A stretch of DNA of 32,952 nucleotides, from assembly GCA_016936215.1 (NCBI GenBank), contig JAFGPL010000046.1:1-32952 (forward strand), given 5' to 3'. Positions 1 through 32,952 of this stretch are shown piece after piece (position 1 is the stretch's first letter; each line of letters starts with the position of its first letter). This DNA is from Bacteroidales bacterium. Lineage in GTDB: Bacteria; Bacteroidota; Bacteroidia; Bacteroidales; UBA10428. The notes beneath the pieces are model-generated. The model worked only from the letters and a program-made list of their open reading frames with translations. It had not been told where the DNA came from and made no database searches. A program made the translations under genes and the position numbers.

Positions 1-3000
1 TATTCATTCCAGCATCCTGCAGATATTCAATTAAATAATTATTGGCAGCAAAAGTACCTGATGGCAAAATATTTATCTGGGTTTCAAAACCTGCAATACC
101 TGCCACTTCCCTTGAAATGGTAGCAAGGTTCAATGATGAACCTCCAATGACTTTAAGTGTACCTGTAACATTCATTACACTCTGAGAACCCTGGTTATTG
201 AAGAGCAGGTATGAATTTTCATCTACATCAAGAACACCATCTACAGTAAATAATTTACCTGCCCCTATGTTACTTCCAAGCACCAGTGTATTTGAATGAA
301 GGCTGAGTATTGAATTAGTCCCTACATGCATGGCTCTCGAAATACGAGTTAACGGGGACTGTAAATAATATTCCACAGCTGCAGAAGGACTAAATTCCAC
401 ATATGCAAAGTTGGAACCTCCGCTTGTTATGTTTACAGAGGATGATGTACCATTGAATGTAACTGTGGATGTATTGTTTACATATGTGCCTTGATTTGTC
501 CAATTACCTTGTATTTGAATATTATAATAGGTAGGAATGATATTATCCGATGTATTCAGGGCTGCACCTGCATTTATCGTCAAATCTCCATTTATTGACC
601 AATCAGAAAACATTCTTTTAGTGCCAGTACCACTGATAATAATATTATTAATGCTAAAGGAGGGAGAATTGATGTTCTGGTTTCCTCCGTCGAAAGTAAT
701 ATCTGCCAGGCCACTGATAAGGGTACCTCCGGTATTATTTGTCAACTGTCCCCCAACCTTATGTGAAAGAATGCCCAGATCAACAGTGCCTTCATCAATT
801 ACAAGATTACCGTTAATGTCTGCCCCGTTTGAAACAAAACTTTTTACGCTGTTATTACGAAAGGTTACATGGTAAAAATGGTTTGAGGGATTAATTGCTC
901 CGGGATTTACAGTCTGATCTGACAATCCATTAATGTATAGTGTATTTGCTGAATGTGTAAAAATTCCATTGTTTGTCCACAATGTTCCGCTGAAAGTAAT
1001 ATTGCGGTTTGAGATAAGGGTTACAGAAGGATTGATGGTTAAATTGCCGGAAATATTAATAACATCATTTCCATCACCCAGTGTTTTAACTCCAGACCCT
1101 AAACATAAAATTGTCCCAAAATCAACAGTGTTTTCAAGGTCACCCCTAAGATACTGATTTCTGAAACCATCCATTGAAAAACTTATGGTTGCAGATGAAG
1201 GTATATAATTGTTAAGGTAAATATTGGCCCCTCCAATTTTAATATTTCTTCCGTTATCTAAAAGGGTAGAATATTGGGTATTAAGATCACCGTTTACGTC
1301 AAGGTCGGCTATGCCATCAAGAGTTACCGTTTTGGTACCGTTGAAAACAACATTACCATATTGAATTGATGAAGCTGTGAATAAAGTCTGGTCAACTCCA
1401 TTCGGACTATATAAATAAAAAGTACTATTATCATGAAGATTATAGGTGCCGAAACCGATAGGGATTGCAGGCCCCGAAGCAGAAGGCGTTGAGCAGAAAA
1501 AACGTGACCCGTTTTCAAGGGTGAACGTACCCGATGCATTTCCGGAGATGCTGTGAAATAAAGCGCGGTTACCATTCTGGTACATAAAAAGATCAACATT
1601 GCTTTTTACAGTCAGGTCACCCCCTATTTGCAGGTCACCCTGCGTGTATTTATCACCGGTTCCGCCCAGGAAAAGGATATTAAAACTGTCAAGATCGGCA
1701 TCAATATTCCAATCGCCCCCTACATGCTCAAGTGCAGAGGATCCTGTTCCCCAGATTATATCACATCCGGCATTAAATGCAAGATTACCGGTTAATTTAA
1801 TGTATGCGTTGTTTGTCGCTACATCAAATACGGTGTTATTGTCATTACTTATGTAAAGGTTTCCTGTAATGTCAAGGTCACCACCGGCAATTTTTAAGGC
1901 TGTTCCCGCACCCAGCCTGCGAAGGATAAGGTTTCCGTATACTGCAGGGTACACAATTTGATCAATATCAGCCCGGTAAACTATATTACTGGTATTCAGC
2001 ATCTGTATATCTTCAAAATTGCTTGGAAAATTGTCTGCTCCCCTTAACTCTAAAGTTCCGAAATTGTAAAATATATTTGTACTACCTGTTCCATCAATTA
2101 TAAACGTATCCAGGTTAACTGTTCCTGAACCGTTATTAATGGTGAATGTACCATTAATTGTAGCTGAATTAAAAAATGTTTTGTTTCCACCATTTGAAAA
2201 CGCAAGATTATTAAAGGAGGTCGCGGTTGTCCCCTGTCCTATGTCCTGATTGCCTGTACCGTCAAAAATTACAGCCCCCAGTCCGGATTGTAAGAAAGTA
2301 CCACTATTTGTCCAATCATCACCAACATAAAGATTGTTCTCAAGTGCATCCAGGATTGTTCCTGATCCAATAATAATATCCGCGTCAATATCAATATTTG
2401 AATTCAGTGTTTTTGTTCCGCTTCCGGAAGTAATAAAATTATAAAATGTACCATTGGTAATCGTCTGATTAGCTCCGTCAAAAGTTACATCAGCAAGAGA
2501 GGAATTAAAGACCCCACCGTTGATCGCATCAACCAGCCAATTGCCTCCCACAGTTATGTCGTTATTTCCTGAAGCAAGGTTAAATGTGCCATCTGTGATG
2601 ATCAAATTATTATCAATATCCGTAGCATTGCCAAGATTGTATGTTGAACCCGATGAATTTATAACAAGGTTATAAAAACTCTTTCCGGCTGCTGTTCCTC
2701 CAGTGGAAATGATATAATTACCCGGTGTTCCGTTGAAGGTTACGGTTGAGTTTCCGTGATTGAATGTTCCCAGATTGGTCCAGTTTTTACCGACATTTAA
2801 CACGGTGGTGTTATCAGTAAGTGAATAGGTGCATGAAGTACCTATTTGCAGGTGCTCGGATAAAGTAACATCATAACCGTTTTCCTGAACAAGATTAACA
2901 GCATTCCCACCTTGTGCGTCCATAATAATGCGTTTCACCTCAACATTTTCTGCCTGAATCCTGACATTATAAGTGCCCGGCACAAAAGTATGGTCCAGGT

Positions 3001-6000
3001 ATACAATGTTCGAATCTGCAGGAAGTGTATTACCTGACCAGTTGTCAGCATCTTCCCAGTTTTCGGTACCGGCACCACCATCCCAGAAAAATCCCGAAGG
3101 GAATGTCCAATTCACCAGTGTACCCGGGTCTGCATTGTCCTGATCATAGTTTTCACCTGCCAGTGACCCTGAAGCATCTTCGAATGTGATAGTACCGTTT
3201 CCGCTAATCCTTGAAACATTGTATGCAGGCCCGCTATTAAATACGATATTTTCGACACTGAAATCGGAGAAATCCAAACCGGTCAATGTGAGATAGGCAG
3301 TACCTCCACCACCAGCAAACAAACCGTTACTGAAATTATCAGTTGCATCAACACTTCCTCCCGAAATTACGAAGTTTCCTCCCCTTACATTATAATACTG
3401 TGCATGAAGAGTCCCCCCCGTCTGAGAGATTAAAAAAGTACCTGCAGACCTGTTAAGGCTGGCAGGCATCGATGGTGAACCAACAAGGTTAAGTACTCCG
3501 TTTACAAGGTTTACGGCCTGGTTATTTGCTGTAAATTCAATAACCGATGATGAATCAATATTAAAAATGCCCCCATTAATCGTTACTGCCCGATTATTCC
3601 CGGCTATATTCATCTGGTTGCCGTTAAGCACGAATTCGCCATCGTTTAGTATAAAATCTACATTTGAAATGGTAAAATCACTCCCCACCCTGTATAATGC
3701 TCCTGGCGCATCAACAATTATCCCTCTGAGAGTGCCTGAATTCGGGTTAAACTGATGAACACCCCCTGTTGCATCGAGGGTAAGTATACTCGCATTATTG
3801 TTCTGGTTGTATGTTCCTCCATTGTTTATAAAATCTCCTGCCAGCCATACTGAATATGCATTGGTCTGAAGAGTTCCTGTATTTATTACCAGGCTATGGT
3901 TTATATCAAGGTCACCTCCCAATAAGGCCGTGCCGGCATTTTTGTTTATTTCAACCCTGTAAAAACTTTTGCCCGGGACAGGCCCTGTGGTTGTTCCGGT
4001 GTACACTGTGGCATTCCCTCCATTAAAAATAACGGTTCCTGTACCAGGCATAAAATATGCACTGGCAGCAATGTTGGTCCAGTTGCCATCAACAGTAATA
4101 TTATTGCTGTTTGTATTAAGAGTATCGGATGAGACCGTAAGATTCGCATTAACTGTAATATTCCCAAGTAGGATTTTCTGATTCGTCCCCCCGAAGTCAA
4201 CGTTCCAGAAAGGCGAGGAACTTATGCTTTGGGTGCCTCCATCAAAATAAACGGTTCTGGCATTATTATGTGAAAAGGTGCCAAGGTTGTTCCAGTCCCC
4301 CCTGACATAAATATCCATGCCACCATTTCCCCAGCCACCAGCTATAATATTCGAGCCTGCGATATTAAAATTGCCATTCACAATCATGTTTCTGGAGCCG
4401 GTACCGGCAATATCGAAAGATTTGCTTCCTGCTCCTGTAAAGGTTACATTATTAAATACAAGCGGATTTGTATTTGAGTTACGTATCAATTGGGCATCCG
4501 TTCCATCGAATATAACATTGCTTCCTGATGCTATAAAAGTTGCCCCGGGTTCAACTGTATTCGCTTCTACATAAAGCCTGCCCCCAAAATAGACATTTTG
4601 GTTTGAAATATCAAATGTACCTGCATTTTGGGTTATTGTAAAATTTCCGGCGATATGAAGTTCGCTCAGCACGCTCACGGTCTGGTTACCTGCTGCATTT
4701 GGCTTATTAATAACAACTACTCCCAGGTACGAACCAGGATTACTTGTGATTGTCTGATTTGTTGCACCTGTAAAATAACTTGTACCTGTAGTCTGGGTAA
4801 ATAAACCGTTACCGATAAGCAAAAAATTCCCGTTAAGCACCATGTTCCTTGTTGAAAATTCTATTGCACTCCCTGCATTTACAGTAAAATTTCCATATAT
4901 TGTCAGGTTATTTGTAACAGAGGCAATACCGGAATTATCAACAAGAATATTATTGAAATATACGCCATTAATAGTCTGGTCTCCACCATCAAAGATAATT
5001 GTCCCAGTTGCCGATGCCAGGGTATAGTATGCGCCATTGTTCAGCAACCAGTCGCCAGCAATGGTATGGTTAAATCCATTATCATAAAATACCGGGGTAC
5101 CTCCCGCGGGCAGGATATCACCATTTATGTCAAGGGGCCCGCGTGCTGTCTTAGCCCCTCCATAAAAGAAAATATTTCCGTAGGTGAAGCCGTCAGGTAT
5201 TAATTGTGCTCCATTTAGGCTGAAATAAACAGTACTGTTCTCGTGTAGGCTCTTAGTACCTGTAAAATTATCTGTTACCCCCGCTCCAAAATCCCCAAGA
5301 TCGGTATTTATCTGACAATATTCATTAAGCACAAGGTTTACAGGTGTACCGCCAATATTGTTATTATTAAGGTCCAATATAAGCAGAATGGCATCAGATC
5401 CCCCCGCATTCAAAAGAGAGAGGTCCCCCCCGTCGATTAATATGTTGCTCCCGGCGTCAAAAGTCTTGGTCCTGGTAGTTGTAGCACCGCTAAGAGTGAT
5501 ATAAAGGTTGCGAAAAGAATAGAAACCGGTTCCGCTGGTTTGGACAACCTGATTAGCATCAGTTGCATCAAGTGTTACTGAAGCATTTGTGCCATTTATC
5601 GAACTGTTGCTGCCGTTTTCAATATTTCCAGCAATAGTATGGGAATAATTTTGTAATAGCAGTGTTATATTGTTGTTCAGGTCAAGTGTACCGTTAATGT
5701 CCAGGCTACCGTCAACAGTTTTGTTTGTGCCTGTACCTCCCATCCTCAGGTTTCCATAAGATAAACCTCCTTTAATAATCTGATCAAGGGCACCATCATA
5801 AACGACCCATGAAATTGGGGAAATGTAATATGTCCCAAATCCTGAAGGAAAATTATCAGTTCCCCTGACATACAATAGGTTTGTTCCATTTATACTAAAA
5901 GTTGCAGCAGGTTGACCAAGCAATTCAGTATTGTTGTTGAGTAACAAATATCCATTCAAAATATTTACATCATTATTGATGAGTGCCTGAAGGGAAACTG

Positions 6001-9000
6001 CAGGAGCATTATAAGTCAACTGTACGTAACCGTCGATATTCAGAACGGCACTACCAAGGCTTAAGGTATTTGAAGCATTTGCAGTGTATAAATATCCGCC
6101 GCGCATCGTAACCGAACCAGACCAGTTGCATATCCCGTCTATTCTCAGTCCGTTTAGCAATACGTGGTCCCCTGCACCACTAACTGTAGCTCCGTCATAT
6201 ATTATTAGCAGGTTGGTTGTGTTAATGTTTCCATTTACTGTTTTAGGATTCGCCCCACCATTTGAGAAATAAAGATTGTAAAAAGAACAGGTACCGGTTA
6301 AATCTAAAGTTTGGTTTCCTGTACCAGAAAAGTTTGTGTTATTTGCCGATTGACTATAAGTAGAATTTAAATCAACGGTAAAATCACCATTACAATAAAC
6401 CGAATTTACCGGTACTGAAACAAAGGTATTGTTTGTAACAGTTAAACTACCGTTCACAATAAGATTTTCCTGCACGGTACCAGCTGCCCCTCCGCTGAAA
6501 ACCAAATTATTAAATGTTACTGAAGTAAAAGTAGGGTTGTCGTTAATTGAATTGATCAATCCATCGAATACAATAGTACCGGTAGTATTGTATAGGCCAT
6601 TACCGGTCACCGACCAGTTACCTGCAACACTGTGTGACAATCCGTTATCATTGAAAACCGCTCCGTTCTCGATGTATACATTTCCATTGATATCAAGCTG
6701 GATTAAGGGAGTTGAATTAGAACCTGTAACAAAAGTAACATCATTAAATATTGGTGGTATCGTACCCTGGATGATAGTGTTTCCAATAATCTGCGTGTTA
6801 ACAACACTTGATGAAGGTTTCAGGTTGAAATTTCCTTCATTATTTATATTCCCAAATATTAAAAGGTTGTGAGAAGGCGACCCCTGCGATCCGGCATTCA
6901 GGGTAGCGTTAGGCCTTATATCGAGCAATTCCCTTACTGTTAGTGTTCTTTGGGCTGCATCAGACCCTACACGCAGAGTACCGGAGGTTCCCCCTCCAAT
7001 ATGAAGTTTTAATACATCTATATCACCATTATTGTCTATAACCACTGTATGACCATCCTGCACGACCAGGGTAGCCAATCCATCAGTAACACTTGAGGGA
7101 TTTGAACCCGTACCATCCGGATTGCTTGTCCAGCTTGTAACTAAGCCTGCTGAAACATTACCTGTTGAATAGTAAGTAGATGACGGATAGTCCCAATTAA
7201 TTAAATTTCCGGGATTATCATCGTCTTCATCGTAATTCTCGCCAGCCAAAACACCGGAAGCGTCAAGAAAATTAACTGCCCCCACTCCGGAAGTGCGGCT
7301 CACATTATATGTCGGTCCCGCATTGAAAATAACATTTTCTATGTCAGGAAATGCCGGTAAAGAAATTCCGGTAAGGGAAATATAGTGGTTTCCGGTACCA
7401 TTTTCAAACATTCCGTTGCTTAAGTTGTAAACATTACTTACAGTGCCATTGGTTATAGTCAGTCCGTTGTTCAGGTTGCTGAACAGGTAATATTCAGCCT
7501 GCAACAAAGATGCTGCACCAGATTGTGTATAATAGTAGTTGCCTGTTCCATTGATATTTACAGTGGCTGTATTTCCCGGTGTACCTATAACACTAAAGGT
7601 GCCATTATTTAATATCGAACGGTTATTTGAAACGAGTAATTCAGCATTACTGTTAACGAGCAAGGCTGCGCTATTGCTTATGGTTATATCCATACTTGTC
7701 TCCATGGTGTGGCCATTAAGGCTAAGCGTACCTCCGGTAACATACAATTCACGGGAAACATTTATGTCACCTGTTAGTGATTTCGTACCTGAACCGCCAA
7801 TAGACATTACCCTGTATGCATTTGAGGCAAATATTGTCTGATCGCCATTTCGGGTGTAATTGACTGAGTTAATCCCGGTCCCGTTAATAAGTGTACTTAT
7901 TGAATTTAATTCTCCATTCAGGTTAAGTGCATGAGGCAGGTTACCACCGCTGATATTTATTGAACCTGAACCCGACAGATTTGCCATGATAGTTACATCT
8001 TTGGTTGTGGTCCCGTTATAATAGAGCAAACCGTCAATAAGGGTGGCACCTCCTATGTCAAGTGATGAAGCAACTGTACCTATGTTATACGTGACCCCTG
8101 CTGCAACAGTTAAATCATTTATTATAAAAAGGTTACCAAGTTGAGTTTTAGTATTACCACCGTTTAAGTGCAGATTGTAATAGTCTGTGGTATATATATT
8201 CTGAGCCCCGGCACCATTGTAAATAACCGTATTTACAGCAGTTGAAGCTGTTAAAGCAGAAATTGAAATAGCACCTGAAACAGAAAGCGAAGAACCTGGG
8301 GCCTGGGTCCACGATCCTGAACCACTAAGATTGGTGGTAATTATGGAAAGGTTATTGGTAGTATTTCCGGTAATTATAATTCCCGCAAAATTCAATTCTG
8401 TTATGGTGCCATATATAGAATCATTCAACCCAGAAAATGTATAATTATTGGTTCCTGAAGAAAAAACTGCAGAATTGTTTACAATTAGATCGCTACCAAT
8501 TGTAATAGCTGAGTTCCCGGAATTAATCCAGGAACCATCTATGGTAATATCACCATCAAATGTTTTTATTCCATTATTATTGGAAATGGTAAGCGTATTA
8601 CCTGCGGGCACATCCAGTGTTCCTGAAACTGTAATTTGAACCCTGCCAATGGTTGCATCTGCAGCGGGTAAGGATAAATTGCCTGTAATATTTACAATTC
8701 CATTTGCCCCTCCATTTATGGTACCACCGGACAAATCCACATCAGAAAAAGTGGTTATACCGTTTACGTTTCCGTCTGCATATGTTCCCTGAATGGTAGT
8801 ACTACCAATAACATTCAGGTTATAGGTGTTGGGGTTGCATGTGGTAATGACCTGAACTGAAAAATCGTTGTTTACCAATACATCCCCTGTAAGGGTTTTG
8901 GTGTTTCCGCCTGAAAGGATTAAATTGAAGAATGAATTTGCCAGGACAGACTGAGCCCCCGAACCATTATAATTCACCGTATTTCCATCGGCAATGGCAT

Positions 9001-10288
9001 TTAAAACAGAGATTGTTAGTCCTCCCGAAACACTCAATGTGGAATTCGCAGCCTGTGTCCAACTACCTGCTCCGCTTAGGCTGCTTAAAGAACAACTGAT
9101 GTCATTTGTAACATCACCGGTAACAATAACAGCAGGTAAATTAATACCAGTAGCAGTCCCTCCAATAATGGCAGAAAGGCTGGTAAACGTATGTGTTCCG
9201 TTACCCGAAACAAAAGATCCCGAACTGTTTACCATTAAATTGCCGCCAAAATTAACTGCCGCATTGCCCGAATTTTCCCAGGTGCCGTCAACAGTTACAT
9301 TGCCATTAAAAGTCTTATTGCCATTTACATTATTTATTGAAAGATTGCGTCCGGTAGGTATATTTAGTGCACCCGTAACAACCAGTGCTGCCCTGCCTAG
9401 CACAGCATCGGCAGTTACCAATGAAAGAATACCGTTTATGTTTATTATACCAGTGGCCCCACCGTTTATTGTGCCACCAGATAAATCAACATCCTGAAGA
9501 TTGGTTGTGCCTCCGGCATTGGCATCGGCAAAGGTACCTGCAATAATAGTGTTTCCAGATACAGTAAAATTTAAATTATTCGGATTAAATGATGATCCGC
9601 TTCCAATAATAAAATCACCATTTACAACAGTACTTGCTGAAAGAGTTTTTGTCCCTCCTGTTGAAACCGAGAGGTTGTTAAAATTATACGCAGGAATGGT
9701 TTGATTTCCCGATCCATTAAAGTTAATTGTCCCTGTTCCCTCAGAAAAAGTAAAACCTGATGAAAAAGTGCCGCCGATAAAAATTACACCGTTTCCCGCA
9801 ATACTTAAGAAATTCTCATTTGTAGCCCCAGCCCTTGTAAGGTTATTTGTTACCTCCAGGGTTCCATTATTAACAATAAGATTGTTTGTCCTGGTATTGT
9901 TAGTGGTATTTGCCAGCAGTATGTTTGAACAGGTTAAAAATCCATCAGCAATATTTAAAGCCTGTGAAACACCATCCAACCCCGGATTGCTAAAATTAAT
10001 ATTACCCGAAATAATTAGCGTTATCCCGCTATCCAATGATAATGATGTGCTTGATGTTCCTGATAGAAAAGTTATGGAAGCACAACTGGCATCAACATCA
10101 ACAATAACTGAATACCCTCCCCCTATCTGAACATCATCTGTTGTGAGGGGCACCCCGTCAGGGTTCCAGTTCGACGCATCGCCCCAATTGTTTGTCAATG
10201 CCCCTCCATCCCATGTTTTCTGTGCATAAAAATTGTGAAAGGTAAACAATAAAAGAAGGGTTGATATCGTGAAATACCGGAAATGCAT
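1..10288 (-). CDS. Giant secreted beta-strand-repeat surface protein, 3' end outside window
   Basis: One minus-strand frame stays open wherever I translated it, from the ATG at 10288-10286 to the window edge, giving at least 3,429 residues with no stop seen. The N-terminus is a signal peptide: a basic start (MHFRY), a Leu-rich core and a likely cleavage after FYAQ. The mature part opens with TWDGGALTNNWGDASNW, an opening common in Bacteroidota exported repeat proteins. The rest is a monotonous pattern of short beta strands rich in Asn, Gly, Thr and Ser, with recurring phrases such as V-x-F-x-G and L-x-I-N-G-D-L, suggesting a long beta-helix. A linker recurs near 7.2 and 3.15 kb and divides it into three modules. 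An adhesin or outer-surface role with type IX secretion is inferred; a C-terminal sorting domain would lie beyond the window and cannot be seen. It is divergent from the aminotransferase gene. Confidence 0.85.
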   Translation of the reverse strand, partial: MHFRYFTISTLLLLFTFHNFYAQKTWDGGALTNNWGDASNWNPDGVPLTTDDVQIGGGYSVIVDVDASCASITFLSGTSSTSLSLDSGITLIISGNINFSNPGLDGVSQALNIADGFLTCSNILLANTTNNTRTNNLIVNNGTLEVTNNLTRAGATNENFLSIAGNGVIFIGGTFSSGFTFSEGTGTINFNGSGNQTIPAYNFNNLSVSTGGTKTLSASTVVNGDFIIGSGSSFNPNNLNFTVSGNTIIAGTFADANAGGTTNLQDVDLSGGTINGGATGIININGILSLVTADAVLGRAALVVTGALNIPTGRNLSINNVNGNKTFNGNVTVDGTWENSGNAAVNFGGNLMVNSSGSFVSGNGTHTFTSLSAIIGGTATGINLPAVIVTGDVTNDISCSLSSLSGAGSWTQAANSTLSVSGGLTISVLNAIADGNTVNYNGSGAQSVLANSFFNLILSGGNTKTLTGDVLVNNDFSVQVITTCNPNTYNLNVIGSTTIQGTYADGNVNGITTFSDVDLSGGTINGGANGIVNITGNLSLPAADATIGRVQITVSGTLDVPAGNTLTISNNNGIKTFDGDITIDGSWINSGNSAITIGSDLIVNNSAVFSSGTNNYTFSGLNDSIYGTITELNFAGIIITGNTTNNLSIITTNLSGSGSWTQAPGSSLSVSGAISISALTASTAVNTVIYNGAGAQNIYTTDYYNLHLNGGNTKTQLGNLFIINDLTVAAGVTYNIGTVASSLDIGGATLIDGLLYYNGTTTKDVTIMANLSGSGSINISGGNLPHALNLNGELNSISTLINGTGINSVNYTRNGDQTIFASNAYRVMSIGGSGTKSLTGDINVSRELYVTGGTLSLNGHTMETSMDITISNSAALLVNSNAELLVSNNRSILNNGTFSVIGTPGNTATVNINGTGNYYYTQSGAASLLQAEYYLFSNLNNGLTITNGTVSNVYNLSNGMFENGTGNHYISLTGISLPAFPDIENVIFNAGPTYNVSRTSGVGAVNFLDASGVLAGENYDEDDDNPGNLINWDYPSSTYYSTGNVSAGLVTSWTSNPDGTGSNPSSVTDGLATLVVQDGHTVVIDNNGDIDVLKLHIGGGTSGTLRVGSDAAQRTLTVRELLDIRPNATLNAGSQGSPSHNLLIFGNINNEGNFNLKPSSSVVNTQIIGNTIIQGTIPPIFNDVTFVTGSNSTPLIQLDINGNVYIENGAVFNDNGLSHSVAGNWSVTGNGLYNTTGTIVFDGLINSINDNPTFTSVTFNNLVFSGGAAGTVQENLIVNGSLTVTNNTFVSVPVNSVYCNGDFTVDLNSTYSQSANNTNFSGTGNQTLDLTGTCSFYNLYFSNGGANPKTVNGNINTTNLLIIYDGATVSGAGDHVLLNGLRIDGICNWSGSVTMRGGYLYTANASNTLSLGSAVLNIDGYVQLTYNAPAVSLQALINNDVNILNGYLLLNNNTELLGQPAATFSINGTNLLYVRGTDNFPSGFGTYYISPISWVVYDGALDQIIKGGLSYGNLRMGGTGTNKTVDGSLDINGTLDLNNNITLLLQNYSHTIAGNIENGSNSSINGTNASVTLDATDANQVVQTSGTGFYSFRNLYITLSGATTTRTKTFDAGSNILIDGGDLSLLNAGGSDAILLILDLNNNNIGGTPVNLVLNEYCQINTDLGDFGAGVTDNFTGTKSLHENSTVYFSLNGAQLIPDGFTYGNIFFYGGAKTARGPLDINGDILPAGGTPVFYDNGFNHTIAGDWLLNNGAYYTLASATGTIIFDGGDQTINGVYFNNILVDNSGIASVTNNLTIYGNFTVNAGSAIEFSTRNMVLNGNFLLIGNGLFTQTTGTSYFTGATNQTITSNPGSYLGVVVINKPNAAGNQTVSVLSELHIAGNFTITQNAGTFDISNQNVYFGGRLYVEANTVEPGATFIASGSNVIFDGTDAQLIRNSNTNPLVFNNVTFTGAGSKSFDIAGTGSRNMIVNGNFNIAGSNIIAGGWGNGGMDIYVRGDWNNLGTFSHNNARTVYFDGGTQSISSSPFWNVDFGGTNQKILLGNITVNANLTVSSDTLNTNSNNITVDGNWTNIAASAYFMPGTGTVIFNGGNATVYTGTTTGPVPGKSFYRVEINKNAGTALLGGDLDINHSLVINTGTLQTNAYSVWLAGDFINNGGTYNQNNNASILTLDATGGVHQFNPNSGTLRGIIVDAPGALYRVGSDFTISNVDFILNDGEFVLNGNQMNIAGNNRAVTINGGIFNIDSSSVIEFTANNQAVNLVNGVLNLVGSPSMPASLNRSAGTFLISQTGGTLHAQYYNVRGGNFVISGGSVDATDNFSNGLFAGGGGTAYLTLTGLDFSDFSVENIVFNSGPAYNVSRISGNGTITFEDASGSLAGENYDQDNADPGTLVNWTFPSGFFWDGGAGTENWEDADNWSGNTLPADSNIVYLDHTFVPGTYNVRIQAENVEVKRIIMDAQGGNAVNLVQENGYDVTLSEHLQIGTSCTYSLTDNTTVLNVGKNWTNLGTFNHGNSTVTFNGTPGNYIISTGGTAAGKSFYNLVINSSGSTYNLGNATDIDNNLIITDGTFNLASGNNDITVGGNWLVDAINGGVFNSSLADVTFDGANQTITNGTFYNFITSGSGTKTLNSNIDIDADIIIGSGTILDALENNLYVGDDWTNSGTFLQSGLGAVIFDGTGNQDIGQGTTATSFNNLAFSNGGNKTFFNSATINGTFTINNGSGTVNLDTFIIDGTGSTNIFYNFGTLELRGADNFPSNFEDIQMLNTSNIVYRADIDQIVYPAVYGNLILRRLGAGTALKIAGGDLDITGNLYISNDNNTVFDVATNNAYIKLTGNLAFNAGCDIIWGTGSSALEHVGGDWNIDADLDSFNILFLGGTGDKYTQGDLQIGGDLTVKSNVDLFMYQNGNRALFHSISGNASGTFTLENGSRFFCSTPSASGPAIPIGFGTYNLHDNSTFYLYSPNGVDQTLFTASSIQYGNVVFNGTKTVTLDGIADLDVNGDLNTQYSTLLDNGRNIKIGGANIYLNNYIPSSATISFSMDGFRNQYLRGDLENTVDFGTILCLGSGVKTLGDGNDVINISGNLTINPSVTLISNRNITFSGTLWTNNGIFTHSANTLYINGLSDQTVNPGAINPSNHFYHVTFRNNSVKSFVSNGADINGNLVIDEGTVDLGILSHKVGGQLTNNTGGTLISGLADITFDGGNQNINSPSFSINNIIISGTGTKRMFSDWSINGDLTINAGAALNTSDNIIPTYYNIQIQGNWTNQGTYVNNTSTVTFNGTSSSVNITSGGSNFAYVEFSPSAAVEYYLQSPLTRISRAMHVGTNSILSLHSNTLVLGSNIGAGKLFTVDGVLDVDENSYLLFNNQGSQSVMNVTGTLKVIGGSSLNLATISREVAGIAGFETQINILPSGTFAANNYLIEYLQDAGMN
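3105..3245 (-). repeat. Inter-module linker, copy 2, followed by a new WDGG/NWxDAxNW module start
   Basis: Minus-strand translation gives NSGPAYNVSRISG, AGENYDQDNADPG and LVNWTFP, matching the copy near 7.2 kb. It is followed by WDGGAGTENWEDADNW, which mirrors the mature N-terminus at 10.2 kb (WDGGALTNNWGDASNW). This marks the beginning of the third module. Confidence 0.75.
7194..7325 (-). repeat. Inter-module linker, copy 1
   Basis: Minus-strand translation gives NAGPTYNVSRTSG, then a short spacer, then AGENYDEDDDNPG and NLINWDYP. The same arrangement recurs near 3.1-3.25 kb, about 4.05 kb further along the gene. The acidic D/E/N/G run looks like a calcium-binding or flexible loop (inference). 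Confidence 0.75.
8141..9640 (-). repeat. Two degenerate tandem units of 750 bp (250 residues) in the giant protein
   Basis: Corresponding segments recur exactly 750 bp apart. The CCTGAAA/CCCGAAA stretch occurs at 8274 and 9024, and the CCACCGG/CCACCAG stretch at 8724 and 9474. A 'protein-name-like' segment ending in an F-x-G phrase recurs near 8140, 8890 and 9640. The copies are clearly homologous but heavily diverged, with no indels between the paired landmarks. Unit edges are arbitrary because the pattern is periodic. Confidence 0.75.
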
Positions 10289-10343
10289 ATTAAAACTCTT
10301 TTCAATAAATATTGATACGATTAATTTTTAAAAAGTTACACTT

Positions 10344-10391
10344 ATAACAGGTTAAAAATAAAAAAATATTACAAAGGATATAACCTGTTAT
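10344..10391. promoter_or_regulatory. 11-bp perfect inverted repeat in the divergent intergenic region
   Basis: ATAACAGGTTA at 10344-10354 is the exact reverse complement of TAACCTGTTAT at 10381-10391, with 26 AT-rich bases between. It sits in the 184-bp gap between the divergent giant-protein and aminotransferase genes, so it could be an operator or a cruciform. No convincing Bacteroidota -33/-7 promoter pair was identified with confidence. Confidence 0.4.
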
Positions 10392-10472
10392 CTTTAAAAA
10401 TAATCAATGTTTATTAGAAATTGCTAACATAGATGTTTTAACTTCGATTTCAGGTTATAAATAATTTGTTAT

Positions 10473-11597
10473 ATGTCCTCTCATCTGATACCCTTTTTCA
10501 AAAACACAAACATTCAAATAGTTAAAGCCATAGGTTGTTACCTGTTTGATATTGACGGGAAAAAGTACCTCGACCTTGAATCGGGCGACTGGGCTGCAAA
10601 TCTCGGGCATTCAAGAACCGAAATTATCGAGGTCTTAAAAGAGCAGGCAGAAATACTTATTCACGACGGTCTAAGGTTTTATAACGACAAATCGGAAGCA
10701 TTATCATCGAAACTGCTTGAAAAACTTGGTTTACCGGGTGGTAAATCAACCTTTCTGAATTCAGGCTCTGAAGCAGTTAACCTCGGTTTGACCATGGCAA
10801 GAAACCTCACAGGCAGAAAAAAAATCCTTAAGATGGATTGTTCATTTCTGTCATCTTTCGGCTATGGAAAAATTGCCGACGACAACAGCGATCTGCTAAA
10901 TATACCTATGAATGATTTTTCTGCCCTGTCATCAGTTAACTTCAATGAGCTGGCAGCATTTGCCTTTGAGCCCGGTAATGCACATGGGCTGATAAAATTT
11001 CCGTCGAATGATTTTATAGAAACGATTGCCAGCACAGTGAAAGAGAACGGCGGGCTGCTACTTGCAAACGAAGTAACCACCGGGTTTGGCAGGACGGGCA
11101 GGTGGTTTGGTTTTCAGCATTATAACTTTAAACCTGATATTGTCTGCACAGGCAAGGCATTGGGCAATGGATACCCCGTAAGCGGAGTGTCTGTCTCTGA
11201 ATCAATTGCAGGGCTTTTTGATAAAAATCCTTTCAGGCATGCACAATCGCACCAGAACGATGCACTGGGCTGCGCTGTTGCCCTTGCAGTAATTCACCTT
11301 TTCGAAACCTCGGGAATCGTTGAACAGAGCGCTGAAAATGGTAATTACTTTCTTGAAAAGCTTAAAGCGCTGCAGCAAACTCAGCCCACAACTATAAAAG
11401 AGGTCAGGGGCAGAGGGATGATGCTTGCTGCCGAACTTGATGAGAAAATACAAATTGGCGGAATTGACAATAAACTTTTAGACAGGGGATTTGTAACCGG
11501 GGTTAAAAATAATGTTTTGAGGTTTATGCCACCTCTTATCATTAAAAGGGAAGAAATTGACCATCTCGTTGGCACACTTGAAGATTTGATGGTGTAA
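10473..11597 (+). CDS. Class III PLP-dependent aminotransferase
   Basis: 374 residues of the acetylornithine/4-aminobutyrate aminotransferase fold. The phosphate-binding SGSEA lies at 97-101. The signature segment runs ANEVTTGFGRTG (198-209) to PDIVCTGKALGNGYP (221-235), with Lys228 as the likely Schiff-base lysine. The aspartate that normally precedes Glu in the DEV motif and pairs with the PLP pyridine nitrogen is Asn199 (codon AAC). The protein is somewhat short for the class, about 400-450 residues being usual. The substrate cannot be read from sequence. It is divergent from the giant surface-protein gene and 149 bp upstream of a GNAT-like gene on the same strand. The ATG at 10473 puts the usual N-terminal 'G-x-x-L-x-D-x-D-G' strand at residues 21-29. 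Confidence 0.85.
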   Translation: MSSHLIPFFKNTNIQIVKAIGCYLFDIDGKKYLDLESGDWAANLGHSRTEIIEVLKEQAEILIHDGLRFYNDKSEALSSKLLEKLGLPGGKSTFLNSGSEAVNLGLTMARNLTGRKKILKMDCSFLSSFGYGKIADDNSDLLNIPMNDFSALSSVNFNELAAFAFEPGNAHGLIKFPSNDFIETIASTVKENGGLLLANEVTTGFGRTGRWFGFQHYNFKPDIVCTGKALGNGYPVSGVSVSESIAGLFDKNPFRHAQSHQNDALGCAVALAVIHLFETSGIVEQSAENGNYFLEKLKALQQTQPTTIKEVRGRGMMLAAELDEKIQIGGIDNKLLDRGFVTGVKNNVLRFMPPLIIKREEIDHLVGTLEDLMV

Positions 11598-11746
11598 ACA
11601 GGTAATGTTCAATAAATGATGTATTTCAAAATATCTAAAGAAAGCAATGTGTATTTTTTATTTCAACATAAATCAAAATACAGGCATTCATCTTCTTGTT
11701 ATTTACGAATTATTAATAAATTTCGGCTTTTAAAACCAACTATCCC

Positions 11747-12871
11747 ATGGCTGTCACATTAAAAGAGGTTGCCACGCGAAGCGATTTGCGAAAATTCATC
11801 TATCTGCCCGCTGAAATCCATAAAAATCATAAAAACTGGGTACCGCCCCTTTACACCGATGAACAGGCATTTTATAACCCGAAAAAAAACCGTTCTTTTT
11901 CACACTGCGAATGCACCCTTGTGCTGGCTTTTAAAAACAATAAGGCAGTTGGACGTATCATGGGCATCATTAACCATAAGTACAACCAGTATCATAACGA
12001 AAAAACCGGCCGTTTTTTCAATATGGAGTGCTTTGATGACAGTGAAACATCTGCTGCATTGCTCAGTTATATTGAGAAATGGGCTTTAGAGAAGGGAATG
12101 TACAGGCTGACAGGCCCGCTTGGCTTTTCTGACAAAGACCCCCAGGGAATGCTGGTGGAAGGCTTTGATATGCCTATGGTTATTACCACCAATTGTAATT
12201 ACCAATACCAGGTGAGGCTGATAGAAGAATACGGGTTCGGCAAAAAAATTGATCTTGTTGACTACAGATTGAAAATTCCTGAAAAAATCCCTTCATTTTA
12301 TGAAGAGATTAAAAACAGGTGCATCAACAAAAACAACATAAGGCTTCTTGAATTTCAATCCAAAAAAGAGTTAAGACCATACATTAAAAAGGTTTTTGAG
12401 CTGGTAAACGAAACTTACAGCCATATTTTTGCATTCTCTGAGATTGACCAGGGTGAGATGGAATATATGGCAGGAAGGTATCTTCCGGTTATCAATCCGA
12501 GGTTTGTAAAAATGGTGCTCGATAAAGAAGGGAAACTCATTGCTTTTGTGCTTGCAATACCAGATATCGCCGAGGGCATCAGGCTGGCCGGTGGAAAACT
12601 ATTCCCTTTTGGGATTTTTAAATTACTAAGATCGGTAAGGCGTACCAAAATGCTTGTGATGCTGCTGGGAGCTATTAAACACGAATACCGCAATGCAGGA
12701 CTCGACGCCCTGATGGGGGTAAGTATGCTGCAGGAGGCACAGAAAGCAGGAATGGAAGTAATTGACAGCCACCTGGTACTTGAAGATAACCTGAAAATGC
12801 GGGCCGAATATGAGCGCATGGGGGGCGAAGTTTACAAAAGATACCGTATTTTTCAAAAGGAGATCAATTGA
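11747..12871 (+). CDS. GNAT-superfamily-like protein of unknown substrate
   Basis: 374 residues without a signal peptide or membrane segment. The N-terminal part (MAVTLKEVATRSDLRKFIYLP, then a W-V-P-P-L segment and an AVGRIMGI strand) and the central TGPLGFSDKDPQG segment resemble a conserved Bacteroidota family usually annotated as N-acetyltransferase-like or hypothetical. A second half repeats an acyltransferase-like layout (LIAFVLAIPDI; residues ~335-370 end in EYERMGGEVYKRYRIF, as in GNAT C-termini). No Q/R-x-x-G-x-G/A motif is obvious, so catalytic activity is uncertain. The start at 11747 is the first ATG after the AT-rich gap. It may be coexpressed with the aminotransferase upstream. 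Confidence 0.6.
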   Translation: MAVTLKEVATRSDLRKFIYLPAEIHKNHKNWVPPLYTDEQAFYNPKKNRSFSHCECTLVLAFKNNKAVGRIMGIINHKYNQYHNEKTGRFFNMECFDDSETSAALLSYIEKWALEKGMYRLTGPLGFSDKDPQGMLVEGFDMPMVITTNCNYQYQVRLIEEYGFGKKIDLVDYRLKIPEKIPSFYEEIKNRCINKNNIRLLEFQSKKELRPYIKKVFELVNETYSHIFAFSEIDQGEMEYMAGRYLPVINPRFVKMVLDKEGKLIAFVLAIPDIAEGIRLAGGKLFPFGIFKLLRSVRRTKMLVMLLGAIKHEYRNAGLDALMGVSMLQEAQKAGMEVIDSHLVLEDNLKMRAEYERMGGEVYKRYRIFQKEIN

Positions 12872-12902
12872 AAATATTATTTTTACAGTAAAAGCCCCGT
12901 CA

Positions 12903-12946
12903 GAGCCTGTCCCGTTCAAAGGGAGACGCTATATCGGTAAAAAGAA
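12903..12946. repeat. 44-bp REP-like repeat, copy 1
   Basis: First of three same-orientation copies with the pattern GAGCC-w-GTCCCGTTCAACGGGA...GCAATATCGGTAAAAAGAA. Here the palindromic core is damaged (TCCCGTTCAAAGGGA). It lies 31 bp after the stop of the preceding gene, and the alignment with copy 2 extends a few bases to the left (from 12896). Confidence 0.8.
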
Positions 12947-12972
12947 ACAAACAAACTGTTATAGTCCCGTTA

Positions 12973-13016
12973 GAGCCAGTCCCGTTCAACGGGAGACGCA
13001 ATATCGGTAGAATAAA
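12973..13016. repeat. 44-bp REP-like repeat, copy 2
   Basis: Exactly 70 bp downstream of copy 1 in the same orientation, with an intact core TCCCGTTCAACGGGA (7-bp arms around one C). It ends in a GGTAG variant and finishes 8 bp before the transposase ATG. Confidence 0.8.
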
Positions 13017-13024
13017 AACAAATT

Positions 13025-13516
13025 ATGGCAAACACCTATACGCAGATTCATATTCAGGCTGTATTTTCGGTTCAAAATCGCGAATGTATCATCCTAAACC
13101 ACTGGAAAGATGAGTTATACAAATATATTACAGGAATAATCACCCGTAACAATCATAAACTATTAGCAATTAACGGTATGCCAGATCATATCCACATCCT
13201 TTTTGGATTGCGGCCGGCTCAATCCCTGTCTGATTTGATGCAGGATATAAAAGGAAATTCATCCAGATGGATTAATGAAAGAAAGTTTACCCGTGGAAAA
13301 TTCTCCTGGCAGGAAGGTTACGGCGCTTTTTCATATTGTAGGAGAGATTTACCAATTGCAATTCAATACATTGAAAACCAAAATTCCCATCATAAAAAAA
13401 TAACTTTTAAAGAAGAATACCTCAACTTGTTAAAGGAATTCGAGATTGATTTTGATGACAAATATATTTTTAAACCTCTGGACATTGATTATGTAGTACC
13501 TGACGGCACTAAATAA
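13025..13516 (+). CDS. IS200/REP-associated Y1 (HUH) transposase
   Basis: 163 residues of the Transposase_17 type. The metal-binding HUH pair is His55-Ile-His57 in GMPDHIHILFG. The segment after WQEGYGAFSY supplies the likely nucleophile Tyr104, and the tail IQYIENQNSHHKK.TFKEEY is typical of this family. Such enzymes cut and join single-stranded DNA at hairpins through a 5'-phosphotyrosine link. The gene appears intact. It sits immediately downstream of two palindromic repeats and upstream of another hairpin and a third repeat. It could be a mobile IS200-like enzyme or a domesticated RAYT; the lack of clear element ends and the repeated REP-like units favour the latter slightly. Confidence 0.9.
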   Translation: MANTYTQIHIQAVFSVQNRECIILNHWKDELYKYITGIITRNNHKLLAINGMPDHIHILFGLRPAQSLSDLMQDIKGNSSRWINERKFTRGKFSWQEGYGAFSYCRRDLPIAIQYIENQNSHHKKITFKEEYLNLLKEFEIDFDDKYIFKPLDIDYVVPDGTK

Positions 13517-13544
13517 CGGGTAAATTATTATTCTACCTATATTA

Positions 13545-13559
13545 TGTCCCTACGGGACA
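13545..13559. repeat. Hairpin TGTCCC-TAC-GGGACA downstream of the transposase
   Basis: A perfect 6-bp stem with a 3-nt loop lies 28 bp after the transposase stop. It shares the short G/C-rich palindrome style of the 44-bp repeats and may be the right-end recognition hairpin of the element. There is no following U-run, so a terminator role is less likely. Confidence 0.6.
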
Positions 13560-13726
13560 ATGATAAGGTATTTCAATTAACAGGAAATTATGTTGCTTTA
13601 AATAAAATAATTCAATAAATATGCTGAAAATTATTCTCAGGTATTATGGAAACATTAATTATTTGCACCTACGTATATTGAAAGAAAGAAAACCGGTTGA
13701 ATACATAATATGACCAAGTCTTGCAG

Positions 13727-13770
13727 GAGCCTGTCCCGTTCAACGGGAAACGCAATATCGGTAAAAAGAA
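13727..13770. repeat. 44-bp REP-like repeat, copy 3
   Basis: Same orientation as copies 1 and 2 and nearly the consensus (TCCCGTTCAACGGGA core, then CGCAATATCGGTAAAAAGAA). Its last base is directly followed by the ATG of the next gene, so the repeat forms that gene's immediate leader. The bases between 13560 and 13727 show nothing recognisable. Confidence 0.8.
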
Positions 13771-14688
13771 ATGATTAAATACATCTCGCATAACGAAATA
13801 GACAAACAGAAATGGAATGCCTGTATAGATGCATCGGGAACAGGACTGATATATGCATTTTCATGGTACCTCGACATCGTGTCCCCCGGCTGGGATGCTT
13901 TGGTTTCAGATGACTATTCCACTATTATGCCGCTTACCTGGTCTGAAAAATGGGGCATCAGGTATCTTTATCCGCCATGGTTTACCCAGCAATTGGGGGT
14001 ATTCGCCTCAAACCCGGAAGGGCTAAAACAGCTAGATGAATTTGTGGATATGCTCCCAAAAAGATACAGGTTTGTTGAAATAAACCTTAACGGGAATAAT
14101 AAGCTTGACGCTGTCACCAATGGCAAAGTTACCATGCAGACAAACCACGAAATAGTTTTGTCAGGCTCTTTTGAGGAACTCAGCAAGCGGTTTAACAGAA
14201 ACTGCAAACGAAACATCAGTAAGGCAGAGGCTTCGGGGATCGTCGTGAACGAAGGTATCACCCCGGAAACCTTTGTTGATTTCATCAGGAACAACCTTGA
14301 ACATCAGTTGAAAATGCTGCACAGCAAAGATTACCAGACTCTTGAAATCCTTATCAAACAAGTTCTTGCACGAAAACAGGCTGAAATATACGGCGCTTTT
14401 GACCCGAACGGGGAACAGTATGGTGTGGCGCTCTTTTTTATCACGGCACAGAGGTGTATTTTTTCGGTCTGTGCTTCATCGGAAGAAGGAAAAAAACACC
14501 AGGCCATGTACATGCTTGTAGGTCATCAGGTTAAAAAATATGCCGGAAGCGGAAAGGTTTTTGATTTTTCAGGTTCAAATATCCCTGGCATTGCTTATTT
14601 TAACAGCACTTTCGGCGCAGAGGCCAGGTTTTACCCGAGGATTAAGATAAATAACCTGCCCTGGCCCTTAAAAATATTTAAAAAGTAA
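13771..14688 (+). CDS. FemAB/GNAT-like acyl- or aminoacyl-transferase
   Basis: 305 residues, soluble. The layout is that of the FemAB-like (Acetyltransf_6) branch of the GNAT superfamily. An N-terminal half has WYLDIVSPGWDAL and PLTWSEKWGIRYLYPPW, a basic helix follows (RFNRNCKRNISKAEASGI, ~145-162), and the C-terminal half ends in KVFDFSGSNIPGIAYFNSTFGA, where the F-D-F-x-G-S-x-x-P-G signature is clear. Family members transfer amino acids or acyl groups to cell-wall or polysaccharide precursors; the substrate here is unknown. The ATG directly abuts a 44-bp repeat. It is followed after 17 bp by a polysaccharide deacetylase gene, which supports an envelope or polysaccharide role (inference). 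Confidence 0.75.
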   Translation: MIKYISHNEIDKQKWNACIDASGTGLIYAFSWYLDIVSPGWDALVSDDYSTIMPLTWSEKWGIRYLYPPWFTQQLGVFASNPEGLKQLDEFVDMLPKRYRFVEINLNGNNKLDAVTNGKVTMQTNHEIVLSGSFEELSKRFNRNCKRNISKAEASGIVVNEGITPETFVDFIRNNLEHQLKMLHSKDYQTLEILIKQVLARKQAEIYGAFDPNGEQYGVALFFITAQRCIFSVCASSEEGKKHQAMYMLVGHQVKKYAGSGKVFDFSGSNIPGIAYFNSTFGAEARFYPRIKINNLPWPLKIFKK

Positions 14689-14705
14689 CTCCTTGCCTGT
14701 CTGTT

Positions 14706-15728
14706 TTGAAACAACTTATATACCATAAATATAATATTCTGCCGGACCTGTTACCCATCACTGCCGGTCAAAAACTCACCGGGGTAAAAATCCTGTACCC
14801 TTTTTACCATACGGTAAGTGATACCCCCCTGCCCCATCTCGGCTGTTTATATAAAGTAAGGACAACAACGGAATTTATTAAAGACATTGATTTTTTTCTG
14901 AAACACTTTCAGCCTTTAACATTAAATCAGCTCATCGGGCTGGTACATGAAAACAGGCAACCTGAGAAACCATCGTTTTTCCTATCTTTCGATGACGGTT
15001 TGCGGGAATTTCACGATGTTATCGCCCCCATCCTTTTAAAAAAAGGGGTTCATGCCACCGGCTTCCTCAATTCGGCTTTTATTGACAACAGGGACCTTTT
15101 TTACAGGTACAAGGCCTGTCTTCTTTTGAATGAAATTAATACCCGGCCCAAAAACCTGTTGCCAGCATTTAAAAAGTGGTCTGCCCAAAAAGGGCACCCT
15201 TCAATGGCCCCTGAAAAGTTTTTGATGAATTTATCTTTCCCTGACAGATTGCTGCTCGATGAACTGGCATCAGTTTTAGGTTTTGACTTTCAATGTTTTT
15301 TGAAAGAACAACAGCCATATCTTACCACAATACAAATCAACAGTTTAATCTCCAAAGGTTTTACCTTCGGCTCACACAGTATCAACCACCCCGCCTTCAG
15401 CCATATTCTACCCGTAGAGCAAATACAACAGGTAACCGGTAGTACCCTGGAAATTGTTAAAAAATTCAACCTTTCTTACAGGACTTTCTCATTCCCCTTT
15501 ACAGATTATGGTATCGGCCACAATTTTTTTGTGAATATCAACAAAGCGGTTAATTTTGACCTCACTTTCGGTTGCGCCGGTATGAAAACAGACATGGTAA
15601 AAAACCACCTGCAGCGTATACCGGTTGAAGAATACAACATTACAGCCGAAAAAAGGATAAAAAGGGACTATTTTTATTACCTTATCAAAAAACTGTTGAA
15701 CAAAAACATGCTTTTAAGGGGGGAATGA
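14706..15728 (+). CDS. NodB-type polysaccharide deacetylase family protein
   Basis: About 340 residues. NodB motif 1 is FFLSFDDG with Asp96/Asp97, and the metal-ligand pair is His224-x3-His228 in FGSHSINHP. A later strand, RTFSFPFTDYG, resembles motif 3. The family removes N- or O-acetyl groups from glycans. No signal peptide is seen, so it may act in the cytoplasm on a precursor. There is no in-frame ATG near the N-terminus, so TTG at 14706 is the best start, leaving a 17-bp gap after the FemAB-like gene; a CTG at 14697 is an alternative. The stop overlaps the next gene's start (ATGA). Confidence 0.8.
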   Translation: MKQLIYHKYNILPDLLPITAGQKLTGVKILYPFYHTVSDTPLPHLGCLYKVRTTTEFIKDIDFFLKHFQPLTLNQLIGLVHENRQPEKPSFFLSFDDGLREFHDVIAPILLKKGVHATGFLNSAFIDNRDLFYRYKACLLLNEINTRPKNLLPAFKKWSAQKGHPSMAPEKFLMNLSFPDRLLLDELASVLGFDFQCFLKEQQPYLTTIQINSLISKGFTFGSHSINHPAFSHILPVEQIQQVTGSTLEIVKKFNLSYRTFSFPFTDYGIGHNFFVNINKAVNFDLTFGCAGMKTDMVKNHLQRIPVEEYNITAEKRIKRDYFYYLIKKLLNKNMLLRGE

Positions 15729-16837
15729 TACAAATAAAAGACATATCCATAGAAGAGTTGAAGCCGTTTATCGAATCTGCTGAATACAGGCAGATGCCGG
15801 TCATTCCCATCAGCAGGCACAGGGCTTTTTCGCACCTGAAAAATCCCTCGGCTGCCGGTGGCGATAAAATTCTTTTCCTGGCTTATGACGATGACCGGTT
15901 TGTCGGTTACCTGGGGGCAATGCCCGACCTGTTATATGTTGACAATAAGGCCTTGAAAGTGGCATGGCTCAGTTGCATGTGGGTAGATACGTCGCAACGC
16001 GGTAAAGGAATAGCCCCTGCGTTGCTTACCCATGCTCATGAAGTATGGAAAGGTAACCTTCTGATCACGAATTTTATTCCAATTGCCAAACGGGCCTACG
16101 ACAAAACAGGGCTTTTTACCGGGTTTAAAAATCTGCCCGGTGTAAGGGGCTATTTGCGTTTTAACCTGTCTGGCATTTTACCTGAAAAAAAACCTGTTCT
16201 CAAAAAAGTATTATGGCTGTTAAAGTTTACCGATGCCCTGTTAAACATTCCCAATGAAATAAGGCTGTACAGGTGGAAATCGAAATATGCAGCCGGCAAA
16301 TCAGATTTTGAATATGTGAATTATATTGATGATGAAGCACTTGATTTAATCAGGTCACTGAGTGCCAATCATATAGCCCAAAAAAACAAGGACAACCTGC
16401 AGTGGCTTATGCAATATCCGTGGATTCTCAACACCCCTTTCGGTGACCGGAACAGTGGCCGGTACATTTTTTCTACTGCAAAAAATGATTTCAGGCAACT
16501 GTATATAAAGCTCTACAACAGCAATAAAAAACTTATTGCATTTCTTATCCTTACACAAAGGGACGGCCATTTGAAAATACCATACCTGTTTTTTGATGAA
16601 AAAGACCTGTTGCCGGTAATAAATACCATTTTCGCACATGTTTTATCTCCCGGGATTAAGACTTTCACGACTTTTCATCCGTTGCTGGCTCAACAATTTT
16701 CTGCATTGTCAACACCGTTTATTTACAAGAAAATTATGAATTTCCGCATCTTGGCCGCGAAACATCTTGTGGCAAATTCCGGTATTTCAGAACATCACTA
16801 TTTTATGGAAGGGGACGGCGATGCAGCATTTGTCTGA
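15725..16837 (+). CDS. GNAT family N-acetyltransferase
   Basis: 370 residues. The N-terminal ~150 residues form a GNAT domain: a FVGYLGAMPDLLYV strand pair, then the acetyl-CoA-binding QRGKGIAPALL at 91-101 (R/Q-x-x-G-x-A). The C-terminal ~200 residues have no motif I recognise but look like a degenerate second GNAT fold. The ATG overlaps the deacetylase stop by 4 bp, indicating translational coupling. The 3' end overlaps the next gene. The acceptor is unknown; the neighbours suggest modification of an amino-sugar or envelope molecule (inference). Confidence 0.8.
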   Translation: MIQIKDISIEELKPFIESAEYRQMPVIPISRHRAFSHLKNPSAAGGDKILFLAYDDDRFVGYLGAMPDLLYVDNKALKVAWLSCMWVDTSQRGKGIAPALLTHAHEVWKGNLLITNFIPIAKRAYDKTGLFTGFKNLPGVRGYLRFNLSGILPEKKPVLKKVLWLLKFTDALLNIPNEIRLYRWKSKYAAGKSDFEYVNYIDDEALDLIRSLSANHIAQKNKDNLQWLMQYPWILNTPFGDRNSGRYIFSTAKNDFRQLYIKLYNSNKKLIAFLILTQRDGHLKIPYLFFDEKDLLPVINTIFAHVLSPGIKTFTTFHPLLAQQFSALSTPFIYKKIMNFRILAAKHLVANSGISEHHYFMEGDGDAAFV

Positions 16838-17456
16838 TAATAATAGCGCTCTGCCATTCAGGGACAAGATTTCTGAAGAGGAAATCAAAAACCTCCCGAG
16901 AGACCATTTCCAGGGCCGTATTCATCTGATAGAATGTGCTGCCCAGTTTATATTACTTGAACGGCATATAAATGGCACGGGGGTGATTGGTTTTGACACA
17001 GAAACCCGCCCGTCTTTCAGAAAAGGTAAAACCCACAAAGTAGCGCTCCTTCAGCTTGCCACCGAAAACGATGCTTTTCTTGTAAGGTTGAATAAAACAG
17101 GGTTTGCCCCATGCCTGGTAAGATTATTTGAAAATGAAAACATCAGAAAAATAGGCCTTGCCATCCGCGATGACCTTAAATCGCTTAAAAAACTCAGGCA
17201 TTTCGAACCTAAGGGGTTCATTGACCTGCAAAGCTTTGTTAAGGATTATAATATCCTCGACAACGGGTTGAAAAAGCTCACCGCCAATATTCTCGGTTTC
17301 AGGATTTCAAAGCGGCAGCAAACCTCCAACTGGGAAAGTGATTCTTTAAGTGAAGACCAGCAGATATACGCCGCCACTGATGCCTGGACCTGTTATAAAA
17401 TCTACAAAACATTAACAAACCATTCAGATGGAGCGGTTTACAAAGATCATTCTTAA
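16821..17456 (+). CDS. DEDDy 3'-5' exonuclease domain protein (RNase D-like)
   Basis: 211 residues from the ATG at 16821. Exo I is GFDTETRP with Asp59 and Glu61, exo II lies around Asp117/Asp118 (AIRDDLKSL), and exo III is Tyr183-x3-Asp187 (YAATDAW), the DEDDy pattern. There is no HRDC domain, so it is a stand-alone exonuclease rather than full RNase D. An upstream ATG at 16767 exists, but it would overlap the preceding gene by 71 bp. The 16821 start has a GGAAGGGGA stretch just before it and only a 17-bp overlap. It overlaps the methyltransferase gene by 29 bp, a pairing that suggests an RNA-maturation role (inference). Confidence 0.85.
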   Translation: MQHLSDNNSALPFRDKISEEEIKNLPRDHFQGRIHLIECAAQFILLERHINGTGVIGFDTETRPSFRKGKTHKVALLQLATENDAFLVRLNKTGFAPCLVRLFENENIRKIGLAIRDDLKSLKKLRHFEPKGFIDLQSFVKDYNILDNGLKKLTANILGFRISKRQQTSNWESDSLSEDQQIYAATDAWTCYKIYKTLTNHSDGAVYKDHS

Positions 17457-18615
17457 ATCGGGCAAGGAGCAGTCGGTGAGGCGTTACCACCCCTGGATTT
17501 TTTCCGGCGCCATTAAGCAGGTTGAGGGCCAACCCGCAGAAGGCGATATTGTAAAAGTTTTTACGAACAAAGGTGAATTTCTTGCCACAGGACACTACCA
17601 GATTGGTTCAATTGCCGTGAGGATTTTTTCTTTTGATAACATACACCCAGGATACGATTTCTGGAAGCAGCGATTAACAGAAGCTTACCAATTGCGTGAA
17701 TCATTAGGGCTGACCGAAAACCCCGGTACAAATGTTTACAGGCTGGTAAATGCTGAAGGCGATGCGATGCCGGGGCTCATCATAGATTACTACAATGGCG
17801 TGGCTGTAATGCAAATACACACTGTCGGTATGTACAGGATACGCGAAGAGATTGCCGGTATCCTGAAAGATATATATGGCAACCGGTTGAAGGGCATTTA
17901 CGACAAGAGCCTCAATACCATGCCTTTTAAGGCAAAAATAGAAGTCAGGAATGAATACCTCTATGGCGACGGGGAGATTGATACTGTGAGCGAGAACGGT
18001 ATCCGCTTTTTTGTTGACTGGCGCGAAGGCCAGAAGACCGGTTTCTTTATTGACCAGAGGGAAAACAGAACGCTGCTGGGTACTTATGCTAAAAACCGTA
18101 AGGTACTTAACATGTTCTGTTATACAGGGGGCTTTTCTGCCTATGCCATGAAGGGCGGTGCCACGCTGGTGCATTCTGTTGATTCGTCTGCCCCGGCAAT
18201 TGCTATGACAGATAAAAACATTCAGCAAAATTTTAATAACGCTAACAATCATCAGTCTTTCGTTGCCGATGCTTCAGGTTACCTTGCTGCGACAAAAGAA
18301 AAATATGACCTGATCATACTGGACCCCCCGGCATTTGCAAAGCATCTGAATGTGCTTGACAACGCGCTACAGGGTTACAAAAGGTTAAATATAAAAGCCT
18401 TTGAAATGATTGAACAAAGGGGTATCCTTTTCACTTTTTCCTGCTCACAGGTGGTTTCAAAAGAAAACTTCAGAAAATCGGTTTTTGCAGCAGCAGCCAA
18501 CACAGGAAGAAAAGTTAAAATCCTTCATCAGCTGACACAGCCCGCCGATCACCCGGTAAGCATTTACCATCCCGAAGGTGAGTACCTTAAGGGGCTTGTC
18601 CTGTATGTTGAATAA
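17428..18615 (+). CDS. rlmI: RlmI-type 23S rRNA (cytosine-C5) methyltransferase
   Basis: 395 residues. An N-terminal PUA domain (IILKSGKEQSVRRYHPWIF and a KGEFLATGHY strand, ~1-75) is followed by a linker EEHDxx-like region and a class I SAM methyltransferase. SAM motif I is VLNMFCYTGGFSAYA (~residues 224-240), the DPPAFAK motif lies at ~298-304, and the catalytic-type FSCSQ is near residue 337. Size and layout match RlmI/YccW, which makes m5C1962 in 23S rRNA. The start overlaps the exonuclease gene by 29 bp. It ends the compact gene run that starts at 13771. The exact site specificity is inferred from family. Confidence 0.88.
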   Translation: MERFTKIILKSGKEQSVRRYHPWIFSGAIKQVEGQPAEGDIVKVFTNKGEFLATGHYQIGSIAVRIFSFDNIHPGYDFWKQRLTEAYQLRESLGLTENPGTNVYRLVNAEGDAMPGLIIDYYNGVAVMQIHTVGMYRIREEIAGILKDIYGNRLKGIYDKSLNTMPFKAKIEVRNEYLYGDGEIDTVSENGIRFFVDWREGQKTGFFIDQRENRTLLGTYAKNRKVLNMFCYTGGFSAYAMKGGATLVHSVDSSAPAIAMTDKNIQQNFNNANNHQSFVADASGYLAATKEKYDLIILDPPAFAKHLNVLDNALQGYKRLNIKAFEMIEQRGILFTFSCSQVVSKENFRKSVFAAAANTGRKVKILHQLTQPADHPVSIYHPEGEYLKGLVLYVE

Positions 18616-18941
18616 ACAGGAGAACAAACTGGCGTGCCAAGGCTTTTCTTATCTGCAATTCAAAATGAAAGGCTTTTTAAATTCTTATTTTAAATTCAGC
18701 ATCCCAATAGAACGGGTAAAAGTCTGCACCTATACAGGAAATTCATTGTTTCCTGACAGCAGCAGGAAGGCACTTGTAATAACAAAAAAATATTCCTGTA
18801 TATAGTGTTTTAGCATTAACCAGTGAATTTGAGGGATGTTAAAAAACTTTTTTTAACAGGTTTGGTCAATAAATATCATTATTTATGCTAAACAATTCCA
18901 TCAGAAATGATTAAATTTAAATAACCTGTTCAGGTTTGACT
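18616..18941. other. 326-bp intergenic region
   Basis: No convincing gene is present. A forward ORF crosses the region from inside the methyltransferase gene (to 18805) but its peptide has no recognisable pattern. The notable content is the AT-rich palindrome at 18838-18857 and the inverted AACAGGTT/AACCTGTT pair close to the kinase start. Confidence 0.6.
18838..18857. promoter_or_regulatory. AT-rich palindrome upstream of the kinase
   Basis: GTTAAAAAA-CT-TTTTTTAAC has 9-bp perfect arms. It overlaps TAACAGGTT (18854-18862), whose inverse AACCTGTT occurs at 18923-18930, 12 bp before the kinase ATG. It could be an operator or the 3' hairpin of the methyltransferase transcript. Confidence 0.35.
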
Positions 18942-21900
18942 ATGGCAGCTTTAAAAAATCAACGGATAATTAGCGGTGAAGGAAGTGCTGGCGCAATAAA
19001 CGCGGAACTGCCTTTTGAAAAACCTGCCCTTACCGGCACGCTTCAAATTCTGTCTATGTTGAATTCAATGATCATTTCCGGCAGTAAGGCAGATGAAATA
19101 ATAACCTTGATATTGAAGCTGTTCACGAGTGAATGCCCTGAAAGGCATTTGTATTTTTTGCTTTTAGAAAATACTGGAAACTGGAACATCATTTCACCCC
19201 AAAAAACTGAAACAAGGTTAAAAGACAATAAATTAAATGGTTTCGCACTAAGTGACCTTCTTACGGGCATGGTAAAGGAAAACAATAGGACAATCCACCT
19301 GTCACAGCATCATCATCAACAACTTAAGCATTTATCCGCATTTTTAGGAGTTAAAATAACTTCACTGTTAATAAGGGCCATAGGCACAAACCTTGCAGTA
19401 AAAGGATATATCTTATTTGCCTCTGAAGATAAGGACGATTGGACAGACAATGACTTTGGCCACCTTGAAACAGCGGCAGGAATTACAGGTCATATCCTCA
19501 GGCTGAATTATATTGAACAGCTCGAAGAAGACATTAAAAATATTGAAAACCAATACAAAACCCTTTATCATTCAATGAAAAGGGGCGTGGTCTTCCAGGA
19601 TAGCGAAGGAAAGATATTCGATGCCAACCCGGCCGCAGAAAAAATATTAGGACTGCCTTCTAACGAACTGATTGGAATGACCCTCACCGATCCTTTATGG
19701 AATAATAGAAATTTTAATGGAGAAAAACTTCACAACAAAGACCACCCTTGCATGCAGGCTATTTCAGAAGGTAAAGAGGTTAAAGATGTAATGGTTGGTA
19801 TAAAAAATACTGCCACATCAAAAAACAAATTGCTGCTTGTAAGCACCTATCCGCAGTTCGATGTCGAATCCAACCGTATTTCAAGGCTTTTCACAGTTTT
19901 AGACGATATAACGCAGCAGCATCAGCTTATACAGGAACTGCAGGTTAGTGAAGAAAATTACCGTAATCTTGTTGACAATGCGTTGGTTGGTGTTTACCAG
20001 ACTTCCCTTGACGGGGATATTTTATATGTCAACCAGGCTGCTGCCAGAATGTTTGAGTACGGTACACAGTTAAACCTATCCAATGCAAATATTCTTTTCA
20101 GGTATGCCCATCCTTCCGACAGGGAAAGACTTCTGAAAGAGTTAAAGATCAACAAAGGCAAAATCGAAAACTTTGAAGTACGACTTTTGACAAAGAATGA
20201 AAGGATTGTGCATGTTATTGTCAATGGCATACTAAAAGACAATGTAATTTCAGGGATGCTTATAGATATTACCGATATGAAGCAGGCAGCGGCTGAACTG
20301 AGGCTTAACGAAGAGCGCCTTGAAAGCCTGCTCAGGCTTTATGAGTTCAAAGGTAATACCGATGAAGAAATTTCCGGTTTTGCACTTGACGAAGCAGTAA
20401 AAATTACCTCGAGCAAAGTGGGTTACCTGCATTTTATCAACGAAGACCAGAAAACAATAAAACTGAACACATGGTCAACAGAGACGTTAAAAACATGCGA
20501 TGCTGCCAAAGACAGCCATTACCCGATAGAAAAGGCCGGTATTTGGGTTGAGTCATTTCATAAAAGAAGACCGGTTATCCACAACGATTACCCGAATATA
20601 CCCGACAGAAAAGGATATCCAGAAGGGCACATTCATCTCGAACGTCACATGAGCGTTCCTGTATTCGACGGGAAGAAAATTGTGGCCATTGCAGGTGTTG
20701 GCAACAAACAGGAACCATATAACGAAGGTGATGTACGCCAGTTCTCGCTTTTCATGAACAGTATGTGGGGCATACTGAAAAAAAACAGGGCAGAAAAAGC
20801 GTTGAAAGAGAGTGAAGAGCTTTACCGTTCTTTTGTCCAGAATTTCCAGGGTATCGCCTTCAGGCTCAAACCCGATTGGAGCCCTGTGTTCTTTCACGGC
20901 TCTGTTGAAAACCTTACAGGGTATACCGAACAGGATTTTCTGGCACAAAACCCTGACTGGTTCGATATCGTACATCCACAGGATTTAAAAAGTATTATTA
21001 ACAAATACCCGTCAGAAGTCTTTCTAACCCCCGGATATACTGCTGAAAGAAAATACAGGATTATCAGAAAAAACGGTGAGGTAAGGTGGGTTCACGATGT
21101 CGTTCATACCCAGTTTGATGAAAACAACCTGCCTGAATTTATCAACGGCGTGGTACTTGACATAACAGCTTCGAAACAGACCGAAGAGGAATTCGAAACA
21201 TTGTTCAACCTTTCTTCCGATCTGATTTGCATTGCCAGCCTTGAAGGATATTTTCTTAAAATGAACCCAGCCTTCAACGAACTGCTGGGATATTCAGACA
21301 AAGAATTGAAATCGCGGCCTTATATTGATTTCATTATTGAAGAAGACAAGCAGAAAACGCTTGATGTTATCACTGAAGAGTTACGAAAAGGAAAAACGGT
21401 GATTAATTTTCAAAACCGCTATCGTTGTAAAGACGGCCATATTATCTGGCTCGACTGGAATTCAAAGCCAATACCGGAACTGGATATGACTTTTGCCGTA
21501 GCCAGGGATATCACCAGCCAGAAACAATCGGAAGATGACCTGAACAGGATGATGCAGGAGCTTGAACGCTCAAACCGTGACCTCGAAGAGTTCGCTTACG
21601 TCGCCTCACACGATCTGCAGGAGCCCCTCAGGAACATTAAGAGCTTTACCGAATTGTTTGCTAACAGGTTTAAAAGCCAGATTGATGAAACCGCAGACAA
21701 ATACATCAATTACATTATTGATGGTACAGCCCGTATGCAGAAGCTTATCAGCGACCTGCTGTCACTGTCGAGGATCACCACCAAGGGTAAAGCTTTTGAA
21801 ATGACAGACATCGGCGAATGTATCAGAAAAGCGCTAGAGAACATTGACTTACAGATTAAAGAAAACAATGCAACCATTGAATATGGCGAAATGCCTACCA

Positions 21901-22244
21901 TGCTGGTTGACAGCTCTCAAATAGTACAGCTTTTTCAAAATCTTTTGAGCAATGCCATCAAATTCAGGAAAAAAGAGTCCGACCCTGTTATTTCAATTGA
22001 AGTTAAAGAAAAACCGAGGTTCTGGCAGTTTAAAGTCAGGGATAACGGTATAGGCATGGAGATGAAATATGCCGACAGGATATTCGTCATCTTCCAGAGG
22101 TTGCATACGCGCACAGAGTATCCCGGCACAGGGATCGGACTGGCGATTTGCAAGAAAATTGTGGAAAGGCATGGCGGGCAGATCAAAGTAAAGTCGGCCC
22201 CGGGTAAAGGATCGGCGTTTAAATTTACACTTAGGATTAAATAA
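18942..22244 (+). CDS. Cytoplasmic multi-PAS/GAF sensor histidine kinase
   Basis: 1,100 residues from the ATG at 18942; a TTG two codons upstream is also in frame. There is no signal peptide or transmembrane segment. Order: a GAF-like domain (~30-190), a short coiled coil, PAS1 (~205-315), PAS2 (~338-450), GAF2 (~459-615, with a SHYPIEKAGIWVESF core), PAS3 (~627-745), PAS4 (~750-865), HisKA with phospho-acceptor His890 (YVASHDLQEPLRN), then HATPase with LLSNAIKFRKKE, DNGIGM and GTGIGLAICKKIVERHGG. The C-terminal half resembles phytochrome-type kinases. The ligands are unknown. No receiver domain is attached; the next gene encodes a receiver-kinase fusion and may be its partner (inference). 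Confidence 0.92.
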   Translation: MAALKNQRIISGEGSAGAINAELPFEKPALTGTLQILSMLNSMIISGSKADEIITLILKLFTSECPERHLYFLLLENTGNWNIISPQKTETRLKDNKLNGFALSDLLTGMVKENNRTIHLSQHHHQQLKHLSAFLGVKITSLLIRAIGTNLAVKGYILFASEDKDDWTDNDFGHLETAAGITGHILRLNYIEQLEEDIKNIENQYKTLYHSMKRGVVFQDSEGKIFDANPAAEKILGLPSNELIGMTLTDPLWNNRNFNGEKLHNKDHPCMQAISEGKEVKDVMVGIKNTATSKNKLLLVSTYPQFDVESNRISRLFTVLDDITQQHQLIQELQVSEENYRNLVDNALVGVYQTSLDGDILYVNQAAARMFEYGTQLNLSNANILFRYAHPSDRERLLKELKINKGKIENFEVRLLTKNERIVHVIVNGILKDNVISGMLIDITDMKQAAAELRLNEERLESLLRLYEFKGNTDEEISGFALDEAVKITSSKVGYLHFINEDQKTIKLNTWSTETLKTCDAAKDSHYPIEKAGIWVESFHKRRPVIHNDYPNIPDRKGYPEGHIHLERHMSVPVFDGKKIVAIAGVGNKQEPYNEGDVRQFSLFMNSMWGILKKNRAEKALKESEELYRSFVQNFQGIAFRLKPDWSPVFFHGSVENLTGYTEQDFLAQNPDWFDIVHPQDLKSIINKYPSEVFLTPGYTAERKYRIIRKNGEVRWVHDVVHTQFDENNLPEFINGVVLDITASKQTEEEFETLFNLSSDLICIASLEGYFLKMNPAFNELLGYSDKELKSRPYIDFIIEEDKQKTLDVITEELRKGKTVINFQNRYRCKDGHIIWLDWNSKPIPELDMTFAVARDITSQKQSEDDLNRMMQELERSNRDLEEFAYVASHDLQEPLRNIKSFTELFANRFKSQIDETADKYINYIIDGTARMQKLISDLLSLSRITTKGKAFEMTDIGECIRKALENIDLQIKENNATIEYGEMPTMLVDSSQIVQLFQNLLSNAIKFRKKESDPVISIEVKEKPRFWQFKVRDNGIGMEMKYADRIFVIFQRLHTRTEYPGTGIGLAICKKIVERHGGQIKVKSAPGKGSAFKFTLRIK

Positions 22245-22246
22245 AC

Positions 22247-22373
22247 AACACTAGTGATATGTTATCTCTAAACTAACAGTAAGTCATGCTGAATTTATTT
22301 CAGCATCTCATAAAATTCCGAAATAAATTAAGCATGACGCAGAACGTAATTAAGTTAACATAACACTAGTGTT
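22247..22373. repeat. Nested inverted-repeat element, MITE-like
   Basis: Outer arms AACACTAGTGATATGTTATC (22247-22266) and its inverse at 22354-22373 match at 18 of 20 positions. Inner arms GTCATGCTGAATTTATTTC (22283-22301) and 22320-22338 match at 18 of 19. The whole 127 bp can fold into one long hairpin and contains no ORF. The inner GTCATGCTGAA...TTCAGCATCTC words are of a kind I associate with dispersed Bacteroidota repeats (recollection, not a search). Confidence 0.6.
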
Positions 22374-22447
22374 AAGTTAAACATTCTTTGACATGTTTAG
22401 CCCCGGTTCATCATGACGAAACATCTATATTTCAAGAATAAAAATAG

Positions 22448-22471
22448 TGAATCCCGATGCATCGGGATTCA
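22448..22471. repeat. Perfect 24-bp palindrome
   Basis: The arms TGAATCCCGATG / CATCGGGATTCA are exact with no spacer, centred on ATGCAT. It lies 64 bp before the receiver-kinase gene. It could be an operator, a cruciform or a small dispersed repeat; without a loop or a T-run it is not a typical terminator. Confidence 0.55.
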
Positions 22472-22534
22472 GTATGAAAAATGATTTGATACTTTTTCAA
22501 AATAATAATATATCTTTCTCAAAATATTCAATAT

Positions 22535-23638
22535 ATGGATAACCTGATACAAATATTACTGATTGAAGATGAACCGGCAGATGCCTTTCTGATAAAAGAG
22601 ATGTTGCAGGGGAATAAAAATACCGGGTTTAAAATAGACTGCGTGGAAAGACTGGATGAATGCAACAATAAGCTCAAAGACAATAAATACAATATTATCC
22701 TTGTTGACCTGGGGTTACCCGACAGCCGGGGATTTGAAACCTTTACGGTGGTAAACAGCATGGCGCCAAATATCCCTATCATTGTCCTTACCGGATTATC
22801 GGATGAAGAACTGGGAAACCGGGCAGTTCAAAGCGGCGCACAGGATTATCTTGTGAAAGGCGAAGTAAACGAGGTGCTTTTAAAACGTTCGGTATTGTAT
22901 GCCATTGAAAGAAAAAAAGCCCAGGAAGAAATCAAAAAATCGGAGATCAGGTTTCGGGAACAATCGGAGCAATTAACAGAAACCAATAACCTTAAAGACC
23001 TGCTGCTCGATGTAATGTCGCACGACCTGAGAAATACCGCAGGGGTAATCTTTGGCTTTGCCGACCTGTTAAAAAACAGGGAACCCGAAAATGAAATCTA
23101 CGACGGCATTTTCACAGCTTCAGAATCGCTGCTTAAAGTTATTGACAATACATCAACGCTGGCCAAACTAAGCTACGGGCAAAAAATTATTATGGAAACC
23201 CTGGATATGGACCAGATAATCAGGGAATCCATACAGGATTTTTTCCCATCGGGCAACACGAGTTATATGCAATTGGAATACAAACCTGTCGGAAAACTTC
23301 CTTTTAAAGCCAATTCTATTGTATCAGAAATCATTAAAAATTACATCAGCAATGCCATAAAATATGGCATAGAAGGCAAACACGTAATTATTAACGCCTC
23401 TATTAAAAAAAAGAACCTGGTGGTAAGCGTAACCGACTTTGGCGAGACCATTCCCGAAGAAAAAAGACAGCTTATTTTTGAACGCTTTGTAAGGCTCAAC
23501 CATCAGAAATATGAAGGCTTCGGGCTGGGACTGGCCATTGTCAAGCGTATTGCCGATGCGCACAACGGCAAGGTATGGGTGGAACCAAACCAACCCCATG
23601 GCAACATATTCTATTTCACCATGCCCACCGGACTATAA
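22535..23638 (+). CDS. Response-regulator receiver / histidine kinase fusion
   Basis: 367 residues. The receiver domain is at ~3-125: ILLIEDEPAD acid pocket, phospho-acceptor Asp58 in IILVDLGLPDS, IIVLTGLSDEE and a terminal QDYLVKGE lysine. A coiled-coil linker (~130-155) follows, then HisKA with His163 (DVMSHDLRNT), then HATPase with ISNAIKYG and GFGLGLAIVKRIADAHNGKVWVE. The usual DNGxG box reads DFGETIP, a deviation that could weaken catalysis but is seen in related kinases. It probably receives phosphate from another kinase, plausibly the multi-PAS protein upstream, and signals onward (inference). There is no output DNA-binding domain. The ATG at 22535 follows a 290-bp repeat-rich spacer. 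Confidence 0.9.
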   Translation: MDNLIQILLIEDEPADAFLIKEMLQGNKNTGFKIDCVERLDECNNKLKDNKYNIILVDLGLPDSRGFETFTVVNSMAPNIPIIVLTGLSDEELGNRAVQSGAQDYLVKGEVNEVLLKRSVLYAIERKKAQEEIKKSEIRFREQSEQLTETNNLKDLLLDVMSHDLRNTAGVIFGFADLLKNREPENEIYDGIFTASESLLKVIDNTSTLAKLSYGQKIIMETLDMDQIIRESIQDFFPSGNTSYMQLEYKPVGKLPFKANSIVSEIIKNYISNAIKYGIEGKHVIINASIKKKNLVVSVTDFGETIPEEKRQLIFERFVRLNHQKYEGFGLGLAIVKRIADAHNGKVWVEPNQPHGNIFYFTMPTGL

Positions 23639-23690
23639 AAATCACCGTTACGATTTATTTAATAACTTTGCGCCTTTCTGTAATTATTTC

Positions 23691-24719
23691 ATGATTGCAT
23701 CCGGCCTTAATATTGTCCCTTTTCTTGAAAAAAGCTTGTCTTTGCCTGTGACCGATGTGCGCTCCCCTGCTGAATTTGAGCACGGCCACATCCCCGGCGC
23801 TTTTAACCTGCCTTTGTTCAACAACGACGAGCGTGCATTGATCGGCACGCTTTATCACCGGCAGGGTTCATCAGAAGCAGTGAAAAAAGGGCTGGAAATC
23901 GTCGGACCAAAGATGAAAACCTTTGCAGAACTTGCACAGGGCATCGCACCGGGGGGTGAAATGCTGGTGCATTGCTGGCGCGGGGGCATGCGCAGCAACA
24001 GCATGGCCTGGTTAATGAATACCATTGGCATAAAAGCACAAACCCTTGAAGGTGGGTATAAAAGTTACCGAAAGCATGTATTATCTTCTTTTTTGCAACC
24101 CCTTAACCTGGTTGTTATAGGAGGAATGACCGGATCGGGCAAAACCAGGGTTTTGGAAAAACTTGAAAACCAAAACATGCAGGTTGTACATCTCGAACGT
24201 ATGGCAAACCATAAAGGATCGGCATTCGGCGGAATAAGCATGCCCAACCAGCCAACCACCGAACAATTTGAAAACAACCTGCATAAGCTGTTAAACCGCT
24301 TCGGTAATGATAAAAAGATTTATATCGAAGATGAAAGTATCGCCATTGGAAAGGTATTCCTGCCGCAACCGCTTTACAGGCAAATGTCGGCAGCATTGTT
24401 CGTAAACCTGGTCGTACCTAAAGAAAAGAGGGTAGAACACCTCGTAAATGAATATACCCGCACGGATAAAAACCTGCTTATAAACTGTATTAAAAGAATT
24501 GAAAAAAGAGTGGGCACTGAAAAAACAAAACAGGTGATAAATTATATTGAAAACGATAAAATGGAACAGGCTGTTGATATTTCACTTATATATTATGACA
24601 AATTGTATACCCGCAGCATGGAAGAAAGGCACAACGGTGAAAGAATCGAAATCGTGGTGACCGACCAGGATTATGAAGAAATCGCCGCGCAGATCATAGA
24701 CCTGACACGAAACATATGA
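23691..24719 (+). CDS. mnmH: tRNA 2-selenouridine synthase
   Basis: 342 residues. An N-terminal rhodanese domain (PVTDVRSPAEFEHGHIPGA) has the catalytic Cys95 in VHCWRGGMRSNSM. It is followed by a P-loop GGMTGSGKT at 144-152. This layout is that of MnmH (SelU, YbbB), which replaces sulfur with selenium in 2-thiouridine at position 34 of certain tRNAs, using selenophosphate and a geranylated intermediate. The frame stays open upstream to 23511, but that would overlap the previous gene by 128 bp; the ATG at 23691 gives the normal family N-terminus. selD lies downstream on the same strand, which strongly supports the assignment. Confidence 0.93.
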   Translation: MIASGLNIVPFLEKSLSLPVTDVRSPAEFEHGHIPGAFNLPLFNNDERALIGTLYHRQGSSEAVKKGLEIVGPKMKTFAELAQGIAPGGEMLVHCWRGGMRSNSMAWLMNTIGIKAQTLEGGYKSYRKHVLSSFLQPLNLVVIGGMTGSGKTRVLEKLENQNMQVVHLERMANHKGSAFGGISMPNQPTTEQFENNLHKLLNRFGNDKKIYIEDESIAIGKVFLPQPLYRQMSAALFVNLVVPKEKRVEHLVNEYTRTDKNLLINCIKRIEKRVGTEKTKQVINYIENDKMEQAVDISLIYYDKLYTRSMEERHNGERIEIVVTDQDYEEIAAQIIDLTRNI

Positions 24720-24778
24720 TTATTAAACTTATATTCAAATCAAACATCAATGGTATCAGGAAAAAACCTGAAAAAAAA

Positions 24779-25110
24779 TTTCATTAGTGTCCGATAAAAA
24801 TTAAATAAATATGAAAGATTTATTAATGTTTCTGGGATTTATAAAGCCTGCTAATGTTTACCGGGGTTGTTTTCCGCCTTCGGGAAAATGCGTTAAAAAA
24901 ATCACTGAATGGAACGTTAAAAAACCAGCGCTGTTTGAGCCGACGATAGGAGGCGAGTTCGCTGGTTTTAGTGAAATGAGGTGATTTTTAGCAATTTTCA
25001 CGTCAGCGGCGGCATTTTTTGTTTACTTTTTTTTGCTGCAGAAAAAAAGTAAAAGCCCGTGCGGCTTGAGCACATTTAAAAAATAAATTTTTTTCCGGAC
25101 AATAGTGAAA
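24779..25110. mobile_element. 332-bp element with terminal inverted repeats, no transposase
   Basis: The 24-bp ends (24779-24802 and inverse of 25087-25110) match at 19 of 24 positions without gaps and share TTTCA...TGTCCG. Inside are a nested stem (AAAAATCAC at 24897-24905 with 24981-24989; AAAACCAGCG at 24921-24930 with 24960-24969) and a 12-bp hairpin at 25022-25053 (TTTACTTTTTTT). A 57-codon ORF at 24811-24984 is not convincing. It looks like a MITE or a deletion remnant of an IS sitting between mnmH and selD. It is the main content of the 423-bp gap. Confidence 0.5.
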
Positions 25111-25142
25111 AAATTTATAATAGTATTTAAAACAATATCCAT

Positions 25143-26177
25143 ATGCTGCAAACAGGATTAAAGCTAACAGAATTCAGCCCGGGGGCAGGATGCGGCTGTA
25201 AAATATCACCTGCCGATTTACGTGAAATAATCAAAAATATACCGGACAACTCGTATTTCGGCAACCTGCTCGTGGGCTGCGAATCGCGCGATGATGCGGC
25301 GGTTTACGACCTTGGCAACGGGCAGGCCGTGATCAGCACCACCGATTTTTTCACCCCCATTGTTGACGATCCTTACGATTTTGGAAGAATTGCTGCTGCC
25401 AATGCCATCAGCGATATATACGCCATGGGGGGTAACCCGTTAATGGCCATTTCAATACTGGGCTGGCCCCTGTCAAAACTTCCGGCCGATATGGCGGGCG
25501 CTGTTATAGAAGGCGCTTCGGCAATATGCAAAGAAGCAGGCATACCGCTTGCCGGCGGGCACAGCATTGATATTACCGACCCTGTTTTCGGCCTCGCTGT
25601 TACAGGGATGGTAAAAACAACCCACCTGAAACAAAACAACACAGCCAAAGCCGGGTGTAAGCTTTTCCTCACCAAACCCCTGGGCATCGGCATCCTGAGT
25701 ACAGCCTCGAAAAAAAAGCTGCTTGAACAACAAGACCATGAAACAGCGGTAAACCAGATGACTAAGCTCAACCAGGAAGGCGCTTTATTGGGCACAATGC
25801 CCCAGGTAAAAGCAATGACCGATGTTACAGGTTTCGGGCTGCTCGGCCACCTGCTTGAAATGTGCGAAGGAAGCGGTCTGTCTGCCCGGCTCAGCTACAA
25901 GGCTGTACCAAAACTAAAAAACATAGATTACTACATCGAAAAACAATGTATCCCCGGCGGGACTTACCGCAACCTAAAAAGCTACGGAAATAAAGTGACC
26001 GGCCTTACCGATTACACAAAACTTATCTTAGCCGACCCGCAGACCAGCGGCGGGCTGGTTATCGCTGCCGATCCTGACAGCCATGAATTTAACGACTATG
26101 CCCGCAAAAACGGTTTTGCAGAAATCGGCGTTCTGGAAGAAAGCCACTCTGAGACACTGGTTAGCATTGAGGAGTGA
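25143..26177 (+). CDS. selD: Selenide, water dikinase (selenophosphate synthase)
   Basis: 344 residues, normal length. The N-terminal glycine-rich site reads GAGCGCK with Cys17, Cys19 and Lys20, the same numbering as the E. coli enzyme, and uses Cys, not selenocysteine. GNGQAVISTTDFFTPIVDDPYDFG carries the Asp residues that bind Mg-ATP (AIR-synthase-related fold). The later FGLLGHLLEMCEGSG and ADPQTSGGL motifs are typical. It makes selenophosphate from selenide and ATP, here most simply for MnmH; no selenocysteine machinery is in the window. It is separated from mnmH by a 423-bp gap holding a MITE-like element. Confidence 0.96.
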   Translation: MLQTGLKLTEFSPGAGCGCKISPADLREIIKNIPDNSYFGNLLVGCESRDDAAVYDLGNGQAVISTTDFFTPIVDDPYDFGRIAAANAISDIYAMGGNPLMAISILGWPLSKLPADMAGAVIEGASAICKEAGIPLAGGHSIDITDPVFGLAVTGMVKTTHLKQNNTAKAGCKLFLTKPLGIGILSTASKKKLLEQQDHETAVNQMTKLNQEGALLGTMPQVKAMTDVTGFGLLGHLLEMCEGSGLSARLSYKAVPKLKNIDYYIEKQCIPGGTYRNLKSYGNKVTGLTDYTKLILADPQTSGGLVIAADPDSHEFNDYARKNGFAEIGVLEESHSETLVSIEE

Positions 26178-26194
26178 GAGGGGGGAAGGAAGAC

Positions 26195-26260
26195 CTTAGG
26201 CGATAGGCTTTAGGCCTTTAGGCGTTAGGCCATAGGCTTTAGGCCTATTGGCCTTTAGGG
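26195..26260. repeat. Degenerate heptamer array, consensus nwTAGGC
   Basis: Nine consecutive 7-8 bp units: CTTAGGC, GATAGGC, TTTAGGC, CTTTAGGC, GTTAGGC, CATAGGC, TTTAGGC, CTATTGGC, CTTTAGGG. It starts 18 bp after the selD stop. Such short tandem repeats resemble the heptameric arrays described in cyanobacteria and are not a CRISPR. Confidence 0.75.
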
Positions 26261-26325
26261 AAAGAGAAAAGGGTTTCGGGTTGCGGATTCCGGGATTCAG
26301 TTCCTTCCATGTGCCGGTATTCACT

Positions 26326-26353
26326 CGTGGCCCGTGGCCTGTGGCTTGTAGCT
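26326..26353. repeat. Second heptamer array (CGTGGCC-type)
   Basis: Four contiguous 7-bp units: CGTGGCC, CGTGGCC, TGTGGCT, TGTAGCT. The period is the same as in the array 66 bp upstream but the consensus differs. Nothing else is recognisable between 26261 and 26325, nor between 26354 and 26530. Confidence 0.6.
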
Positions 26354-26534
26354 AAATTAATCTACATTAATGATTGATAAATTTCTGAAAAGCTAATGCC
26401 GTAGAGGTCATTATTCATACCTTAAAACATATCGTTGAGTATGGCTAAAAACTCCACAAACAAACCTGGACAGGTTGATTAGCAAAACATTGTTGATAAA
26501 TATTTTATAATTACTTCGCGATTGGCATAACCTA

Positions 26535-26570
26535 TTTGTATAAATTTTTATAGATTTATACATAAGTTTA
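26535..26570 (+). promoter_or_regulatory. Candidate Bacteroidota promoter with operator-like inverted repeat for the cas region
   Basis: TTTG at 26535-26538 and TAAGTTTA at 26563-26570 approximate the -33 TTTG and -7 TAnnTTTG boxes, though the 24-nt spacing is a few bases long. An 8-bp perfect inverted repeat, GTATAAAT/ATTTATAC (26538-26545 and 26554-26561), lies between them. It precedes the cas3-like remnant and cas3. Confidence 0.3.
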
Positions 26571-26597
26571 GGCCATTTAATCCAAAACGCACTAAAA

Positions 26598-26699
26598 ATG
26601 GAATACCTGGCACATTCGAAAAACCTGCCCGACAAAGGGCACAACCTTAAAAAACATTTATTATATGTTGCATGGGTGATGGTGGCATATAATATCTAA
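26598..26699 (+). pseudogene. Remnant of a second cas3 N-terminus
   Basis: This 33-codon ORF begins MEYLAHSKNLPD and continues LKKHLLYVA before running into unrelated residues and a stop. Cas3 proteins commonly start with (E)Y(I/L)AHSKN...LK.HL..VA, the helix leading to the HD domain; the complete cas3 19 bp downstream starts KEYIAH...LKSHLEQVA. DNA similarity between the two is low, so it is not a recent duplication but looks like the start of a different cas3 lineage, cut off at residue ~25. It could instead be a chance or leader peptide. Confidence 0.45.
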
Positions 26700-26718
26700 A
26701 AATAGAACTTACTATTTT

Positions 26719-29178
26719 ATGAAAGAATATATTGCCCATATACGTCAACAAAACGATACCAAAGATATCCAGTCATTAAAAAGCCACCTTGAACAAGTGG
26801 CAAAAAACGCATCTGATTATGCTTCAAAAATCGGATTATCAAAAGCCGGTGAATTAATCGGTTTGTTACATGATTTTGGCAAATATAGTGAGGCTTTCCA
26901 AAAATATATTGCTTCTGCTACTGGTATAATTGATCAGGATGCGGACGATTATGTGGATGCAGCCGGATTAAAAGGGAAAATTGACCATTCAACTGCCGGT
27001 GCAAAATTAATTTGGAACATAGTAAAAAACGACACTCCTCAGAAACAAGCAATATTTCAATTACTCGCTTTGTGTATAGCCTCTCATCATTCAGGTTTAA
27101 TTGATTGTCTGACAATTGAAGGCGAAAATACCTTTGAGAAACGAATGGACAAACCTGATGAAAGATGTCATTTAACCGAGATAACAGGCAAAGTAGAAGA
27201 TGGGTTACTTAAAAGAATTGACAACTTGCTTGCTGATGGTGAACTTGTTAACGAGCTTGTTGGTTTGTTGAAATTAATAAACCATAATAATAGCAATGAT
27301 ATTCTTAAAAGGTTTCATGCAGGCCTGGCTGCCCGTATGCTATTCAGTTGCCTTATTGATGCTGACCGCACAGATACGGCAAACTTCGAGAACCCCAAAC
27401 ATGCAAGGCTGCGCCAAGATGGTAATTTTGTTGGATGGGACGTGTTAATTGACCGATTAGAAAGAAAATTGCATGATTTTGAAAATAAACCGGATAAAAG
27501 CCCGATAGATGGTATCAGGAAAAAAATATCTGATGCTTGCTTAACAAGGGCTTGTGATGAAACAGGGGTTTTTACACTTACCGTTCCGACCGGAGGGGGA
27601 AAAACTTTATCCAGCCTTCGGTTTGCTTTGCACCATGTAAAAAAACACCAGCTTGACCGAATTATTTTTGTAATACCCTATACCTCGATTATTGACCAAA
27701 ATGCCCGTGTTGTGCGCGATATTTTAGAACTTGACAAGAGAGATAAGGGCAAAATTGTATTGGAACATCATTCGAACCTCTTGCCTGAATTACAAAGCTG
27801 GAGAACTAAAATTCTTTCAGAAAATTGGGATGCACCCATCATTTATACCACAAGTGTACAGTTTTTGGAAACACTCTTTAGCGGGGGAACCCGTAGTGCA
27901 AGGCGTATGCACCAATTGACCCGTTCGGTAATTGTTTTTGACGAAATACAAACATTGCCCATTAAAACCACCCATTTGTTTTGTAATGCCATTAACTTTT
28001 TAACCAACCATTGCCGATCAAGTGTGGTTTTATGCACGGCCACGCAACCGCTGTTAAATAAAGTAAATGAAGAAAAAGGTTGCATCAGGTTTTCTGAGAA
28101 AAATGAAATTATGCCCGATGTAGCAAAACTTTTCGATAAATTAAAAAGGGTTGAGGTCATAAACAAAATCAAACCGACCGGATGGGAAAATCAGGAGATT
28201 GCCCAATTAGCCATCGAACAGGTCGGTGAAAGCTTGAGTTGCCTCATAATTGTGAACACAAAGAAAAATGCACGCGAGATATATGAAGCACTTTCCAATT
28301 ATACTGATAATCAGGTTTTTCATTTGAGTACCAGTATGTGCCCGGCTCACCGCATGGAAAAACTCAATCAAATTCGCAGGATGCTTGAATCTGACGAAAC
28401 ATTAATTTGTGTGAGCACACAATTAATCGAAGCCGGGGTTGATGTAGATTTTGGGTCGGTAATCCGCTTTGTTGCAGGTATTGACTCAATTGTACAGGCA
28501 GCAGGACGGTGCAATAGAAACGGTAAAAGAGCTAGTGGAAAAGTGTTTGTAGTAAATCCAAAAGACGAGAATATTGATACTTTGCACGACATTAAAATTG
28601 GAAGGGATATCAGCAACCGTATTTTAAACGAGTTGAATAATCCACAGGCAAACTTGCCCGATGACCTGATCCATCCCTCAATAATGGAACGGTATTTTCA
28701 ATATTATTTTTATAACAGGGCTGGGGAAATGTCATATTCTGTTGATGTTGGGCGTGATGATAATTTACTGAACCTGTTGAGTGTAAACTCCTTTTCGGTT
28801 AGCGAATACAAGCGGATAAACGATCAGGAACCTAAAATCTTTTTTAGGCAGGCTTTTAATAAAGCAGGTGAAAGTTTCAAAGCCATTGATGCCCCCACAC
28901 AGGGTATTGTGGTGCCTTATTCCGACAAAGGACAAAAAATTGTTGCCGGATTATTCTCGCAATTTGCTGTGGAACAACAGTACAAGCTTTTAAGAGATGC
29001 CCAGAAATATACAGTTAACGTTTTCCCAAATGTGATTAAAAAACTTGCAGAACAAAAGGCAATTCGCGAAGTTCCTGAAATTGGCGTATTGGTATTGGCC
29101 GATCCCCGCTATTACCACCCACAATTTGGCTTAGACACCGAAATTAAAACAGAATACGAAACCTTAATAAGTGATTAA
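26719..29178 (+). CDS. cas3: CRISPR-associated nuclease-helicase Cas3 (type I-C)
   Basis: 819 residues with the fused HD-helicase order. HD nuclease: His51-Asp52 in LLHDFGK (Lys55), His90 in KIDHSTAGAK, and His123-His124 in ASHHSG. Superfamily 2 helicase: Walker A TGGGKT at 291-296, DEIQ at 408-411, TATQP at 440-444, and motif VI QAAGRCNRNG at 593-602. All key residues are present, so it should unwind and degrade target DNA after Cascade recruitment. It is the first gene of a compact operon with cas5c, cas8c and cas7, which is the type I-C order. The ATG at 26719 matches the family N-terminus (EYIAH). Confidence 0.96.
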   Translation: MKEYIAHIRQQNDTKDIQSLKSHLEQVAKNASDYASKIGLSKAGELIGLLHDFGKYSEAFQKYIASATGIIDQDADDYVDAAGLKGKIDHSTAGAKLIWNIVKNDTPQKQAIFQLLALCIASHHSGLIDCLTIEGENTFEKRMDKPDERCHLTEITGKVEDGLLKRIDNLLADGELVNELVGLLKLINHNNSNDILKRFHAGLAARMLFSCLIDADRTDTANFENPKHARLRQDGNFVGWDVLIDRLERKLHDFENKPDKSPIDGIRKKISDACLTRACDETGVFTLTVPTGGGKTLSSLRFALHHVKKHQLDRIIFVIPYTSIIDQNARVVRDILELDKRDKGKIVLEHHSNLLPELQSWRTKILSENWDAPIIYTTSVQFLETLFSGGTRSARRMHQLTRSVIVFDEIQTLPIKTTHLFCNAINFLTNHCRSSVVLCTATQPLLNKVNEEKGCIRFSEKNEIMPDVAKLFDKLKRVEVINKIKPTGWENQEIAQLAIEQVGESLSCLIIVNTKKNAREIYEALSNYTDNQVFHLSTSMCPAHRMEKLNQIRRMLESDETLICVSTQLIEAGVDVDFGSVIRFVAGIDSIVQAAGRCNRNGKRASGKVFVVNPKDENIDTLHDIKIGRDISNRILNELNNPQANLPDDLIHPSIMERYFQYYFYNRAGEMSYSVDVGRDDNLLNLLSVNSFSVSEYKRINDQEPKIFFRQAFNKAGESFKAIDAPTQGIVVPYSDKGQKIVAGLFSQFAVEQQYKLLRDAQKYTVNVFPNVIKKLAEQKAIREVPEIGVLVLADPRYYHPQFGLDTEIKTEYETLISD

Positions 29179-29179
29179 T

Positions 29180-29971
29180 ATGGATACACCAAAAAACAGC
29201 ATTCAGTTTAAAGTGTGGGGCAGGTACGCCCTATTTACCGACCCCATAACTAAAATGGGGGGCGAACGATGTTCGTACCATATCCCCACTTACGAGGCGC
29301 TCAAAGGAGTGGCAAAATCTATTTACTGGAAACCCACCCTGGTATGGCACATTGATAAAGTGCGCATTATGAAACCAATACGGACACAAACAAAAGGGAC
29401 TAAACCATTAAATGAAGGTGGTATTTATCCAAGTGAGAAAGAACCAGGTAAAAAGCAAAAAGCATTTAATGACTTGGCTATTTACACTTACTTAGTTGAT
29501 GTTGAATACCAGGTTTTAGCTCATTTTGAGTGGAACATGTACCGTCCCAAACTGACAAATGACCGTATTGATGGCAAGCATTTCCAGATAGCGCAGCGTA
29601 TGCTCGATCGCGGTGGCCGACAGGATATTTTCCTCGGCACCCGCGATTGTCAGGGCTATGCCGAACCTTGCCAATTTGGAGAAGGGAAAGGTCAATACGA
29701 CGATATAGAAGAAGTCAGTTATGGGTTAATGTTCCACAGCTTTGGTTACCCCGATGAAACCGGAGAAGACAAACTAATTACCCGGTTTTGGCGTCCGGTG
29801 ATGAAAAACGGGGTAATTGATTTTACCCGCACCGATGATAAAACCAACATAATTAAAGAGGTACGCCCCATGAAAGCCAAAAAGTTTGGAGAAGGCATCA
29901 ACTTAAAAGTTGTTGAAACTGAATTTAAAGAATTAATCCTTCAAACCGGCGGGGAGGACGGCGCGTTATGA
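29180..29971 (+). CDS. cas5c: CRISPR-associated protein Cas5c/Cas5d, pre-crRNA endonuclease
   Basis: 263 residues from the ATG at 29180, one base after the cas3 stop; a GTG at 29171 would add three residues and an 8-bp overlap. The protein runs FKVWGRYALFTDPITKMGGE, PTYEALKGVAKSIYWKPT, then DGKHFQIAQRML and GGRQDIFLGTRDCQGY, all typical of Cas5d. The catalytic triad known for Bacillus halodurans Cas5d (Tyr46, Lys116, His117) corresponds here to Tyr49, Lys133 and His134. It therefore probably cleaves pre-crRNA in place of Cas6 and caps the crRNA 5' handle in Cascade. The stop overlaps the cas8c start (ATGA). Confidence 0.95.
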   Translation: MDTPKNSIQFKVWGRYALFTDPITKMGGERCSYHIPTYEALKGVAKSIYWKPTLVWHIDKVRIMKPIRTQTKGTKPLNEGGIYPSEKEPGKKQKAFNDLAIYTYLVDVEYQVLAHFEWNMYRPKLTNDRIDGKHFQIAQRMLDRGGRQDIFLGTRDCQGYAEPCQFGEGKGQYDDIEEVSYGLMFHSFGYPDETGEDKLITRFWRPVMKNGVIDFTRTDDKTNIIKEVRPMKAKKFGEGINLKVVETEFKELILQTGGEDGAL

Positions 29972-31836
29972 GCTGGATAGAAGAATTGTATAGAACGTAT
30001 GATTATTGCAGTAATGTTGACGATGGGCCGACTCCTCCTTATCACATGAGAAACAATACGCATATTGAAATTAGGATAGATGGAAATGGAAATTTCATAG
30101 GTGCAAAATTAGATAAGTTAAAAAACACCATTATTCCGTGTACAGAAAAATCTGAGGCTGCAAGGACAATGAATCCGCCTGCCCACCCTTTATGTGATAA
30201 AATCCAGTTTGTCGCAGGCGACTATAAAGGCTCAAAGACTTCGTATTTCGATAAATATATTCAAATATTGGAACAATGGTCAGAATCTGAATTTTCGCAT
30301 CCAATGGTAAAGGCAATTTACACTTATACACAAAAACGATGTTTGATTGAAGATTTACGATTGTATGAGGGTAACATTCTAAGCATAGACGAAGATCCGG
30401 CTGATTTATTTGTTCGCTGGTGTGTGGAAATACCCGGAGAGAATGAAACACGTACGTGGAAATGTAAATCATTGTATAAAAGCTGGCAAGACTTTTATGA
30501 AGGTCAAGAATCGCTTAAAGGCTTATGCATGGTTAGAGGAGAAAAAATGGTTCTTGCCCTTAATCATCCTAAACGTATTCGTCATGGTGGCGATGGGGCA
30601 AAACTTATATCTTCTAATGACAAATCCGGGTTTACCTTTCGTGGAAGGTTTACAACAAATGAGGTATTGATTGATGGAAAGAAATCAGAAATTGCCATTC
30701 AATCTGCTACCATCAGCGCCGAGGTGTCCCAGAAGGTTCACAGGGTTTTAGGCTGGCTTATCGAAAAACAGAGTTACAGAAACGGCGACCAGGTTATTGT
30801 TTCCTGGTCAGTAACCGGCGAAGAAAAACCAAACGAATTTTCTGATACAAACACTTTGTTTGGCGATAGCGATGAAGAGAAAATTGCTGAACTAAATACC
30901 CATTCACCACACGATGCCGGTCAGACTTTTGCCCAAAAATTATCAAAGAAAATTGCAGGGTACAGGGCTTCGTTAACCGATGCAAAGAAGATAGTGGTGA
31001 TGGGACTGGACTCGGCTAACCAAGGTCGTATCTCTATAACATACTATCGCGAACTGGCTGGTTCTGAGTTTCTCGACAGGGTTGAAAAATGGCATTCAGA
31101 TATGGCGTGGCATTTTTATGAATTTATTCAGGATCCGAAGGAAAAAAAGAAAAAACATTCGGGTCATATTGTGTATGCCCCTGCCCCGCGGGTTATTGCT
31201 GAGTCATGTTTTGGGAAAAGACTGGATGATAAACTTAAAAAATCGACCACTGAAAGGCTTTTGCCGTGTATAATAGATGGAAGGCAAGTTCCTGAAGACT
31301 TGGTGAATATGGCTATAAAAAGAGCTTCGAACAAAATTGGTATTGACCATTGGGAATGGGAAAGAACTCTTAGTGTAGCCTGTGCGCTATATAGTTGTCA
31401 ACTAATTAGAAAAAACAATAACAATAAAATTCAAAAAATCATGGCTTTAGAAAAACAACGTACCGACAGGGACTATTTGTTTGGCCGGCTTTTGGCCGTT
31501 GCCGAACATCTTGAAGAAATTGCCCTGAATGTGGCAAAGGAACCTCGTGAAACAACTGCTGCCCGATTAATGCAACGTTTTGCCGATTTTCCATACTCCA
31601 CCTGGAGAACCATAGAATCTTCACTTGTACCATATAAGTCAAGGTTAAATGCTAATCGTCCGGGATTTCTTGTGAACATGAAAAATCTTATGGATGAGAT
31701 TCATACAATGTTTTTACCAGGTGATTTTGAAAACGACAACAGGCTTTCCGGGGCATATTTACTTGGTTATCATTGTCAAAGATTTGAACTAAAAGCAAAA
31801 AAAACAATTGAAGAAGTAACAACAATTAATTCTTAA
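29968..31836 (+). CDS. cas8c: CRISPR-associated large subunit Cas8c (Csd1)
   Basis: 622 residues, the usual length for Csd1/Cas8c. The N-terminus is SWIEELYRTYDYCSNV. A central AKKIVVMGLDSANQGRISITYY strand set and a C-terminal helical part (~490-622) follow. Position, length and motifs match the type I-C large subunit, which recognises the PAM and recruits Cas3. The ATG overlaps the cas5c stop by 4 bp, indicating translational coupling. The C-terminal helical region also carries a likely internal start for Cas11c. There is no sign of frameshift or truncation. Confidence 0.93.
   Translation: MSWIEELYRTYDYCSNVDDGPTPPYHMRNNTHIEIRIDGNGNFIGAKLDKLKNTIIPCTEKSEAARTMNPPAHPLCDKIQFVAGDYKGSKTSYFDKYIQILEQWSESEFSHPMVKAIYTYTQKRCLIEDLRLYEGNILSIDEDPADLFVRWCVEIPGENETRTWKCKSLYKSWQDFYEGQESLKGLCMVRGEKMVLALNHPKRIRHGGDGAKLISSNDKSGFTFRGRFTTNEVLIDGKKSEIAIQSATISAEVSQKVHRVLGWLIEKQSYRNGDQVIVSWSVTGEEKPNEFSDTNTLFGDSDEEKIAELNTHSPHDAGQTFAQKLSKKIAGYRASLTDAKKIVVMGLDSANQGRISITYYRELAGSEFLDRVEKWHSDMAWHFYEFIQDPKEKKKKHSGHIVYAPAPRVIAESCFGKRLDDKLKKSTTERLLPCIIDGRQVPEDLVNMAIKRASNKIGIDHWEWERTLSVACALYSCQLIRKNNNNKIQKIMALEKQRTDRDYLFGRLLAVAEHLEEIALNVAKEPRETTAARLMQRFADFPYSTWRTIESSLVPYKSRLNANRPGFLVNMKNLMDEIHTMFLPGDFENDNRLSGAYLLGYHCQRFELKAKKTIEEVTTINS
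31441..31836 (+). CDS. cas11c: Cas11c small subunit from an internal start in cas8c
   Basis: Met492 of cas8c (ATG at 31441) begins MALEKQRTDRDYLFGRLLA and would give a 131-residue helical protein sharing the cas8c stop. In studied type I-C systems the small subunit Cas11c is made from an internal start in cas8c at about this place and size. The leader before the ATG is A-rich (an AAAA-containing run within 15 bp), the usual favourable context in Bacteroidota. Other internal ATGs are further downstream (MQRF, MKNLM) and would give shorter products. Confidence 0.5.
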   Translation: MALEKQRTDRDYLFGRLLAVAEHLEEIALNVAKEPRETTAARLMQRFADFPYSTWRTIESSLVPYKSRLNANRPGFLVNMKNLMDEIHTMFLPGDFENDNRLSGAYLLGYHCQRFELKAKKTIEEVTTINS

Positions 31837-31849
31837 TAATTTATACACT

Positions 31850-32719
31850 ATGGCAACATTAGAAAATAAAATTGATTTTGCAGTAATACTGCGCGCTACA
31901 AAAGCAAACCCCAATGGTGATCCCCTCAATGGAAACCGTCCCCGGATGGATTACGACGGATATGGGGAAATGAGTGATGTATGCATCAAGCGCAAAATCC
32001 GTGACCGTCTTATGGAAGCAAAAGATGATAACGGTAATTATAAGTATTCCATTTATGTACAAAGTGATGAACGTAAAGTTGATGATGCAAAAAGCCTAAA
32101 AGACAGGGCTGACAAAGCACTCAAGGATAATTTGACATTGGAGAGTGCATGTAAACAATGGTATGATGTACGAGCTTTCGGGCAAGTGTTTCCATTTAAA
32201 GCCAAAGAAACCAAAAAAAGTAAAGACGAAGATAAGAGTGATACTGGTGGTGATACTGGAATATCTATTCCCGTTCGCGGGCCGGTTACAATTCAATCAG
32301 CATTTAGTATTGAACCCATCCGTCCCGAAAGCCTTCAAATCACTAAGAGTGTAAATACAGAAACCACAACCGATGGAAAAAAGAGTTCAGATACCATGGG
32401 CATGAAACATCGTGTTGACAAAGCTGTGTACGTATTTTATGGCAGTATAAACCCCCAACTGGCCGAAAAAACAGGTTTTTCAAACAAAGATGCCGAAGCC
32501 ATAAAAACGGTTTTACCCAAGCTGTTTGAAAACGATGAATCATCTGCCCGCCCTGCCGGCAGCATGGAAGTTTTAAAAGTTTTTTGGTGGGACCATGGTT
32601 GTAAAGCTGGTAAATATTCATCGGCCAAAGTACATAATTCTTTAAAGGTTAATCCTGATGGAAGTTTTACGATTAATGAATTGGAAAATCTAAAACCAGA
32701 AATAATTGATGGATTTTAA
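31850..32719 (+). CDS. cas7: CRISPR-associated backbone protein Cas7 (Csd2, type I-C)
   Basis: 289 residues. The N-terminus IDFAVILRATKANPNGDPLNGNRPRMD is the Csd2/Cas7 signature, followed by SDVCIKRKIRDRL. ISIPVRGPVTIQSAFSIEPI and a DTMGMKHRVDKAVYVFYGSINP strand are typical. It forms the six-to-seven-copy crRNA-binding backbone of Cascade. A Lys/Glu-rich insertion lies at ~117-131 (KKSKDEDKSD). It is 13 bp downstream of cas8c and 11 bp upstream of a RhuM-type gene. In standard type I-C loci cas4, cas1 and cas2 would follow. Confidence 0.95.
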   Translation: MATLENKIDFAVILRATKANPNGDPLNGNRPRMDYDGYGEMSDVCIKRKIRDRLMEAKDDNGNYKYSIYVQSDERKVDDAKSLKDRADKALKDNLTLESACKQWYDVRAFGQVFPFKAKETKKSKDEDKSDTGGDTGISIPVRGPVTIQSAFSIEPIRPESLQITKSVNTETTTDGKKSSDTMGMKHRVDKAVYVFYGSINPQLAEKTGFSNKDAEAIKTVLPKLFENDESSARPAGSMEVLKVFWWDHGCKAGKYSSAKVHNSLKVNPDGSFTINELENLKPEIIDGF

Positions 32720-32730
32720 TACTTTCTTTA

Positions 32731-32952
32731 ATGAAAAAACAAAAAATTGACCCTAAAGATAGGTTCAACGAAATCATTCTCTATACCACTCCGAACCAAA
32801 AGGTTAAAGTGGAAGTATTATTACAAAATGAAACCATTTGGCTAACCCGGCAAAAAATTGCCGATTTGTTTGGCGTTGAACGCAGTGTTGTAACAAAACA
32901 TCTTCGAAACATCTTTCAATCAAATGAATTACAGGAAGGTTCAGTATGTGCA
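32731..32952 (+). CDS. RhuM-family protein, 5' part only
   Basis: The visible 74 codons read RFNEIILYTTPNQKVKVEVLL, then ETIWLTRQKIADLFGVERSVVTKHLRNIF and ELQEGSVCA, the N-terminal pattern of the RhuM (Virulence_RhuM) family. The helix-turn-helix-like segment R-Q-K-I-A-D-L-F-G-V is clear. The frame is open at the window edge. It begins 11 bp after cas7, suggesting cotranscription with the cas operon. The biochemical function of RhuM is not established; such genes are often found in accessory and defence regions. Whether cas4, cas1 and cas2 follow cannot be seen. Confidence 0.85.
   Translation, partial: MKKQKIDPKDRFNEIILYTTPNQKVKVEVLLQNETIWLTRQKIADLFGVERSVVTKHLRNIFQSNELQEGSVCA

What the first reader, a model, noticed from the sequence alone, without database searches (positions are those of the whole stretch)
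26598..26699. Apparent remnant of a second cas3 lineage directly upstream of cas3
A 33-codon ORF has the common Cas3 start (YLAHSKN...LKKHLLYVA) and stops before the HD histidines, 19 bp upstream of an intact cas3 that starts with the corresponding but clearly diverged helix. This suggests that an older cas3, perhaps of another type I subtype, was replaced by recombination or insertion at its own 5' end, leaving its leader and promoter to drive the present operon.
Basis: partly seen in the sequence, partly recalled or inferred. Interest (0 to 1): 0.65.

Follow-up and report, generated by a model that had tools for sequence, protein, structure and literature searches.

The report
Leftover start of an older cas3
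A tiny gene in front of a bacterial CRISPR operon is the leftover first piece of an older, different cas3 gene, and the same kind of leftover turns up in front of CRISPR operons in other bacterial groups, which suggests that immune operons are swapped in behind the old gene's start.

Summary
The 33-codon ORF at 26598-26699 begins like a Cas3 and stops before the HD motif, 19 nt before an intact type I-C cas3. It matches a profile of five intact "AHSKN-type" Cas3 N-termini at E = 2.5e-6, with no shuffle close. That lineage occurs intact in the same bacterial family (G015), and a counterpart ORF lies 43 nt before a cas3 in another genus. It is best read as the 5' remnant of a second cas3 lineage, still type I-C.

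It is not unique. Foreign Cas3 tips directly precede 10 of 121 intact cas3 entries; a second phylum adds at least six loci. They are N-terminal, on the same strand, 2-58 nt from the new cas3, overlapping it or fused to it. Another tip precedes a type I-F operon. Two pairs of loci show tips that follow the local lineage while the cas3 behind is more alike, which suggests operon exchange with the left crossover inside the resident cas3's 5' end. That the old promoter drives the new operon is inferred. Whether the window's ORF has a function now is open.

The parts
26598..26699 (+). 33-codon ORF, 5' remnant (tip) of an AHSKN-type I-C cas3
26700..26718 (+). 19-nt spacer between the remnant's stop and the cas3 ATG
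26719..29178 (+). intact cas3 of another I-C lineage, 819 aa
29171..29971 (+). cas5c
   Evidence: TIGR01876 7e-68
29968..31836 (+). cas8c/csd1
   Evidence: TIGR01863 5e-110
31850..32719 (+). cas7/csd2
   Evidence: TIGR02589 4e-91
26400..26597 (+). DNA before the remnant, presumed to hold the older cas3's promoter (inference)
   Evidence: no shared promoter motif or significant flank similarity with G009 was found

Best explanation
The ORF is the retained 5' end of a resident cas3 of a different I-C lineage. A foreign cas3-cas5-cas8-cas7 operon was joined within the first few dozen codons of that gene and the rest of the resident cas3 was lost, so the incoming cas3 now starts 19 nt behind the truncated resident frame. 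Shown: the ORF's kinship to another Cas3 clade, an intact member of that clade in the same bacterial family, no further copy of that cas3 found in the genome, and the same architecture in 16 further loci. Inferred: that the resident promoter and start region now serve the incoming operon, perhaps with translational coupling, and that such junctions spread by homologous recombination with the left crossover in the conserved 5' end of the resident cas3.
For: Nearest Cas3 N-termini of the ORF are the AHS(K/E)N-type L228, L214, L012, L011; the adjacent cas3 ranks 14th of 129. Lineage profile E = 2.5e-6. Intact AHSKN-type cas3 (724-aa frame) in G015, same family. Searches of the own genome with the window's cas3 gave two matches, C106 and C142, neither of this type. 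Counterpart in G009 43 nt before a window-type cas3. tblastn of 24 Cas3 proteins on up to 6 kb before 121 intact cas3 entries: nine loci with a piece in the last 610 nt, each beginning at residue 1-10 of its best-matching Cas3, plus the window by profile. Replication in another phylum. In the other tested tips the adjacent cas3 ranks 29th-104th. L280/L281: tip dS 0.34, adjacent first 150 cas3 codons dS 0.04. L176/L177: tips closest to intact genes of their own sublineage.
Against: The ORF is short; the general profile alone gives E = 0.0079 and the tblastn test misses it. The five-member profile was chosen after seeing the resemblance. Promoter use is untested, and no promoter motif or flank similarity shared with G009 was found. 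No genome with the same flanks and the intact older cas3 was found; the intact and remnant loci lie in different genera. The genome is a 332-contig assembly, so the missing remainder could be unassembled. Recombination as the means of spread rests on two pairs, neither including the window.
Confidence: 0.78

Rival explanations
1. The ORF is now a maintained small gene: a leader peptide coupled to cas3 translation, or a micropeptide that mimics the Cas3 N-terminal helix and tunes Cas3. It may have started as a remnant and been recruited.
For: Window and G009 ORFs end at nearly the same length (33 and 31 aa), 19 and 43 nt before cas3, without internal stops. Codons 1-25: pS 0.81, pN 0.27, so changes are mostly synonymous.
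Against: The same signal arises if both genes diverged as intact cas3 and were cut later, as L280/L281 show (tip dS 0.34, dN 0.073 before a nearly identical cas3). In the cas3 tree G009 lies outside the set of window, L037, L038, L052 (95/91), of which L052 shows no tip in 700 bp, L038 another tip, and L037 none in the 108 bp held. The spacers of window and G009 are not more alike than shuffles (772 of 1000 reach the value).
Confidence: 0.13
2. The ORF is a tandem duplicate of the start of the adjacent cas3 that has diverged.
For: Both are Cas3 N-termini in the same frame direction, 19 nt apart; 11 of 24 aligned residues identical.
Against: Thirteen of 129 Cas3 N-termini are closer to the ORF than the adjacent one, the closest all of the AHS(K/E)N form; in L038, L051, L070, L077, L109, L214 and L011 the tip is plainly of another clade.
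Confidence: 0.03
3. Chance: a random ORF that happens to resemble a Cas3 start.
For: It is short and the general profile alone gives only E = 0.0079.
Against: E = 2.5e-6 with the lineage profile and no shuffle close, a counterpart in the same place in G009 found with the ORF alone (E = 1.4e-5), and recurrence elsewhere.
Confidence: 0.01

Closest known systems
5' cas3 remnants after loss of the cas genes in Salmonella, type I-E (PMC3356390; passages and Table 3 seen)
   Same: A 5' piece of cas3 is what remains of a former cas operon.
   Different: There the other cas genes are deleted from the last CRISPR1 repeat into cas3, nothing replaces them, and the listed remnants run from 2,622 bp down to 303; here an intact foreign cas operon follows and the tips are mostly 31-80 codons.
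Replacement and loss of whole cas operons in Escherichia and Salmonella (PMC2886076, passages seen; PMC5359238, one passage seen)
   Same: cas loci are gained, lost and exchanged at one place; cas3 pseudogenes can be the only relic.
   Different: No junction of a foreign cas operon inside a resident cas3's first codons is described in the passages I saw.
Type I-C CRISPR-Cas operon (cas3-cas5c-cas8c-cas7)
   Same: The present operon is an ordinary I-C effector module by family models.
   Different: It is preceded by a foreign cas3 tip, and no cas4-cas1-cas2 follows cas7 before the contig ends.

Membership tests
Cas3 N-terminus, AHSKN-type I-C lineage (the ORF) | N-terminal AHSKN motif and first helix ending HLxxVA | tested here: met
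   profile E = 2.5e-6, shuffles; nearest Cas3 N-termini
Cas3 N-terminus, AHSKN-type I-C lineage (the ORF) | HD motif and helicase of a working Cas3 | tested here: not met
   the ORF stops at codon 33, before the HD motif: a remnant, not a Cas3
Type I-C CRISPR-Cas operon (26719-32719) | cas3, cas5c, cas8c/csd1, cas7/csd2 in this order | tested here: met
   NCBIfam and Pfam models
Type I-C CRISPR-Cas operon (26719-32719) | cas4-cas1-cas2 and a repeat array | not tested
   the contig ends at 32952 in an ORF after cas7; arrays were not searched for
Scar of operon exchange at the cas3 5' end | tip of another cas3 clade directly before an intact cas gene set | tested here: met
Scar of operon exchange at the cas3 5' end | same flanks with the intact older cas3 in a relative (empty-site comparison) | not tested
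   no such genome found; intact AHSKN-type cas3 in the family only in G015, another genus
Functional leader ORF | conservation of the ORF as a unit and effect on the downstream gene | tested here: inconclusive
   low pN/pS to one homologue only, which later truncation also explains; effect not testable here

The most novel reading that the evidence does not exclude
The 5' end of cas3 is a recurrent exchange site of type I loci. Incoming cas operons, sometimes of another subtype, are plugged in behind the resident cas3's promoter and first codons; the left crossover tends to fall in the conserved stretch up to the HD motif, and the resident tip stays as expression leader. In some lineages, perhaps the window's, that tip has become a maintained leader ORF.
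Probability: 0.35. Interest if true: 0.72.

Novelty: new variant of a known kind. Interest (0 to 1): 0.5.

Why it matters
CRISPR-Cas loci are known to be replaced often, but how a new operon lands where it is expressed is rarely visible. These scars fix one junction of the exchange nearly to the codon and show which lineage was there before. They suggest a testable rule: the left crossover falls in the first codons of the resident cas3, so the newcomer may inherit a working promoter and start region. They also warn annotators that a short Cas3-like ORF before a cas operon can be a relic of the previous system.

Tried and rejected
Tandem duplication was set aside and chance was rejected. Another subtype as donor was not supported for the window: the AHSKN-type cas3 whose neighbours were tested, L214, is followed by cas5c and a partial cas8c match. 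The ORF pair as a profile against 395 genomes of the phylum gave no third short copy that I could confirm; the best hits were a frame with stops (4.2e-4) and the intact L214/G287 cas3 (8.8e-4). IMG/VR gave no relative of the ORF pair and three distant ones of the cas3. tblastn of the G009 ORF on plasmids gave nine weak hits (E 0.3 to 6): seven on annotated cas3 or Cas3'' genes, two with no listed gene. No shared promoter motif and no significant flank similarity between window and G009 (17 of 300 shuffles reach the upstream score, 772 of 1000 the spacer score). Exact donor-side junctions could not be read from related upstream regions, which are too diverged. Low dN/dS as proof of a functional short ORF was rejected, because L280/L281 give the same signal otherwise. 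Rows dropped: four of the 80 loci (L058, L073, L098, L105: no N-terminus in the match); entries without a recognisable intact N-terminus were left out, and of the 121 kept, 109 have 610 nt or more upstream and 47 have 4.5 kb or more. Literature searches (open-access papers only) listed no paper that I recognised as reporting a foreign cas3 tip before an intact cas operon; apart from passages of five papers I saw listings only.

Full report
What is there. The window carries a 33-codon ORF at 26598-26699, then 19 nt, then a complete cas3 (26719-29178), cas5c, cas8c and cas7: a type I-C effector operon. The ORF is too short for Pfam or NCBIfam.

Is the resemblance real? A profile of 78 Cas3 N-termini (the window's cas3 among them, the ORF not) was run over up to 700 bp before cas3 in 78 loci, 75 of them with at least 90 bp. 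Six frames had E < 0.01, all on the cas3 strand: L070, L051, L038, L077, L109 and, weakest, the window (0.0079). The next had 0.57; the best in 189 kb of far-upstream control DNA had 0.11. With a profile of five intact AHSKN-type N-termini that excludes the ORF, the ORF has E = 2.5e-6 among 1,323 frames; its bare 33 residues score 25.7 bits against at most 7.3 for 5,000 shuffles, 4,861 of them scored. The five were chosen after I had seen the resemblance, so this figure flatters. Found with the ORF alone, G009 has E = 1.4e-5.

Which lineage? Among 129 Cas3 N-termini the ORF's best partners are L228, L214, L012 and L011, all of the form AHS(K/E)N; the cas3 right behind it ranks 14th. An intact AHSKN-type cas3 (724-aa frame) is present in G015, one of 23 genomes of the family searched. 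L214 shows such a cas3 followed by cas5c (TIGR01876 1e-33) and a partial cas8c match, below its cut-off because the stretch is cut. Searches of the own genome with the window's cas3 gave two matches, the window's and one on C142 of a third type; the Cas3 N-terminal profile gave those two and a weaker one in a 527-aa frame on C297 that I did not identify. The remainder of the AHSKN gene was thus not found in this 332-contig assembly.

A counterpart in another genus. G009 has MEYIAHSKNNSGEFHNLKEHLMGVAKIMEGL (31 aa), ending 43 nt before a cas3 of the window's type that is itself broken by a frameshift and then by the contig end. Codons 1-25 of the two ORFs have pS 0.81 and pN 0.27: selection on the short ORF, or divergence while both were still intact genes. 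In the cas3 tree the window groups with L037 (100/99), then with L038 and L052 (95/91), and G009 lies outside. L052 shows no tip within 700 bp, L038 a different one, and L037 none in its 108 bp. Spacer and flank similarity between window and G009 is not significant. One event or two cannot be told.

Recurrence. Up to 6 kb before each of 121 locus entries with an intact cas3 (349 kb; 109 entries have 610 nt or more and 47 have 4.5 kb or more; at least one genome, G406, is held twice) was searched with 24 full-length Cas3 proteins by tblastn. Nine loci have pieces in the last 610 nt: L011, L038, L051, L070, L077, L109, L176, L177, L214. Each best match begins at Cas3 residue 1-10; L176 and L177 also show a short continuation of the tip in a second frame (residues 83-94 of the query). 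The window is missed by this test and counted by profile: 10 of 121. The only other piece, in L079, lies 3.8-4.9 kb upstream (residues 237-613 of the query). For the tips other than the window's, the adjacent cas3 ranks 29th-104th of 129. L214 is the mirror image of the window: a window-type tip 9 nt before an AHSEN-type cas3.

Replication. In 297 genomes of the phylum of L051's genome, 65 have a Cas3 N-terminus at E <= 1e-8, and seven show a short frame and an intact cas3 in tandem: G799 (L051 again), G848, G1060, G940, G817, G908, G1057. I fetched the six new pairs and nine other genomes with short frames (16 regions), not the upstream DNA of all 65, so this is a lower bound. One search confirms L280-L284; L285 (G1057) is a longer piece over 1 kb away and is not counted; L287 is added, a tip before a cas3 with cas5c behind it. 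Seventeen loci thus have a Cas3 tip directly before a cas3: the window, G009, L038, L051, L070, L077, L109, L176, L177, L214, L011, L280-L284 and L287. Two more have a tip before another operon: L178 (Cas1f, Cas3f and Csy1 of type I-F) and L286 (a Cas5c-like gene below its cut-off, an unassigned 686-aa ORF, and a Cas3-like ORF further down).

Anatomy. Gaps from the tip's stop to the new start codon are 2, 2, 9, 15, 19, 28, 30, 43, 46 and 58 nt (L281, L280, L214, L070, window, L283, L282, G009, L011, L051); in L038, L077, L284 and L287 the frames overlap; L109, L176 and L177 are in frame with the new cas3. Tip frames run from 31 codons to 192 (L011). Five of the 19 end within three codons after the HDLGK of the HD motif (L051, L070, L280, L281, L178), L280 and L281 sharing one junction; I did not test whether that exceeds chance. 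In L176 and L177 no ATG, GTG or TTG lies between the resident's ATG and the incoming YYAHS; in L109 an in-frame ATG lies within the fused stretch, so there the new protein could start later.

How it moves. L280 and L281 share a junction; their tips differ at dS 0.34, dN 0.073, while the first 150 codons of the cas3 behind differ at dS 0.04, dN 0.006 (whole cas3: 0.09 and 0.020), and identity rises to 29-30 of 30 from about 50 nt before the new ATG. The Chlorobium-like pair L176 and L177 (genus name is my inference) break at the same codon, but each tip is closest to intact genes of its own sublineage (161 and 158 of 174 nt) rather than to the other (135 of 174); the new cas3 differs at dS 0.62 against 1.25 in the tip. 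The simplest reading is recombination with its left crossover inside the resident cas3's 5' end: a local tip in front of a travelling operon. It also accounts for low dN/dS in tips without a present function.

Known background. Salmonella strains that lost their cas genes keep a 5' remnant of cas3, with deletions from the last CRISPR1 repeat into cas3 and remnants listed from 2,622 bp down to 303 (PMC3356390, passages and Table 3 seen). An E. coli case likewise ends at a repeat (PMC5359238, one passage), and cas3 pseudogenes as sole relics are noted in PMC2886076 (passages). I recognised no report of foreign cas3 tips before intact operons in the listings (open-access papers only).

Verdict. 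Present function of the window ORF is open; I put a maintained leader at about one in eight.

Noticed in passing
L176, L177, L179-L192, L195 (Chlorobium-like genera g101 and g106): cas3 is split inside its HD domain: a short ORF with the HD motif ends just behind the ATG of a second frame beginning MGKIDHSSAGA or similar (overlap 14 or 8 nt). The ATG is there in 17 of 17 loci looked at; the second frame is 693-732 codons stop to stop in 10, the others being cut by contig ends, fused to a new cas3, or differently broken. Programmed frameshift or re-initiation; no paper held all of the terms cas3, frameshift, Chlorobium and CRISPR.
   Followed up: partly
five loci: L051, L070, L280, L281, L178: Tips end within three codons after HDLGK of the HD motif, in loci from different phyla. 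Possibly a crossover hot spot in the conserved codons; not tested.
   Followed up: no
window 26182-26302: Degenerate intergenic repeat (TTAGGCCTTTAGGC-like); 17 other places in the genome match it at E <= 0.001.
   Followed up: no
window 32731-32952: After cas7 comes an HTH-containing ORF (RhuM-like, from recall; Pfam gives only weak HTH hits) instead of cas4 before the contig ends; in the related L038 the ORF after cas7 looks like a REP-type transposase (recall).
   Followed up: no
L022 (G000:C142): The genome holds a second I-C-like cas3-cas5-cas8 start (38 percent identical cas3), preceded by a regulator-like ORF (WYL type from recall).
   Followed up: no
L245:5001-5339 (NZ_AP019787.1): A lone 112-aa Cas3''-like ORF (TIGR01596 4e-13) on a Methylomagnum plasmid, overlapping the end of a SprT-type gene beside a type I restriction system, with no other annotated cas gene on the record.
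   Followed up: partly
L291: A 288-aa cas3 5' frame followed by an unrelated ORF and then cas4 and type I-C cas1: the middle of the operon is missing.
   Followed up: no
L286: A 50-aa-frame Cas3 tip before a cas5c-like gene, an unassigned 686-aa ORF and a Cas3-like ORF further down; possibly a divergent type I operon.
   Followed up: no
L030, about position 370 (minus strand): The cas3 behind the G009 tip is broken by a frameshift at a run of A; sequencing error or real mutation cannot be told.
   Followed up: no
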